A stretch of 64,000 nt of DNA from Thermostichus vulcanus str. 'Rupite'. GTDB taxonomy: Bacteria > Cyanobacteriota > Cyanobacteriia > Thermostichales > Thermostichaceae. The first letter of the stretch is position 1. The number at the start of each line of letters is the position of its first letter. A program made the translations under genes and the position numbers. The stretch lies in contig NZ_JAFIRA010000015.1 of NCBI RefSeq assembly GCF_022848905.1, forward strand, positions 1-64,000, given 5' to 3'. Below, one piece after another: positions 1 through 64,000 of the stretch. The notes below the pieces were generated by a model. The model made no database searches. It had not been told where the DNA came from and saw nothing but the letters and a program-made list of their open reading frames with translations.

Positions 1-706
1 TTCTGTTTCTATCACGTAGGACTTTGTAGACTTCATCTGCAACAGCAGAGATGCCAACGAGTTCGGTAAGATCCCGTTGATTGGGGTCAAAGTCAATAAC
101 TAAAGCTTTCCAACCTTGAATAGTCAGGGTAGCCGCTAAGTTGATCACTAAAGTTGTTTTTCCTACACCACCTCTGTTGTTGTAAACTGAGATTGTTAGA
201 CTTCGCTCAGGATGATCTATTTTTTGCTTCATTTTCTGCACTATCTCATCTACATTCTCAGAGCTAATGGGTGTGCAGGTAGTAGCTGGGAAGATAGCTC
301 GACCATGCTTGCGAAAGAGCTGGATATGATTAGCATTGGTGAGGATCCCCCACCGAGCTGAATGAATACATTTTGGAGCTAGCAGATAGGTCTCCAGTTG
401 CTGTCGGGTTTCGATGTAGCTCTTACTGCCCGGACTGAGATCACAGTTTCTTCCCTTTAGCTCTACGAGTACGGTTGGATTTTTTTTGGTTTGGAGAAAA
501 ATGTCATCGGTTGAGGTGTTCTTCCGCAGAGCATAGTCAACAGCGCTCCCACCGAGAGATTGTACCTTAAATTGAGGGACAGTTTCTCCCTGTTGAAAGC
601 CCAGCGCCTCGAATAGCTTTGGAGAAAAGATGTTGCTAACAATGGATTCTGATGCATCTTCGGGGAGAACACGGAGGGCCTGCTGGAGGGGGTTGGAAGT
701 TTCCAT
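1..706 (-). CDS. PD-(D/E)XK nuclease (HsdR_N-like) fused to ParA-type ATPase, 3' end cut by window edge
   Basis: Reading the minus strand from the ATG at 706 gives 235 residues with no stop before the edge. Residues about 1-150 resemble the N-terminal nuclease domain of type I restriction subunit HsdR. D57 (AVDYAL), E82-x-K84 (VLVELKG) and Q103-x3-Y107 fit a PD-(D/E)XK core with the QxxxY motif of that family. Residues about 170 onward are ParA/MinD-like: a Walker A of RGGVGKTT at 178-185, with Arg where ParA proteins usually have the signature Lys, and an IDFDP Walker A' segment near 204-208. The family ATPase binds ATP and often nonspecific DNA. Whether the fusion partitions DNA, acts in defence, or does something else cannot be told from sequence. 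GC content is visibly lower than in the rest of the window, only one GGATCC is present, and an IS remnant lies upstream, which suggests acquisition. The start has no clear ribosome binding site. Confidence 0.8.
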   Translation of the reverse strand, partial: METSNPLQQALRVLPEDASESIVSNIFSPKLFEALGFQQGETVPQFKVQSLGGSAVDYALRKNTSTDDIFLQTKKNPTVLVELKGRNCDLSPGSKSYIETRQQLETYLLAPKCIHSARWGILTNANHIQLFRKHGRAIFPATTCTPISSENVDEIVQKMKQKIDHPERSLTISVYNNRGGVGKTTLVINLAATLTIQGWKALVIDFDPNQRDLTELVGISAVADEVYKVLRDRNR

Positions 707-736
707 AGTTAAGACTGCCAATGAGGAGCAGGTAGT

Positions 737-773
737 GTAAGACACGTTTACTGCGTCTGGTAAAACATTTTAC
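737..773 (-). promoter_or_regulatory. Two related inverted repeats upstream of the nuclease-ParA gene (candidate operators)
   Basis: Two GTAA...TTAC dyads lie 31-67 bases upstream of the start at 706. One is 760-773, a perfect 6+6 inverted repeat (GTAAAA-CA-TTTTAC). The other is 737-751, a looser match (GTAAG-N5-TTTAC). Their centres are about 22 bp apart, close to two helical turns, as expected for a dimeric repressor bound twice on one DNA face. A TAAAAT-like -10 overlaps the upstream dyad. No regulator is visible in the window. Autoregulation by the ParA protein is possible but is inference. Confidence 0.4.
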
Positions 774-903
774 CGCTAAATTGTGAAGGGGCTTTTAATC
801 TTTTAATAAAGGAGCAATGTTTTTCAGGAAATCAGCCTTGTGACCATTGCCTCAGGTGAAGGTTCCTTGCAGGACTAGATGGACAGAACCATAACGCGGC
901 TAT

Positions 904-930
904 CCCCGTCTTCAGCGAAGCAAGGCGGGG
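904..930. other. GC-rich imperfect hairpin next to the IS remnant
   Basis: CCCCGTCTT at 904-912 pairs with AAGGCGGGG at 922-930 (nine pairs, one G-T) around a nine-base loop. There is no T-tract on either strand, so it is not a standard terminator. It lies between the nuclease-ParA gene and the IS1-family remnant and could be a REP-like element or a leftover of another mobile element. Confidence 0.35.
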
Positions 931-1001
931 CAGGATAGCAGGCAGGCTGAAGGGTTCAATGCCCTGAAGACTGCCAACTAACCTCGAGTATGAAACTGAA
1001 T

Positions 1002-1720
1002 GGGTAGTGCTAAACAAGTAATGACGCATTGTAATGATAGATGAAATACCAGAGCGCACCGATGGGATTCTCCAGAGATTTTGCGAAGGACAAGGTTGTT
1101 CGGACGAGTCGAGACACCCGTTGCCTCAAAGTATTGTTGAATCGCTCGCTGTAACTGGTTTTGCCGGTTTCCTTGCCAACGTCTCAATGACGCTTGCTCG
1201 CTAGCACCGCCCCGTAGGCTGCCCAAAAATCCGTGTAAGCAATGGCCCATTGACGATAAACCGGAGGCAATGAGTCCCACACTTGCACGGGTGTCCGCAT
1301 CAAGCGCCAACCAAACCCACTGCTTATTGCCCTTGTTGTCCACAAATGACCATAACTCATCACATTGAATCGTTAATCTCCCCTTTTTTTGGGTGTCACC
1401 TGCACTTGCCGGGGCACCTGGGCAGATTTCTTGTTGACGTAGGTTTGGAGCCATTGCTCAGAGACCTGGGTAGCACGGGCAATGCCCGCTCGAGAAATCT
1501 GTTCTAAAAGCAAGCGGTCCATCAGTTCACGAGTGGCTTGGTCAATTTTATTGGGTTTTCAATGAACTGTCGTCCGCATTCGTGGCATTTGAACCGTTGT
1601 TTTCCATTGTGAATGTGACCATCCTTGACCGTGTGGGAAGATGCACAGCTAGGACAGACAGGCATGGGAGCAGGACACCGTGAAACTCTACTTCTCCATC
1701 GTTACATCTTGAGTACTACC
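1002..1720 (-). mobile_element. Decayed IS1-family insertion sequence, 719 bp
   Basis: The element is bounded by imperfect terminal inverted repeats beginning GGTAGTGCTAAAC at 1002 and, on the other strand, GGTAGTACTCAAG at 1720. They match at about 18 of the first 24 positions. Size, zinc-finger InsA-like start and DDE-type InsB-like domain all fit IS1. No target-site duplication is seen (the left flank ends ACTGAAT, the right begins CCCGGAG), so a flank has been rearranged or the insertion is old. It sits between the accessory nuclease-ParA gene and the start of the host-like sequence. Confidence 0.8.
1010..1665 (-). pseudogene. IS1-family transposase (InsA+InsB), frameshifted and interrupted
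   Basis: Translated piecewise from the ATG at 1665: MPVCPSCAS with two CxxC pairs (InsA zinc finger), then IDQATRELMDRLLLEQ and YVNKKSAQVPRQ, then TIQCDELWSFVDNKG (DDE domain), then VWDSLPPVYRQWAIAYTDFW, a TGA stop, DVGKETGKTSYSERFNNT, and GALWYFIYHYNAS. The pieces fall in different frames. Breaks occur near 1556 (after ENP), in a seven-A run near 1385, and near 1288 (after DTRAS), and the stop is at about 1179. The A-run could in principle support slippage as in active IS1 elements, but the other breaks and the stop point to a dead gene. Confidence 0.85.
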
Positions 1721-1765
1721 CCCGGAGATGGGGATAAAGTAGACCTGTCGGGTTAGGTCAAGTGT

Positions 1766-3955
1766 ATGCCGTTTCTCATGACGCTACTAGTAGTGCTGGC
1801 ATTGCCGTTTGCCACTGGCTCTGCCCAAGCCCAAACCTCCTCTTGCCCCTATGCCAACTTGCGTTTTGAGTCCGTTCTGGCGGTGGATGCCAACCGAATC
1901 TGTGAAGCGGCTGCCCCCTGGTCAGAAAAAGGCTTTCGGGTGCTGGTTTATCTAACGGATGCACGGGATCCCACGGAAAATGCTTGGTTCGAGCGGATTG
2001 ACCGCGTGGAAGCCGAAGCCGGGCTACGGGATCTTTCTCAAGCGGATTTTTATGATCGCAACGGGTTAACCCTGGCCGCTAGCACCGATACCACCCTGCC
2101 TTGGGGCTTCAACATCACCTACGGCGAAACCCTCTACGGCACCCGTCTCGACACCTCCGACCGCGAGTACGAACGCATCCGAACCAATGTGCGCTATCTG
2201 CTCCGCCAGGGGGATCCCTCACAAGCCCTCGTGACCGGACTGACGGAGAGCTATGCCCTGGCCTATCCGCCGCCCACTTCCCGCTGGCTGTTGGAAAGTT
2301 TGGGGATAGGCGGCGGGGCTGCAATCGGCAGCGTGATCTATCTGTCCAGACAGCGCCGCCGCAAACAACTCCAAAACCAAATCCAGGCCCTGCAAGCCTC
2401 TGTCGCAACCCTGCTCCTGGCCTTAGAGCACCTGTTGCCCAGCGAAAAAGCGGAAGAGATGATCTTGTATCGCCTCTACCTAGGGCTGGGGGGGGATCGC
2501 TACCCCCATCTGAGATCCCAAATTTTGAATACCCTGCAAAAGTGCCGTCGCTCCCTCACCCAAGCCTTTTTGGTGCAAGGACAACTGTCCGACCAAACTG
2601 CTACAACCCTCCCCGAACTGGAGCAACAGGTAGAAGCCTGGGAACGCCTTTACGTCAGCCTGGTGGGTAGCCGTGAGCATCTCCTCAACCTCACCGAAGA
2701 GCAACTGCAAACCCTCCTCAACCCCGTGCAATTTTTGCCCTCCGACCAGCGCCAGGGATCCCTCAGCCATCAACTGGAAGACCTGCGCCAACAGCTAGAG
2801 GGCCGCCCCTTAAAAGTGACGCTGCTGCGGGTGGATCCCAAGCAGCTGGATACCGATGGGATTTTGGGCCTGATTGACCAAATTCACCAGGATCTCAACC
2901 GGTTACAAACTGCCCCTACCCGCTTGCCTGCTCAACTGGCCACCCTAGGAAACCTGCTGCGCCGGCCTCCGGCGAGAATCCCGGTGCAGCAACTGGCTGG
3001 CCTACTCCGCCAAGCTCAGGCCTTGCGGCAAAACGGCCTGGATCTGGATGGATTGGAGTTGGTAGAAGCCGGGATCCGTTGCGTGGAAGTGTTGGCGCAA
3101 ATTCAAACTTGGCGGGAACAGGGCTACCGCTTCCCCAAGCTAGCAACGGAATTGGCCCAACTCCAGGCGGCTCTGGGATCCCTGCTGCAAGTGAACCCCG
3201 GTCAACTGGCCAGCGCCATCCCCAGCCTGCAAAAGGCCATCGATGCCCTCGACAACCACAGTCGTGCTCACGTTCAACAGCACCAGAAAAACCAAGCCGA
3301 GCTCAGCCAAATTCAAACCCAACTGCAAACCCTCAGCTGCCAACGGCTGCCTGACTTGGAGCGCCGCATCGCCAAAGCTTCCAGAGGGTGGAGGATGTCG
3401 GGGATTCGCTTTCCCCTCCTTGATGAGGATCTCAACGCCGCCAAACAGCTTCTCTTTTATGTGGAACAGGAAGGGATCCCAGCCATCCAACGCTGGAACA
3501 GCCTGTCCGATCACGCCAGCGGAACGGAGTCCTCACAACAATTTGAGCGGGCAGAGCAGGAAATCAATCGAGTCAAGGCATCCCTACAGCGCTGCCAGGA
3601 AACCCTTGATCGCATCGAAAAGTACCTGCGACAAATCGAACAAGAAAGTTACGACTACGACCGCAGCAGCGATACCGTGGTGGTGGTCAAGTCGGAAAAG
3701 TCTACCTGGCGAACCCCTTCCAAGAGTTTGGATAAGTACTCCTCCAGCAGCCCGTATTGGCAAGATTCACCTAAACCCAATCCTAGAGCTTCTAAAAGTT
3801 CGGGTATGCACTCCTCCAGCAGCCCGCATTGGCAAGATTCACCTAAACCCAATCCTGGAGCTTCCAAAAGTTCGGATATGCACTCCTCCAGCAGCTCTTC
3901 TTGGCAGGACAATTCTTCCCGCGACTCCTCTGGGGGATCCTCCCGCCGCCGGTAA
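1766..3955 (+). CDS. Membrane-anchored coiled-coil protein with TPM/Psb32-like N-terminal region and Ser-rich repeat tail
   Basis: The 729-residue protein starts with a signal peptide (about 1-22, cleavage near AQA-QT). A 150-residue domain follows that resembles the TPM (Psb32/YgcG-type) fold in pattern (LAVDANRICEAA, RVLVYLTDARDP, ITYGETLYG). A likely membrane segment is at about 175-192 (IGGGAAIGSVIYL), followed by a basic RQRRRK stop-transfer. Residues about 200-620 are Leu/Gln-rich helix with coiled-coil character, probably cytoplasmic. The tail has 24-residue repeats rich in Ser, Lys and Pro. This would make it a sensor or scaffold at the plasma or thylakoid membrane. No enzymatic residues are evident. 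The ATG at 1766 is chosen because the signal peptide begins there. Confidence 0.65.
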   Translation: MPFLMTLLVVLALPFATGSAQAQTSSCPYANLRFESVLAVDANRICEAAAPWSEKGFRVLVYLTDARDPTENAWFERIDRVEAEAGLRDLSQADFYDRNGLTLAASTDTTLPWGFNITYGETLYGTRLDTSDREYERIRTNVRYLLRQGDPSQALVTGLTESYALAYPPPTSRWLLESLGIGGGAAIGSVIYLSRQRRRKQLQNQIQALQASVATLLLALEHLLPSEKAEEMILYRLYLGLGGDRYPHLRSQILNTLQKCRRSLTQAFLVQGQLSDQTATTLPELEQQVEAWERLYVSLVGSREHLLNLTEEQLQTLLNPVQFLPSDQRQGSLSHQLEDLRQQLEGRPLKVTLLRVDPKQLDTDGILGLIDQIHQDLNRLQTAPTRLPAQLATLGNLLRRPPARIPVQQLAGLLRQAQALRQNGLDLDGLELVEAGIRCVEVLAQIQTWREQGYRFPKLATELAQLQAALGSLLQVNPGQLASAIPSLQKAIDALDNHSRAHVQQHQKNQAELSQIQTQLQTLSCQRLPDLERRIAKASRGWRMSGIRFPLLDEDLNAAKQLLFYVEQEGIPAIQRWNSLSDHASGTESSQQFERAEQEINRVKASLQRCQETLDRIEKYLRQIEQESYDYDRSSDTVVVVKSEKSTWRTPSKSLDKYSSSSPYWQDSPKPNPRASKSSGMHSSSSPHWQDSPKPNPGASKSSDMHSSSSSSWQDNSSRDSSGGSSRRR
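3739..3900 (+). repeat. 72-bp in-frame tandem repeat in the Ser-rich tail
   Basis: The block CTCCTCCAGCAGC recurs at 3739, 3811 and 3883, a period of 72 bases or 24 codons. The encoded unit carries SSSSP-W-QDSPKPNP-ASKSS. Two full copies and a partial third are present with few differences, so expansion is recent. Copy number is likely to vary between strains. Confidence 0.85.
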
Positions 3956-4170
3956 ACGACTTTTCCACCGTGGCCAAAGCCGGCAGGGTGGGGAATAATA
4001 CCTGACGATGGGTTCCCACAAGGTTGTCTATAGGGTTGTCCTCCAAGTATGAGTGACCGTAGAGGTTGTCAACTCGTAGTTAGAATACAAACCACTAACC
4101 TTTGAATCGAAACATATTAATTAACCCTAGCAATTCTAAGAACCACACTCCGGGATCCCGGCTAGGGAAA

Positions 4171-5241
4171 CTAGGGGGGGGCGGGAGTGGCGGGGTCAGC
4201 AGGAATGCGCAGCTCAACCGTCGTATCCAGGCGAGAACGAGGGGGTGGGGCTTCTCCGTCTGCCGGTTCTAGGTACTGGGCGAGGGGGTGATTGTCCTGC
4301 CAACGGGATCCCACTTCCTGAGCCATCTGGGTCACCTGAATTTGATAGAGCTGCGCCAGTTCTGCGGCATTGAGATTGCTACGCTCCACTTGATCGCGAC
4401 TGGCCTCCGCCAGGACTTGCACCACCAAGTTGCCCTGCTCATCAAACCGCCACAACTCCAGGCGGCTACGGGAGCGCAGGCTTAACTCCGTCGGCGAAGC
4501 GGGGCGGGTGAGGACATCGACTCGGGCAATCACAATCGCTTCTAAACCCAGGTAATCGAAAAATTGGGCGACCGCTTCCGGTTTGCGGCGATCCCACTCA
4601 AACAGCTCGTAGATCGGCCAACCCACCTTGCGCAGGATGGGCTGAATGCGGCGATTGTCCAGTGGGACGACCGTTTCGCCATCCGGGATCAGTCCCAGAC
4701 GTACCACCTCCAGGGTCAATCGTTGTCCCAAAAGCTGGGTTTGCTCCAGCCCCCCCACCCCCAAAATACCGAGGCGACGACGCGGCTGGGGTCGGATCGG
4801 CACCTGTAGCACCACATCCACTGGTGTGGTCAGGCCCGCTTGCAACACAATCTCTTGCTGGGCCGATTCGTAATCCGGATGCCACACCGTTAGCAGCCGT
4901 CGTCCCGGTTGGGCTTGGTTGAGTTCAAAAGCACCCCGTTCATCGGTTTGAATCGGTTCATTGGGGTTCTCAGTTCCCTCCAGTTGTACTTGTGCGCCGA
5001 CCACGGGTTGTCCCACACTGTTGCTCACCTGCCCCACCACCCGGGCGGATCCCTGGGGGTTACTTTGGGAACCATTCCCGTTCGCCGGAGGAAAGGGCGG
5101 GTTTTGAAAGGGAAACAGAGGCGTCAAGCGAGGAATAGGGGTAGCGGGAGCTTGTGCCCATGCTCCAGAAGACAAAGCCAGCCAACTCCAAAGGGAAAGG
5201 ATCCCCGATCTAAAAGCTCTGTGGGTCTTGAGCATTCGCAT
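4171..5241 (-). CDS. Exported protein with carboxypeptidase-regulatory-like domain
   Basis: The start is placed at the ATG at 5241 because the signal peptide (RSGILSLWSWLALSSGAWAQA) then has a short n-region. An in-frame ATG at 5280 would lengthen it. The mature protein has a Pro/Asn-rich linker, then a CarboxypepD_reg-like beta-sandwich (VVGQVSNSVGQPVVGAQVQL ... GAFELNQAQPGRRLLTV) at about 65-150, then a C-terminal region including FFDYLGLEAIVIARVDVL and ending in a WQDNHP-type motif. That C-terminal region recurs in the upstream gene at 5332-7278. The two genes run the same way and are probably cotranscribed. Function is unknown; surface carbohydrate or protein binding is possible. Confidence 0.6.
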   Translation of the reverse strand: MRMLKTHRAFRSGILSLWSWLALSSGAWAQAPATPIPRLTPLFPFQNPPFPPANGNGSQSNPQGSARVVGQVSNSVGQPVVGAQVQLEGTENPNEPIQTDERGAFELNQAQPGRRLLTVWHPDYESAQQEIVLQAGLTTPVDVVLQVPIRPQPRRRLGILGVGGLEQTQLLGQRLTLEVVRLGLIPDGETVVPLDNRRIQPILRKVGWPIYELFEWDRRKPEAVAQFFDYLGLEAIVIARVDVLTRPASPTELSLRSRSRLELWRFDEQGNLVVQVLAEASRDQVERSNLNAAELAQLYQIQVTQMAQEVGSRWQDNHPLAQYLEPADGEAPPPRSRLDTTVELRIPADPATPAPP

Positions 5242-5331
5242 TCTCTGCGGGGTGAGGGGGAAGAAAACACACATGGGCAACCGTATCGGTTAAGTCGAAA
5301 ACACATCCGGCATAAAGCCCTGCTGCAGGGA

Positions 5332-7278
5332 TCATGACCCAGAAAAGGGGTTATTGGATTGCCATTGATCGACGAAGACGGGCACCATGTTCCGCACCTG
5401 CAACCGAAACAGGCCCGCCGCTGCATCTTCAAACATCGGATCCCCACCCACATCATCCCGTCCGTAGGCTTCGTAGTAGCGAGCCCGATCTCCGGGCCGA
5501 TCCCGCTGTAGATCCACCACCACCACCAATCCGCGGCTGCGCAACTGGTTGGGAGTAAAGTTGGGGATCTCCACCGGTACCATCGGGGCGACGAAGCGCA
5601 AGGCCGTATTCAATAGAGAACTCCCCTGGCGGCTGTAATCGCGTGAGATTTGCATCTGGGTCAAGAGGATGTAGCGCAATCCCAAGGCATCGCCAATCAC
5701 CTTCAGTTTGGCCAGATCAGGTGTGTACCGTTCATCCCGATCCAACAAGGTGAGGCCACGGGTGAGGGGCAAAAGCGGTTCAAATTGCGGATCCGGCCCC
5801 AAAGGCCCATTCAAAAGCATCACCTGCCGATGGGGCTGTAATTCCCTCAGGGCAGTGCTGAGATGACGGGCCAACTCATCCGAATAGACCGGTTCATCCG
5901 GCAGCAGGCCAATGCCCTCCGGCTTGCGCACGGGATCCCCTGGCGGCAGTCGAATGTCTTGGGTGGCCACAAAGCCCGCCCGCACCTCCACTTGGGTGCT
6001 GGTGACCGGAAAACCCGGAACCTCCACATCCACCAGGTACAGTCCCGCCGGCAATTCCGGGAGCACATAAGTGCCATCGGCAGCAATGCGAACCTGCTGT
6101 TGGGGCTGGGTGGCAGTGGCATTTAGGGTCAAAACCCCCGTCTGGACGGGCTGACCGGCAATATCCAGCACTCGCCCCGTCACTACACCCCGATTGGCCG
6201 TGGCCGCTCCGTCCAAGGATCCGCCATTGTTGGCCACTGCTGCCCGGGCTTGACCTTGAATATCCTCCAGCCAGCGCAAAGCCGGGATCCCTGCCGAGAC
6301 GACCAGCAGATCCCGCGTTCCCAACACCGCCAGTCCCGTCGGTTGTCCTTCTAGGCGTAACGAGGCTTCCAACCGTCCCGTCTCCAAGTTCACCACCTGC
6401 AAACGGTCGCTATCCCGAGAGGTGACATAGGCCCAACGGCCATCGGGAGATAGCGCCAGCCGAGTCGGTCGCCAGTCGAGGCCAATGCGCTGCAGGGCTT
6501 CGCCCCCTTGATTGAGATCCAGCACTGTCAGATCTTGACTACCGGAGTTGAGCACCACCAAGCGCCGCTGTTCCGCATCCAGCGCCACCATCTCTGGGGT
6601 ATCCCCGCCGCGCCACCGCGCCAACAGCTCGCCATTATCTGGATTGACCACCACCAAACTGAGGGGATCCTCTCCAGCCAAACCGACAAAGAGGGATCCC
6701 CGCTCCGGGTCATAGACCAACGCCAAAGGCGGCCCCGGCATCGGCAAGGTGCGCGCCTGCGGTTGATCGGGTTGGATCACGGCCAAACTTTGGGCCGAGG
6801 GCATAGAGGCAAAAACCCGTCCTGTGGCTGGATCTAGGGCAATATCCAACACCCCTGCCGCCAATCCATAGGCTTGAATCAGCTCTCCCGTCAGCAGGTC
6901 AATGGCCACCAACCCGGGTGCATTCGGGCCAGAAGCATAGAGCAGCTGCCGCGCCTCATCCACCCGCACAATACTGGGGGCAAAACCCACCGATACTCGC
7001 CACAAGGGATCCCCACTGGCCAAATCTAAAAGAGTGACCGCCTGATCCTCCAGCAAGCCAACGGCAATCCAACCCTGCTCCGTCACCCCATCAATCCGGT
7101 CGGCAGAGCTGCTCAAGGGCAGCAGCAAATCTGTCTCTGCTGCCCACCCCTTCTTGTCCGCAGCAGATTCCTCAAGCGAAGAGGGAGAGCCTGACACAGG
7201 TGCGGAGATGGCTTGTCCCAACACAGGGGATCCCAGCCCCAGCACACCGCTCACCACCACTAACCATTGCCACCGCAT
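5332..7278 (-). CDS. Exported YVTN-type beta-propeller protein with carboxypeptidase-regulatory-like domain
   Basis: The 648-residue protein has a clear signal peptide (MRWQWLVVVSGVLGLGSPVLGQ). Residues about 45-340 hold repeated blades with motifs such as VVNPDNGELLARW, VVLNSGSQDLTVLDLNQG and VTSRDSDRLQVVNLETGRL, typical of surface YVTN/YncE-like propellers. Residues about 355-440 form a CarboxypepD_reg-like domain (VTGRVLDIAGQPVQTGVLTL ... YVLPELPAGLYLVDVEVPG). The last 200 residues (DALGLRYILLTQMQIS ... FVDQWQSNNP) parallel the C terminus of the gene at 4171-5241. It is transcribed away from the ribosomal operon. A role in envelope binding or scaffolding is inferred from architecture only. 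Confidence 0.65.
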   Translation of the reverse strand: MRWQWLVVVSGVLGLGSPVLGQAISAPVSGSPSSLEESAADKKGWAAETDLLLPLSSSADRIDGVTEQGWIAVGLLEDQAVTLLDLASGDPLWRVSVGFAPSIVRVDEARQLLYASGPNAPGLVAIDLLTGELIQAYGLAAGVLDIALDPATGRVFASMPSAQSLAVIQPDQPQARTLPMPGPPLALVYDPERGSLFVGLAGEDPLSLVVVNPDNGELLARWRGGDTPEMVALDAEQRRLVVLNSGSQDLTVLDLNQGGEALQRIGLDWRPTRLALSPDGRWAYVTSRDSDRLQVVNLETGRLEASLRLEGQPTGLAVLGTRDLLVVSAGIPALRWLEDIQGQARAAVANNGGSLDGAATANRGVVTGRVLDIAGQPVQTGVLTLNATATQPQQQVRIAADGTYVLPELPAGLYLVDVEVPGFPVTSTQVEVRAGFVATQDIRLPPGDPVRKPEGIGLLPDEPVYSDELARHLSTALRELQPHRQVMLLNGPLGPDPQFEPLLPLTRGLTLLDRDERYTPDLAKLKVIGDALGLRYILLTQMQISRDYSRQGSSLLNTALRFVAPMVPVEIPNFTPNQLRSRGLVVVVDLQRDRPGDRARYYEAYGRDDVGGDPMFEDAAAGLFRLQVRNMVPVFVDQWQSNNPFSGS

Positions 7279-7385
7279 TCACCTTCTCCACTCCACAACC
7301 CAGCAGGCCGCAGACTTAGCCAGCACTTGCTCAACCAGCATAGCCAACCCACTCCATCCATCCACTCAGGAGACCCAAACAAGTT

Positions 7386-7414
7386 TTGACAGGTTGCACA
7401 GATAAACTTAGAAT
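7386..7414 (+). promoter_or_regulatory. Near-consensus sigma-70 type promoter of the rpmJ/alpha operon
   Basis: TTGACA at 7386-7391, a 17-base spacer, and TAGAAT at 7409-7414, 31 bases before the rpmJ ATG. The match and spacing fit a strong housekeeping promoter. It explains how the cluster is expressed here although the usual upstream secY-adk-infA genes are missing. Confidence 0.8.
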
Positions 7415-7444
7415 GGATATTCGCTGGTTTTGTCAGGATCAACC

Positions 7445-7561
7445 ATGAAGGTGCGGCCCTCCGTCCGTCGGATCTGTGAAAAGTGTCGTGTCATCCGCCG
7501 CCACGGTCGGGTGATGGTGATTTGTTCTTCCAACCCGAAGCACAAACAACGGCAGGGATAA
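7445..7561 (+). CDS. rpmJ: 50S ribosomal protein L36
   Basis: The 38-residue protein [16 protein letters not shown]... has the C-x2-C...C...H zinc-binding pattern of the L36 family ([14 protein letters not shown]). It binds 23S rRNA in the large subunit. It is the first gene of the cluster here. In most cyanobacteria infA precedes it, but here the upstream neighbour is divergent and unrelated. The 202 bases between rpmJ and rpsM hold no gene and could be a leader. Confidence 0.95.
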
Positions 7562-7763
7562 AGCTTTTCAGCCTTTCTTTTGGGTTGGGTATCCACCCGA
7601 GATTGGGGTAAGTCTAGCCTAAAGCTGAATTCAGAGCTGAACACTCCCTAAGGTTGCACCCTGTTAACCTAAACAACTTATTGATCCGAGAACAGGAACA
7701 GCGAGATCCGCCGCAAACCCCACCTCAAGTTTATTCGAGTTTGTTTGGAAGGTATCACCAACT

Positions 7764-8147
7764 ATGGCACGGATTGCGGGAGTTGACATCCCACGCGAAA
7801 AACGAGTTGAGATCGCCCTTACCTATATCTACGGGATCGGCTTAACTCGCGCCCGCCACATCTTGGCAAAGACCGGGGTTAACCCAGACACCCGCACCCG
7901 CGACCTGACGGATGCAGAAGTGGCTGCTCTCCGGGCAACCGTGGAAGGTGACTACCAGGTGGAAGGCGATCTGCGCCGCCAAGAGGCGATGAACATCAAA
8001 CGGTTGATCGACATCGGTACCTACCGAGGCCGTCGCCATCGTCTGGGCCTTCCCGTCCGGGGGCAGCGTACTCGCACCAACGCTCGTACCCGCAAAGGGG
8101 CAAAGAAAACGGTGGCTGGGAAGAAAAAAGCGCCTGCCAAAAAATAA
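7764..8147 (+). CDS. rpsM: 30S ribosomal protein S13
   Basis: The 127-residue protein starts [17 protein letters not shown] and carries [37 protein letters not shown] and a Lys/Ala-rich tail, all S13 signatures. S13 forms part of the 30S head and the intersubunit bridge. The length is normal for the family. It is followed after 75 bases by rpsK in the same operon. The ATG at 7764 gives the conserved N terminus. Confidence 0.97.
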
Positions 8148-8222
8148 TCGCCGCCTTTTGGCAAAAGGCAAGACAATCCCAATCCCGGATCCCAAACAGT
8201 TGAGAAAAGGACGCACAGGTAC

Positions 8223-8609
8223 ATGGCTCGGCAGCAACGGCGCGGACGTAAAGTCAAAAAGAACATCCCCAGTGGGGTGGCTTACATTCAGTCCACCTTC
8301 AACAACACCATCGTCACGATTACGGATCCCAACGGCGATGTGGTGTCTTGGGCTTCGGCAGGATCGACCGGGTTCAAGGGTGCCAAAAAAGGTACCCCCT
8401 TTGCAGCCCAGACCGCGGCAGAAAGTGCAGCTCGTCAGGCGATGGACAATGGTATGCGCCAAATTGAGGTGATGGTGAGCGGTCCTGGAGCGGGTCGAGA
8501 AACAGCGATTCGTTCTCTACAAGCAACGGGCTTGGAGATCACCCTGATTCGGGACATCACTCCCATCCCCCACAATGGATGTCGTCCCCCCAAGCGGCGG
8601 CGCGTCTAG
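8223..8609 (+). CDS. rpsK: 30S ribosomal protein S11
   Basis: The 128-residue protein starts [18 protein letters not shown] and contains [16 protein letters not shown], the S11 core [13 protein letters not shown], and the conserved end [18 protein letters not shown]11 lines the mRNA exit region of the 30S platform. Length and start are as usual. It is the third ribosomal protein gene of the operon and directly precedes rpoA. Confidence 0.97.
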
Positions 8610-8733
8610 GGAAAAGCTCAGGATCCCTGCGGTTCACAACTTTGCCTGGGATCCCCTCAGGGATGACCGATTCCCAAGAGTTAACAGAGAGTTACCAGTT
8701 TTGTCAGAATCGAGCCAAACGGACGGGGCCCCT

Positions 8734-9729
8734 ATGATGCAAACCAGTCGAACACTCCACAACTTGGGCAGCAAGGGGGGGTTTAGTACCGCTGCCTATC
8801 AAACTGAGTGCGTCGAATCCCACCAGGATGCTGCCGGTGTTCACTACGGCAAATTTGCCTTGGGGCCATTGGAGCGCGGCCAGGGGATCACGGTGGGCAA
8901 TGCGCTGCGCCGAGTCTTACTCTCCAACCTGGAAGGGGCGGCGGTTACAGCCGTTCGTATTGCCGGGGTGAGCCATGAATTTTCTACGGTGCCGGGGGTG
9001 CGGGAGGATGTCATGGAAATCCTCCTGAACATGAAGGATCTGGTACTGCGTTCCACAGCCCCAGAAAATCAAATGGGCCGTTTGGTTGCCCAGGGGCCAG
9101 GGGAAGTCACTGCCGAGAAGCTGCAACTACCTAGCGAAGTGGAGGTAATCAACCCCCGCCACCATATCGCCACCCTCTCTGAAGGGGCGATTTTGGAAAT
9201 GGAGTTCATGATCAGCCGTGGACATGGCTACCGTGCGGTGGACTACTCCGATAGTCAGGCGATGGCCATTGACTTTTTGCAAATCGACTCCATCTTTATG
9301 CCGGTGCGCAAGGTGAACTACTCCGTGGAAGCGGCCCGCGTTGGGGAATCTTTGGAAAAAGATCGTCTCACCTTGGAAATCTGGACCAACGGCAGCCTCA
9401 CCCCCCAGGAGGCCCTTAGTCAAGCCTCGCGCATTTTGGTGGAATTGTTCTTGCCGCTGCAAGAGGTCAGCTTTGATGCCCCGATTGCGCCACAGCAAAC
9501 GGAAGACAATCAGAAAAATCAGATCCCGATCGAGGAGTTGCAGCTGTCGGTACGCGCCTACAACTGTCTGAAGCGGGCTCAGATCAACACCGTTGCCGAT
9601 TTGTTGGTCTACACGGAAGAGGATTTGCTTGAGATTAAAAACTTTGGCCAGAAATCTGCCGAAGAAGTGGTGGAGGCCCTGAAGCAGCGCTTGGGTCTGA
9701 CCTTGCCGCGTGAAAAGGGTAAGGCTTAG
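8734..9729 (+). CDS. rpoA: DNA-directed RNA polymerase alpha subunit
   Basis: The frame is open upstream to 8575, inside rpsK, but the ATG pair at 8734/8737 is the plausible start and gives 331 residues. The N-terminal dimerisation domain shows YGKFALGPLERGQGITVGNALRRVLLSNLEG. The C-terminal DNA- and activator-binding domain shows IEELQLSVRAYNCLKRAQINTVADLL and LEIKNFGQKSAEEV. The first roughly 25 residues before TECVES extend slightly beyond the usual cyanobacterial start, so initiation could be a little further in. The 124-base gap after rpsK has no gene. Confidence 0.96.
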   Translation: MMQTSRTLHNLGSKGGFSTAAYQTECVESHQDAAGVHYGKFALGPLERGQGITVGNALRRVLLSNLEGAAVTAVRIAGVSHEFSTVPGVREDVMEILLNMKDLVLRSTAPENQMGRLVAQGPGEVTAEKLQLPSEVEVINPRHHIATLSEGAILEMEFMISRGHGYRAVDYSDSQAMAIDFLQIDSIFMPVRKVNYSVEAARVGESLEKDRLTLEIWTNGSLTPQEALSQASRILVELFLPLQEVSFDAPIAPQQTEDNQKNQIPIEELQLSVRAYNCLKRAQINTVADLLVYTEEDLLEIKNFGQKSAEEVVEALKQRLGLTLPREKGKA

Positions 9730-9789
9730 GGAGGGATCCCACTGCTCCGTTGATGGATTGAGATGGATTGAGTCAGGATAAGGTTTACC

Positions 9790-10140
9790 ATGCGTCACCG
9801 TTGTCGTACCCCCCACCTGAATAAGCCGGCTGACCAGCGCAAAGCCCTGTTGCGGGCGCTAACCACAGCCCTGTTGCGGGAGGGGCGTATCATCACCACC
9901 AAAGCGCGTGCCAAGGCGATTCGGGCCACCACCGAGAAAATGATCACCCTGGCTAAAGACGGATCCCTGTCTGCTCGTCGGCAGGCCATGGGCTATGTCT
10001 ACGACAAGGCCCTGGTTGGCTCCCTATTTGAGCAGGCTCCTGAGCGCTATCGGGATCGGGCAGGTGGCTATACCCGCATTCTGCGCACCGTGCGACGGCG
10101 GGGAGATGGGGCAGAAATGGCTGTGATCGAGCTGGTCTGA
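9790..10140 (+). CDS. rplQ: 50S ribosomal protein L17
   Basis: The 116-residue protein begins [29 protein letters not shown] and includes [27 protein letters not shown], which is diagnostic for L17. L17 sits near the peptide exit tunnel of the large subunit. It lies 60 bases after rpoA and 15 bases before truA, as in other bacterial alpha operons. Confidence 0.97.
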
Positions 10141-10155
10141 CAGGCAAGGGATCCC

Positions 10156-11001
10156 ATGCAGTACCGTCGCATTGCCCTCAGAGTTCAATACCTCGGCAGC
10201 GCCTTCCATGGTTGGCAGCGTCAGGCAGCCCACCGCAGTGTGCAGGGGGTGTTGGAAGAGGCGATTGCGTCTCGGGCCGGACACAAAGTCACTGTGCATG
10301 GGGCAGGCCGGACGGATGCTGGGGTTCATGCAGCTGGGCAAGTGGCCCATTTCGACACCACCTCCACCATTAGGGATTGGAGCCTGGTTTTGAATGCCTG
10401 TCTGCCGGAGGATGTGGCGGTACTGGCCTCGGCAGAAGTACCCAGTTCCTGGCATGCTCGTTTTTCGGCGACACGGCGACGGTACCGCTACTTGATCCTG
10501 AACCGGGAGCGCCCGGATGTCTTCTGGCGACCGTTCAGTTGGCATGTGCGCTGGCCCCTTCAGGTGGAGCGTATGGCGGAAGCCCTCAACTCACTGCTGG
10601 GGGAGCACAGTCTGGAAGCCTTTCGCTGTACGGGATCCAAGCGAGCCCACTCGACTGTGCAGGTGCAGGAGGTGCTCTGCCAACGGTTGGGGGAGATGGT
10701 CAGCATCGAGGTGCAGGCCAGTGGTTTTCTCTATCGCATGATGCGGCTGTTGGTGGGATCCCTACAGGTGGTGGGTCGGGGTGAGTTGAGCCCGGAAGGT
10801 TTTGTGCGTCTGTGGCAACACAACGACTGGAGCCAGATGCGCACCCGCTACAGCGCCCCGCCCCAAGGGTTATGCCTGACGGATGTGGGTTATGCTGCGG
10901 ATCCCTTTGGCCAGCTGTTTGCCCATTCCCCCCCGTTTTGGGCAATACCCCTTGCTGCTCCCCCTTCCACACTTGCTCCTCTTGCCCATTCTTTTGCTTG
11001 A
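10156..11001 (+). CDS. truA: tRNA pseudouridine(38-40) synthase
   Basis: The 281-residue protein has the TruA start RIALRVQYLGSAFHGWQRQ and the catalytic motif GRTDAGVHA with Asp54 as nucleophile. LILNRERPDVFW and FLYRMMRLLVGSLQ follow as in the family. It converts uridines 38-40 of the anticodon arm to pseudouridine. The last 20 residues are a nonconserved hydrophobic/Pro tail. It sits between rplQ and rplM, the common cyanobacterial position. Confidence 0.95.
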   Translation: MQYRRIALRVQYLGSAFHGWQRQAAHRSVQGVLEEAIASRAGHKVTVHGAGRTDAGVHAAGQVAHFDTTSTIRDWSLVLNACLPEDVAVLASAEVPSSWHARFSATRRRYRYLILNRERPDVFWRPFSWHVRWPLQVERMAEALNSLLGEHSLEAFRCTGSKRAHSTVQVQEVLCQRLGEMVSIEVQASGFLYRMMRLLVGSLQVVGRGELSPEGFVRLWQHNDWSQMRTRYSAPPQGLCLTDVGYAADPFGQLFAHSPPFWAIPLAAPPSTLAPLAHSFA

Positions 11002-11019
11002 CCTTTTCCCTCCTCTGCT

Positions 11020-11475
11020 ATGAACAAAACCCCCCTTCCTACCCTGCAAACCACGACCCCTCGGTGGTACCTGGTGGATGCCACCAATCAACGCCTCGGT
11101 CGCTTGGCTGCCACTGTTGCTACATTGCTTCGCGGCAAGCACAAGCCCGACTTCACTCCCCATTTGGATACGGGTGATTATGTCATTGTGATCAATGCCG
11201 AGAAGGTCGCGATTACCGGTAGAAAGCGTACCCAGAAGATTTACCGGCGCCATTCTGGCCGTCCCGGTGGGATGAAAACCGAAACCTTTGCCCAACTCCA
11301 AGCCCGCCTGCCGGAACGGGTGGTGGAAAAAGCCATCAAAGGCATGTTGCCCCACACCCGCTTGGGCCGCCAGCAGTTTACCAAGCTGAAGGTTTACGTC
11401 GGGCCACAGCATCCCCACGAGGCCCAACAGCCTCAGGTTTATCCTCTCAACACGATCCCAGGAGCAAAAGCATGA
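11020..11475 (+). CDS. rplM: 50S ribosomal protein L13
   Basis: The 151-residue protein shows [45 protein letters not shown] and [23 protein letters not shown], all typical of L13, an early assembly protein of the large subunit. Its stop overlaps the rpsI start by four bases (ATGA at 11472-11475), which indicates translational coupling. Confidence 0.97.
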
Positions 11476-11882
11476 CGCAAGCGAGCAGCAGCCCCGCCGT
11501 CTATTGGGGAACCGGACGCCGCAAAACCGCCATTGCCCGTGTTCGTTTGGTACCCGGTACTGGCCAAGTCATCATTAACGACAGACCGGGTGACCAGTAT
11601 TTGCAGTACCAGGCCGTGTTGTTGGCCAACGTCAAGGGACCCCTGGAGATCCTCGGATTAGAAAGCTCCTACGACATCTTGGTGCGGGCCCACGGCGGTG
11701 GTGTCCATGGCCAAGCGGATGCCATCAAACTCGGAGTGGCACGCGCCTTGTGTGAGATGGATCCCGCCAACCGCGGCCCCCTTAAAGTGGAAGGCTACTT
11801 GAGGCGGGATCCACGGGCGGTGGAACGGAAGAAATACGGCCTGCGCAAAGCCCGCAAAGCCCCCCAATACTCGAAGCGTTAA
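11472..11882 (+). CDS. rpsI: 30S ribosomal protein S9
   Basis: The 136-residue protein has [35 protein letters not shown] and the C-terminal [11 protein letters not shown] that reaches the P-site tRNA in the 30S head. The start overlaps rplM by four bases. It is followed by rpmE after 80 bases. Confidence 0.97.
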
Positions 11883-11962
11883 TGCCGCCCTAGGTTGGGG
11901 ATTGACTGGGATCCCTGTCATTGTTTTTCATGGATGAACATTAGGTCAACTTGGAGGTTGTT

Positions 11963-12187
11963 ATGCCAAAGAAAGGATTGCACCCGCAGTGGTACCCAGA
12001 AGCCAAAGTCATTTGCAACGGTGAAGTGGTGATGACAGTGGGATCCACTCAACCGGAGCTGAAAGTGGATGTTTGGTCGGGCAATCACCCCTTTTTTACG
12101 GGTAGCCAAAAGATCATTGACAGCGAAGGCCGTGTGGAGAAATTCATGCGCAAATACGGTATGGGGGGCAGCAAAAAGGCCCGGTAG
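11963..12187 (+). CDS. rpmE: 50S ribosomal protein L31
   Basis: The 74-residue protein begins MPKKGLHPQWYPEAKVICNGE and includes VDVWSGNHPFFTGSQ, typical of cyanobacterial L31. Only one Cys is present, so this is the zinc-independent form. The ATG at 11963 is chosen over an upstream in-frame TTG because GGAGG (11953-11957) lies just before it and the protein then starts at the conserved residue. Confidence 0.94.
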   Translation: MPKKGLHPQWYPEAKVICNGEVVMTVGSTQPELKVDVWSGNHPFFTGSQKIIDSEGRVEKFMRKYGMGGSKKAR

Positions 12188-12244
12188 CGTACAGGGCCAG
12201 ACTTGGGTGTTGTGAACGCTGGAATTCTTCTTGGCGCTAGGTCT

Positions 12245-13333
12245 ATGGCTTCTGCTCAACTGATCGATCAGCTCAAAAACGTCGAAGCCACCTTTGATGA
12301 ACTGACGGTGCGTCTGGCGGATCCAGATGTGGCCACTGACCCGGCTGAGTTGCAACGCATCGCCAAAGCACGCTCCTCCTTAGAGGCCACCGTTCAGGCC
12401 TTTCACGATTGGCAAAACCTGATTCGCGACCTCAAACAAACAGAAGAAGTCTTACGGGAGTCCGCCTCTGACCCGGATATGGTGGCCATGGCCACACGGG
12501 AGCTACAGGAATTGCGTGCTCGTCAGGAGCAGCTAGAAGCCCAGCTAACCCTGCTGCTGTTGCCTCGGGATCCCAACGATGACAAAAACATCATGTTGGA
12601 GATTCGCGCCGGTACAGGTGGAGATGAGGCAGCCTTGTGGGCGGCGGATTTGGCCCGCATGTATATTCGCTATGCCGAGAGTTTGGGCTGGTCGGTGCGC
12701 TTGGCGAGCCTCTCGGAAGGGGAACTGGGGGGCTATAAAGAGGCAATTTTAGAAATTCAAGGGGATCAGGTTTATAGCAAGCTCAAATTTGAAGCGGGGG
12801 TGCATCGGGTTCAGCGGGTGCCAGCCACAGAAGCCCAGGGGCGCGTCCACACCTCAACAGCGACCGTGGCAGTCATGCCCGAAGTGGATGAAGTGGAGGT
12901 GGTGATCGACCCCAAAGATATTGAAATCAAGACAGCTCGCTCCGGCGGGGCCGGTGGTCAAAACGTCAACAAGGTGGAAACGGCGGTGGATCTGATTCAC
13001 AAGCCCACCGGGATCCGTGTGTTTTGTACCGAAGAACGGTCACAATTACAGAACCGGCAGCGGGCCATGCAGATTTTGCGGGCCAAGCTCTACGAGATCA
13101 AGCTGCAGGAACAACTGGCCTCGATCAGCTCCAACCGGCGCATGCAGGTGGGGACAGGATCCCGTTCGGAGAAAATCCGCACCTACAACTACAAAGACAA
13201 TCGTGTGACCGATCATCGCCTGAATCAGAACTTTCTTCTGCAACCGATTCTGGAGGGGGAACTGGAAGATTTAATTCAAGCCTGTATCGGGCTCTATCAA
13301 AAAGAACTGTTGGCAGAGATGCAATCTTCTTAG
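12245..13333 (+). CDS. prfA: Peptide chain release factor 1
   Basis: The 362-residue protein recognises UAA and UAG stops. It has the PAT tripeptide (193-195) of the codon-recognition loop and the catalytic GGQ (237-239) within [15 protein letters not shown], which triggers peptide release. The frame is open upstream to a TTG at 12203, but the ATG at 12245 gives the expected start [10 protein letters not shown]. The gene closes the operon, a standard cyanobacterial arrangement, and converges with rel 57 bases away. Confidence 0.96.
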
Positions 13334-13389
13334 CTGCCTTTGCTGGGCTGAGGTCTCTCCGGGATTCCATCCCCGCTTCTTGGACAGAG

Positions 13390-15657
13390 CTAACGGGATC
13401 CGTTCTGATGGCGGGAGCGCAGCACGATCACATCCGATAACTGGCGCAGTTGACTCTGAATCTGGGTCAGTTGCTTTTTATCCCGCACATCAATGCAAAG
13501 GTCGATCAGGGCCGTGCGATTGGCAAAAGTCTGCACCTTGGCATTGCGCACATTGATGCTTTGATCCGACAAGCGGGAGAGAATATCCCGTAGTACGCCG
13601 ACCCGATCGATCACCTCCAGGCGCAATTCCACCGGGTAAATCTGGGCATTGTGCTGCAGTTGTTCCTGGTTCCAGCGCACCGGTACCAGTCGTTCTCCCG
13701 AAAATTGAGCCACCCGTGGGCAGTCCTGATGATGAATGGTGATGCCCTTGAATCGGGTCACCACCCCCAAGATCGGATCCCCTGGCAGCGGGTTACAGCA
13801 CTTGGCCAGTTGGTGTTTCAGACCCTCTACCCCCAAAATGGGCGATTGGGTCTTGCTGCGGCTAGTCGGGGCGGCTGAACGGGGTAGCAGAGTTTGGGTG
13901 ATTCCCGACGAAAGGGGAGGCGGTTCGGGTTTGGCACCCTCCTGTAGACGGTTGATTACCAGGGTAGGGGTGGTTTCCCCATAACCCAGGCCCGCCAACA
14001 AATCATCAACACTGGCATAGTTGAGCTTTTCAGCAACCTTTTGCATCCGCTCCGATTTTAAGAGCGCATCAAGGCCAGTTTTGCCCAACTCCCGCTCCAA
14101 TAGATGTCGGCCTCGCAGCAGGTTTTGTTCACGGTTGGAACGCTTGAACCATTGGCGGATGCGGTTGCGGGCGGAACTGGTGGCAACAAAATTAATCCAG
14201 TCCAAACTGGGATGGGCATTCTTTTGGGTGATGATCTGAACAATATCGCCGTTGCGCAAGCGGGTGTCGAGGGGCACGATCTTGTTGTTCACCCGTGCCC
14301 CAGCACAGTGATCCCCCACTTCCGAGTGAATGCGATAGGCAAAGTCCACAGGGCAGGATCCCTGCGGTAAAGCCAACAAATCCCCTTTGGGGGTAAAAAC
14401 GTAAACCTCGCTCTCGAAGAGGTTCTCCCGAATTGTTTCCAGGTACTCTTTGTCGTCTTTGAGGTCGTTTTGCCACTCCAGTAGCTGCCTTAACCAAGTG
14501 AAGCGTTCCTCATCTGGCTTCACAGCAATGCTGCCTGCCTCCTTATATTTCCAGTGAGCAGCAATCCCATACTCTGCCACTCGATGCATCTCTTCGGTGC
14601 GCAGCTGCACTTCCACAGGAAGCCCCTGCGGCCCTATCACCGCGGTATGCAGAGATTGATAGCGATTGGGTTTGGGCAAGCCAATGTAGTCCTTAAACCG
14701 ACCAGGGATAGGGCGAAAACAATTGTGGACGACTGCCAAGGCTCGGTAACACTCGCTGTTGGTCTGCACAATCACCCGCACCGCCGACAGATCGTAGATC
14801 TCATGAAATTCTTTGCGCTGCTGCTGCATCTTGCGATAGATGCCGTAGAGATGCTTGGGTCTGCCACTAATCTCGAAATGCTCGATCCCAGCTTCAATCA
14901 AGTGTTGCCGAAGTTTTTCAATGAAGGCTTGCAGCTCGGCTTCTCGTTCGGTACGTTTGGCGTTGACCAGTTCCTGGATCTGCCGATAGGCTTCGTAGTC
15001 CAGATACTTAAAAGCCAAATCCTCCAGTTCCCACTTAAAATGCCAGATCCCAAGTCGGTTGGCCAATGGAGCGAAAATCTCCATGGTTTCTGCTGCAATT
15101 TGTCGTTGCTTGCTCGGAGCCAGATATTGCAATGTGCGCATATTATGCAGGCGATCTGCCAGCTTAACCACAATCACCCGAATATCTTTGGCCATGGCCA
15201 CAAACATGCGGCGAAAATTTTCTGCCTGCTGCTCCGTTTTGCTAGAAAAGTTAAACTTAGAAAGTTTGGTTACCCCCTCCACCAGCAGGCGCACTTCAGC
15301 GCCAAATTCGGATTCTAGAGCCTCTAATGTGACTTCGGTATCTTCAACAACGTCGTGCAGGAAGCCGGCAGCAACGGTGACCGCGTCCCCCCCCAAATCC
15401 CGCAACAAACCGGCCACCGCCACCGGATGGGCAATGTAGGGATCCCCTGATTTGCGTTTTTGGCCCTGATGCAGACAATAGGAAAACTCGAAGGCCCGTC
15501 GCAGGAGGTCGGCTTCTTCAGGGGTATAAGGTCGTAGCCCATCCCCAGGATCCACAGCCCCCGAAAGCAAAGCACGTAACCATCCCGGAGCCTCAAAATC
15601 GAGGCTATTCAGGTCGAGACCTCTATCTGAGGTGGCAACGACAGCAGTCTGACCCAT
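13390..15657 (-). CDS. rel: Bifunctional (p)ppGpp synthetase/hydrolase, RelA/SpoT homologue
   Basis: The 755-residue protein has an HD hydrolase domain (LHQGQKRKSGDPYIAHP, then HDVVEDT with H101 and D102, then VKLADRLHNMR). A nucleotidyltransferase synthetase domain follows, with RFKDYIGLPKPNRYQSLHT and EVQLRTEEMH, then TGS at about 430-490 (VYVFTPKGDLLALPQG) and a C-terminal ACT domain. The HD residues are intact and the synthetase has RFKD, the RxKD form of dual-function enzymes, not the EXDD of synthetase-only RelA. It makes and degrades the alarmone of the stringent response. The length is typical of cyanobacterial RSH. Confidence 0.95.
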   Translation of the reverse strand: MGQTAVVATSDRGLDLNSLDFEAPGWLRALLSGAVDPGDGLRPYTPEEADLLRRAFEFSYCLHQGQKRKSGDPYIAHPVAVAGLLRDLGGDAVTVAAGFLHDVVEDTEVTLEALESEFGAEVRLLVEGVTKLSKFNFSSKTEQQAENFRRMFVAMAKDIRVIVVKLADRLHNMRTLQYLAPSKQRQIAAETMEIFAPLANRLGIWHFKWELEDLAFKYLDYEAYRQIQELVNAKRTEREAELQAFIEKLRQHLIEAGIEHFEISGRPKHLYGIYRKMQQQRKEFHEIYDLSAVRVIVQTNSECYRALAVVHNCFRPIPGRFKDYIGLPKPNRYQSLHTAVIGPQGLPVEVQLRTEEMHRVAEYGIAAHWKYKEAGSIAVKPDEERFTWLRQLLEWQNDLKDDKEYLETIRENLFESEVYVFTPKGDLLALPQGSCPVDFAYRIHSEVGDHCAGARVNNKIVPLDTRLRNGDIVQIITQKNAHPSLDWINFVATSSARNRIRQWFKRSNREQNLLRGRHLLERELGKTGLDALLKSERMQKVAEKLNYASVDDLLAGLGYGETTPTLVINRLQEGAKPEPPPLSSGITQTLLPRSAAPTSRSKTQSPILGVEGLKHQLAKCCNPLPGDPILGVVTRFKGITIHHQDCPRVAQFSGERLVPVRWNQEQLQHNAQIYPVELRLEVIDRVGVLRDILSRLSDQSINVRNAKVQTFANRTALIDLCIDVRDKKQLTQIQSQLRQLSDVIVLRSRHQNGSR

Positions 15658-15886
15658 GCGAACCTGAGGGGAAAGGAGCGGTTGATTACTGACTATAGTT
15701 CATCCAGCCTACCGCTGACAGTGAGAAAACAGTCTACCCCTCTGACGGAGCAAAGAAAAAACTCAAAATAAAGATTCCAAGAACAAACATGGGGGACTGA
15801 ACCGTTCGGCTAGCCCCCAACCCAAAGTTAACCTTTTCGCATCCTCTGAAGCTCTCTGAAGCTAATGGAGCCAAGAAAACACCCCA

Positions 15887-16117
15887 TCAATCTTCACGCC
15901 ATTCTTCGCAACCGCCAAGCAAGTCGCAGATCGGGTCGGAAGGGCAGTAGTCCTGCAGCTCCAATTCTTCAGCAATGGACTGCCATTCCCGCTGCGAGAA
16001 AAAGGGCTGGAGGTGGGAAATGGCTTCTGAGCGGCGCAGGGATCCCTGCCGGATGAGGCGACGGGCTTCCTCTTGGATCGCCTCAACCGCATAGTGGGTG
16101 GCTTGTAAAGTGGGCAT
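15887..16117 (-). CDS. Small conserved cyanobacterial protein, DUF4327-like
   Basis: The 76-residue acidic protein has the helical pattern AVEAIQEEARRLIRQGSLRRSEAIS, REWQSIAEELEL, and ends DPICDLLGGCEEWRED. This layout, ending in a W-x-x-D motif after a D-LL segment, matches my recollection of the DUF4327 family of cyanobacteria. No function is known. It stands alone between rel and the response regulator gene, both also on the minus strand, with gaps over 200 bases on each side, so it is probably monocistronic. Confidence 0.6.
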   Translation of the reverse strand: MPTLQATHYAVEAIQEEARRLIRQGSLRRSEAISHLQPFFSQREWQSIAEELELQDYCPSDPICDLLGGCEEWRED

Positions 16118-16448
16118 AACTTTACCTGTTTACCTGAACGTAGGACTAAGGCAGCACACTGAAGGGCTAGGGATACAAATCTCGACCTGCCTTCCCATTT
16201 CCATGATAGAACCTGGCCTCATTTCGTAGCAACAGATACAACTTTGTGCTGCAGTTGACATACCCCAACGTTGAGATGGATCCAGAGGGGGACAGGAAGG
16301 CAGCAACTTCCCTAGGAATAGTGGTTTCGCCTAGGAAACTATTCATATTTGCACTAGTATTTGCACTAGGGCTGTTGGATGTGTGCCTCTGCAGAGCCTC
16401 ATTCTTTTCCGCAGGAAGCCCCCTGCAGGTAGAGAACTTAACTAAGAT
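16118..16448. other. Intergenic, 331 bases, with short repeats
   Basis: This contains the presumed promoter of the DUF4327 gene. CCTAGGAA occurs at 16311-16318 and 16330-16337. TATTTGCACTAG occurs twice in tandem at 16346-16357 and 16358-16369. A 68-codon frame from GTG at 16246 encodes one hydrophobic stretch (LFIFALVFALGLL) but has no homology I recognise and overlaps the end of the next gene. It is not called. Confidence 0.5.
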
Positions 16449-17582
16449 TTAACCAAAGCTGACCCGCAGCAGCGAGAAGTCATCTTCGAAATCGGGTTGG
16501 CCCCGGAACGCTTGGGCTTGTTGAGTGATTTGATCTAGATCTAAACTGCCGGCAGCATCATGGTTGAGCAAGGCGATCAAATTGTCCAACCCCCACAGCT
16601 CTTTTTCTTGATTGGCCACCTCATAAACTCCATCGCTAAACAGGTAAAGGTGGCTGGAAGCTGGGATCCACACCTGATCCATCTGGAAGCTCGGGTTGGG
16701 CAAAATCCCAATTGGCAAATTGGGGGTTTTCAGCTTGATCGGGGTCGTCTGCGTTGGATCAATCAGTAACGCCGGTGGATGACCAGCACTGGCAAAAGAA
16801 AGTAGACGCGATCCTGGATGATAAACCCCATACCAAAGGGTGAAGTACATCTCATTGTGGGATCCCATTTGAAAGGAGTGATTGAGGGCACGCAACACAG
16901 CTTCTGGTTGGCGGGGATCCGTATCCGGTAATCCCTGAGTGCGCAACTGGTTCATCACCGATACCGACAACAGAGCGGATCCCACCCCATGCCCTGATAC
17001 ATCCAGCAGATAGATGGCCAAATGCTCAGCATCCAACCAGTGATAGTTAAAGGAATCTCCCCCCAATTCTTGCGAGGGCAAAAAGCGCCAGTCAGTCGTG
17101 ATATTGCAGTCGGGGAAAAAGTCCGGCTTGGGCAAGAGGGAACTGACGTAACGAGCGGCCTCCGCCAACTCTGCCTGCAGTCTGGCTGTTTGCTGCCGCA
17201 GGTCGTGGCTGAGTTGGTGCAGCCGCAACCCAGCCCGAACACGGGCTTGCAACTCATTGGGGTCAATGGGCTTACTTAAGAACTCGTCCGCCCCGGCATC
17301 CAATCCCTGCACTCTGTCCTCCACCTCAGTGCGAGCTGTCAGCAAAATGAAAAAAGTAGTGGAAAACTTAGGATCTGCCTTGATGCGTCGGCACACCTCG
17401 AGGCCATCCATATCTGGCATCATCCAATCGCAGATAATCAGCCCAGGGGAGATGAGGTGCGCCTGTTCCATTCCCTCCAGACCGTTGGTGGCCATCTTGA
17501 CGGTATAGCCTTGCCGCTCTAGAGAACGCTTCAGCACCAGCCGAATGGTGGGATCGTCGTCAACAATCAGAATGGCAGCCAT
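16449..17582 (-). CDS. Response regulator with C-terminal PP2C-type (SpoIIE/RsbU) phosphatase domain
   Basis: From the ATG at 17582 (377 residues) the protein begins MAAILIVDDDPTIR. The receiver domain (1-120) has D8-D10, the phosphoacceptor D52 (IICDWMMPDMDG) and the FLSKP lysine. A short coiled-coil linker (LHQLSHDLRQQTARLQ) leads to an RsbU-like PPM phosphatase domain with LGGDSFNYHWL, LLDVSGHGVGSALLS and YLFSDGVYEV. Such proteins dephosphorylate Ser/Thr-phosphorylated partners such as anti-sigma antagonists when phosphorylated by a histidine kinase. No partner kinase or STAS protein is adjacent. The frame extends upstream to 17699, but that segment has no receiver-like sequence. Confidence 0.9.
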   Translation of the reverse strand: MAAILIVDDDPTIRLVLKRSLERQGYTVKMATNGLEGMEQAHLISPGLIICDWMMPDMDGLEVCRRIKADPKFSTTFFILLTARTEVEDRVQGLDAGADEFLSKPIDPNELQARVRAGLRLHQLSHDLRQQTARLQAELAEAARYVSSLLPKPDFFPDCNITTDWRFLPSQELGGDSFNYHWLDAEHLAIYLLDVSGHGVGSALLSVSVMNQLRTQGLPDTDPRQPEAVLRALNHSFQMGSHNEMYFTLWYGVYHPGSRLLSFASAGHPPALLIDPTQTTPIKLKTPNLPIGILPNPSFQMDQVWIPASSHLYLFSDGVYEVANQEKELWGLDNLIALLNHDAAGSLDLDQITQQAQAFRGQPDFEDDFSLLRVSFG

Positions 17583-18012
17583 GATCGCTGTACCCAGATC
17601 CAAACATCGGTTGAAGGGCAGTTTAACAAGCGAGAGAGGAATTGATAATGGATATCTGTCACCAGGACCGTTGCCATTGTCGCACTCTTCAGCCTCCATC
17701 GGTGTCAGAATGCCAGCAGGCTCCCCCCCAAGGGTCGGAGGATGGAAGGCTTGCAGTAGCGAGGCCGGTTAGCGATGATAGAAGGGGCCTCAGCAATTTC
17801 CCGTATTTTTAGCGTTGTGCAGAAGTTTACATAGCTACAAAAACCGTGGTTGCACGATACACAGAGGACGATAACCCCAGGATACTGTTAGCAGAGGAAT
17901 ACTCCCTTTGCCAATGGCTGAGGCGGTGGAGGGCAGGCCTGTACTTGAAGAATGTACAGATGAGTTTTGATGGCGTTCAGCGATCCCTCTCACCGAGTTC
18001 CGTTGTGCCTGT
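17583..18012. other. Intergenic between divergent genes, 430 bases
   Basis: I see no gene, RNA or strong terminator. It should hold the promoters of the response regulator-phosphatase gene (leftward) and of the unknown gene at 18013 (rightward). No close match to TTGACA/TATAAT with proper spacing was found. Confidence 0.5.
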
Positions 18013-19839
18013 ATGGGGCTTTGTCGCATGAGTGCATCTCCTCTTTCGGGATCCTCTCCGCCGACACCGGATCCTCGCGCCACTTTGCCTCCGGTTCCGA
18101 TCAAGTTGCCGGATGGGGAAATTCGTCTGGAGGATTTGGACGAGAAGCAACTGCTGGCCAGCTTGTCTCTGGTGGTCTTGAACCAATCTGCCTGGAGCTG
18201 TTTTAGCATCAGCGAAACTAGCCGCCTGTTGCGACCCCTACAAATTTGCCCAGAACTGACGGGCACACCCGTGCTTTCTCAAGAAGCCACTGCCGAGATT
18301 GTCTATAAGTTTCTGCTGAGCAATGGTCGAATCGGAACCATGAAGGGCACGATTTCGATCGAAGACTTTCGTGGGGATCGGCTGCGTTCGATCTACGAAC
18401 AACTGCATATTGAGAAGATCGTACCGACTTTCACCGAGTCGATTGTGGTGCAAATGATCGATCACCTGAAGCCGATTTTCGCCCGCGATTTGGATGAGCT
18501 CCTGTGGCAGGAAACCTTTTTCTTCACAGCCCAGGATTTGCGACAAGAAGAGTTTCTCTTGCGGGGCTTGCGACCGGAGGCGATTCCACGCAGTTTCCGT
18601 CCGCACCTACAGCGGATGTATGAAAAGATCATGCAGGTCTGCCGGAGCCTGCCCAATATTGCTTTCCAACTGTGTTTGCGAGCCTATTTGGAGTACAACG
18701 AGATCAAAAATAAGTATCTGCTGGCTACGTTGCTGAGCAAGTATTTTTATACGCTCTATCGTATTGGCGGGTTGTCACGCCTGGAGAGCTGGGCCCCGAT
18801 CGAGGTGGGATCCCTGCGGTCTTCCAGCCACAGAGTGCGGGTACGCGCCCTTTCTCGTCTTCTCACCATGGACAACGATAGCGATGATCCGCTGGTGGGT
18901 GTTGGGGAGACAGGTTTGGCGAGCGGCTATTTTAGCGGGGTTCGGGAAGCCTCCAGCATGGAAATGGTGAGCGCAGAGGAGATCCACAAGCTACGGCAGG
19001 ATGTGGAGATGGCGCGTGGTGAGATGACCCAAGCCCAACGATTGGTGGCGCGATATCAAGAAGAAGAAAAACAAGAATTGCTCAAGCGCCTTCAGGATCC
19101 GGATAAATTTTTACTCTTTAGCATTCATCAATTTTTTGATAATGTTTTCGGATCCCTGCCCGGTGAAGTCAAAAGCGAGTACGGAGCTGTTTGGGTGCCG
19201 CGCACTTCCCATTTGGATGAGAGGGATCGAGATCAGCTGATAGAACATTTACACCTAATCACCAGTGAAACCTATCTGCTCAGTATTCCATTCAGCGAAG
19301 CCACAATCATTGGCTATTGGCGGGTTTTGGCGGACTCATTCTACAACCAGTGGGTGCTGAATCAATACAAGCAGTTGCAAGGGTATGGGGTAGACCTAGA
19401 ACCCAACGGCATCAATGTTCTAGCCCGGGAGCGCTTTCTGGAAGAAGTGCAATTGCGCTTTGCCGCCCGTCACCGAGAGATTGTCAATCAGAATGTGGGG
19501 AAGATTGCCCAAATTGTGGTGGATAGCCTGGCGAAACGGGTGGCAATTAACACCAGTCAACAAAGCTTCCAGGCGATGCGAGCCAAGTTGACAACCGTTC
19601 TAGATATGGATATTTCCCGCAAAGATGTTGGGGAAGTGAAACGGCTGATCGACTACTTTACCGATGTCTTTTTGGGCAAGCGGGAAGAACTGCGCTCTCC
19701 CTACCCGGTGGGTACAATCTTGAAGGTAAAAGTGGCAATCGAGGCTCGCCCCCCCGACGGTCGCACCCGAATTGGTCTGGAGATCTTGAATCAACTGTAC
19801 CGTGAGTACGTCCCAACCCTGCGGCATGCGCCAGTCTAG
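18013..19839 (+). CDS. Large conserved-looking protein of unknown function
   Basis: The 608-residue protein (603 if it starts at the ATG at 18028) has a low-complexity Pro/Ser start, then LPDGEIRLEDLDEKQLLASLSLVVL. The rest is mostly helical, charged sequence without signal peptide or membrane segments. A short coiled coil lies at about 320-360 (EEIHKLRQDVEMARGEMTQA). Features such as YLEYNEIKNKYLLATLLSKYFYTLYR and IPFSEATIIGYWRVLADSFYNQW look conserved rather than random, but I recognise no family. Codon use and GGATCC density match the neighbours, so it is native. It is flanked by long gaps and is likely monocistronic. Confidence 0.75.
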   Translation: MGLCRMSASPLSGSSPPTPDPRATLPPVPIKLPDGEIRLEDLDEKQLLASLSLVVLNQSAWSCFSISETSRLLRPLQICPELTGTPVLSQEATAEIVYKFLLSNGRIGTMKGTISIEDFRGDRLRSIYEQLHIEKIVPTFTESIVVQMIDHLKPIFARDLDELLWQETFFFTAQDLRQEEFLLRGLRPEAIPRSFRPHLQRMYEKIMQVCRSLPNIAFQLCLRAYLEYNEIKNKYLLATLLSKYFYTLYRIGGLSRLESWAPIEVGSLRSSSHRVRVRALSRLLTMDNDSDDPLVGVGETGLASGYFSGVREASSMEMVSAEEIHKLRQDVEMARGEMTQAQRLVARYQEEEKQELLKRLQDPDKFLLFSIHQFFDNVFGSLPGEVKSEYGAVWVPRTSHLDERDRDQLIEHLHLITSETYLLSIPFSEATIIGYWRVLADSFYNQWVLNQYKQLQGYGVDLEPNGINVLARERFLEEVQLRFAARHREIVNQNVGKIAQIVVDSLAKRVAINTSQQSFQAMRAKLTTVLDMDISRKDVGEVKRLIDYFTDVFLGKREELRSPYPVGTILKVKVAIEARPPDGRTRIGLEILNQLYREYVPTLRHAPV

Positions 19840-20199
19840 GGGTTGAAACTGAGCTGCCTGGCACGGGATCCCTGACGCTAGGGAGGCTTTGAGCAAAATG
19901 GGGTCTGGAGCGTGTTATCCAAGACACGAAATATTTTCGCCCTAAATGCTTTCTTTAATAGAAACTAATCTTGCTTGGCACTGCTCAGTCCTCCCGACTT
20001 TAGTCAGCTTATGGTTTTGGCTCAACACCGCGATCTGGCTGCACTGGTACAAGCCCGTTATGGTCAACTGCTCTCTGGGATCCCAGCGGCCCACTCATCC
20101 ATGGACAGTTTGTTTTTTACCTCTTCATTTGCACCTTAGTTCCTATTCGTTAGGTTCTTGTTCACTCTTCCATAAGCAGGGCTATTTAGGAGACTTTCC
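19840..20199. other. Intergenic, 360 bases
   Basis: No convincing gene. A 42-codon frame from ATG 20011 to 20139 (starting MVLAQHRDLAALVQARYG) has no ribosome binding site or recognisable homology. A small hairpin, TCCCT/AGGGA, follows the previous gene near 19870 but lacks a T-run. AGGAG at about 20187-20191 serves the next gene. Confidence 0.5.
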
Positions 20200-21240
20200 A
20201 TGCGCTACCTTCCCCTTGGCCATAGCTCGCTAACTGTCTCAGAGATTGGTTTGGGCACCATGACTTTTGGGCAGCAAAATACGATGGCTGAGGCCCATGA
20301 GCAGTTGGATTACGCTTTGGAACAGGGGATCAACTTCATTGATACTGCCGAGATGTATCCTGTCCCTGCCCGGGCAGAAACTCAGGGATCCACCGAACGT
20401 TATATTGGCGAATGGCTACAACATCAACAGCGGGATCAGTTGATTATTGCCACCAAAATTGCTGGCCCTGGTCGGCCTTGGCACTGGATTCGCAATGGAT
20501 CCCTGTCGATCACCCGCGACAACATTAAACAAGCGGTGGCCGACAGCCTGAAACGCCTGAAAACCGACTACATTGACCTTTACCAAATCCATTGGCCGGA
20601 TCGTTATGTTCCCCAGTTCGGAGAAGTTTCTTACGATCCTAGCCGGGAGCGGCCTACGGTTCCCATTGCCGAGCAACTAGAAGCCCTGGCAGAAATGGTG
20701 CAGGCGGGGTTGATTCGTTACATCGGCCTGAGCAACGAAACCCCCTGGGGTGTGAGCGAATTTTGCCACCTGGCAGAGCAGTTGAGCCTTCCTAAGGTGG
20801 TCTCTATCCAAAATGCCTATAACCTGATTAACCGTGTTTTTGAAGTGGGGCTGGCGGAAGTATGCCGTCATGAACACATAGGGCTATTGGCCTACAGTCC
20901 GCTTGGGTTTGGGGTGCTGACAGGTAAGTATTTGCAGGCAGAAAAACCGACGGGATCCCGTTTGGCTTTGTTTGAGGGCTTTGGACGGCGCTATCTGAAG
21001 CCCAATGTGGCGGAGGCTGTGGCAGGTTACGTGAGCATCTCCCAAAAATATGGTTTAACCCCGGCACAACTGGCTTTAGCTTTTGTCCGCAGCCGTTGGT
21101 TTGTGACAAGTACAATCATTGGGGCGACCAACTTGGCGCAGCTCAAAGAAAACCTCAGTTGTTTGCAGGTGGAGCTATCCGCAGAGATGCTGGTGGAGAT
21201 CGAAGCCGTCCATCAGCGCTATCCCAATCCCGCCCCTTGA
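20200..21240 (+). CDS. tas: Aldo/keto reductase, Tas-like
   Basis: The 346-residue NADP(H)-dependent oxidoreductase has a TIM-barrel and the full AKR tetrad: D48 (NFIDTAEMYP), Y53, K86 (IIATKIAGPG) and H131 (LYQIHWPDR). The long insertion VPARAETQGSTERYIGEWL and the segment GLSNETPWGVSEF are characteristic of the E. coli Tas type. The physiological substrate is unknown. An AGGAG sits properly before the ATG. The gene stands alone. Confidence 0.85.
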   Translation: MRYLPLGHSSLTVSEIGLGTMTFGQQNTMAEAHEQLDYALEQGINFIDTAEMYPVPARAETQGSTERYIGEWLQHQQRDQLIIATKIAGPGRPWHWIRNGSLSITRDNIKQAVADSLKRLKTDYIDLYQIHWPDRYVPQFGEVSYDPSRERPTVPIAEQLEALAEMVQAGLIRYIGLSNETPWGVSEFCHLAEQLSLPKVVSIQNAYNLINRVFEVGLAEVCRHEHIGLLAYSPLGFGVLTGKYLQAEKPTGSRLALFEGFGRRYLKPNVAEAVAGYVSISQKYGLTPAQLALAFVRSRWFVTSTIIGATNLAQLKENLSCLQVELSAEMLVEIEAVHQRYPNPAP

Positions 21241-21478
21241 AAAGATAGACCCGAAACCTGACCTAGCTGCTTGAAAAGGAGAACGCCTCGACTTTGCATG
21301 GGTGGTTCTCCCTAGAGAGGTCTGAGGGGGATGTGGACGGGCAACTGCAGCTGCCCCAGTAGAGAACTTTTCTCTGGGGTTTTCCGTCTGAAGGTAGTGT
21401 TCGTAGGCATGGATTCCGGATCCCTTCTGGTAGATAGTAAGGGTGAGGATCCAGAAGATAACCCTTGAGGTGTGAACG

Positions 21479-23281
21479 ATGCGTGAGTTTTCCCTTTGGC
21501 ACGGTTGGAAGACTGCGGCTCTGGTGGTGAGCTGTGGCAGCTTAGCTCTGGTGGGGGATCCCGTTTGGGGACAACTGTCCGATATCAGTACCTACTGGGG
21601 TGCCCAGTACATCGCTGGTCTGAATGAGCGGCAAGTGATTGGGGGCTTCCCCGATGGCACCTTCCGTCCTAACGAATCTGTTACCCGTGCCCAATTTGCC
21701 GTCATCGTCACCAAAGCCTTTGGCCTGGATACCAACGTCCCTTCCCGCCCGTTTGCCGATCCGATCCCCAGCTGGGCAGCTCCTTCTATTGGCGCGGCAG
21801 CAGCGGCAGGGTTTGTTTCTGGCTTCCCGGATGGCACCTTTCGACCCAATGATGTGTTGACCCGCGCACAGGCGATCACCGTTCTCACCAAAGCGGCCAC
21901 CAACGACAACTTCATCCAAGATGCCAACCAAATCGACCAGATTCTATCTGGGTTTGCCGATGCAGGGCTGGTTCCCAATTTCGCCCGTGCTCCGATCGCG
22001 ACCGCTGTTCAGGAAAGCCTATTGGTACTCTATCCCAGCCCCGTGCAACTAAACGCCCAAGCGGTCGCTACCCGTGGAGAAGTGGCTGCCCTCACCTACC
22101 AAGCACTGGCCAAAGTGGGGCGGGTTCCTCCTCTCGATCCGCCAGTAGGAGCTGCCGTTCCCGGCCCTGGCATCAGCACCGAGATCATCGCAGAAGTCAC
22201 TCCTACCCCCGAACCCCTGGCTACACCGGATATCCCCGTAGAACCTTTGGTGGAAACCCTGCCCACTGCTCCGGAGGTAAGGACATTCTTCACCCGTGAG
22301 GAGCTGGGATCCGTGAATCCGGGGGATACCTTTACCGTGTTTTTGTTGGGATCCCCGGGAGCCCAGGGGACTTTCTCCATTCCAGGCATTGCCTACAACA
22401 TTCCCCTCCAAGAAACCCGTCCGGGCCAATACGAGGGATCCTATACCTTTCGCAGCCAAGACCAAGCCTCAGAAGTACCCATCTTTGCTCGTCTAGAACG
22501 GGGAGGCTTGGTAACCTTGGTACAGCTGCCTGACAAGACCATCTCCATTGGCCGGGTAACCGATACCACCTTCCCCACCATCAGCGAACTGGCCCCTGCC
22601 AATGGGGCTACGGTGGATAACCTGCGCCCGCAGATCTCGGCCCGTTTCCAGGACGACCAAGGCATTGATCTCAACAGCTTTACCCTGCTTGTCAATAATG
22701 TGGATGTGACAGCCCAAGCGCAGCTCACCGCCACCAGCTTTACCTATACCCCAGCGGAGCCCCTGCCCACCGATCAGCCCACCCTAATTGCTGTCCAGAT
22801 CGCCGATACCAGTGGCAACACCGCCATTCAACAGTGGTCTTTCCGGGTGCAAACACCCACCCCAACACCTACCCCGACAGCAACGCCCACACCCACCGCC
22901 ACTCCAACTCCGACTCCCGAACCCACCGCTACCCCTACGGCTACCCCAACCCCAGAGCCAACACCTACCCCGACTCCGGCAGCTACCCCAACTCCGACTC
23001 CCGAACCCACCGCTACCCCTACGGCTACTCCAACCCCAGAGCCAACACCCACCCCGACTCCGGCAGCTACCGCCACTCCAACTCCGGCAGCAACGGCTAC
23101 CCCAACCGCAGAACCTGTGGCAGAGCCTTTGCCCTCTCCGGAAGGCCGTTCTCCAGAAGAGACAGAAAAAACCGAACCGGAAGCCGAAGCCGCGGATCCC
23201 TCGCCAGAAGCCCCAACAGCTGAAGAAGCCTCGCCTGAGCCTGAGGAAACTAACGAACCCTCTCCCTCCCCCAGCCCTTAG
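21479..23281 (+). CDS. Exported SLH-domain protein with Thr/Pro repeat tail
   Basis: The 600-residue protein has a signal peptide ([23 protein letters not shown]). S-layer homology motifs follow at about 36-84 ([23 protein letters not shown]) and 95-140 ([23 protein letters not shown]), and a degenerate third is at about 158-215. Residues about 265-455 look like Ig-like beta domains ([33 protein letters not shown]). The tail is a long TPTP-type spacer and an acidic Glu/Pro end. SLH motifs bind peptidoglycan-linked polymers, so this is probably an envelope protein whose flexible arm spans the wall. It lacks the OprB porin barrel found in many cyanobacterial SLH proteins. Confidence 0.85.
22904..23071 (+). 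repeat. 84-bp tandem duplication in the Thr/Pro spacer
   Basis: Bases 22904-22987 and 22988-23071 are two copies of one 84-base (28-codon) unit differing at two positions. They lie within a wider stretch (about 22850-23110) of simpler ACC/CCN-type repeats encoding TPTP and TATP. The near identity shows recent duplication, so the length probably varies among strains. Confidence 0.85.
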
Positions 23282-23397
23282 TGGACTAAGTCTTAATGGT
23301 GTTCCAAGGTCTATTTTGATAAAGTTGCACTCCACATTTAGTGGTCAGGGGAGAGGAGGGATGTTAAGCTACTGCCAGTTGTGACCGGGTGGGATCC

Positions 23398-24354
23398 ATG
23401 AATCAAGCCAGATGGATGCAGTCTCTGCAGACTGTTTTGCCTTGGCGCTCCTTGCTCCTCAGCGGGGTCCTGTTGACCAGCGCAATTGCTCCTGTTGCGG
23501 CCCAAGAGTTTGAGTTCACACCGCCAAGACAACCTACGCAACCACCCTCCATTCCCACTTTGCCCTTGCTCACAGCCCCGCCTCCGGAAACCTCTGCCGT
23601 CCCACCCGCCCTGCCGGCGGTGCCGCAAGTACCCCAAATGCCCCTGGGAGGGGATCCCACTGCTCCGGTTTTGGATCCCAACACCGCTCCGATTCCAGTT
23701 GTGCCGTTCCAGGCCGCTCCAGGCCCCCAAGCCCCTTTAGGAGAAGCCTATTCCTATCAACGTCAGCCTGGCGTGAGCCCGGGCGGAGATCTATCGGGTC
23801 TAACCCGTGGTGAGTTGCCCGCCGGCACCACCATCCCTCTGACGGTTTATCGGGAAATCACCTTCCAACCCTATCAGGCCATCAACGGCAATCTGGAGGT
23901 GTCGGATCCGGTGGTGGATCGGTTTGGGCAGGTGGTGATCCCGGCGGGCAGTGTGGTGTGGGGAACCTTTGAGCCGGTTTACCGCGAGATCCAGCCCCTC
24001 AATCGTGTAGAAGACAATGCGGATCCCCAGGAACGGATTGTCGGCAGCCGCTTTGTGGCCAACCGCATCACCATTGGCTCCTCTACCTACCTGCTCAGGG
24101 GGCGTTCCCCCTTGTTGCGCGTCGGACTAGATCGCGGTGCTGATGTCAGTACAACGGTAGCTCGTGGAGCGGGGTATGGAGCGGCTGGAGGCTTAGCTCT
24201 GGGGGTGCTTACGGGTGGCATTGGCTTTCTACCCATTCTGGCTGGTGGGGTGGCCGGAGCAGCTGCAGGCAGTACCAATATCGACCGGGTGGTGACGTTA
24301 CAACCCAATACTCTGGTGGAGTTGGAATTGGCGGATAGCCTGATCATCCAGTGA
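23398..24354 (+). CDS. Exported Pro-rich protein with C-terminal glycine-zipper-like segment
   Basis: Starting at the ATG at 23398 (a GTG lies three codons upstream) gives 318 residues: a signal peptide ending near PVAAQEF, then a Pro/Ala-rich spacer to about 135. A compact domain follows (GTTIPLTVYREITFQPYQAINGNLEV, GQVVIPAGSVVWGTFEPVYR, GSRFVANRITI). Near the end GAGYGAAGGLALGVLTGG and LAGGVAGAAAGS form a glycine-zipper-like membrane segment. The domain recalls the beta-rich part of VirB10/TrbI-type or outer-membrane-associated proteins, but the similarity is weak. It follows the SLH gene by 116 bases on the same strand, so a joint envelope role is plausible. Confidence 0.6.
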   Translation: MNQARWMQSLQTVLPWRSLLLSGVLLTSAIAPVAAQEFEFTPPRQPTQPPSIPTLPLLTAPPPETSAVPPALPAVPQVPQMPLGGDPTAPVLDPNTAPIPVVPFQAAPGPQAPLGEAYSYQRQPGVSPGGDLSGLTRGELPAGTTIPLTVYREITFQPYQAINGNLEVSDPVVDRFGQVVIPAGSVVWGTFEPVYREIQPLNRVEDNADPQERIVGSRFVANRITIGSSTYLLRGRSPLLRVGLDRGADVSTTVARGAGYGAAGGLALGVLTGGIGFLPILAGGVAGAAAGSTNIDRVVTLQPNTLVELELADSLIIQ

Positions 24355-24414
24355 CCTCCGAAGCGACCTCAGGCCGGTCGGTAGAGTAGAAGAGAGCCCC
24401 CTTGGTTTTCTCCC

Positions 24415-25635
24415 ATGGCCCTCTGGATCTATGTTGTGCCCCCTCTAGCTGGGCTGGTGATTGGCTACTTCACTAATGACATTGCCATCAAAATGCTGTT
24501 TCGGCCCTACCGCCCCTATCGGCTGTTGGGTCGTCGCATTCCCTTCACCCCCGGCTTGATCCCACAGAATCAGCCTCGCCTGGCCAAGCAGATCGCCAAC
24601 ACGATCATGGGATCCCTGCTCACGCCGGAGGAGCTGCATAATCTGGCGCGTAAGCTGTTGCAGACAGAGCGGATGCAAGCCGGGATCCGCTGGCTACTGG
24701 GGGTGGCACTGGATCGACTGCAAAACCCGGAACAACAACAGCAAACGGCTCAGGTTTTGGCTCGCATTCTAGCGGATCTGTTCAATGAGTCGTTACCGCG
24801 CCTGATCAAGGTGCTGGCTCGCCAGGAGGAGTTTCTGGAGGGGCCGATCAACCAATTGTTCGACCAGGTGCTGCTGGATTTGCGCCTGAGCCGTGAGCAA
24901 GCCAAACAGCTCTCGGAGTGGATCCTCGATCAGGCGTTGCCCCCGAAAGTGTTGCGGCAAAACTTGGTGGACTTTCTAACAGACCGCAACATTGAGTCAC
25001 TGGATGAAGAGTTTCGGGAACGAGCAACGGGATCCTACTGGGTGGTGGCCAACTTGTTCGGCCTAAAGAATGCCCTGCTGCGATTGCGAACCTACTGCCT
25101 GGAAGACCCCGAAGGAGCCGAAGCCATTTTGGAGGACTTACTCAAAGACATCAGCGCCAATCGCCGTCTAGCAGAGATCCTACAGAATCTCTCCCTACAA
25201 AACTTGCCCGTGGGTGCAGTGCGCCAGTTGCGCCGTACTCTGCGGGACGGGATCCAAGACTACCTGCGGGCCCAGGGGCCGGATTTGCTCCAAGGACTGG
25301 GTCATAGTATCGATTGGGAAAAGGTAGCCAGTTTGGTGTTGGGGCGTCTGCGCAACTCGAAAGTGTTGATGACCTCCATCGATCAGATCAGTGCTGACCT
25401 GGCTCTGGTGTTGGAGCGCTACCTGGAACGGGATCTGGAATCGTTAATGACGCAGGTGATCCCGGTGTTGAATTTGGATCAGGTGATCACCGACAAGGTC
25501 AATGCTACCTCTCCTGCCGACTTGGAACAGGCCATTCAGCAGATCGTGCGGCAAGAGCTACAGGCGATTGTCAACTTGGGAGGCATCTTGGGCTTTGTGG
25601 TGGGCTGTGTGCAGGTGCTGTTTTTGCTCCTCTAG
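24415..25635 (+). CDS. DUF445/UPF0754 family membrane protein
   Basis: The 406-residue protein has the DUF445 N terminus: a membrane segment ([27 protein letters not shown]), then [33 protein letters not shown] long helical middle and a second membrane segment at the very C terminus ([19 protein letters not shown]) follow. Two membrane ends joined by a soluble helical body are usual for the family, also found in Bacillus (YheB). The molecular role is unknown. Length and order of parts are complete. Confidence 0.85.
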
Positions 25636-25709
25636 GGATCCTGATCCCTCAAACAGAGTTCTGTCGCCCCAGCGGAACAGAGATCAACGAGGAGATCTAT
25701 GATGGTGGA

Positions 25710-27371
25710 ATGAGATTAACGATTCTCCATACTTCTGACCTGCACGCTAACCTCCATCCCTGGAACTATTTCACTGGGGCACCTGCTGAGCATGGTCTGG
25801 CCAAGCTTGCCACCCTGATCAAGCGAACCCGGGCTTCAACCCAGGATCCAGTGCTGTTGATCGACAGTGGCGACACGATTCAGGGATCCCCGTTAGGCAC
25901 CTATTACGCTCAGGTGGAACGGGTCTCCCCCCACCCGATGGCTTGTGCTTTCAATGCCCTCGCCTACGATGCCTTCACCCCTGGGAACCACGATTTCAAC
26001 TTTGGTCCACAGGTTCTGCAGGACTTCGTCACCGATTTGAACTGCCCAGTGATCTGTGCCAACATCCTTCGTCAAAACGGGGATCCCCTGTTTCAGCCCT
26101 ATCGAATTCAAACCGTGCAGGGAATCCGTGTCGGACTCTTGGGCCTGACCACCCCCCGCATTGACACCTGGGAGCGTCCCGATCACATTGTTGGCTTGCG
26201 ATTTGCCCCGATCCTGGAAACCGCCCATCACTATCTGCCTCTGCTGCGACCCCAAGTGGATGTGCTGGTGGTCATCCTGCACAGCGGCCCCAACCGCCTG
26301 CCCCCGCAACGCAGCCCCGAGCACTGGCGTACCCCGGATCGCTCTGATTGGCGCAGCAACAAAAGCCTGAATGGAGAAAACGAGCTCCTCAGTCTCGCTC
26401 AACTAGAAGACATCGATGTCATCCTCTCCGGCCATACCCACCAAACCATTGCTGGACTGGAGCAGGCCAAACCTCTGGTGGTGCAACCTGGCTTTTGGGG
26501 ATCCCATCTATCGCGGGTCAGCCTGGAATTGGAAGAGCAAGGGCAAGGTTGGCGAGTCCACGGCGGACAGGTGGATATCCTTTCGGCAGAAGGGATCCCG
26601 CCAGATCCAGAATTGTTAGCCCTGACGGATCCCTATCACCAGGCTACCTTGCACTATGTCCATCAACCGGTTGGACATGCCCGTGCCCCCTATCCGGGGG
26701 GGTTAGCGGCGCGGCTAGGGGCCAATCCTCTGGCGGAACTGCTCCATCAGGCGCAGTTACAAGCGGTGCGGGAGGCTGGCTTCCCGGCAGAACTCTCCTT
26801 GGTTAACATTTGCAGTAGTGCTGGCTTGGCAGCGGGCCCCATTCGCTTGCAGGATGCCTATGGCATCACCGTCTACGACAATACCCTGTGTGTCTTAGAA
26901 GTCAGCGGGGAGATTCTGCGGCGGGCTTTGGAGCAGACAGCAGGCTACTTTCGACAGTTGGATCCGGATCATCTGCCTGCAGAGCCTACCGCTGTGGTTG
27001 CCCCCGATGCCCGCGGCTATACCTTTGATCTTTACCACGGCATCGACTACTGCTTTGATCTCACCCGTCCAGTCGGCAAGCGATTGGTCAACCTCCAGTT
27101 CCGCGGACAGCCCGTTGAGCCAACCCAAACTTTCCGTCTGGCGATTAACCACTATCGGGCAGGCGGTGGCGGTGGCTATGTGATGTTCCAGGAAGCAGAA
27201 ACCCTCTGGATTTCCGCCGATAGCATTCGTGATTTTCTCGTCTACTACATCAACACCCATTCCCCCATTCAGCCCCTCTACAGCCACAACTGGAGCTTGA
27301 TTCCCGATCTGGCCGAGATCTACTTCCCCAATTACTTCAGCCGACCCCAGGAAAGTCTGCTGGTAGGCTAG
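25710..27371 (+). CDS. Metallophosphatase/5'-nucleotidase family protein
   Basis: The 553-residue protein starts MRLTILHTSDLHANL, the first metal-binding motif. LLIDSGDTIQGSP, the GNHDFNFG motif and ILSGHTHQTI complete the calcineurin-like dinuclear metal site (about 1-290). The C-terminal substrate domain follows (about 320-530, with ANPLAELLHQAQ, DNTLCVLEVSGEILRRALEQTAGYF and INHYRAGGGGGY). The family hydrolyses nucleoside 5'-monophosphates or 2',3'-cyclic nucleotides. Most homologues are exported, but no signal peptide is visible, so this one is probably cytoplasmic or starts further upstream. It is preceded by DUF445 on the same strand. Confidence 0.85.
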   Translation: MRLTILHTSDLHANLHPWNYFTGAPAEHGLAKLATLIKRTRASTQDPVLLIDSGDTIQGSPLGTYYAQVERVSPHPMACAFNALAYDAFTPGNHDFNFGPQVLQDFVTDLNCPVICANILRQNGDPLFQPYRIQTVQGIRVGLLGLTTPRIDTWERPDHIVGLRFAPILETAHHYLPLLRPQVDVLVVILHSGPNRLPPQRSPEHWRTPDRSDWRSNKSLNGENELLSLAQLEDIDVILSGHTHQTIAGLEQAKPLVVQPGFWGSHLSRVSLELEEQGQGWRVHGGQVDILSAEGIPPDPELLALTDPYHQATLHYVHQPVGHARAPYPGGLAARLGANPLAELLHQAQLQAVREAGFPAELSLVNICSSAGLAAGPIRLQDAYGITVYDNTLCVLEVSGEILRRALEQTAGYFRQLDPDHLPAEPTAVVAPDARGYTFDLYHGIDYCFDLTRPVGKRLVNLQFRGQPVEPTQTFRLAINHYRAGGGGGYVMFQEAETLWISADSIRDFLVYYINTHSPIQPLYSHNWSLIPDLAEIYFPNYFSRPQESLLVG

Positions 27372-27515
27372 AGAAAGTCCCCCAAGAGCTAAGGATCCTG
27401 TCCGATCCAACGAGCGTTGGGGGAAGTCGGTAGAATACAATCAACGCGGCGGCCCGCTTTGGCTCGGTTCACGTCTGGTTCTGAAACCTGCCCAACTGGG
27501 GATCCGCCGACCTTT

Positions 27516-28319
27516 ATGTCTATTGCTCACACTCTGCCTATTCAACCCATGACCTCTGAAGAAAAGCAACCGATGGCCCCAGAAGATGCCTATCCTGAAC
27601 TACAGGAGGAGGAGATCGATGTGGAAGCGGAGCTAGAAAAGCTGATTTTAGAAGATAGTGAGGCCGAAGCCAGTGCCGCAGCAGGGGAAGCCACTGCTGA
27701 GCCTTCACTGGCTCAAAGTGAAGCTCTGAAGCAGCTCCAGCACGAATTGGAAGTGATGCGGCAGCAACTCAAGGAGAAAGAAGAATCCTATCTGCGCCTC
27801 TATGCCGACTTTGAAAACTACCGACGCCGTACTCAACGGGAAAAAGAGGAATTTAGCCAAAAGGAACGGCAGAAGTTTGTGCTGGAGATCTTGCCGGTTG
27901 TGGATAGCTTTGAGCGAGCCCAGCAGCAGGTGAAGCTAGAAACCGACCGAGAGCGAGAACTGCACAACAGTTACCAAAGTGTCTATCGGCTGCTAGTGGA
28001 ATCCTTGAAAAAGATGGGGGTATCCCGCATGAAGGCCGTGGGTCAACCCTTCGACCCCAATCTGCACGAGGCCATTGCCCGTCAACCCAGCAGCGATTAT
28101 CCCGAAGACGTGGTGGTCACGGAGTATCAAGCCGGCTACAAGCTAGGAGATCTCGTGATTCGGCACGCTATGGTGGCGGTTTCGGAAGGGATCCCGGAGA
28201 GAGAGGCGGTTGCCAACGGTGGGAGCCCGACTCCAGAGGCTCCAGAGGTAACCTCTGATCCCCAACCTGAAACTGATCCCCAACCTGAAACCGAAACCAG
28301 TCCTTCCCCAGAAAGCTAA
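27516..28319 (+). CDS. grpE: Nucleotide exchange factor GrpE
   Basis: About 267 residues from the ATG at 27516; other in-frame starts are 27417 and 27549, and none has a clear ribosome binding site. An acidic N-terminal tail leads into a long coiled coil (LKQLQHELEVMRQQLKEKE), the core YLRLYADFENYRRRTQREKEE, and the beta-wing end GYKLGDLVIRHAMVAVSEG. The C-terminal 40 residues are Pro/Glu-rich with a short PQPETDPQPETE repeat. GrpE releases ADP from DnaK. It lies directly upstream of dnaK and dnaJ. Confidence 0.93.
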   Translation: MSIAHTLPIQPMTSEEKQPMAPEDAYPELQEEEIDVEAELEKLILEDSEAEASAAAGEATAEPSLAQSEALKQLQHELEVMRQQLKEKEESYLRLYADFENYRRRTQREKEEFSQKERQKFVLEILPVVDSFERAQQQVKLETDRERELHNSYQSVYRLLVESLKKMGVSRMKAVGQPFDPNLHEAIARQPSSDYPEDVVVTEYQAGYKLGDLVIRHAMVAVSEGIPEREAVANGGSPTPEAPEVTSDPQPETDPQPETETSPSPES

Positions 28320-28607
28320 CTGGGCGATTTTCTGACCGTCAACTCATCTGGACTGGATCGATCCCTAAGACTTGGCAGCGTCCTCTGTGTGGGGCCTCGG
28401 GCACCACTGCACTCTGTAGCGGATTGAAGGAAGAGCATACATAACCCTGACGAATGCAGAGTCTCATTGGCTTCAAAGGCGCTACAGTGGGGCTACGTGA
28501 AGTGAGAGTATTGTCTGAAGGTTTCCACTGCTTTTTGGGCAGAATGGTTCTAGGCTCCGTAAAATCACGCGCTTGGGCTGAAACTTGACGCACTGGGACA
28601 GGGGACT

Positions 28608-30419
28608 ATGGGCAAAGTCATCGGGATCGACCTAGGCACCACCAACAGCTGTGTGGCGGTCTTGGAGGGCGGACAACCTGTCGTGATTACCAATGCCGAA
28701 GGAGGTCGCACAACCCCCAGTATCGTCGGATTTGCCAAAAATAATGCGCGACTGGTGGGGCAATTGGCCAAGCGGCAGGCCGTCACCAATGCCGAAAACA
28801 CCGTGTTCAGCGTCAAACGCTTTATTGGGCGCACCTTTGCTGAAACCGAAGCAGAGCGTCTGCGGGTTCCCTATAAGGTGATCCCCGGTCGCGACAACAT
28901 GGTGGAAGTGGCCATCCAAGATCGGGCCTACACGCCGCAGGAGATCTCCGCCATGATTCTGCAAAAGCTGAAGGCGGATGCCGAAGCCTATCTGGGAGAA
29001 CCCGTCACCCAAGCGGTGATCACCGTTCCTGCCTACTTTACCGATGCTCAGCGACAGGCCACCAAAGATGCCGGTACCATTGCCGGGTTGGAGGTGCTGC
29101 GCATCATCAATGAGCCGACGGCTGCTGCTTTAGCTTATGGGTTAGACAAGCAGGATCAGGATCTGTGTATTTTGGTTTTTGACCTCGGGGGGGGCACCTT
29201 CGATGTCTCTGTCTTGCAACTGGGCAGTGGCGTATTCGAGGTACGGGCAACTGCCGGCAACAACCACCTGGGGGGCGATGATTTCGACCAAAAAATTGTC
29301 GATTGGCTCACCCGCGAATTCATGAACATGGAGGGGATCGACCTCTCGCAAGATCGCATGGCCCTACAACGGATGCGGGAAGCTGCCGAGAAAGCCAAGA
29401 TTGAACTCTCCAGCACCCAAGCCACCTCCATCAACTTGCCTTTTATCACCGCCGACGACTCTGGCCCCAAGCACTTGGAAGTGGAGTTGACCCGAGGCAA
29501 ATTTGAGGAATTGGTGCGGGATCTGGTGGAAGCAACCGTAGAGCCAACCGAGCAAGCCCTCAAAGATGCTGGAATTTCTGCAGAAAGCATCGATAAAGTT
29601 TTGTTGGTGGGGGGATCCACCCGCATTCCTGCCATTCAAGAAAAGATCAAGCAGATTTTCAAAGGCAAAACCCCCGATCGCTCGGTTAACCCCGATGAGG
29701 CAGTCGCCCTCGGAGCCGCTATCCAGGCAGGGGTGATGGGTGGAGAAGTCAAAGATCTGCTCTTGCTAGACGTGATTCCCCTCTCCATTGGGGTGGAAAC
29801 CTTGGGAGGGGTTTTTACCCGTATCATCGACCGCAACACCACTGTACCCACCAGCAAGACCCAAATTTTCTCCACAGCTACGGATGCCCAAAGTGTGGTG
29901 GAGATCCATGTTTTGCAAGGGGAGCGAGCCATGGCCCGAGACAACAAAACCCTGGGGCGCTTTCAACTGACCGGGATCCCGCCTGCTCCTCGCGGGGTAC
30001 CCCAGATCGAGGTGTCTTTTGATATCGATGCAAACGGGATTTTGAAAGTGTCTGCCCGCGAAAAAGGTACTGGCATTGAGCAGAGTGTCAAGATCACCAA
30101 CAATGGTGGCTTGAGCAGCACCGAGATCGAGCGGATGCGCCGGGAAGCTGACGCTTATGCCGAAGAGGACCGACGCCGACAACAGGTGGTAGAAGCCCGC
30201 AACCAATCCGATGCCCTACTCTACAACTACGACAAAACCTTGGAAGAACATGGTAACCGACTCAGTGAAGCCCGGCTGGAGCGGGGAGCCTACATGGCGG
30301 GCACATTGAGGGCATTGCTGGCAGATGATAACGTAGATTTAGCAACTTTACGGAATGCAATGGAAGATCTGCGGGTCGTCCTCCTGGAGATGGGTAGCGA
30401 GATCTATGGCACTCGCTGA
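28608..30419 (+). CDS. dnaK: Chaperone protein DnaK, short C terminus
   Basis: The 603-residue Hsp70 starts [22 protein letters not shown]. It has the second phosphate motif [14 protein letters not shown], the adenosine motif [14 protein letters not shown], the linker [14 protein letters not shown] and a substrate domain with [22 protein letters not shown]. It ends in the lid at [11 protein letters not shown], about 30 residues shorter than the usual DnaK. The flexible Gln/Gly-rich tail and acidic terminal motif are missing. It works with GrpE and DnaJ encoded beside it. No CIRCE element (TTAGCACTC-N9-GAGTGCTAA) was seen in the 288-base gap before it. Confidence 0.95.
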
Positions 30420-30429
30420 AGTCTATCTT

Positions 30430-30449
30430 CAGGGGAAGATGCGCCCCTG
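30430..30449 (+). other. Small hairpin between dnaK and dnaJ
   Basis: CAGGGG (30430-30435) and CCCCTG (30444-30449) form a six-pair stem with an eight-base loop just after the dnaK stop. No T-run follows, so termination is doubtful. It could act in mRNA processing or partial attenuation before dnaJ. Confidence 0.35.
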
Positions 30450-30549
30450 TTCCATCGCTTGCGGGCTTGTTCCGGCAAGAGGGCTGTTGCACCGCCTGCC
30501 AGGTTGCGTTGTTGATCGTATTTGATCTTTATCCCTCTGAAGCGCTTCT

Positions 30550-31734
30550 ATGGCTCGTGACTACTACGAAATTTTGGGGGTTAGCCGTGATAGCTCCAAA
30601 GAAGATATCAAGCGAGCTTATCGACGGTTGGCTCGTAAGTATCACCCCGATGTCAACAAGGAGCCCGGTGCTGAGGATCGCTTCAAGGAGATCAACCGCG
30701 CCTATGAAGTGCTCTCCGACAACGAAATGAAAGCCCGTTATGACCGCTTCGGGGAGGCGGGCTTGGGAGGAGCTGCGGCTGCAGCGGGTGGCTTCCAGGA
30801 TTTTCCCGGCATGGGGGGCTTTGCCGATATCTTCGAGAGCTTTTTCACCAACTTCGCTGGGGCGGGCACGGGTTATACCCGTAGTCGCAATGGCCCGGTG
30901 CGAGGAGATGATCTGCGCTTTGACCTGAAATTGGAGTTTCTGGAGGCGATCTTCGGGGGAGAAAAGCAAATTCGCATCAGCCACCTGGAAACTTGTACTG
31001 TGTGTGGGGGCAGTGGGGCAAAACCGGGTACCGATGTGAAAACCTGTCCAACCTGTGGGGGAAGTGGGCAAGTGCGGCGGGCAACTCGCACTCCGTTTGG
31101 GAGCTTTACCCAAGTGTCCGTTTGCCCCACCTGTTCCGGTTCTGGCCAAGTTGTGGAGGAGGTTTGCTACCACTGCAACGGCGAAGGCTTAGCCCAAACC
31201 ACCAAGAAATTGCGCATTAATATCCCGGCGGGGGTGGATAGTGGTACCCGCTTGCGGGTGTCTGGAGAAGGGGATGCCGGTCGTCGCGGTGGCCCACCTG
31301 GGGATCTGTACGTCTACCTGTTTGTGGAGGCAGATCCCGACTTCCAGCGGGATGGTCTAACCATTTTGTCGGAAGTGCGTGTGAGCTATTTGCAAGCCAT
31401 TTTGGGGGCAAAAGTCTCGGTGCCCACCGTGGACTCAAAGGCAGGTCTGGAGGAGGAAGTGGAGCTGACGATTCCCGCCGGATCCCAACCTGGTACCGTG
31501 CTGACCCTGGAGGGTAAGGGAGTGCCTCGTATTGGCAACTCGGTAGCCCGTGGGGATCACCAGCTCACCCTTGTGGTGGAGATCCCGACTCGCATTAGCG
31601 CCGAAGAGCGAGAACTGCTGATGCGCTTAGCGGAATTACACGGAGAACGGATCAACAAACGGGATGGTTTCTTGGGGGGTTTGCTGCGAGGACTTGCCCA
31701 AATGCCCGGTAACCGGGAGCGTGAAGAGGAATGA
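30550..31734 (+). CDS. dnaJ: Chaperone protein DnaJ
   Basis: The 394-residue type I Hsp40 has a J domain with HPD at 32-34 ([11 protein letters not shown]), a Gly/Phe/Ala-rich linker at about 70-115, and four CxxCxGxG-type zinc repeats from about 149 to 216 ([32 protein letters not shown]). The C-terminal substrate domains follow ([31 protein letters not shown]). It stimulates DnaK ATPase activity and delivers clients. Its stop overlaps the next start by four bases (31731-31734). Confidence 0.96.
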
Positions 31735-32012
31735 CGTCAGAGATCGGTTTTTCCACTGGCTCTTCCCCAGTAATCAAGTCTGTTCTCGATCAACGCGGGA
31801 TCCCTTGTCCCCTAAACTATGTGCGGGCCAAGTTGCGGCTGGAACGGATGGCTCCAGGAGATCTGCTGGAACTCTGGCTGGATGCTGGGGAACCTCTAGA
31901 GCAGGTGCCCAATAGCTTAGCCATGGCTGGACATCAGATTGAGAAGCAACAGGCAGCGCCAGAAGGGCATTACATTCTCTGGGTCCGTCGAGGCACCCCT
32001 GAGTCTGTATGA
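31731..32012 (+). CDS. TusA/SirA-family sulfur-carrier-like protein
   Basis: The 93-residue protein has the family signature [19 protein letters not shown], with Cys26 in the CP motif that carries persulfide in TusA proteins, and a following beta-alpha-beta pattern ending HYILWVRRG. The ATGA overlaps with dnaJ upstream and rsgA downstream make it part of a tightly coupled unit. In E. coli TusA relays sulfur for tRNA thiolation. The role here is inferred. The dnaK-dnaJ-tusA-rsgA order recurs in cyanobacteria as far as I recall. Confidence 0.85.
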
Positions 32013-33130
32013 ACCTGCAAACACCTGTTTCGTCAAAGGGTGATGTTCCCGGCACCTACATCGGTTGGGTGCGAGCGGTACAAGCCAATTTTTATCGAGT
32101 ACGGCTTGATCCTGCTTTAGTGGCTGCAGACTCCCATTTAGACCTTCCCGCCCCTGATGAAAAATCAACTCCAGCCGAGATTCTCTGTACCCGTCGGGCC
32201 AAGTTAAAAAAAACCAGGCAACAGGTGATGGTGGGAGACTGGGTGGAGGTAAGCCTTTCCCCTGGGGTTGGGGATCTCTGGCCAGAACAGGGGGTCATCG
32301 AAGGGATCCTACCGCGACGGACTCAGCTGCATCGACCGGCTATTGCCAATTTGACCCAAACCTTGGTGGTAATGGCTCTAGCAGAGCCTGCCCCAGATCC
32401 CCATTTGCTCAATCGTTTGCTGGTGCAGGCAGAAGCTAGCCAGTTACGAGTGCAGGTGATTCTGAACAAAGCCGATTGTGTGGATCCGGCTGTGGCTGTG
32501 TCTTGGATGAATCGGGTGCAGAGTTGGGGATACGCTCCCTTGCTAGTCAGTGTTCGCACAGGCTTGGGGATCCCGGCACTACTGGAGCGGTGTCGGCAGC
32601 AAATTTCAGTGGTGACAGGCCCTTCGGGAGTGGGAAAATCCAGTTTGCTCAATCGGATATTGCCAGATGCTCAGTTGGCTACCCAGGCCGTTTCTGGGCG
32701 GTTGCGTCAGGGTCGGCACACCACCCGTCATGTGGAGCTGTTTCCGCTGCCAGAGGGCGGTTGGATCGCCGATTCTCCAGGCTTTAATGCCCTAGAAGGG
32801 ATCCCGCTAGTTCATCCTGTGCAACTGATTCAGTGTTTCCCGGAGGTACGGGATCGCTTAGGTCACTGCCAGTTTCGAGATTGTTTGCACGATCAAGAAC
32901 CGGGCTGCAGGGTTCGGTATCCGGAATGGGAACGGCATTCACTTTATCTGGAACTGTTACAAGAAGTTCAGGAACTACAACAGGGGGAAGGAGGATCTAT
33001 ACCGGCCCGTCAAGAGCCTAGAGATGGCAGCGAAAAAAAAATTCCTCCTCGCCATCGCCACCTCTCCCGCCGGTACATTCGCCAAACCTTCCACAGTCAA
33101 AAACTAGACTCTCTGGGGTCAGAAAAATGA
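32009..33130 (+). CDS. rsgA: Small ribosomal subunit biogenesis GTPase RsgA
   Basis: The 373-residue circularly permuted GTPase has an OB-fold N-terminal domain, then NKADC (G4) ahead of the P-loop GPSGVGKSSLLN (about 205-216) and G3 DSPGFN. The C-terminal zinc knuckle (about 276-306) is CFPEVRDRLGHCQFRDC followed by HDQEPGC. RsgA checks late 30S maturation. A poorly conserved basic tail (RHRHLSRRYIRQ) ends the protein. It starts inside the end of the tusA-like gene (ATGA, 32009-32012). Confidence 0.95.
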   Translation: MNLQTPVSSKGDVPGTYIGWVRAVQANFYRVRLDPALVAADSHLDLPAPDEKSTPAEILCTRRAKLKKTRQQVMVGDWVEVSLSPGVGDLWPEQGVIEGILPRRTQLHRPAIANLTQTLVVMALAEPAPDPHLLNRLLVQAEASQLRVQVILNKADCVDPAVAVSWMNRVQSWGYAPLLVSVRTGLGIPALLERCRQQISVVTGPSGVGKSSLLNRILPDAQLATQAVSGRLRQGRHTTRHVELFPLPEGGWIADSPGFNALEGIPLVHPVQLIQCFPEVRDRLGHCQFRDCLHDQEPGCRVRYPEWERHSLYLELLQEVQELQQGEGGSIPARQEPRDGSEKKIPPRHRHLSRRYIRQTFHSQKLDSLGSEK

Positions 33131-33238
33131 GGGTTCTGGTGAAAATTGTCAATGATCTTCATGCTTGTCGTACAGCCCTAAGTTCGTCGTACTCTGGAGA
33201 TGCAAATCATCCAATGCCAAATATCTGGAGGAGTGCTT

Positions 33239-33970
33239 ATGTCAACATCTAAAGTTTCTGGGGGACACCCGGGATCCCTGACGCAAAAGGGACGCCAGCT
33301 CTTCTCCGGTCTTTTGGCTTCGACGTTGGTTTTGGCCGGCTGTGGAGGAGGAGGAGGGGGTACGGTTCCACCGCCCTTGGTTAATGTTTGCCAACAAGCC
33401 TTTAACCCGCAGCTTTTCGCCTCTATTGGCTTGCAACGGCAGGGGGATAGCCGCAGTGGAACTCTTGGGCCAAACAGCCTGCTGGAGTTCTACTTTGATG
33501 GTGCTGGCAATTTGCAAAATGCGCGGACAAATCCTCCCCCGGCGGGTACGTTCACCTTCTTTTCTGATGCTTTCCTCTACTTCCCTTCCGCTGCCAATGT
33601 AACTGGGGTAACGATTCGCCTCACCAGCCCTGTCTTTGATCCGTTGTTGCAAATTGGGGGCTTTGACAGCAACCGCACCTTGGATCGGGATCTCATTTTT
33701 GTGAATGATGATGCCGCTCCCGGCAACTTCACCATCTCTGAGCTGACCATTCCTGTCCGTCAAGACCGATGCTATTTGGTACAAGTACAAAGCTACTGGG
33801 CTCAGAATGCTTCCCCAACAGCTGGCCCGGGTAGCCCAGGACGGGGTGCCTTCACCCTTCAGGTTGTCAGTGAAACGTTTGCAGCTCCTCCTCCTCGCCC
33901 TCAACAGCAGCAGAAACCTCCCAGTGAAGCTGGCGGTGGTGGTGATCGAGGGGGCGGCATCGGTATTTGA
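33239..33970 (+). CDS. Predicted lipoprotein with PPC-like beta domain
   Basis: The ATG at 33239 follows a good GGAGG; an upstream in-frame ATG at 33200 lacks one. The 243-residue protein has a lipobox LVLAGC with Cys35, then a Gly spacer and a beta-rich domain (LGPNSLLEFYFDGAGNLQ, TIRLTSPVFDPLLQIGG, RDLIFVNDDAAPGNFTI, CYLVQVQSYWA). The domain resembles pre-peptidase C-terminal (PPC) domains. The end is Pro/Gln/Gly-rich. It should be attached to a membrane, facing the periplasm. A terminator follows. Confidence 0.75.
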   Translation: MSTSKVSGGHPGSLTQKGRQLFSGLLASTLVLAGCGGGGGGTVPPPLVNVCQQAFNPQLFASIGLQRQGDSRSGTLGPNSLLEFYFDGAGNLQNARTNPPPAGTFTFFSDAFLYFPSAANVTGVTIRLTSPVFDPLLQIGGFDSNRTLDRDLIFVNDDAAPGNFTISELTIPVRQDRCYLVQVQSYWAQNASPTAGPGSPGRGAFTLQVVSETFAAPPPRPQQQQKPPSEAGGGGDRGGGIGI

Positions 33971-34032
33971 CCCCGCCCTGGATCCCTCTCAATAACGGGA
34001 TCTCCTGGAAAACAAACAATCAACATAGAAAA

Positions 34033-34065
34033 GCCCGGGATCCCTACTCAATCCTGGGCCTTTTT
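34033..34065 (+). terminator. Rho-independent terminator after the lipoprotein gene
   Basis: GCCCGGGAT (34033-34041) pairs with ATCCTGGGC (34051-34059), with one G-T pair and a nine-base loop, followed by a C and TTTTT at 34061-34065. An A-run precedes the stem, so it could also act weakly on the convergent kinase transcript. The left arm includes a GGGATCCC palindrome. Confidence 0.85.
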
Positions 34066-34161
34066 ATTGGAGCCTGCTGCCATCTGGTCAGAGCACTGGG
34101 AAGTCAGGCGAATCAGTGACTATTGGTTCCCAAGCCTCAGGAACTGAACGCCACAGATGTT

Positions 34162-36687
34162 CTAGCCCTGACGAGTTAGGGTAATCGGAAAACTTGCGCT
34201 ACCACAGGTGGCTGTGCCGCGAATGGAGCGCCCATCTGGGCTGACGGTACCACTCCAGGTAACGTTCGGGGTGCCAGCTCCACCGGCTCTGCCACTGACA
34301 GAAAATTGGTTGTTACTGAACTGGCCACTGCGCTCTCGAAAACTGGGAGAAGCAATGCTGATTTGGTCTCCATTGTGGCTGATGGAAACCGTTTCTCGTA
34401 CCCCGCTTGCGGAATTGACTCGACAGGTGGATCCCTGCCAGGCAAAAGATCCTCCCTCGTAAACCCACTGACCACTCAGGGCAAGCTCGACTACAGGTGT
34501 AGGCGTTGCAGGGGTAGGTGTGATGACCGGTGGGGGAGCGGGCGTTGGAGTCGGGGGAGGAGTGGGGGGAAGAAGAGGGGTAAATGTGGGGATAGGGGTG
34601 GGTGGAGGTGTTGGGGGAGCCGGAGTCAGCGTTGAGGTGGGTTGAGGGGGCGCCGGAGTGGGGGTCGGGGTGGGCGTGGGGGTCGGGGTCGGTGGGGGTG
34701 TTGGAGTAGGTGTTGCTACGACAGGGGTAGGCGTTGGGGTAGGGACTGGCGGTGGAGTTGGGGTACAGCGAGGCACAAGTTGCTGGCGATACTCTTCCAA
34801 TCGAGCTTGTTGATCCGGGTAATCCTGCAAAATCCGCTGAATGAAATCCAGAGCAGGCTGACAATTGCGGTTGGTCACCGCTTCGTTTGCCAACTGATCC
34901 AGGCGCTGATAATACTCTGCCAAGGGTGTTGGGGTCGGCGTCGGAGCGGGAGTCGGGGGCGGTGGAGTAGGTGTAGGGGGTGGAGTGGGGGTCGGCGTAA
35001 TTTCGGGAGTAGGTTCTGGCGTAGGGGTTAAGGTTACTTCCGGTGTGGGGGTTGGGATGACTTCAGGTGTTGGAGTGGGAGAGGGGGTGACAACTGGAGT
35101 CGGGGTAGGTTCGGGTTCATCCTCGATATCAATGACGGTAGGGCGTGGCCAGAGGAAAAAGGCCGCCAACAGAGCGACAACACCCAGGGATCCCCCTGCC
35201 AAGATCCACTTCAGACCGTTGGCGGAGGACTGTTGCAATACCGTCTTTGCTTGTGGCGCCCGCAGCGGGTGGGTGCGAGGGGTATCGGAGATGGGCGGTG
35301 TTTCTGGTGGGGGCGGGGCTGGGGGTGGAGGAACTTGGACAGCAGCACTATCTGCTGGGATGATGGTTGATTCTCCTGATTTGGGTTGCCCCTTGGGTTG
35401 AGATGCGAGGGCTTCAGTTTCCGGCAACGACTTTACAGGGGGATCCGAGAGAATGGGTTCTCGATCGGTGATGTAATAAGGGATCCCTGGCCCCGTAGGG
35501 GGAGAGAAAACCGGTTCGTCCTCAATGAGCTCCAGATCCTGATCGCGGATATCTTCAAACCCCCCCGCAGCAGAGCCTGTATTTCCGAGAGTTCGGAGTG
35601 GTAGTTTAGGGCCGTTGGAGGGAGAAGGTATTGTGGTCGCTTGTCCAGGGGGAGCAGTTGACCCCGTGGGAAGTATTTCTGTGCTGGCCTGGCTTGGAGA
35701 AACTTGGGTAGCGACTGTCAGGTCGTAGGCTTGCAGCAATCGTTCCCCTAGCTCCCGCATAGTTTGGGGTCGTTCATCGGGGTTTTTCTTCAGGCAGTCC
35801 ATCACCACCTCTGCCAAACGAGGTGGGATCGGCTGAGAGGTCGTATCTGGATTGATGTCTATCGGGGTTTCATAGCAATGGGCGTGGATCCAACTGTGCA
35901 GAGAGTCGGTCTCCAGTTGGAAGGGCATCGAGCCAGTGAGCATTTCATAGAGCACCACCCCAAAGGAGTAGATATCAGAGCGGGCATCCAAAGATTTACC
36001 CCGCATTTGCTCTGGAGAAGCATACCGGGCAGTCCCAATAAACCCGCCTCCTTTCTGGGTACCGAGGCTGAGGGTTTGATCCGCTAGAGTCTTGGCCACG
36101 CCAAAGTCGAGGATTTTGAGTTGGGTGGTGGGTTTGCCGTTTTGGAGAATTTGCTCGATGAAGAGGTTGCTGGGCTTAATGTCGCGGTGGATAACCCCAC
36201 GAATTTCACGATCATCTAACTTGGCTTGAAAGGTGTGGGCATAGTACAAACCTTCACAAGCTTGCAGGGCCAAGCGAATGGCTTGTCGAACGGGTAAGGC
36301 GCCTTTGGATCGGATCCATTTAGCCAGATCCTGACCTTTCAGGTACTCCATGACCAAATAGGCTTGCTCACCTTGCTGCCCATGATCCAAAACTTTGATG
36401 ATGCGCGGGTGTTGCCCAAGTAGAGAGCTGACGCGAATCTCTTCAGCAAACCGACGGCGCAAATCGGTTTGAGAATCCCCTCGACCCACCATCATCGGGG
36501 CATACAACACTTTGATAGCAACTTCTTGCCGGTTGTTTTGCAAGTCTAGGGCCCGAAAGACGGATCCCATGCCACCGCCGCCAATCTCCTGTTGCAGTAG
36601 ATAGCGATCGCCCAAAATGCGGTTGGTCAGCTCTGAGGTCATGGCTTTGGACGTTTTAGGAGGGGCAGTTTGGGTGAGGATGTTCAT
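34162..36687 (-). CDS. Membrane-bound Ser/Thr protein kinase (Hanks type) with long Thr/Pro external spacer
   Basis: The 841-residue protein has its kinase domain at about 28-320: Gly loop [14 protein letters not shown] with K59, [19 protein letters not shown] and ARYASPEQM, all intact. A Pro-rich linker follows, then a membrane segment at about 493-511 ([19 protein letters not shown]). The outside part has TP-rich stretches around a 60-residue helical island ([15 protein letters not shown]) and a C-terminal 100-residue beta domain ([21 protein letters not shown]). No PASTA repeats are present. It probably senses an envelope signal and phosphorylates cytoplasmic targets. Another possible start is the ATG at 36642. 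Confidence 0.92.
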
Positions 36688-36943
36688 ACAATAAACCGAA
36701 TTACTGGGGCTGTCTTGCCCATTCTGGTGGCTGAACTCAGGGATCCTGAACCGACATCTAAGTTATAGAAGGATGCTGGGTTATCGAGGGTGACGGGACG
36801 GGGGGTGTTACCGTGATCGCCCTCACTACTCGGTTGGCGGTTTTCTGTTGAGCTGAGGGGGATTTGCCGGTCACGGTGGCCATCGGGGAGCGGGGAGGGG
36901 ATGATCGATTCTGACTGCTAGGGATCCCAGCACGAGGTGAGCC

Positions 36944-37909
36944 ATGGATTTGGGTTTGGTGGTGATTGCCTATAAAGAAGGGGATCGGGAGAGCAAAGCC
37001 GCTTGTCAGGTGTGTGCCGAACAGTTGCGCCATCGTGGGGTGACGGTGTTAACAGCTCCGACCGGTTTGCACCACAATCCTTACCCGGTGTTTCTGGAGG
37101 CCACTTCCGAACCCATCGATTTGGCGGTGGTGCTGGGGGGAGACGGTTCTGTATTGGCGGCAGCTCGTTTTTTAGCCCCGCATGGGATCCCGATTTTGCC
37201 AATTAAATCCGGGGGTAGGTTGGGCTTTTTGGCTCAGTCGGAACAGGTGTTGCGGCAGGATCCCTGGGATCGCATCCAAGCCGGAGATTTTATTGTGCAG
37301 CCCCGCATGATGTTGCAAGCCCAAATCCTAGAACAACCCCAACTGGGGCAAGGGGATCCCCTACCGACTCGCGGTGAAGGGAAACAGGGCCGCCCGGTCA
37401 GTGAGGTGTACTACGCCCTCAATGAAATGTGCCTCAAGCCGATTAACCGGGAACGGTTGCCCGCCGCGATTATGGAAATTGAGGTGAATGGCGAAATTTT
37501 GGATCAGTACCACGGGGATGGGGTACTGGTCGCTACACCCACGGGATCCACCTCCTATACGCTGGCTGCCAATGGCCCGATTATTGATCCTGCTCTGGAG
37601 GTGATCACCATCACCCCCATCTGTCCCTTGAGCTTATCCAGTCGTCCGATTGTGATCGGTGGCTCGGCCAAGGTGGAAATTTGGCCGCTTTCGGATGCGG
37701 AAGGATTGGCCCGCTTATGGACGGATGGGGTATTAGCGCAGTCGGTCAACCCCGGTCAATGGGTGGAAATTCAACGGGCTCCCACAGCAGCCAAGCTAAT
37801 AATCCTAGAAAACAATCTCTCCTACTTTCGAACCTTACGGGAAAAATTGCAGTGGGCGGGCAGCCGGATTTACATCCCCACCACCAATCACCGTCCCGAT
37901 TGGGGATAA
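36944..37909 (+). CDS. nadK: NAD kinase
   Basis: The 321-residue protein has the GGDGS motif (65-69, VVLGGDGSVLAAARF), then NEMCLKP and YHGDGVLVATPTGSTSYTLAANGPI, the diagnostic NAD-kinase loop. It makes NADP from NAD and ATP or polyphosphate. An insertion with GDPLPTRGEGKQG at about 138-150 is compatible with cyanobacterial forms. It is divergent from the kinase gene upstream, and the 256-base gap between them should hold both promoters. Confidence 0.95.
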   Translation: MDLGLVVIAYKEGDRESKAACQVCAEQLRHRGVTVLTAPTGLHHNPYPVFLEATSEPIDLAVVLGGDGSVLAAARFLAPHGIPILPIKSGGRLGFLAQSEQVLRQDPWDRIQAGDFIVQPRMMLQAQILEQPQLGQGDPLPTRGEGKQGRPVSEVYYALNEMCLKPINRERLPAAIMEIEVNGEILDQYHGDGVLVATPTGSTSYTLAANGPIIDPALEVITITPICPLSLSSRPIVIGGSAKVEIWPLSDAEGLARLWTDGVLAQSVNPGQWVEIQRAPTAAKLIILENNLSYFRTLREKLQWAGSRIYIPTTNHRPDWG

Positions 37910-37974
37910 GTAGATTTTAAGGTTAGCGGGTTAAGGTGACGAAGTTCAACTGGGATCCACAGCGGAGCATACTC

Positions 37975-38613
37975 ATGAGCCTGAGACTCTATCTCCTTAG
38001 ACATGGTGAAACCCCCTACAGCCGTTCTGGTGGGTTTTGTGGGGCTTTGGATCCCGACCTGACTCCAGAAGGGGAGCAGATGGCGGTAGCCTTTGCCACA
38101 GCCTATGCCGGGATCCCTTGGCAAGCCCTTTACGTCAGCCCGATGAAGCGCACCCTAGCTACCCTCCGACCGCTGGCAGAAAAGACAGGCTTAGAGATGC
38201 AAATCCGGGAGGGACTGCGGGAGATCCACTACGGTGAATGGGAAGGCAAAACCCACCCAGAGGTGCGAGACTCCTACACCGAAGACTATCTGCGTTGGAT
38301 GACCGAGCCTGCTTGGAACCCGCCCACAGGCGGCGAAACCGCTGTACAAATTGCTAACCGCGCCATGCCAGTGGTGGCCGAGATCGAGGAAAAATTTACC
38401 GATGGCAACGTGTTGATTGTTTCCCACAAAGCGACGATTCGGGTTATTCTATGTAGCCTACTGGGTATTGATCTGGGCCGCTATCGAGATCGGATTGAAG
38501 TTCTGGCTGCTTCTGTTAGTGTCATTAAGTTTGATCGCTACGGCCCTCTTCTGGAAGTGTTGGGAGAACGCAACTATTTACCTGAATCTTTGCGAGAGAG
38601 AGCGGGTACTTGA
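37975..38613 (+). CDS. Histidine phosphatase (phosphoglycerate mutase-like) family protein
   Basis: The 212-residue protein from the ATG at 37975 begins MSLRLYLLRHGETPYSR with the RHG catalytic motif. LYVSPMKRTLATLRPL, EIHYGEWEGKTHPEV and VLIVSHKATIRVIL (second catalytic His) follow. The family includes cofactor-dependent phosphoglycerate mutases and many small phosphatases such as GpmB and CobC types. The substrate cannot be assigned. A GTG at 37936 is in frame, but the ATG gives the conserved start. It lies 65 bases after nadK and may be cotranscribed with it. Confidence 0.88.
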   Translation: MSLRLYLLRHGETPYSRSGGFCGALDPDLTPEGEQMAVAFATAYAGIPWQALYVSPMKRTLATLRPLAEKTGLEMQIREGLREIHYGEWEGKTHPEVRDSYTEDYLRWMTEPAWNPPTGGETAVQIANRAMPVVAEIEEKFTDGNVLIVSHKATIRVILCSLLGIDLGRYRDRIEVLAASVSVIKFDRYGPLLEVLGERNYLPESLRERAGT

Positions 38614-38719
38614 CCTTTCTCATTCAGGATGAAAAATAGCTTAGAGTTCTAGAGTCAAGAAGTGTCAAGAAATTAAAACGTGCTTCTCCAAAACGGGATT
38701 CTTTTCTAAATAGGCAACC

Positions 38720-39679
38720 ATGAGCAAGAAAATCGGATTGGCGCTGGGCAGCGGCGGAGCGAGGGGATGGGCACATATTGGGGTAATTCGGGCACTAGAA
38801 CGGGCTGGGATCCCGATTGACTATATTGCCGGAGCCAGTATTGGTGCTTTTGTGGGGGCCATTTATGCGGCAGGGGAATTGGATGAACTAGAAGAATTTG
38901 TGCGGGATCTGAACTGGAAGATGATCTTATCCTTGTTTGATGTGGTATTCCCCACCTGTGGGCTTTTGGATGGCAACAAGATTTATGATCTGCTCACAGA
39001 ACATCTGCAAGAACTGTGCATTGAAGAAGCCGGGATCCCATTTTGTTGTGTTGCAACCGATCTGATCACAGGGAAAGAAGTGCTCTTGCGCTCTGGGAAA
39101 ATGGCAGACGCTGTGCGGGCCAGTATTTCTATTCCGGGAATCTTCACCCCCTTTCAACATGAAGGGTGCTACCTAGGGGATGGGGGAATTGTCAACCCGG
39201 TGCCGGTCCAGGTGGTACGAGAGATGGGAGCGGATATTGTAATTGCGGTGAACCTCAATCACGTGGATCCCGCTGATTTAGAGCCTCAGCTCGAAGAAAC
39301 GGAGGTGGAAGAAACTTTTCAGCGCCGTCAACGGCTTAATGCCGCAGGGGAAGTGATTGAAGAAGAAACCAACTTCATCACCCGCATTCGCAAACGCTAC
39401 CAATCCTTGCAAGAAGGGATCCAAGAAAAAATTAGCCAGTGGATTCCGGATGAACCTGCCGGCCCCAATATTTTTGATGTGATTGGTACAACCCTTAACG
39501 TCATGGAGCAGAGCATTACCCGCAGCATTTTAGCCCAGTATCCACCGGATTTGCTTTTACAACCCAAGCTCAGCCAATACGGTATTTTTGATTTCCATGA
39601 GGCGGATCCGATTATTCGGGAAGGCTACCGTCAGATGCGCAGAGCGATTCCAGAATTACGCCAAAAGTTGGAGGGTTAA
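38720..39679 (+). CDS. Patatin-like phospholipase (RssA family)
   Basis: The 319-residue protein has the oxyanion motif LALGSGGARGWAHIGVI, the nucleophile elbow GASIG with Ser40, and the catalytic Asp in LGDGGIVNPVPV (near 154), so the Ser-Asp dyad is complete. The C-terminal 120 residues carry an insertion (ETEVEETFQRRQRLNAAGEV) before a helical end. Likely a lipid acyl hydrolase; the substrate is unknown. It ends six bases from the convergent DUF58 gene. Confidence 0.9.
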   Translation: MSKKIGLALGSGGARGWAHIGVIRALERAGIPIDYIAGASIGAFVGAIYAAGELDELEEFVRDLNWKMILSLFDVVFPTCGLLDGNKIYDLLTEHLQELCIEEAGIPFCCVATDLITGKEVLLRSGKMADAVRASISIPGIFTPFQHEGCYLGDGGIVNPVPVQVVREMGADIVIAVNLNHVDPADLEPQLEETEVEETFQRRQRLNAAGEVIEEETNFITRIRKRYQSLQEGIQEKISQWIPDEPAGPNIFDVIGTTLNVMEQSITRSILAQYPPDLLLQPKLSQYGIFDFHEADPIIREGYRQMRRAIPELRQKLEG

Positions 39680-39685
39680 GGAAGT

Positions 39686-40870
39686 CTATTCTGTATCGAT
39701 GGGGATAAATTGCAACAGGGATCCCGTCGGAATCAAATGAGCTGGTATAGCATCTCCACCTGCAATCCGATGGGCCATCAATAAACAGCGATCATGGGCG
39801 GTCAGGCTAAACACAGCCTCAGAATTAGTCCCTGCTTTCAGTTGGGGATCCCCGACAAAAGTGAGTTGTGCCAACACGGCCAAAAGGTGATCCTGATGGG
39901 CCAAATCTGCTCCAAAGCGAGTCCGCTCTTGCAAGGTTACCAACGCAACTGGATGCCCTTCCTGGATCAGATAGGAGAGGATCCCGGCACAACGCTCTAC
40001 AGCCCGTTCTAACTGGTTTCGATGAGCCTCGGGAGTTTCTCCTTGAGGTTGCCAGCGATTTTCGAAACAGAGGGTGATTGCCTGGGAACGCGGTCGTTCG
40101 AATTCCCGCGCGATCAGCTGATCCCGTTTGGCGGAGATCTTCCAATGGATAGAGCGAACATCCTCCTGAGGGCGATATTGCCGCAAGCTAAGGTAGTCCC
40201 CCTCTTGACCCGGTTGTGGGCGCAATTGGCTGCCACCGCTGAGAAAATCCAACACTCTCAACCCCTGAACAGGAGCTGGCTGAGGAAATACGATCACGGG
40301 CTGGGGATCCGCAATCTCAACAGTCTTGCGGAATAATTCAAACGGAAAGCTGCTGGCAATCTCAAAGCCCTGTAACTGCCACACCCCCCGCTGAGGAAAG
40401 ATATGCCGATAAAAGGTATTCACACTGGCTTGGGCATCAGCCCGCAAGATGTAGCTAGAAGGCCAGTCTTCCCGCTTGAGACCCTCAATGCGTTCGCTCA
40501 CTTGCAAAGAAAAACTGGGCAGGCGCCGTTTGCGATTGGTTAGCGTAAGGCCCACCAAGACAGGCTGACCGGCAAAAATTCGGCTAGGTAACTGCCGAGA
40601 AACGTCCAAATCTTTGAGGGTGGCATCGCAGATCATCCCGCTGATTAAGATTAAGCTAAGCAACATCCCCAGCAACAAATAAAGGGGATTATTGCCCGTA
40701 TTGAAAGCAGCAATGCTAACTAACAGGGTGATCCCAATAAACCGCCGTCCAATTCGAGTGGAGCGGAAACGGCGAGGAAAGCGAAATTTAGGCTTGGATC
40801 TCGACTGGAGTGAGGAGGGAGTAAGGCTCAACCCCAACTGAGACAAGAACCGAAACACTTTGGTCAACAC
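39686..40870 (-). CDS. DUF58 family membrane protein
   Basis: The 394-residue protein has a basic N terminus, two close membrane segments at about 44-84 (FIGITLLVSIAAF and LYLLLGMLLSLILISGMIC), an Ig-like stretch, and the DUF58 signature (GDYLSLRQYRPQEDVRSIHWKISAKR, about 225-250). A VWA-like C-terminal half follows. DUF58 genes often sit with MoxR ATPases, but none is seen here. The function is undefined. Confidence 0.88.
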   Translation of the reverse strand: MLTKVFRFLSQLGLSLTPSSLQSRSKPKFRFPRRFRSTRIGRRFIGITLLVSIAAFNTGNNPLYLLLGMLLSLILISGMICDATLKDLDVSRQLPSRIFAGQPVLVGLTLTNRKRRLPSFSLQVSERIEGLKREDWPSSYILRADAQASVNTFYRHIFPQRGVWQLQGFEIASSFPFELFRKTVEIADPQPVIVFPQPAPVQGLRVLDFLSGGSQLRPQPGQEGDYLSLRQYRPQEDVRSIHWKISAKRDQLIAREFERPRSQAITLCFENRWQPQGETPEAHRNQLERAVERCAGILSYLIQEGHPVALVTLQERTRFGADLAHQDHLLAVLAQLTFVGDPQLKAGTNSEAVFSLTAHDRCLLMAHRIAGGDAIPAHLIPTGSLLQFIPIDTE

Positions 40871-40920
40871 AGCAATTACCTAAGCGTTATATCTGTTATT
40901 TATTTACATCTGATGAATAA

Positions 40921-42078
40921 TCACGCACGGATTTCTTCACTAATTATCTCAGCAATGGCCTTCGCCACCCGTTCTTGCTGCCGTAGAGTCAGTTCGGGAA
41001 AACAAGGCAGAGAGAGAACCTGAGCGGCACAGGTTTCGGCATGGGGCAAATCCCCAGGCTTGTACCCCAGTTTTTGGTATACCGGTTGTCGATGTAATGG
41101 GATGGGGTAGTAAATGCGGCTGCCAATTCCCCGATCTTTCAGGTGCTGTTGTAAAGAATCCCGACGATGGGGATCCGTCGGGTCAGCCCCGGCAACCCGC
41201 ACCGTATATTGATGCCAGACGGAGCTTCCTCCCGCTGCTACCCTGGGCAGGATCAAGCTAGGGATCCCTTGCAACAGGCGATGGTAAACCTCCGCGATCC
41301 CCTGTCGGCGCCAGTTCCATTCCCGCAAATGGGGCAACTTAACTGACAAAATCACCGCTTGCAGCGCATCGAGGCGGCTGTTGATGCCGATCTGATCATG
41401 TTGGTATTGACGGGCTTGGCCGTGTTCCTTAAGGATGCGTATTTGGCGCGCCAAGTCCGGACTGCGGGTGACCACTGCCCCTCCATCCCCGGCAGCCCCC
41501 AGATTTTTGGTGGGGAAAAAGCTGAAACAGCCCACATCCCCCCAAGTGCCCACAGGCTTGCCTCCCCAGCAGGCTCCAACCGCCTGGGCACAATCTTCGA
41601 TCACCGCCAATCCATGTCGTCGGGCAATCGTCAGAATCTCGGTCATATTGGCCGCTTGACCAAACAGATGCACCGGGATAACCGCCTTGGTGTGGGGGGA
41701 AATTTGGGCTTCCAGGAGAGCCGGATCGAGATTAAACGTATAGGGATCCACATCCACAAAAACGGGGCGTGCCCCGACCAGATCGATGGCTTCCGCAGAG
41801 GCAAAAAAACTAAAAGCGCTGGTGATCACCTCATCCCCGGGTTGGATCCCAAGGGCTCGCAAGGCTAGCACCAAAGCATCCGTTCCCGAATTGCAGCCGA
41901 TGGTCTCCAGCTCCCCGCCCCCCAAAAAGTGGGAAAACAGCTCCTCAAAGTGCCGCACAGCCGCCCCACCGATGTATTGCCCAGAGGCCAGCAGCGCTTC
42001 CACCTGGGGCTGAATCTCAACAGCTAAGAAGCGGTATTGCAGGGTTAAATCCAGCAGCGGGATGGGTTCATCCGTCAT
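40921..42078 (-). CDS. DegT/DnrJ/EryC1-family PLP-dependent sugar aminotransferase
   Basis: The 385-residue protein from the ATG at 42078 (MTDEPIPLLDL; the frame extends upstream to 42114) shows GCNSGTDALVLALRALG, EDCAQAVGACW, and the PLP lysine K191 in FFPTKNLGAAGDGGAVV. The family transaminates nucleotide-linked 3-keto or 4-keto sugars for surface polysaccharide. The sugar is not predictable. A glycosyltransferase gene diverges upstream, which fits envelope polysaccharide synthesis. Confidence 0.9.
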   Translation of the reverse strand: MTDEPIPLLDLTLQYRFLAVEIQPQVEALLASGQYIGGAAVRHFEELFSHFLGGGELETIGCNSGTDALVLALRALGIQPGDEVITSAFSFFASAEAIDLVGARPVFVDVDPYTFNLDPALLEAQISPHTKAVIPVHLFGQAANMTEILTIARRHGLAVIEDCAQAVGACWGGKPVGTWGDVGCFSFFPTKNLGAAGDGGAVVTRSPDLARQIRILKEHGQARQYQHDQIGINSRLDALQAVILSVKLPHLREWNWRRQGIAEVYHRLLQGIPSLILPRVAAGGSSVWHQYTVRVAGADPTDPHRRDSLQQHLKDRGIGSRIYYPIPLHRQPVYQKLGYKPGDLPHAETCAAQVLSLPCFPELTLRQQERVAKAIAEIISEEIRA

Positions 42079-42311
42079 GGCTCTCCCTCTCGGGGAGGTT
42101 GCTGCCCCATACAATCAAGGATGCGATCCTGCCTATACTCTGTACCGGCACTGGCCATGCGGGGTTTGACTTCAGATTGTTCTTTCGTAGCTTATCTTCT
42201 GGGTGGATCAATTGGATCCCATCCCGATCCGAATCTGAGATAGAGTTAACGCGGTATATCCCTGGTTAGGGATCCCACCGGCTGGATGTGGCCATCTATT
42301 TAGGATGATCT

Positions 42312-43313
42312 ATGCAGGTTGCTTCTCTACAAGTTCGCGGCAGTTTGGCACAACGGATCCTTGCCCTTGTCCCTGGAGGGATTGGCGACCAGATTCTCTT
42401 TTTCCCCACCCTAGCAAGCTTGCGGCAACGCTACCCAGAAGCCGAGATTGAGGTGATGGTGGAGCCACGGGCTGTTTCTGCCTATGAGGTGTGTCCCTCC
42501 GTGAATAAGGTGCTCACGTTCCCCTTCAAGGAACAGCTCTCCCTAGGGGATCTCAGCGATTTGCTCGGGCGAATTCGGGAACGTCAGTACGATGCGGTGC
42601 TCAGCTTGGGAAAGGGCATCGGCGCAAAACTTCTGCTCTGGTTGACCGGGATCCCCAAGCGGGTTGGCTATGCCCCTCCCGGACGGCCTTGGCTCACCGA
42701 CCCGGTGCCGCTCAAACCGGCCCAGTACGCAGCGGACATGTACCACGATTTGTTGCAGGGGTTCGGCATTTTCTCCAAGGCTGGGATCCCGCAAATTCGT
42801 CTGAAAAAGACCCACTTGGAATGGGCAGAACAAGAACGGAAACGCCTCTTGGGGGATCCAGCCAAGGATTACGTGCTGCTGCACCCCGGAGCCAGCCAAC
42901 TGTCCTTACAAAAAGGGATCCTGAAGGTGTACCCCCCTGCCAACTGGGTAAAGGTGATCAAGGGGTTCCGGGAAAAACGACCCGAATTGCCCTTGGTGCT
43001 GGTGTTGGGGCCGGAGGATGAAAAGCTGGCGGAGGGTTTCTTATCGCAACTGCCGGATTTGTCGGTCAGTCGACCTGCTCAATTGGGACAACTGGCGGCC
43101 TTGATCGCCGGAGCAACGTTGCTGTTGTGTACCGATAGTGCCCCGATGCACTTGGCGGTAGCGACTCAAACCCCCTTGGTGGCTTTGTTTGGCCCTACCG
43201 ATCCGACGCGCCTATTGCCCTCAGAAGGGCCGTTTCGGGCAGTCACTGCCCCTGATGGGGTGATCGATTCGATCCCTGCCGAGCAGATTCTGCAGGTGAT
43301 CTTCCCTGCGTAG
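42312..43313 (+). CDS. Glycosyltransferase family 9 (heptosyltransferase-like)
   Basis: The 333-residue protein has the GT9 start ILALVPGGIGDQILFFPTLASLRQRYP. The nucleotide-sugar region is YVLLHPGASQ, and the acceptor/donor segment LCTDSAPMHLAVATQTPLVALFGPTDPTR is typical of ADP-heptose-type transferases. It should act on lipopolysaccharide or another surface glycan at the inner face of the membrane. It is divergent from the sugar aminotransferase gene. Confidence 0.9.
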   Translation: MQVASLQVRGSLAQRILALVPGGIGDQILFFPTLASLRQRYPEAEIEVMVEPRAVSAYEVCPSVNKVLTFPFKEQLSLGDLSDLLGRIRERQYDAVLSLGKGIGAKLLLWLTGIPKRVGYAPPGRPWLTDPVPLKPAQYAADMYHDLLQGFGIFSKAGIPQIRLKKTHLEWAEQERKRLLGDPAKDYVLLHPGASQLSLQKGILKVYPPANWVKVIKGFREKRPELPLVLVLGPEDEKLAEGFLSQLPDLSVSRPAQLGQLAALIAGATLLLCTDSAPMHLAVATQTPLVALFGPTDPTRLLPSEGPFRAVTAPDGVIDSIPAEQILQVIFPA

Positions 43314-43480
43314 ATCTGTACATAGGGGGCGCAGAGAACGTTATTGCCAATCTCGACCCAGGCACAATCGAGAATGACACAGCCAAAATTCATGTAAAGC
43401 TCCCCTGCCAACATTTTTTCCCGTTCGCTTCTGGGATCCCCGTGTATAGGACTCTGTTCTGCTGGCTCGATAGGTTTCAT
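43314..43480 (-). pseudogene. Remnant of a maltose/galactoside O-acetyltransferase (Maa/NodL-like) gene
   Basis: On the minus strand a short frame reads REKMLAGELY followed at once by MNFGCVILDCAWVEIGNNVL and CAPYVQIYA. The first part is the N-terminal signature of Maa-type acetyltransferases. The second belongs about 70 residues further on, in the left-handed beta-helix. The missing middle and missing C terminus show an internal deletion and truncation. The fragment runs into the end of the GT9 gene. It fits the sugar-modification genes beside it. Confidence 0.75.
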
Positions 43481-43601
43481 TTTGGCCTCTGCTGCTCATT
43501 ATCCCGGCTCTCCCTGACCTGCTGCCTGGCTCTTGAGGGTGCTTCATCTCATGGCAGAGTAGTTTTTGATAGGCTCCTGAAAGTTTCCTTTCCTCCCCTT
43601 C

Positions 43602-45866
43602 ATGCAATATCGCTGGGATCTGCTGCCCACTCCCCCTCAGTTCAACCTGGAGTTGAGCCGCGAATATGGAAAATATGCCGCCAAGTTGCTGGCTCTGCGG
43701 GGGTTGCATACCCGAGAAGACGTTCAGGCTTTCTTATACCCTGAGCACTATACCCCCACACCGGCGGGATCCCTGCCAGATCTGGAACGGGCGGTGCAGC
43801 GGCTTTTACGGGCGCTGGAGTTGGGGGAAAAGATCTGGATTTGGGGAGATTTTGATTGTGATGGTGTAACCAGCACTACCCTTTTGCTCTCGGCCCTACA
43901 ACCGCTGGGGTTTCAGGTGCAGTTCACCCTACCGCTACGCAGTGGAGAAGGCCACGGACTGAACCGGCCACGGCTGGAACAGGTCTTGGCCCAAGGCTGC
44001 CAGGTGCTGCTGACGGTGGACTGTGGGGTGGGCAATGGAGCGGAGATTGAGCTGGCCCAATCCCAGGGAGTCGATGTGATCGTGACGGATCACCATACGT
44101 TACCGGATCCCTTGCCAGCAGCCCATGCTGTGGTGAACCCGCTGCGTTTGCCTGTCGAACACCCGTTGCGCTTTTTGCCGGGGGTGGGGGTGGCCTACAA
44201 GCTGGCAGAAGCCCTCTATGGGGCGCTGGGGATCCCGGATGTGGAGCAACATCTGGACTTGGTGGCGGTGGGGATTGTGGCGGATGTGGCGGTGCTGCAG
44301 CGGGAGTGTCGCTACTTGGTGCAACGGGGGTTGCCGGTTTTGGCCAATACCCAGCGGTTGGGGTTACGGGCTTTGCTAGAGCAGGAAATGAGCCACGCTC
44401 GGCGGGATCTGTCTGCCCAGGATATTGGCTTTCGCATTGCCCCCAAACTGAATGCGATTGGGCGGTTGGAGGATGCCAGCCTGGCGGTAGAGCTGTTGAC
44501 CACAGGGGATCCCGTGCGGGCTCAGGAGCTGGTTCAGCAATTTGTGGCCACCAACGAGGAGCGCAAACACCTCACTCAGCAGGTCATCCAAGCGGCCAGC
44601 CAGCAGGTGGATAGTCTGGACCTAACCCAGGAACGAGCTATCGTTCTGGCGGGATCCGGCTGGAGTCAGGGGGTCGTGGGTATTGCGGCGGGGCGGTTGG
44701 TGGAGCAGTATGGCTGCCCGACGGTGTTGATTGCCAAGGATGAAACTGTGGGGCGAGGCTATGGGTCGGGTCGTTCCATCCCAGGGGTGAGTTTGGTGGA
44801 GGCAATCGAGGCGGTGCGCCCACTGCTGTTGGGGGGAGGGGGGCACCCCATGGCAGCAGGGATCCAAGTGGAACTGTCTCGGTTACCAGCCTTGCAATGG
44901 GCGCTGCGGCAGGAGTTGGCGGCCCGGGTTAGCCCGGATCAACACACCCGTGCTCTGAACATCGAGATTGTCATCGATCTGGCCCTGCTGGAATCCCAAG
45001 GTCGGGATGCAGTGGCGGAGTTGGACGACCTATACCAGCAACTGCAACTTCTGCAACCCTTTGGGCACGGCAACCCCCTCCCGATAGTGGCGCTGATGAA
45101 CTTCCGTCCCAGCCGCTCCAATCCAAAAGCCTCGAAAAATGGCCAGCACCTCAGCTTTCATCTGCAGGGGGCGCTGGGATCCCGTACCCTGTGGTTTTGG
45201 CGGGAAGGGGAACAACTGGACAGTTTGGGGCGGCTGCCCGCTCTGGATATTGCCCTACACCTGGAGGCTAGCGACTGGGGCAATCAACCTTGGCAGGGGA
45301 AAATCTTGGCGGTGCGCCCCTCCGGTGATTGGCACGTTCCGGTTTTCACCCCCAAAACCCTACAGGTGGAGGATCGGCGACAAAGCGCTTCGCTAGATCT
45401 CCTGTCGGTGAGTGCGGCCAGCCGCTACGACGGACGGATCCCGCCTCCGGCCCCAGAACTGCTGCTGGCTCGCTGGCCCTGGTTACCGGCGGACTTGGCG
45501 GCGCTGCTGCAACAGGTGCAGCCCCAGAAGCTGATTTTGGCCGCTTCCAGGCATTGCTGGGAGCAGCTCCCCACCCAACTCACCCAGCTGATACAACTGT
45601 GGCAAGCCGGACAACAGGATCCCCAGGATTTGTCTGAGGCGACGGGCTTTCCCGCCGAGTGGCTGGCAGACTTGCCCAGTGCTGAGTCAATTGCTCCCCT
45701 GCTGATGAGCCGGGTTCAAGAATCCCAAGCCTTCCATCGCTGGTTAGACGAGGCCAGCCCCCAAGACATTCGCCAACTGTGTCAGCGGCTGTTGCGACCG
45801 GATCCCCCCCTGGTAACCGTCGAACCCGAGCAGGGATCCCTCTCCCGGTCACCAAGCACAGGGTAA
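43602..45866 (+). CDS. recJ: Single-stranded-DNA-specific exonuclease RecJ
   Basis: The 754-residue protein has the DHH phosphoesterase metal motif GDFDCDGVTS (D83, D85, D87), LTVDCGVGN, TDHHTLPDP (DHH near 155-157), the NAIGRLEDAS region and the DHHA1 motif GGGGHPMAAG. An OB-like domain follows, then an extra C-terminal region of about 170 residues. RecJ digests 5' single-strand ends in recombination and mismatch repair. The longer C terminus is common in cyanobacterial RecJ as far as I recall. It is followed by sbcC on the same strand after 218 bases. Confidence 0.93.
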   Translation: MQYRWDLLPTPPQFNLELSREYGKYAAKLLALRGLHTREDVQAFLYPEHYTPTPAGSLPDLERAVQRLLRALELGEKIWIWGDFDCDGVTSTTLLLSALQPLGFQVQFTLPLRSGEGHGLNRPRLEQVLAQGCQVLLTVDCGVGNGAEIELAQSQGVDVIVTDHHTLPDPLPAAHAVVNPLRLPVEHPLRFLPGVGVAYKLAEALYGALGIPDVEQHLDLVAVGIVADVAVLQRECRYLVQRGLPVLANTQRLGLRALLEQEMSHARRDLSAQDIGFRIAPKLNAIGRLEDASLAVELLTTGDPVRAQELVQQFVATNEERKHLTQQVIQAASQQVDSLDLTQERAIVLAGSGWSQGVVGIAAGRLVEQYGCPTVLIAKDETVGRGYGSGRSIPGVSLVEAIEAVRPLLLGGGGHPMAAGIQVELSRLPALQWALRQELAARVSPDQHTRALNIEIVIDLALLESQGRDAVAELDDLYQQLQLLQPFGHGNPLPIVALMNFRPSRSNPKASKNGQHLSFHLQGALGSRTLWFWREGEQLDSLGRLPALDIALHLEASDWGNQPWQGKILAVRPSGDWHVPVFTPKTLQVEDRRQSASLDLLSVSAASRYDGRIPPPAPELLLARWPWLPADLAALLQQVQPQKLILAASRHCWEQLPTQLTQLIQLWQAGQQDPQDLSEATGFPAEWLADLPSAESIAPLLMSRVQESQAFHRWLDEASPQDIRQLCQRLLRPDPPLVTVEPEQGSLSRSPSTG

Positions 45867-46084
45867 AACGGTCAAAAAACAGAGGAAATACCCCAGAAAA
45901 CCCCGACTGATGCCTCGAAAAGGGATCCCTTTTGAGTACGCTAGACACAAGCTCCTAACAATGGATTGACTTACATCCCAGCATGGTTCCAGCATGGTTT
46001 TGGATCCCGATGGATCAAATCTATTTTTTGGACATCCTTTTTTCTCTGTTTCCGTCAAGTAACTAGAGTCCTTTAGAGTCTTCA

Positions 46085-49000
46085 GTGATCCCGGTTCGCC
46101 TCACCCTACAAGATTTTCTTTGCTATCCTCAAGCGGTTCTGGATTTGAGTGGGATCCACACCGCCTGTATTTGTGGCCCCAATGGCGCGGGAAAATCTGC
46201 CCTCCTCGATGCCCTCACCTGGGGCATTTGGGGGCAAAGTCGAGCCAGCAACGACAGCGATTTAATTCGCAAAGGAGCGAGCGAAACCCACGTGGAGGTG
46301 ATCTACCTCTCCCGGGGACAAACCTATCGCATCTTGCGCAGCCGTCATCTTTCCGGGCAGGGATCCCTGGAGTGGCAAATTCAGACCTTTGAAGGGAACT
46401 CCAAAACCCGCTGGCGGACCCTAACCCGGCGTGGCATGCGCGCCACCCAGCAGGCAATTCAAAGTCAACTCAGCCTCGACTACGACACTTTTATCCATTC
46501 GGCCTATCTGCGCCAAGGTCAGGCGGATGCCTTTACCCTGAAGCGCCCCGGCGAGCGCAAGCAAATCTTGGCGGAAATGCTCAAGCTAGGCCAATACGAC
46601 CTGCTAGCAGAGCGCTGCCGAGAACAGATGCGCGGAGCGAAACTCAAGGCCGATCTCCTGCAAGAACGCCTGTACAAACTCGACCAACAGCAGGCCCAAG
46701 CAGAGCAAATTCAAGCGGAACTAACCCAGTTGCAACACCAGCAAGCTCACCTACAACAGCTCCTCAGCCAGCAACAACAGCAACTGCAAACCCTAGAACA
46801 TCGTTGCAAAAGTCGCCAAACCCTACAGGATCGCCATCAGCAACTCACCCAACACCTGCACAAGCTCAGTGCCACCCTGCAACACACCGAGCAACAATGG
46901 CGAACGCAGCGGCAACACCTGCTGGAACTTGAAAGTCTGCTGGCCCAGAGGGAGTCGATTCTAGCAGGCTACGAACGCTATCAAACCCTGATGGCGCAAG
47001 ACCGACATCTCAACCACCTCTTTGAGCAACAGCGCCAACTCAGCGAAGAACGGCAGAGGTTACAGACCCAACAAGCCGAGCAACAGCAGCACCACCTACA
47101 GGCCCTCCAGCGCCTGCAACAGGAACTGGCCAACCGAAAAGCCCAAGCCCAAGCGGATGCCCAGCTGCTGGCCGAACAAGAGCGCATTGAAACCGCGCTG
47201 CACAACTACCACTCGGCTCAAGAGCGTCTACAAATTCTAAGCGCACACCAACAACAGGCCATCATCCTGCTGGAGCAACAGCGACAGGCTCAGGAGCAAA
47301 TCCGCCATGAGCAGGAACGCCTACAAGCCCGTGCCCAACTGCTGAAACAACAGCTGCAAGCGCAACACACCCAAGCGCAACGGCAACAGCAGATTCAACA
47401 GGCCCTTGCCGCAGGGGAAGCCGAATTGGCACAACTGGAGCGGCGACGACTCTATCAGCAGCGGGTACTGGAAAAAGGGCAAGAACGGCGACTGTTTGTG
47501 CAGCAGTTACAAGAACGGCAACGGGCCCTGCAGCAACAGTGGCAACAGGAGGAGGAGCAATGTTTGCTGCTTCAGGGTTCACTGGCGCTAGGGCAGGATC
47601 CTGCCGCCCATATCCTGGCGGGGGTGAGTGCTGTTGCGCAAAGTGAAAGGGATCCCAAGGGTGAACCGGCTTCTGAATCCCCCCTGCCTCAAGAATCGGC
47701 CATCGTTTCTGCTGGTGGGAGGAAGTCCTCTGCCTCCATCTGCCCTCTGTGTACGCGCCCTCTTAGCCCCCGGTTGCGAGACCTGGTGCTGAAAAAACAT
47801 CGAGAGCGCCAGGAGGAGATTGCTGGAGAACTGTTTGTCATCCGCGAACAACTGGCGGTAGCTGACCGAGAAATTGAACTGTTGCGGGAGGAGGCTCGCC
47901 TCCTGAACCAAGAACTGGCAACCCTAGATGAGCGTTTACAGGCCCAAGGGCGTTTGCAGCAACAATGGCAAGCCGAACAGGAGCGTCATCGGCAAATGGA
48001 GGCTTGGCAAGCAGAATTAACAGAGCTAGAACAGATCCTGGCCAACCAGTCCTACGCAGAAGCTGCCCACCAGCAGTTGCAAGCTGTTGAGCAAGCCTTG
48101 CAGCAGCTGGGCTACGACGACCGCGAATATGCCCTACAACGGGGGGAAGTGGAGCGTTGGCGCTGGGCGCTGGGTCGTTCTCAGGACTTACGCAAAGCCC
48201 AGGAGCGTTATCCCCGCCTGAGCAAGGAGATTGAAGCCCTACAGACGCAACTGAACACTTTACAACAGAGGGGATCCCCGACTTCAACGCTCACAGAACG
48301 GTTAGCTCAGATCGAGCAGGCCCTCAGCCACCTCGGCTATGACGGAGCCTTGCATCAGCGCCTCAAGGCAGAACTCACCCAAGCACAAGTGTGGCCTGCC
48401 CGCCTACAAGCCTTAGAATTGGCCCATCAGGAGTTACCAGAAGCGGAAGCCCGCAGCCAGTCCCTATCACAGCGCCTGCAGGAAAGCCGCCAACATTTTG
48501 CCCAAGCCACCCAAGAGCTGGAACAGATCCATCAACAACTGACAGAGCAGCCCAACATTTCTGAAGCTCAGCTACAAGGGATCCGCCAAGCGATTCAGGA
48601 GTACCGCCAACAACTCGACCAGGTACTTTCTCAACTGGGGGCCACCCAACAACGACTGGAACAAGTAGCCCAGCAGGAGAAGGAGCGCCTGGACATTGAG
48701 CAACAGCTGCAACAGGCCCGCCGTCAGCAACAGGTGTATCAAGAACTGGCCACTGCCTATGGGCGCAATGGCATTCCTGCTTTGATCATTGAAAATGTAT
48801 TGCCGGAACTGGAAGCCCAGGCCAATCACATTCTGGCGCGCCTCACCCAGCACCGCCTGCACCTGCAGTTTGTGACCCAGCGCTCAGGGCGCCGCTCCAG
48901 CAAGCTGATCGATACCCTCGATATCCTGATTGCGGATCCCCACGGCACCCGCCCCTACGAAACTTACTCCGGCGGAGAGGCCTTCCGCATCAACTTTGCC

Positions 49001-49252
49001 ATTCGTTTGGCCCTCTCCCGCTTGCTCACGCAACGCTCCGGATCCGATTTACAGACGCTGCTGATCGATGAGGGGTTTGGATCCCAGGATGCCACCGGTC
49101 GGGCCCAGCTTTTGGCCGCCATCAACGCCGTGGCCCCCGAGTTTGCCTGCATTTTGGTGATCACCCACATCCCCAGCCTGCAGGATGCCTTTCCCCATCG
49201 CATCGAGGTCCAGCCTTCCCCACAGGGATCCCGTCTGCAGATTCGCGGTTAA
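46085..49252 (+). CDS. sbcC: Nuclease SbcCD subunit C (Rad50-like ATPase)
   Basis: The 1055-residue SMC-type protein starts with GTG at 46085. Walker A is GPNGAGKSAL (31-40), and the Q-loop AYLRQGQADAF follows. Long Gln/Leu-rich coiled coils surround the zinc hook CPLC (C553, C556). The ABC signature TYSGGEAFRINFAIRLALS lies near 960 and Walker B LLIDEGFGSQD near 992. With SbcD it opens DNA ends and hairpins. No sbcD is found in the window, so that partner must be encoded elsewhere. The arms are rich in CAG/CAA codons, giving long Gln runs. Confidence 0.95.
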   Translation: MIPVRLTLQDFLCYPQAVLDLSGIHTACICGPNGAGKSALLDALTWGIWGQSRASNDSDLIRKGASETHVEVIYLSRGQTYRILRSRHLSGQGSLEWQIQTFEGNSKTRWRTLTRRGMRATQQAIQSQLSLDYDTFIHSAYLRQGQADAFTLKRPGERKQILAEMLKLGQYDLLAERCREQMRGAKLKADLLQERLYKLDQQQAQAEQIQAELTQLQHQQAHLQQLLSQQQQQLQTLEHRCKSRQTLQDRHQQLTQHLHKLSATLQHTEQQWRTQRQHLLELESLLAQRESILAGYERYQTLMAQDRHLNHLFEQQRQLSEERQRLQTQQAEQQQHHLQALQRLQQELANRKAQAQADAQLLAEQERIETALHNYHSAQERLQILSAHQQQAIILLEQQRQAQEQIRHEQERLQARAQLLKQQLQAQHTQAQRQQQIQQALAAGEAELAQLERRRLYQQRVLEKGQERRLFVQQLQERQRALQQQWQQEEEQCLLLQGSLALGQDPAAHILAGVSAVAQSERDPKGEPASESPLPQESAIVSAGGRKSSASICPLCTRPLSPRLRDLVLKKHRERQEEIAGELFVIREQLAVADREIELLREEARLLNQELATLDERLQAQGRLQQQWQAEQERHRQMEAWQAELTELEQILANQSYAEAAHQQLQAVEQALQQLGYDDREYALQRGEVERWRWALGRSQDLRKAQERYPRLSKEIEALQTQLNTLQQRGSPTSTLTERLAQIEQALSHLGYDGALHQRLKAELTQAQVWPARLQALELAHQELPEAEARSQSLSQRLQESRQHFAQATQELEQIHQQLTEQPNISEAQLQGIRQAIQEYRQQLDQVLSQLGATQQRLEQVAQQEKERLDIEQQLQQARRQQQVYQELATAYGRNGIPALIIENVLPELEAQANHILARLTQHRLHLQFVTQRSGRRSSKLIDTLDILIADPHGTRPYETYSGGEAFRINFAIRLALSRLLTQRSGSDLQTLLIDEGFGSQDATGRAQLLAAINAVAPEFACILVITHIPSLQDAFPHRIEVQPSPQGSRLQIRG

Positions 49253-49330
49253 GAAACCGATCTCAAGATTCTCAAGATCTAGAATCAAGGCAGTTGCCAA
49301 TCCAGAGGCTCCTGGAGGAGGCTGCTAGCC

Positions 49331-49924
49331 ATGTTAAGACGCTTGGATCAAGCTCTAGGAGGGTTCAATAGCCATCCTTTCTGGGCAGAACTGAAGCACA
49401 TGCAAACCTTGCGGCAACTCTGGCCTGAAGTGGTCGGAGAGGTAGTTGCGGCTCAAACCTACCCCTTGAGTGTGCGCCGGCAGGTACTCCAGGTGGCCAC
49501 TTCAAACCCAGCCTGGGCCCAAAATCTGGCCTTTCAACGGCACCTGATCCTCAAGAAATTGAACAACCACCTGCAGACTCCCCTCAATGATATCCGCTTT
49601 AGCCCCGGCGCTTGGCACGAGGGATCCGACCCAACTTCCCATCCTCATCCCGATGCAGAACTCACCGGTAAGTTTTACGGTGTTCCCCACCTTCCCAAGC
49701 CAGAGGGACACCCCCTCACTGCGAAACCCAAGTCTTCAGAGCAACAGCCGCCACGGGATGCCAAAACCGCCTTTGAACGTTGGGTGCGAGTGGTGAAACA
49801 ACAGCAAACCCAGCAAAATAGGTTTCCCTGCCCCACCTGCCGTTGCCCCACCCCTGCTGCTGAGCTGGAGCGCTGGTTTGTGTGTGGGTTTTGTCATCGG
49901 CAATCGATACGCCCGCGCAGCTAA
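49331..49924 (+). CDS. DciA/DUF721 family protein with C-terminal zinc ribbon
   Basis: The 197-residue protein matches DUF721: LRQLWPEVVGEVVAAQTYPLSVRRQVLQVATSNPAWAQNLAF in sequence order, then LILKKLNNHL. A disordered Pro-rich middle (about 95-150) leads to a C-terminal CPTC...CGFC (about 170-195), a probable zinc ribbon. DciA is the ancestral loader of the DnaB replicative helicase in many bacteria lacking DnaC/DnaI. The downstream position after recJ and sbcC puts it in a DNA-metabolism group. The ribbon is not part of the usual short DciA. Confidence 0.8.
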   Translation: MLRRLDQALGGFNSHPFWAELKHMQTLRQLWPEVVGEVVAAQTYPLSVRRQVLQVATSNPAWAQNLAFQRHLILKKLNNHLQTPLNDIRFSPGAWHEGSDPTSHPHPDAELTGKFYGVPHLPKPEGHPLTAKPKSSEQQPPRDAKTAFERWVRVVKQQQTQQNRFPCPTCRCPTPAAELERWFVCGFCHRQSIRPRS

Positions 49925-49958
49925 TGCTAGGGATCCCCAGATTGCTCTCAAATGACTT

Positions 49959-51137
49959 CTAAACCAAAATCTGCGCCGGGATTTGCTCCGCCAGTTGCGT
50001 CATTTCCCGCCGCGCCCAGGTATCGGCCTGCAAAATATCCTCCAGGCCGGGATCCGCGATCACCCGATGCCGCTCGCAAACCTGCTCCAACAGACGCGGG
50101 ATATCCAAAAAGCGGATGCGCTCCTCCAGGAACAGGGCCACGACGGCTTCGTTGGCGGCATTCAACACGGCAGGTAGGGTTCCCCCGGCTCGTCCGGCGG
50201 CATAAGCCAGCTTCATGCAGGGGTATTTGCGGTGGTCGGGAGCCTTGAAGGTGAGGGATCCCAGCTTGACCAAATCGAGGGGATCCCAGGGGGTAGCCAG
50301 GCGTTCTGGCCAACTGAGACCGTAGAGGATGGGCAGGTGCATATCCGGCCAACCCAACTGGGCCAGAACCGAGGTGTCCGCCAGCTCGATCAGGGAGTGG
50401 ATGATGCTTTGGGGGTGGATGAGGATGTCGATGTGGTCATAATCCAAACCAAACAGCCAATGGGCCTCGATCACCTCCAAGCCTTTGTTCATTAGGGTGG
50501 CGGAGTCGATGGTGATCTTGCGCCCCATCACCCAGTTGGGATGTTTAAGGGCATCCGCCAAGGTTACTTGATCCAATTTCTCAGCTGGCCAATCCCGAAA
50601 GGCTCCTCCCGAGGCGGTGAGTAAAATTCTCCGCAGCGCCCCTTCAGGCACCCCCTGCAAACATTGAAAAATGGCGGAATGCTCGGAATCGACGGGGATT
50701 AGCTGGACACCGTACTCCTGCACCAACGGCAACACCACCGGGCCACCAGCAACCAGGGTTTCTTTGTTGGCCAAGGCAATGTCTTTCCCGGCGCGGATGG
50801 CTGCCAAGGTCGGTAACAAACCGGCACAGCCAACAATCCCCGTCACCACCCGCTCTGCTTCTGGATAGGCCGCCACTTGACATAGCCCCTCAGATCCTGC
50901 CACCAACTCCGGCAGCGGCTGGATCCCGTCCAACAGTGACCGTAGCTCCGGGAGCAAGTCTTCCCGGCCAATACCGACGATTTGGGGCCGAAACTGCCGC
51001 ACCTGCTCTGCCAACAGGGTGATGTTGTTATGGCTGGTTAAACCAACAACCCGAAACCGCTCTGGATACTGGGCGACCAAATCCAAGGTTTGGGTGCCAA
51101 TGGAGCCGGTGGAGCCGAGCAAGGTGATGGCTTGCAT
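49959..51137 (-). CDS. dxr: 1-deoxy-D-xylulose 5-phosphate reductoisomerase
   Basis: The 392-residue protein has the NADPH-binding start [20 protein letters not shown], then [11 protein letters not shown] and [13 protein letters not shown] (metal/substrate residues). [12 protein letters not shown], the [21 protein letters not shown] motif and [12 protein letters not shown] follow. It is the second step of the MEP isoprenoid pathway, needed for carotenoid and chlorophyll side chains. Length is normal and no gaps are seen. Confidence 0.96.
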
Positions 51138-51313
51138 GAGAAATCCCTTTGCGCCTAAAGAAAAGGTGAAGATGCTGCTCCCTTCACCTTACAGCTTTTT
51201 CCAGCGGTACCCGATCCAGCGCACACAGGCTAGGCTCCTGCCTGAGAGGAATCCTGGGCTGTCTCAAAACCTACAGTCGGGGAAGTCGGGGAAAAGGCTA
51301 CCAAGCTATGCCA

Positions 51314-51379
51314 GGATCCCACCCCAATCTGATCTATGGATCATGACCCATGGATCCAACGGGATCCACAAAAGGATCC
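51314..51379. repeat. Dense cluster of HIP-like GGATCC palindromes
   Basis: Four GGATCC hexamers occur within 66 bases (51314, 51352, 51362, 51374) in the noncoding gap upstream of dxr and at the end of the GerW-family gene. They are the closest grouping I noticed of an element that recurs through the whole window, usually as GGGATCCC. No promoter or terminator is obvious in the same stretch. Confidence 0.75.
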
Positions 51380-51380
51380 C

Positions 51381-51791
51381 CTAGTCCTGTTCTGATCCCT
51401 GCGGGATCTCAACTCGGCTCTGCAACCACTGCTGCACCAGGGGGAGAAGGGTTTCGCTCAGTTGGTTCCACTGGCTGGGCTTTTGTGTAGTGGTCAGCAG
51501 CTCTACTCGATCTCCGCGAATGACCAAAAAGCCGACCGGCTCAATGCGCACCCCGCCCCCCGCCCCTCCAAATAGGCTGGCCGGATCCCCCCCATTGCCC
51601 CGAAAGCCGGGAGCCGTCTTGCCAAAGTTGCCGCCACCCCCGCCCAAGCCAAAGTGCAAAGACATGTAGGGCACGATAATCGTTTCACCAATGGTGATCG
51701 GCTGGCCGAAGGTTTGCCCTGTTTCCGCCAGAACCCGTAGCTTGCTCAGTACCGCTTCCAGCACCGTTTCGACATTAAACTCGGATCCCAT
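51381..51791 (-). CDS. GerW/YtfJ family protein
   Basis: The 136-residue protein has FNVETVLEAVLSKLRVLAETGQTFG, GETIIVPYMSLHFGLGGGGG, a Gly-rich loop and VRIEPVGFLVIRGDRVELL, the pattern of the GerW (YtfJ) family first named from spore germination in Bacillus. Cyanobacteria do not sporulate, so the role here must be different and is unknown. No signal peptide is visible. Its end lies only two bases after the GGATCC cluster at 51314-51379. Confidence 0.82.
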   Translation of the reverse strand: MGSEFNVETVLEAVLSKLRVLAETGQTFGQPITIGETIIVPYMSLHFGLGGGGGNFGKTAPGFRGNGGDPASLFGGAGGGVRIEPVGFLVIRGDRVELLTTTQKPSQWNQLSETLLPLVQQWLQSRVEIPQGSEQD

Positions 51792-51873
51792 CTCGGCTCA
51801 CTCACCCGCATGACGATCCCAGCCTACCTTGCCCAACGGCGGCCCGTTGGCAAAGCAGACCCGAGAAAACAGC

Positions 51874-52137
51874 TTAATCTTCGTCGGGAGAGCCGGAATA
51901 GAGGTCTTCCAAGCGATTGCGGGCCTCATCCAAATTGGCAGAGCGGATCACCAACAGGGGCTCTTCCGTGAGGTTGCCATCTTCGTCCACCAGTTCCGGG
52001 TGAGGGATCCGCTTGCGAGAACGGCGGGGAGATGCCTTGCGCTCTTCCATCCCCAGGGTAATGAGGTTGGAAACCAGGTTGCGCAGGGCCAGAAAGGCAA
52101 TGGCCGCAAAAGCGACGAGATAGAGGATCTGGAGCAT
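51874..52137 (-). CDS. DUF2973 family small membrane protein
   Basis: The 87-residue protein from the ATG at 52137 has one N-terminal membrane segment (LQILYLVAFAAIAFLALRNLV). A basic stretch, then HPELVDEDGNLTEEPLLVIRS and ARNRLEDLYSGSP follow, matching the cyanobacterial DUF2973 pattern. Its start shares one base with the stop of the DUF2605 gene (TGATG), so translation is coupled. Function is unknown. This pair occurs together in other cyanobacteria as far as I recall. Confidence 0.78.
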   Translation of the reverse strand: MLQILYLVAFAAIAFLALRNLVSNLITLGMEERKASPRRSRKRIPHPELVDEDGNLTEEPLLVIRSANLDEARNRLEDLYSGSPDED

Positions 52138-52448
52138 CAGGAGTCGGAGGAGGGATGAATCTGGCGAAATCGACGACCAAGCTCGGCACATTCCATCAGC
52201 AAGCGATGCCATTTTGCCATCAGCCCAGGGTCGATGCCAACTTCATTATCCGATAACTGATAGAGAGTTTCCGCCACCTGTAACTCTGATTGAGCAGCCA
52301 GCACTCGCTCCAAAACGGACTGCTGCTCGTCCAAGCTAAGCCATTCCAGCCGTTCTTCTTGTAGAAACCGACGTGAGCGCTCAAACCAGTAGCGGTAGTC
52401 CTCCAGCAACGGCCCCAGGATCTCTTGCAACAGCTCCGCTTTGCTCAT
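52137..52448 (-). CDS. DUF2605 family protein
   Basis: The 103-residue acidic helical protein from the ATG at 52448 (the frame extends upstream to 52607 without conserved sequence) contains LLQEILGPLLEDYRYWFERSRRFLQEE and SQSELQVAETLYQ-like spacing. Its C-terminal half is KWHRLLMECAELGRRF, matching the cyanobacterial DUF2605 pattern. No signal peptide or membrane segment. It overlaps the DUF2973 gene by one base. Function is unknown; the coupled expression suggests a soluble partner of the small membrane protein. Confidence 0.78.
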   Translation of the reverse strand: MSKAELLQEILGPLLEDYRYWFERSRRFLQEERLEWLSLDEQQSVLERVLAAQSELQVAETLYQLSDNEVGIDPGLMAKWHRLLMECAELGRRFRQIHPSSDS

Positions 52449-52525
52449 GGCTTGGGATCCCTCAATAGCTGGTCTAGATAAGAAAATCTTAGCAGAACTT
52501 AACTTTTGTTGCCCAGGGATCCCCT

Positions 52526-54001
52526 TCAGCGGGATTCCAGCCAGGCTTCCGCCTCCAGCATCAGGGTTTCCAACTGTGGCAATAGATCCCTGGCCCCCTC
52601 CTGCCAATAGCCCCGTTGATGGGCCTCCAGCAGCCGCTCGCTCATATCCCGCAACGCCCAGGGGTTGTGGGCCCGTAAGAAAGCCTGCACCTGGGGATCC
52701 AAGAGGTAGGCTTGGGCTAAACCCGTGTACATAAAGTCCGGCACAGTATGGGTGGTGGCATCGTAGGCAAATAGATAGTCCAACGTGGCCGCCATTTCAA
52801 AGGCTCCCTTGTAGCCGTGGCGCATCACCCCGGCTATCCACTTGGGGTTGACCACACGGGAGCGGTAAACCCGGTCGATTTCTTCTGCTAGGGCACGAAT
52901 TTTCGGGTTTTGGGGACGGGCATGATCCCCGAAATAGATCTGGGGATCCCGGCCCTGAAGGGTGCGTACCGCCGCCACCATCCCCCCCTGAAACTGATAA
53001 TAATCGTCAGAATCCAGCAGGTCGTGTTCGCGGTTGTCTTGGTTGTGCAGCACAATTTGCAACTGGGCCAATTGCCGTCGTAGCGCTTCTGGAGCTGCTT
53101 GTCCCTCGGCTTCGGCTCGGTAAGCATAGCTGCTCCAGTTCAAGTAGGCCCGCGCCAGATCCGCCTCGGTTTCCCAGTTTTGCGCCTCGATCAACCCCTG
53201 CAACCCAGCCCCATAGGCCCCTGGCTTGGAGCCAAAGATCCGCAGTCGCGCCCATTCCTCAGCTTGTTGGGGTGGGATCCCTTGCTGTTGCCAGTGTTGG
53301 GTGTCAGCCTTCACTTGAGCCCGTAAAGGGTTGTCGGTTTCCGGCTCATCCAGATCGGCTACAGCTTGCACAGCCCGGTCAAACAGGGCAATCAAATTGG
53401 GAAAGGCATCCCGAAAGAAACCGGAAATGCGCAGGGTAACATCCACCCGTGGCCGCCCCAACACCGAGACCGGCAGGATCTCGAAGTTCACCACCCGCCC
53501 CCCATCCCAACAGGGTTTTACCCCGAGCAGCGCCAAGGCTTCCGCCCAATCCTCACCGCCGGTACGCAGGGTGGCTGTCCCCCACACCGAGAGGCCCAAG
53601 CTGCGGGGATAGTCCCCCTGTTCCTGCACATAGCGCTCCACCACCCGTTCTGCCGCCAGGGATCCCACTTGCCAGGCGGTGGGGGTGGGAATGGCGCGGA
53701 TATCCACCGAGTAGAAGTTGCGCCCGGTAGGTAAAACCTCCATCCGACCCCGTGTGGGTGCGCCGGAGGCACCGCTGGGCACATAGCCCCCATTCAGCCC
53801 GTGCAAGAGGTTGTGCAGCTCCTGGGGGGTTTGCTGCAGACGGGGCAGTAAATCCGTTTCAATCCAGTGCAACACCTGCTGGGCCGCTGGCCCCGGTGGT
53901 GGATCATAGGGGATCCCTTGCACCCGTTGGGCAATCCACAGGCGGGCTTGCGCCTCTAGGGCAGCGACTCCATCTCCGATCCAGCGAAAGTTATCAGACA
54001 T
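52526..54001 (-). CDS. C-terminal half of cobaltochelatase CobN (CobN/BchH family)
   Basis: The 491-residue protein matches only the C-terminal part of CobN: LPTGRNFYSVDIRAIPTPTAWQVG, QEQGDYPRSLGLSVWGTATLRTGGEDWAEALALLGVKP, LGRPRVDVTLRISGFFRDAFPNLIALFDRAV, and FGSKPGAYGAGLQGL in order. Full CobN is about 1200-1400 residues. No CobN-like sequence precedes the start in any frame: 54002-54136 is noncoding and a pentapeptide gene follows. Either the chelatase is split into two genes or this is the end of a broken gene. The frame itself is intact and the conserved blocks have no stops. CbiG-CobJ, also for cobalamin, lies 1.2 kb away. Confidence 0.85.
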   Translation of the reverse strand: MSDNFRWIGDGVAALEAQARLWIAQRVQGIPYDPPPGPAAQQVLHWIETDLLPRLQQTPQELHNLLHGLNGGYVPSGASGAPTRGRMEVLPTGRNFYSVDIRAIPTPTAWQVGSLAAERVVERYVQEQGDYPRSLGLSVWGTATLRTGGEDWAEALALLGVKPCWDGGRVVNFEILPVSVLGRPRVDVTLRISGFFRDAFPNLIALFDRAVQAVADLDEPETDNPLRAQVKADTQHWQQQGIPPQQAEEWARLRIFGSKPGAYGAGLQGLIEAQNWETEADLARAYLNWSSYAYRAEAEGQAAPEALRRQLAQLQIVLHNQDNREHDLLDSDDYYQFQGGMVAAVRTLQGRDPQIYFGDHARPQNPKIRALAEEIDRVYRSRVVNPKWIAGVMRHGYKGAFEMAATLDYLFAYDATTHTVPDFMYTGLAQAYLLDPQVQAFLRAHNPWALRDMSERLLEAHQRGYWQEGARDLLPQLETLMLEAEAWLESR

Positions 54002-54136
54002 CGGCAAGACAATCGGGGAGCAGGATCCCTCATGGAACAGAAGTGACAGAACGTTGGGCAGAATCTGAAATAATAAAGAAGAATCACTCAGGGGAGAACA
54101 ACTTTTCTCAGCCCAGATTCACGATAGGCCAGGCCA

Positions 54137-54748
54137 CTAGTCTTTGACCCACAACATCCCGGCCCGCAGCGGATCAAAAGAAGCATCGAAGATTGTGGAG
54201 TGATCGAAGCTGGCCCGTGCCAACTTAGCTCCGGTAATTTTCGCCCCTGAAAAATCTGCCCCGCGCAGATTGGCTTTGCTCAGGTCAGTACCGCGTAGAT
54301 CCGCTCCTCCAAATTTGGCCCCTACCAGGTTGGCCCCGATCAGGTCTGCCCCAATCAAATCTGCACCCACTAAAGTGACTCCAGCCAGATTGGCACCATT
54401 CAGCTTGCTCATGCGCAGCTTGGCCCCGCCCAACTTGGCCCCCGACAACAGCGCCTCGTTCAGCATGGCCCCACTCAGATCTGCCCCACTCAAGTCCGCA
54501 TCCGTCAAATCCGCCTGTCGCAGATTGGCCCCGATCAGCGTCGCCCCGATCAGCTCCGCCCGTGTTAAATTCGCTTCGTTGAGATTGGCCCCGATCAGCT
54601 CTGCTCCCACCAGATCGGCCCGTACCCATTGGATCCCTTGCAAATTGGCTCCAATTAACTCCGCCAAGCGCAGCGTGACCCCGCTGAAGTCTCGATTGCC
54701 CTGGGCATAGGATTCGAGCAGTTCGGAAGCTGAGTGGATATAAACCAT
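54137..54748 (-). CDS. Pentapeptide repeat protein
   Basis: The 203-residue protein is built from about 30 A(D/N)LXX repeats (GANLNEANLTRAELIGATLIG, SGADLSGAMLNEALLSG) from residue 20 to 190, which fold as a right-handed beta helix. No signal peptide, so cytoplasmic. A few repeats deviate (GIQWVRADLVG, FDHSTIFDASFD). Such proteins can mimic DNA or act as scaffolds; no partner is suggested by context. The N-terminal 16 residues form a short helix. Confidence 0.92.
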   Translation of the reverse strand: MVYIHSASELLESYAQGNRDFSGVTLRLAELIGANLQGIQWVRADLVGAELIGANLNEANLTRAELIGATLIGANLRQADLTDADLSGADLSGAMLNEALLSGAKLGGAKLRMSKLNGANLAGVTLVGADLIGADLIGANLVGAKFGGADLRGTDLSKANLRGADFSGAKITGAKLARASFDHSTIFDASFDPLRAGMLWVKD

Positions 54749-54918
54749 CGATGCTTACCAACGCAAAAGGTTAAATCGATACAGTGTTCGATTTGTATCC
54801 TTACTGTAATCTGACCCGCACCACTCGCAAAGAGAAGAAATGAGGTACACCCCATTTAGTCAGTCCACAAGTGGCTCAGGCCAAGGAGATGATGAGCTTC
54901 TTATAAGCTTCTTAATAA

Positions 54919-55001
54919 TGGGATCGGAGGGACTCGAACCCTCACGTTCTTGCGAACAACGGATTTTAAGTCCGTAGCGTCTACCATTCCGCCACGATCC
55001 C
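54919..55001 (-). tRNA. tRNA-Leu (anticodon UAA), without intron
   Basis: The minus strand reads GGGATCGTGGCGGAATGG... with acceptor GGGATCG/CGATCCC, discriminator A, and anticodon loop CTTAAAA giving UAA. A long variable arm (TTGTTCGCAAGAAC) marks class II, followed by the T arm GGTTCGAGTCC. It is 83 bases with no CCA encoded. Many cyanobacteria carry a group I intron in this anticodon loop; here the loop is continuous. Confidence 0.95.
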
Positions 55002-55166
55002 CTGCTGCAGCTGCTGCTGCACAGCCGTACTACTCTATCAAACAGTTTGGCTGAGCGGGATAAAGGTGATCATTATTGATTGATCACAGACCTTTCTTCA
55101 GTCATCTCCTGGGGGGATAATGAGCCCCAGATTCCTCATCATTCAGCATCGAGTTGAGATCAGCTT

Positions 55167-57104
55167 TCAGGGATCCCCCAACCGGTAGCCGCGTGGAGTA
55201 ACCAGCCTTTGACCATATTGAAAGGTATTGGAGTTGCCAATCAGCACCAGCGTTAACATGTCCACTTGCTCGGGATCCAACTCCGCCAGCGTGGTGAGAT
55301 GAAGCGCTTGTCCGGGGCGGTAAAGGTTACGGGCCAGGGCCACTGGGGTATGAGCTGAACGGGCCTGCAAAAAAATGTCAACGGCTCTCAGCAAGGGATC
55401 CAGCCGTTGTTTGGAGCGCGGATTGTAGAGAGCAACCACAAAATCGGCGGCGGCGGCTGCCTGGAGGCGCTTTTCAATCACCGGCCAAGGGGTGAGCAAA
55501 TCGGATAGGGAAATGGCGCAAAAGTCGTGCATCAAAGGGGATCCCAACTGGGCTGCCGCTGCCTGGAGGGCTGAGATGCCGGGTAATACCTCCAGGGAAG
55601 GTTGGATCCCATCCCATCCCCTTTGGGTCAAACACTGTAACACCAGGCCCGCCATACCATAAATGCCCGCATCCCCAGAAGAGATCACGGCGACCTTGAG
55701 CCCTTGCTCTGCCCAGGCGATGGCTCGTTCCGCCCGCTGAATCTCCCGGGTAATCGGGGAGGGATCCCGAATTTGGCCAGGATGCAACAGCGGCTCGATC
55801 AAGTCCAGATAGAGTTGATACCCGATCACCGCATCCGCTTGGGTGAGGGCCATACGAGCCGCAAGGGTGAGCTGGGCCAGATCACCAGGGCCAGTCCCGA
55901 TCAGCCACAGGTGCCCAGAGCGTGGGGAATATTCTCGGCTAGCCTGGGCAATCGCCAGGGTACAGGCTCCCTCCGTCGGGGAAGTATAAACCCGTTTGGG
56001 GCAGATTAGGGTCGCCGCAGGATTCGCAGTGTCGTAAACCGACTGCTGGCGCAGCTTGCTTTGAGACTCTGCCACCCGTAGAGCCGCCGCTTCTGCAACA
56101 GAGGGGGTGCCCACCGCTTGACGAACGGTTTCGGAAGGATGCGGTACTGGGATCCCAGCTAGCTCTTCAGCCGAAAAGAAGCGTAGAGGCCAATCGTAAG
56201 CCTGAGCCAGTTCCAGAAGCCCTGCTTCGTCTTGCTTGAGCGTCAAGGTGGCCAAACCCGCAATCGCTTCCCAGGCCAGCCCCTGTTCCTGGAGTAGCTG
56301 CCGCAGGGATCCCTCTAGCCAAGCTCGGGTGGTGCCCCGCTCACAGCCAATCCCGACCCAAAGCACCCGCGGATGCCAGCTCACGCTGGGGATCCCTAGG
56401 GGAGGAAGAGTCCGTTCGCCAATGTGAATTTGGGCCACTGCCTCTGCCGCTGGGGTGAACAGCCGTTGATGCTCAGCCCAAGCCCGCCGCCAGAGCTCGG
56501 TGCCACAGGTTTGCTGCACCTGGACAGGTTCTCCCCGGTTCAGGGCTGCCGCCACTTCAGTCCAATTCCCGCTCCCCCGCCGCCACCCATAGGGATCCCC
56601 GAGCAAATCCAAAGGTGGGATCCCCAATCCCTCCGAACCCGAGGTCAGCACCGGTTCTACCCCCAGAGCGACCGCCACCCGCCGGGCCAAGGCATCGGCA
56701 CCGCCCACATGCCCGCCACACAAGCTGATCACCCAGCGACCCGCTTCATCCACCACCACCACCGCCGGATCGGTATGTTTGTTCTGCAACAAAGGGGCAA
56801 TCAATCGTACCACTGAGCCCGTAGCCAAGATAAATAGACACCCTTGCACCTGGGGCCAAGTACGGGCAACCGCTTCCGACAGGGATCCTGGCCCGGAAGG
56901 ATGGGTGGGATCGGCGTAGGCTTGCCAGGGTTGGGGTAGGGGATCCCCGTTGGGATTGGCTTTGCTCCAGTAGAGGATGGAAGCTGGCAAGCTGGAATCG
57001 AACTGTCTGTCGGCAATCGGAACCGGTTGGCCAGTCAGAAGGGATCCCAGTTGAGTAGCAATCTGGCGGCCCTGCGAAGTTGGGGCAAAGAGGGCAAGCT
57101 TCAT
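55167..57104 (-). CDS. cobJ: CbiG-CobJ fusion: cobalt-precorrin-5A hydrolase/precorrin-3B C17-methyltransferase
   Basis: The 645-residue fusion has CbiG domains at about 1-390 (LFILATGSVVRLIAPLL, VISLCGGHVGGADALARRVA, LWVGIGCERGTT). CobJ follows from about 396 (HLWLIGTGPGDLAQLTLAAR, VAVISSGDAGIYGMAGLVL, VVALYNPRSKQR), an SAM-dependent tetrapyrrole methylase. CobJ adds the C17 methyl and contracts the corrin ring. CbiG opens the lactone to lose C20. Such a fusion is common in cyanobacteria. It lies downstream of alaS on the same strand (109-base gap). No cobalamin riboswitch was recognised before it. Confidence 0.93.
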   Translation of the reverse strand: MKLALFAPTSQGRQIATQLGSLLTGQPVPIADRQFDSSLPASILYWSKANPNGDPLPQPWQAYADPTHPSGPGSLSEAVARTWPQVQGCLFILATGSVVRLIAPLLQNKHTDPAVVVVDEAGRWVISLCGGHVGGADALARRVAVALGVEPVLTSGSEGLGIPPLDLLGDPYGWRRGSGNWTEVAAALNRGEPVQVQQTCGTELWRRAWAEHQRLFTPAAEAVAQIHIGERTLPPLGIPSVSWHPRVLWVGIGCERGTTRAWLEGSLRQLLQEQGLAWEAIAGLATLTLKQDEAGLLELAQAYDWPLRFFSAEELAGIPVPHPSETVRQAVGTPSVAEAAALRVAESQSKLRQQSVYDTANPAATLICPKRVYTSPTEGACTLAIAQASREYSPRSGHLWLIGTGPGDLAQLTLAARMALTQADAVIGYQLYLDLIEPLLHPGQIRDPSPITREIQRAERAIAWAEQGLKVAVISSGDAGIYGMAGLVLQCLTQRGWDGIQPSLEVLPGISALQAAAAQLGSPLMHDFCAISLSDLLTPWPVIEKRLQAAAAADFVVALYNPRSKQRLDPLLRAVDIFLQARSAHTPVALARNLYRPGQALHLTTLAELDPEQVDMLTLVLIGNSNTFQYGQRLVTPRGYRLGDP

Positions 57105-57213
57105 TTGGATCTTCCTTAGAGCAAGCTATCCACTCTATCGGTATCCATGGCTGAAATTGTTCTTCCTTTGTCTTGGGGCGGCAAAAACAAGAGCCGGAAG
57201 AAAAAATCGATCC

Positions 57214-59877
57214 CTAACTGAGGGCCGTTTGCAACCGTTCTTGAGCGACCTGCAGGGCTTCCGGTAGTTTTTCCGGTTGTTTCCCGCCTGCTTGAGCCAG
57301 GTTGGGCCGTCCACCGCCGCCCCCGCCTGTCAGCTTGGCGATCTCCCCGATAAAGGATCCAGCCTTCAGACCTTTTTTCTGCACCAACGGGCTAAAGGCT
57401 GCCACCCAGCTCACCTTGTCTGGCTCTGGCAGGGATCCCAGCACCACCGCTCCTTCCCCCAGTTTGTGGAGCAGATGCTCGGCGGCGGTTTTCAGAGCTT
57501 CGGCAGCGGTGCAGCCCAATTCGGCCACCAGGATTTTCACCCCGCCGACGGAAATCGCCTGTTCCAAGAGCCGTTCTGCTTGCAGCAAGGCTAGCTTGGC
57601 GCGGGTTTCCTCCAGTTCCTTTTGGGTGGTCTTCAGCTCCGTTTGCAAAGCCGCAATTCGTTCTGGGATCTCCTGCGGCTTGGCCTTGAATTGGGCGCTC
57701 AGTTCCCGCACCACACTGTCCCGCTCATTCAAGTATTCCAGTACTGCTGGCCCCGCCACTGCTTCAATCCGGCGGATCCCGGCGGCAATACCCGTTTCAG
57801 CGATGATCTTAAACAGGCCAATTTCGGCGGTGTTGTTGACATGGGTGCCGCCACACAGCTCCATCGATACCCCCGGAAAATCGATCACCCGCACCTGCTC
57901 GCCGTATTTTTCCCCGAACATGGCCACTGCCCCCCTGGCTTTGGCCTCCGCTAAGGGCATCACTGCCACCTGGGCAGCATGGGCTTCGGCAATCCAGGTA
58001 TTGACCAGGCTCTCAATTTGCTCCAACTCAGCAGGGGTGACGGCCCGCGAGAGGGTGAAGTCAAAGCGCAGCCGGTCAAAGGCCACCAGGGATCCTGCCT
58101 GACTGACCGAGGGATCAACGATTTTTTTCAGGGCCGCCTGCAACAGATGGGTGGCGGTGTGATGGGCTTGTACCCGCCGCCGACAGGCCAGATCAATTTG
58201 CGCTTGCACGGGATCCCCGACGCGTAGGATGCCTCGTTCCACCCGACCCACATGAATAAACAGATCGGATTGCTTCTTCACATCCTCAATGCGCACCAGC
58301 AGTCCATCCCCAGACAGATAACCCCGGTCGCCAATTTGACCGCCCGACTCGGCGTAGAAGGGGGTGCGATCCAAAATAATCTGAACCGATTGCCCTGCTT
58401 CCACCTGGGGTACCGATGCTCCCTCCACCAACAGGGCTTCCACCACCCCTTTGGCCAAGGATTGGGTATACCCCAAAAACTCCGTTTGGCTGAGGAAATC
58501 CGCCAACGCATCCAGGGATCCCTGGGCAGTGAGGTCGATGGTTTGATGAGCCGCCCTAGCCCGTTGCCGTTGCTGCTCCATTTCCTGCTCAAACCCCGCC
58601 AGATCGACCGTGAACCCCTGCTCTGCTGCGATTTCCTGAGTTAGCTCTAACGGAAAACCATAGGTATCGAAGAGCTTGAACGCATCGGAGCCAGAGATTT
58701 GTTTTGGCAGGGTTGTTCGATCCTTCTTGCCGGCCTCAGCTGACTGAGTGGCTGTGGCAAACAGTTCAAACAGTAACCTTTCCCCCCGCTCCAGGGTTTT
58801 GAGAAATTGCTCCTCCTCCCGTTGCAGCTCGGTTTTGATCAGGGTTTCCCGCTCCCGCACCTGCGGATAGGCTGCTTCCGCCAACTGAATCGAGGTTTCC
58901 ACCACCGCCGTTGTAAAGGGATCCGTAATCCCCAGCAGCCGCCCGTGGCGCACGATCCGCCGGATCAACCGCCGCAACACGTAGCCCCGATCCACATTGG
59001 AGGGAATCACCCCATCGGCAATCAGGTGCATCACCGCCCGCGCATGATCCCCGATCACCTTCAGGGAGGTTTGTTGCTCCGGCGTGGCCTTGAAATAGTC
59101 CAGTTGCGCAATGTCAGCAGCCGTTTGAATGATCGGGAAGATCAAATCCGTCTCGTAGTTGTTGGGCACCCCCTGCAACACCTGGGCCAGCCGTTCCAAA
59201 CCCAGGCCGGTATCGATGTTTTGCTTGGCCAAGGGGGTGAGGTGGCCTTCGCTATCCCGGTTCAGCTCCATGAACACCAGGTTGTAGATTTCCAGGAAGC
59301 GGGAATCATCCTCCAGGTCAATGTGGGCATCCCCCAGTTCCGGCTTGAAGTCGTAGTAAATCTCGGAACAGGGACCACAGGGGCCGGTCGGGCCAGCAGC
59401 CCAGAAGTTATCCGCCTCCCCCATCCGTTGAATGCGGTGGGCCGGGATCCCCACTTCATCTCGCCACAGGGCAAAAGCCTCATCATCCTCCCGAAAGACG
59501 CTCACCACCAGCCGCTCCGGCGGCAGGCCGAAGACTTCCGTCACCAATTCCCACGCCCAGGCAATCGCCTCTTTTTTGAAGTAGTCCCCAAAACTAAAGT
59601 TGCCCAGCATCTCGAAGAACGTGTGGTGGCGAGCCGTCCGCCCGACATTCTCGATATCGTTGGTGCGCACACATTTCTGGGAGGTGGTGGCCCGTGCATA
59701 GTCGGGATCCCGTTGGCCCAGGAAAATCGGTTTGAAGGGCAACATCCCAGCAATCGTCAACAACACGGTGGGATCCTCCGGCACCAGCGAGGCACTGGGC
59801 AACACCTGGTGGCCCCGTTGGGCATAGAAGTCCAGAAACGCTTGGCGAATGTCTGCACCGGAGAGAGATGGGAACAT
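57214..59877 (-). CDS. alaS: Alanine-tRNA ligase
   Basis: From the ATG at 59877 the 887-residue enzyme begins [23 protein letters not shown]. The frame is open upstream to 59967, but that segment is not alaS-like. The aminoacylation domain contains [36 protein letters not shown] in order. The editing domain has [12 protein letters not shown] and CGGTHVNNT, the zinc-binding residues for removing misacylated Ser/Gly. A coiled-coil and C-Ala end includes [15 protein letters not shown]. All parts are complete. Confidence 0.96.
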
Positions 59878-60163
59878 GGCAGGGGCAAAGGGAGACTGTA
59901 TCAATTCTAAGTTTTTTGCACTCTGAGCAACCGACTCCTTCTCGAACTGGTGCTCAGTCCATGCCAATCCCCTGCAAAACTAAGCGATTTCTCCGATTTA
60001 TCCCAAGAAGGCAGACGCTAAGATCACCCTAACCGCAGCCGTTGCGCAAGATTTATTCCCTTCCGGTCTAACCTAGATGTATCTCTCGCAACTTGCTCCC
60101 TTCCTTTGCCCCTCAGCCCTGCACCGGTTGCACAGATCGCCAGCTGGTAGCCCTTGAACTGGT

Positions 60164-61804
60164 ATGCCCAACTGCTACTGCCTCAATCCTGCCTGTTTGC
60201 AGCCGGAAAACCCACCGGAGGCTTCCACTTGTGCAGCCTGTGGCCATCCGCTTCTGATTCGCAATCGCTATCGGGCTTTCAAACGGATTGGGCAAGGGGG
60301 CTTTGGTTCCACTTTCCTGGTGCGTGACCAAGATATGCCCTCTAAGCCTTGGCGGGTGATCAAGCAGCTACGCCCCGTGGAAAATTCACCGCAAATTGCC
60401 AAGCTTTCAGAAGAACTGTTTAACCGCGAAGCCCAAGTCTTGGAGCGTCTTGGGGAACATTCGCAAATTCCCAAGCTGTTCGCCCACTTTCAAGAAGGTG
60501 GCAACTTTTATTTGGTGCAGGAGTTCGTTCAGGGCATTACCCTCTCCCAAGAAATGCACCGCAATGGGGCTTTCTCAGAAGAGCAAGCCCGACAGGTGAT
60601 GCAGGAGGTGCTCCTGATCCTCAGCTACGTGCACAGCCACAACACGGTTCACCGCGATATCAAGCCCGCTAACTTGATCCGCCGCAAAGAGGATCAACGG
60701 CTGGTGCTGATCGATTTTGGGGCGGTAAAGGAGCTAGGTCCATCCCATGAACAAGCAGCGGAAGTAACAGCGATTCGTTCCCTTGGCTTTTCTCCCCCGG
60801 AGCAGGTGCAGGGGCAGGCGGTAGGCCCCTCCAGCGATCTTTACGCTTTGGCGGCCACTTGCATTAATTTGATGACTTTAGAATCGCCAGCCAAGTTTTA
60901 TGACCACGACACAGGTCAGTGGGATTGGTCGGGCCGTTTGCAGCTCAGCCCGGAATTCAACGCCATTTTGACCCGGATGTTGCAACAAGCGGTGAACCAA
61001 CGCTTTGCCACGGCAACGGAAGTACTGCGGGCGCTACAGGGAATGTCGCTAGAGGAGATCAGCAGCTCGGTTTCTCAGCCGATTGTCTTGCCCAATCAAC
61101 CGATTGGCATCAGTCCGAGTCCGTCGATGATCTCCAGTCACTGGGCTAGACGTCGTTCTGAGGGGTTTTCCCAGCCCATACCGAGCGCGCGACCCACTGC
61201 TGGCGGGATCCCTTCTGGGGGTCTAGGAGCCAGCACCCCTGGGTTCACCCAAGGTCGGGTAAACAGCACGACAGGCTTCGGGCGAGTCAAACCGGCCACC
61301 CCGCCCCGCATTCAGTCTATGGCCGGGGCCGATCTGCGTGGGCAATCTTTTGCCAACCAAAACCTGGCTGGTCAGGACTTTCGGCGGGCGGATATTCGGG
61401 GAGCAGACTTCTCGGGGGCCAACCTGCAGCGGGCCGATCTGCGCGGGATCCTCTTCAATACCCCTCAACCCAGTTGGTTACAGGCCCTAAGCTGGCTGTT
61501 TGGGCCTGCCAAGACTGTGGGAGGGATTATGGCCGGGTTGGGGGGGCTCTTGGGCTCTGGAATCCTGGCCTTTTTAATCATCCGCCTAACCACGGGCAAT
61601 TTGGTCTATGCTTTGGGAGCCGCTTTGATCGCCTTTGTGGTGGCGGGTTCGGTGCTTTGGTCCATGACAGGGCGAGTGAGCTTGGCCCAACACACTGCTG
61701 AAGAAAACAAGCGTTTCACCAATCTTCGCAAAGCTGACCTGAGAGGCGCGCAGATGGATGAGAAGTTCCGCAAGTTCGCCCGTCGACAAGGCGCCTTGCT
61801 TTAG
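60164..61804 (+). CDS. SpkB-like Ser/Thr protein kinase: zinc motif, kinase, pentapeptide repeats and membrane segments
   Basis: The 546-residue protein opens with a Cys cluster (C4, C6, C11, C23, C26). The kinase domain has the Gly loop at 43-48, VIKQL with K67, HRDIKPANLI with D165, and DFG 184-186, all intact. A disordered linker (about 300-385) leads to pentapeptide repeats at about 388-430 (GQDFRRADIRGADFSGANLQ). Two membrane segments lie at about 450-505, followed by another pentapeptide-like motif (NLRKADLRGAQMD). The Cys motif + kinase + pentapeptide layout is that of Synechocystis SpkB. The target is unknown. The stop shares bases with the convergent gene's stop. Confidence 0.9.
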   Translation: MPNCYCLNPACLQPENPPEASTCAACGHPLLIRNRYRAFKRIGQGGFGSTFLVRDQDMPSKPWRVIKQLRPVENSPQIAKLSEELFNREAQVLERLGEHSQIPKLFAHFQEGGNFYLVQEFVQGITLSQEMHRNGAFSEEQARQVMQEVLLILSYVHSHNTVHRDIKPANLIRRKEDQRLVLIDFGAVKELGPSHEQAAEVTAIRSLGFSPPEQVQGQAVGPSSDLYALAATCINLMTLESPAKFYDHDTGQWDWSGRLQLSPEFNAILTRMLQQAVNQRFATATEVLRALQGMSLEEISSSVSQPIVLPNQPIGISPSPSMISSHWARRRSEGFSQPIPSARPTAGGIPSGGLGASTPGFTQGRVNSTTGFGRVKPATPPRIQSMAGADLRGQSFANQNLAGQDFRRADIRGADFSGANLQRADLRGILFNTPQPSWLQALSWLFGPAKTVGGIMAGLGGLLGSGILAFLIIRLTTGNLVYALGAALIAFVVAGSVLWSMTGRVSLAQHTAEENKRFTNLRKADLRGAQMDEKFRKFARRQGALL

Positions 61805-62289
61805 GCCACTGAGGGGGGCGGAGGTGCAGAGCCCCGAATGGCTTGGTTGATTTGCTCCGTCAGGGGTTGGGAAGCCACGGTCTTACCCCGCTGACGATCC
61901 CCCGCTTGGTCGTAAAAAACGATCCCATCCGCACGGGAGAGGCCCAAGCCCAAAAACAACAGCTCCAGAACCCCAAAGGGAGCAGCCTCCAGATCCGGGG
62001 CTTGGCTGCTCAGTTCCGCCAGTGTAGTCTGGGCATCTTCGATGTGGCCAAAGGCTGGGATCCACAGGTGGGTCATCGGTTCGGCTCCCTCCTCCGTAGG
62101 CTTTTCCACCACCCGTACCGTCAGCCAACCGCCATCGGGGTAACGCAAGGTTGTGTACTGTAAGTGATCCAGGTGTTGGGCCACCTCCGTCAACACATCC
62201 GCCACCTGTTGCATGGCTGCGGTTGGGATCCCATTTTGTGGGGCTGTATCCACAAGTGCTGCCGCCTGGGCCGTTAAACTCACCACCAT
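61801..62289 (-). CDS. Hypothetical protein, conserved-looking
   Basis: The 162-residue protein from the ATG at 62289 (a TTG lies three codons upstream) has LTAQAAALVDTAPQNGIPTAAMQQVADVL in order, then YTTLRYPDGGWLTVRVVE, HLWIPAFGHIEDA, FGVLELLFLGLGLSRADGIVFYDQAGDRQRG and a Pro-rich end. I do not recognise the family. No signal peptide or clear membrane segment. The stop codons of this gene and of the convergent SpkB-like kinase overlap by four bases. Confidence 0.65.
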   Translation of the reverse strand: MVVSLTAQAAALVDTAPQNGIPTAAMQQVADVLTEVAQHLDHLQYTTLRYPDGGWLTVRVVEKPTEEGAEPMTHLWIPAFGHIEDAQTTLAELSSQAPDLEAAPFGVLELLFLGLGLSRADGIVFYDQAGDRQRGKTVASQPLTEQINQAIRGSAPPPPSVA

Positions 62290-62338
62290 GATTGACAACT
62301 ATCCTCATCGGACTGCATAATTGATATTCGCAACTACT

Positions 62339-62412
62339 GGGGCTGTAGTTCAATTGGTTAGAGCACCGCCCTGTCACGGCGGAAGTTGCGGGTTCGAGCC
62401 CCGTCAGCCCCG
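62339..62412 (+). tRNA. tRNA-Asp (anticodon GUC)
   Basis: The 74 bases have acceptor GGGGCTG/CAGCCCC with discriminator G, D arm (TAGTTCAATTGGTTAGAGCA), anticodon stem CCGCC/GGCGG with loop CTGTCAC giving GUC, and T arm GGGTTCGAGCCC. CCA is not encoded. It stands between the hypothetical gene and the aldo/keto reductase gene. Confidence 0.97.
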
Positions 62413-62564
62413 TGCTCTATCTGTACTTGATTAGGAACATAGGAACAATTTAACTCAACTCTCTTCCCGTCTTCCTGGGGTCTTCCGGGAATCGATGGGG
62501 GCTCTGGCGATGGATGGGACAACTTAACCCCACCTTAAAATGGGGCTAGTCCATGTGAGGCACC

Positions 62565-63746
62565 ATGCAGTATCGCAGATTTGGGCGCACCGAGTTGGCT
62601 ATGCCTGTGCTCAGTTGTGGCGGCATGCGCTACCAGTACAAGTGGCAAGATATGCCCTGGTCAGGGATCCCTGCAGAAGGACAACAGAACCTGGAAGCGA
62701 CGATTCGACGGGCTTTGGAAGTCGGCATTAACCATATCGAAACTGCGCGAGGCTACGGCACTTCGGAGATGCAGTTGGGCCGCATTTTGCCCCATTTACC
62801 CCGCCAAGAGCTGATTGTCCAAACCAAAATTGGTCCCAGTGCTGATCCGAAGCAATTCCTGGCCAAGTTTGAGCAATCCATGGGTTATCTCAACCTGGAG
62901 TATGTGGATCTGCTGGCCATTCATGGGTTGAATACCTGGGAGGATCTGGAGCTGAGTGTGCGTTCGAGGGGGTGCCTAGAGGTCTGTCATCAGCTGGTGC
63001 GGCAGGGGCGGGTGCGTTTTGTTGGCTTCTCCACCCACGGCCCGACAGAAGTGATCATCAAGGCGATCCAGAGCGGGGGGTTTGATTATGTCAACCTGCA
63101 CTGGTACTTCGTCAACCAGACCAACTGGCCCGCTATTGAAGCGGCTGCCCAGCAGGATATGGGGGTATTCATCATTAGCCCTTCCGACAAAGGCGGCAAG
63201 TTGTACGATCCACCTGCCAAACTGGTGCAATTGTGCCATCCCCTCAGTCCGATGGTGTTTAACGACCTCTTTTGCTTGTCTCATCCGCAAGTTCATACCC
63301 TGAGCATTGGGGCAGCCCGACCCAGCGATTTTGATGAGCACCTTCGGGCAGTACAACTGCTGGATCAGGTGGATGAACTGTTGCCACCAATCTTGACTCG
63401 CTTGGAGCAAGCCTTAATCGATCAAGTGGGGGAACACTACGCCAAAACCTGGCATCAGGGCCTGCCTCGCTACGACGAAACCCCCGGTCAGGTGAATATC
63501 CCATTGATTCTGCTGTTGCGCAATTTGGTCTTGGCCTATGACCTGGTGGATTATGCCAGGGGCCGTTACAACCTGTTGGGCAATGCCGGCAGTTGGCTGC
63601 CAGGGCAACGGGCGGATAAAGTGGATGCCAAAACCTTGCAACCCTATCTCATCCACAGCCCCCACCGGGAACGGATCCCGGCTTTGTTGCAAGAAGCGCA
63701 TCGCTTGCTTTCTGGAGCTGAGGTGAAACGGCTCTCTCAGAGTTAA
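62565..63746 (+). CDS. Aldo/keto reductase family protein
   Basis: The 393-residue protein begins MQYRRFGRTELAMPVLSCGGM and has the AKR barrel with Y64 (ARGYGTSE), K88 (VQTKIG) and H120 (LLAIHGLN). The usual catalytic Asp position is Glu59 (NHIETARGYG), a variant I recall in cyanobacterial members. A C-terminal helical domain of about 90 residues follows, without the 4Fe-4S Cys motif that some related reductases carry. The substrate is unknown. It ends in GTTAAC, whose palindrome also supplies the stop of the convergent gene. Confidence 0.82.
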   Translation: MQYRRFGRTELAMPVLSCGGMRYQYKWQDMPWSGIPAEGQQNLEATIRRALEVGINHIETARGYGTSEMQLGRILPHLPRQELIVQTKIGPSADPKQFLAKFEQSMGYLNLEYVDLLAIHGLNTWEDLELSVRSRGCLEVCHQLVRQGRVRFVGFSTHGPTEVIIKAIQSGGFDYVNLHWYFVNQTNWPAIEAAAQQDMGVFIISPSDKGGKLYDPPAKLVQLCHPLSPMVFNDLFCLSHPQVHTLSIGAARPSDFDEHLRAVQLLDQVDELLPPILTRLEQALIDQVGEHYAKTWHQGLPRYDETPGQVNIPLILLLRNLVLAYDLVDYARGRYNLLGNAGSWLPGQRADKVDAKTLQPYLIHSPHRERIPALLQEAHRLLSGAEVKRLSQS

Positions 63747-64000
63747 CCTGCCCATTGATCCCGCCATTTGACGATGCCCTCCGCAGCCAGCAACCAACGG
63801 CGGGCCACCACATTTTCCCGAATGGGAGATTGCCCCTCCCGCAGCAGCACATACTTATAGGCGATAGCCTGGCCAGCGGTCTGGTGGAACGGGATCTCCC
63901 CAAACCAGGTGTTGGCGTTGATGTATTCCAATGGGTACCCTTTGGCGATATCCCAGTTGCCCAATTCCGGGCAATCCCCAATCACCACGATCCATTCGCC
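63743..64000 (-). CDS. CBM20 starch-binding domain protein, 5' end beyond the window
   Basis: The last 85 codons read GEWIVVIGDCPELGNWDIAKG, then ANTWFGEIPFHQTAGQAIAYKYVLL, then WLLAAEGIVKWRDQW. G-x-PELGNWD, TW and the IEYKY-like motif are signatures of carbohydrate-binding module 20. The domain lies at the protein's C terminus here. What precedes it (amylase, glucanotransferase, or a standalone CBM) is outside the window. A role in glycogen/starch binding follows from the family. Confidence 0.8.
   Translation of the reverse strand, partial: GEWIVVIGDCPELGNWDIAKGYPLEYINANTWFGEIPFHQTAGQAIAYKYVLLREGQSPIRENVVARRWLLAAEGIVKWRDQWAG

What the first reader, a model, noticed from the sequence alone, without database searches (positions are those of the whole stretch)
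52526..54001. Isolated C-terminal half of CobN
Only about 490 of roughly 1250 residues are present, with an intact frame and preserved motifs, and no N-terminal part upstream. Either the cobaltochelatase is encoded in two pieces, or a paralogue has been reduced to a new protein. CbiG-CobJ nearby shows the cobalamin pathway is present.
Basis: partly seen in the sequence, partly recalled or inferred. Interest (0 to 1): 0.5.

Follow-up and report, generated by a model that had tools for sequence, protein, structure and literature searches.

The report
Cobalt-inserting enzyme split into two genes
In two groups of early-branching cyanobacteria, the large protein that puts cobalt into vitamin B12-type molecules appears to be made from two separate genes far apart on the chromosome, so the enzyme's active site would have to be assembled from two proteins instead of one.

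Summary
Window 52526-54001 (-) is an intact 491-aa frame equal to the C-terminal 40% of CobN. The missing part exists: the same genome has a 738-aa N-terminal CobN gene on another contig, and no full-length CobN was found. Against NCBI's CobN model the halves cover 1-744 and 756-1226 of 1226.

All 8 family genomes held (window's included) have both halves as separate genes, about 200 and 830 kb apart in two one-contig genomes. A second family (8 genomes) shows the same split in the same linker; one 83%-complete genome lacks only the N half. The one other genome of the order has a full-length gene. Both halves are under purifying selection (dN/dS 0.06-0.12 among congeners). Concatenated trees reject a single fission; freely searched trees of either half alone do not.

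By alignment to structures in PMC12583661, the cut falls in helical domain IV. The two sides of the proposed metal site lie on different chains: His541 (N half), Asp332/Asp333 (C half). Best reading: an obligate two-chain CobN. Biochemistry is untested.

The parts
52526..54001 (-). C-terminal half of CobN (491 aa), here called CobN-C
53795..54001 (-). residues 1-69 of CobN-C: three predicted helices, read as the end of helical domain IV
   Evidence: predicted helices 2-27, 38-56, 59-69; the domain name is inferred from PMC12583661 and the alignments
53708..53794 (-). residues 70-98: highly conserved loop (GGYVPSG..GAPTRGR..VLPTGRN), low confidence when CobN-C is modelled alone
52559..53704 (-). 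residues 100-481: read as domains V and VI, the part also solved as truncated chains of CobN (9fpc) and ChlH (5ewu, 6ys9)
   Evidence: Z 50.5 to 9fpc over 380 residues, rmsd 1.9
53003..53008 (-). Asp332-Asp333, aligned with Asp1208-His1209 of the HmuS metal site
   Evidence: alignment; HmuS residues from PMC12583661; invariant in the 40 rows
54137..54748 (-). context: pentapeptide-repeat gene directly upstream, where an N-terminal half would otherwise lie
55167..57104 (-). context: CbiG-CobJ fusion (cobalamin pathway)

Best explanation
The gene is the C-terminal half of a cobaltochelatase large subunit whose gene was cut in two. Its partner, the N-terminal half, is a separate gene elsewhere (G000:C7 99490-101706, 738 aa). 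Shown: the two genes together cover the CobN family model almost without overlap or gap; both are intact, conserved and under purifying selection; no full-length CobN was found beside them. Inferred: the two chains form an obligate heterodimer. The N chain brings the head, neck and most of domain III, with the conserved HxGxHG histidine (His541). The C chain brings the end of helical domain IV, the conserved VLPTGRN loop and domains V and VI with the facing Asp332/Asp333. The corrin pocket would therefore form at the chain interface. The complex would be powered by ChlI/ChlD, because CobT is absent, and would insert cobalt in the pseudocobalamin/cobalamin route. The cut was tolerated because it lies in a stretch that already varies greatly in length. 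It probably happened twice in cyanobacteria.
For: Own genome: three PF02514 matches only: a full-length one, the N half (profile 1-648) and the C half (676-1086). The full-length one is ChlH-type: 28% identical to the N half, against 52-60% for most full-length cyanobacterial CobN rows and 33-45% for three divergent ones (L159-L161). TIGR02257: N half 1-744 (886.7 bits), C half 756-1226 (735 bits). Family: 8 of 8 genomes have both halves in separate loci; in one-contig genomes the halves lie about 200 kb (G003) and 830 kb (G004) apart. Second family f17: 8 of 8 have the C half and 7 of 8 the N half; the eighth, G106, is 83% complete. Full-length PF02514 genes in f17 are ChlH (7 of 8 placed in the ChlH tree; G106's was not fetched), and an extra one in three genomes is ChlH-like (35-38% to ChlH, 41-42% to the G008 paralogue), not CobN. 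dN/dS N 0.08-0.12, C 0.06-0.11, ChlH 0.03-0.05 over 15 pairs each. Cut site: 14 of 15 N halves end after a ..DPL.. element (G077 has DDCL); C halves start at or just after ..GDxVxxLE... Between DPL and the next conserved W of intact CobN, 70 of 73 measured rows span 50-148 residues; 3 rows dropped as mis-anchored. Structure: C-half model Z 51.3 to M. tuberculosis CobN 7c6o over 386 residues, rmsd 1.8; N-half model Z 29.2 to the same chain over 570 residues, but rmsd 12.7. Active-site alignment. CobT 0 of 12 genomes. Mg_chelatase-family frames of ChlI size (355-392 aa) in 7 of 7 genomes and of ChlD size (664-704 aa) in 6 of 7. B12-type MetH 11 of 11.
Against: No expression, interaction or activity data. 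CbiX-type proteins and CbiD are also present (7 of 7 and 11 of 11 genomes), so early cobalt insertion could make CobN dispensable. C-half and N-half dN/dS are about two to four times that of ChlH, so constraint is strong but not the strongest. Where distance can be read on one contig the genes lie far apart, so balanced supply is assumed. In G000 the ChlD-size frame is only 352 aa, not resolved. ChlI/ChlD were judged by family match and size only. No two-chain model could be run.
Confidence: 0.87

Rival explanations
1. The C half is a paralogue remnant with a new function of its own, and the N half is unrelated to it in function.
For: C-terminal parts of CobN and ChlH have been solved as truncated chains (9fpc, 5ewu, 6ys9), so the C chain may be stable by itself.
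Against: N and C halves co-occur in 15 of 16 split genomes, with no full-length CobN found in any (in G106 the full-length match was judged by score only). The two are complementary with no shared region. The C half keeps residues of the shared metal site that face the N half and carries about 99 residues ahead of the 9fpc start.
Confidence: 0.06
2. Pseudogene pieces: a decaying CobN made redundant by CbiX-type early insertion.
For: CbiX-type proteins and CbiD are present. Several profile matches (G000 N half; G077 N half; G023, G041, G067, G106 C halves) run over a stop codon.
Against: Those stops lie outside the frames, at the junction ends, where the profile match ran past the gene (checked for five of the six; G106's frame of 496 aa is open). 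The frames are open in three genera of f1 and two of f17, with dN/dS 0.05-0.17 in all measurable pairs.
Confidence: 0.03
3. On the history only (it does not compete with the two-chain reading): one fission in a common ancestor of both families, or spread of a split gene by transfer, followed by re-fusion in the full-length relative G008.
For: The C-half tree groups f1, f17 and G008 (96%). Freely searched trees of N alone and C alone do not reject f1 plus f17 as one clade (p 0.18 and 0.43), and for N a tree with f1, f17 and G008 together beats the free search by 17 log units. Both families share a [YF][DN]P[PA]PG loop.
Against: The concatenation rejects f1 plus f17 without G008 (p-AU 6e-6; 0.005; on the same fixed trees C alone 0.003, N alone 0.17). 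{f1, G008} against the rest has 100/100 support. The loop motif also occurs in an intact CobN of family f40. Re-fusion needs extra events.
Confidence: 0.2
4. The halves are joined after translation by a split intein or by another trans-splicing route.
For: None found; the loci are far apart, as in known split-intein genes (recalled).
Against: CobN homology covers residues 1-732 of 738 in the N half and 3-486 of 491 in the C half, leaving no room for intein parts; no intein family was among the matches.
Confidence: 0.01

Closest known systems
CobN, large subunit of the class I cobaltochelatase (TIGR02257; structures 7c6o, 9uk9, 9fpc)
   Same: Sequence, fold of the C-terminal domains and metal-site residues; the two genes together cover the whole family model but for about 11 positions
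   Different: Described as one large monomeric protein (PMC7689651, passages read); here two genes at distant loci
ChlH/BchH, large subunit of Mg-chelatase (4zhj, 6ysg)
   Same: Homologous architecture; aligned over both halves
   Different: A separate ChlH gene is present in the same genome; the halves score far higher with the CobN model
HmuS haem de-chelatase (9d26, 9p4s; PMC12583661)
   Same: Same six-domain fold and metal-site position. Its 120-residue methionine-rich insertion (residues 780-898, domain IV) falls in the same stretch between aligned parts as the cut here
   Different: One chain, membrane-linked, mainly Bacteroidota; removes iron from haem (PMC12583661, passages)

Membership tests
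CobN (TIGR02257) | Score above the curated cut-off of 822 bits over a 1226-position model | tested here: inconclusive
   N half 886.7 bits (over), C half 735 bits (under); together they cover 1-744 and 756-1226
CobN (TIGR02257) | Closer to CobN than to ChlH/BchH | tested here: met
   735 against 364 bits for the C half, 887 against 345 for the N half; trees place both with cyanobacterial CobN, apart from ChlH
CobN (TIGR02257) | Single polypeptide | tested here: not met
   Two genes on different contigs; about 200 and 830 kb apart in the two one-contig genomes of the family
CobN (TIGR02257) | Metal-site histidine of the HxGxHG motif and facing acidic pair | tested here: met
   His541 in the N half, Asp332/Asp333 in the C half; invariant in the 32- and 40-row alignments
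CobN (TIGR02257) | AAA+ partner subunits | tested here: inconclusive
   CobT absent in 12 of 12 genomes; Mg_chelatase-family frames of ChlI size in 7 of 7 and of ChlD size in 6 of 7 genomes; use with CobN is inferred from the literature (PMC9227772, passages)
[quoted passage not shown]
   Needs an assay
Mg-chelatase H (TIGR02025) | Score above the cut-off of 829 bits | tested here: not met
   364.5 and 345.3 bits
Split-intein gene pair | Intein segments at the junction ends | tested here: not met
   CobN homology fills the halves to within about 6 residues of the junction ends; no intein family among the matches
Pseudogene | Disrupted frame or relaxed selection | tested here: not met
   Open frame; dN/dS 0.06-0.11

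The most novel reading that the evidence does not exclude
A class I chelatase large subunit became a two-chain enzyme twice, independently, by cutting the same loop in helical domain IV. The catalytic pocket is then assembled between chains made from unlinked genes, so pocket assembly could be a regulated step.
Probability: 0.6. Interest if true: 0.58.

Novelty: new variant of a known kind. Interest (0 to 1): 0.5.

Why it matters
CobN is described as one large 120-150 kDa monomer (PMC7689651), and ChlH and HmuS share its architecture. A natural split places the two walls of the proposed active site on separate proteins. That lets one test directly which half binds substrate, which binds the metal and which docks on the ATPase ring. 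It also affects annotation: the N half alone passes the curated CobN cut-off while the C half fails it, so automatic pipelines may call the N half a full CobN and miss the C half. Two fissions at one loop would mark domain IV as a permissive joint of the whole chelatase superfamily.

Tried and rejected
Pseudogene: rejected by open frames and dN/dS. Assembly artefact: rejected because both halves of G000 lie inside contigs (about 12 and 17 kb from the nearest end) and both occur in the one-contig genomes G003, G004, G041 and G067.

Loop motif as a signature of the split: at first 19 of 19 split C-half rows (16 genomes; L026-L028 look like second copies of L021, L020 and L016) against 0 of 92 full-length rows; 18 further rows were cut or broken frames without it. 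Then a full-length CobN of family f40 was seen with the same motif (L201), so I dropped it. The 92 rows contain some duplicates of one gene from two sources (e.g. L106 and L124).

Further split families: five genomes (G038, G043, G053, G094, G144) had N and C pieces, but the pieces end at contig ends. In one search a profile of the C-half start, built from the 16 split genomes, was run over 388 genomes; that these 16 rank first is therefore by construction. What it adds is that the printed rows below them (a capped list) are mostly full-length frames. The short ones: L198 (the same sequence type as L084, Alkalinema MAG) and L197 have N and C parts side by side in shifted frames, likely assembly errors or at most in-place splits; L199 and L202-L204 are cut at contig ends. 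G050, G122 and G158 were not resolved. 75 of 388 genomes gave no match to this short query and say nothing. Phyla other than the window's were not sampled.

Rooting: with ChlH as outgroup the root moved into f1 (outgroup branch length 5); I use only the unrooted partitions there. AU tests on freely searched trees of N or C alone did not reject one clade; told as evidence against.

Model confidence: invariant residues are over-represented in low-confidence segments of the N model (75 of 162 against 110 of 576), weakly in the C model (19 of 42 against 142 of 449, p 0.09). This fits segments that need the other chain, but invariance alone can also lower confidence and no full-chain control was run, so I give it little weight.

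Intein in Okeania CobN: the long frames (L032, L044, L055) show in-frame repeats (DFATDVRINSTI..) at the insertion start, not an intein, as read by eye; no family scan was run on them.

Full report
What is there. The frame at 52526-54001 (-) is intact, 491 aa from the ATG at 54001. It matches CobN better than ChlH: TIGR02257 735 bits over positions 756-1226 of 1226, BchH model 364.5 bits. Upstream lies a pentapeptide-repeat gene and then CbiG-CobJ; no N-terminal CobN piece is near.

The missing half. The window's genome (G000, 3.7 Mb in 120 contigs, 99.99% complete) has three PF02514 matches. One, on contig C8, is ChlH-type (28% identical to the N half). One is an N-terminal CobN on contig C7: 738 aa, own start and stop, between a peptidase C26 gene and an RRM protein gene. 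The third is the window frame. The N half matches TIGR02257 positions 1-744 with 886.7 bits, over the curated cut-off; the C half falls under it. In the 9uk9 CobN chain the halves align to 17-759 and 777-1250.

How widespread. All 8 family genomes held, the window's included, have an N half and a C half at separate places; their third match (in G001 in two pieces) is ChlH-type. G003 and G004 are single contigs with the halves about 200 and 830 kb apart. The only other genome of the order held, G008, has a full-length CobN in a frame of 1284 aa. I re-ran the 51 others outside the family. Family f17 showed the same split: 8 of 8 have the C half and 7 of 8 the N half. In a second class sample of 388 genomes, a profile of the C-half start found no further genome with a resolved split among the printed rows; the 16 split genomes rank first there, which is by construction since the profile was built from them (short frames followed up, three not resolved). 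Of 80 named loci, 67 have N and C parts in one frame, 3 are split members of the window's family, 8 start at or within 50 bases of a contig end, and 2 (L040, L084) show two frames in one place.

Selection. Among six congeners (15 pairs each) dN/dS is 0.08-0.12 for the N half, 0.06-0.11 for the C half and 0.03-0.05 for ChlH. Among six f17 genomes (G077 left out) it is 0.05-0.15 (N, 9 of 15 pairs measurable, the other 6 saturated) and 0.05-0.17 (C, 15 pairs) (Nei-Gojobori). Some dS values exceed 1 and are rough.

Where it is cut. 14 of 15 N halves end after a conserved ..DPL.. element (G077 has DDCL); C halves of f1 begin at ..GDxVxxLE.., those of f17 a few residues later. Six profile matches ran over a stop codon at these ends; for the five shown the stops lie outside the frames. 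In intact cyanobacterial CobN this stretch varies greatly in length: 50-148 residues between anchors in 70 of 73 measured rows, some with translated short repeats. PMC12583661 (passages read) describes the superfamily fold: head I, neck II, domain III with helical domain IV inserted, then V and VI; [quoted passage not shown] HmuS residues 698 and 930 flank the gap between our aligned halves, and its disordered insertion 780-898 in domain IV lies in that gap. So the cut falls inside domain IV, at a site where another family member tolerates 120 extra residues. This placement is by sequence alignment, not by a structure of these proteins.

How it likely works. HmuS His538 (motif HFGTHG, domain III) and His1209 (domain V) face each other across the cavity, and replacing His538 abolished turnover. 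His538 aligns with His541 of the N half and Asp1208-His1209 with Asp332-Asp333 of the C half. All are invariant in my alignments. The two walls of the pocket are therefore on two chains. The C chain is more than the piece solved as 9fpc: about 99 extra N-terminal residues (three predicted helices and the VLPTGRN loop) precede the 9fpc start. I infer an obligate, interleaved heterodimer. Partners: no CobT in 12 of 12 genomes tested. Mg_chelatase-family matches lie in frames of the size expected for ChlI (355-392 aa) in 7 of 7 genomes and for ChlD (664-704 aa) in 6 of 7; in G000 the latter frame is 352 aa, not resolved. CbiD and B12-dependent MetH are in 11 of 11. CbiX-type proteins are in 7 of 7, so an early route may coexist.

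One or two fissions. f1 and f17 are each a clade (98/96 and 100/99). G008's full-length CobN groups with f1: SH-aLRT 97 (N) and 99 (C), {f1, G008} against the rest 100/100. Holding f1 and f17 together without G008 is rejected on the concatenation (p-AU 6e-6; 0.005). On the same fixed trees C alone gives 0.003 and N alone 0.17, but with trees searched for each half the values are 0.18 (N) and 0.43 (C), so neither half alone decides. The C tree groups f1, G008 and f17 (96), and an N tree doing the same beat the free N search. The ChlH tree, rooted on two Gloeobacter-type rows, branches as f1, f17 (86/81), rest, with G008's ChlH inside the rest. Two fissions is the better reading; one fission with re-fusion is not excluded.

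Known or new. CobN is described as a single large monomer (PMC7689651, passages). PMC10156173 places Thermostichales CobN in its tree; the 6 passages shown do not mention a split. Searches of the open PMC library showed no report of a split CobN in their listings. Subscription papers and database annotation were not searched. I rate it a new variant of a known kind.

Noticed in passing
L032, L044, L055 (Okeania): CobN frames of 1742-1879 aa with in-frame repeated sequence (DFATDVRINSTI.. type) inserted inside the N-terminal part; not an intein by eye.
   Followed up: partly
L133, L057, L059, L083: The CobN linker holds translated short genomic repeats (e.g. PLAKGG..PLYKGDLGGSF); contig breaks in five other genomes fall in the same linker.
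   Followed up: partly
L084 (Alkalinema sp. RU_4_3 MAG) and L198: CobN in two overlapping frames in place: low-coverage assembly error or an in-place split.
   Followed up: partly
G154:C1:773274-776507 and 780265-783498: Two PF02514 genes with nearly equal scores about 7 kb apart on one strand.
   Followed up: no
G016 (f10), whole genome: A class member, 95% complete, with no PF02514 match, hence no ChlH or CobN found.
   Followed up: no
L182, L183, L184, L108: A third, ChlH-like PF02514 paralogue in three f17 genomes and G008, 41-42% alike between L182 and L108.
   Followed up: partly
L109, L110, L113: Three f17 N halves carry a proline-rich tail after the conserved end.
   Followed up: no
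window 51381-52451: Spore_YtfJ-like, DUF2973 and DUF2605 genes directly downstream of the C half on the same strand.
   Followed up: no
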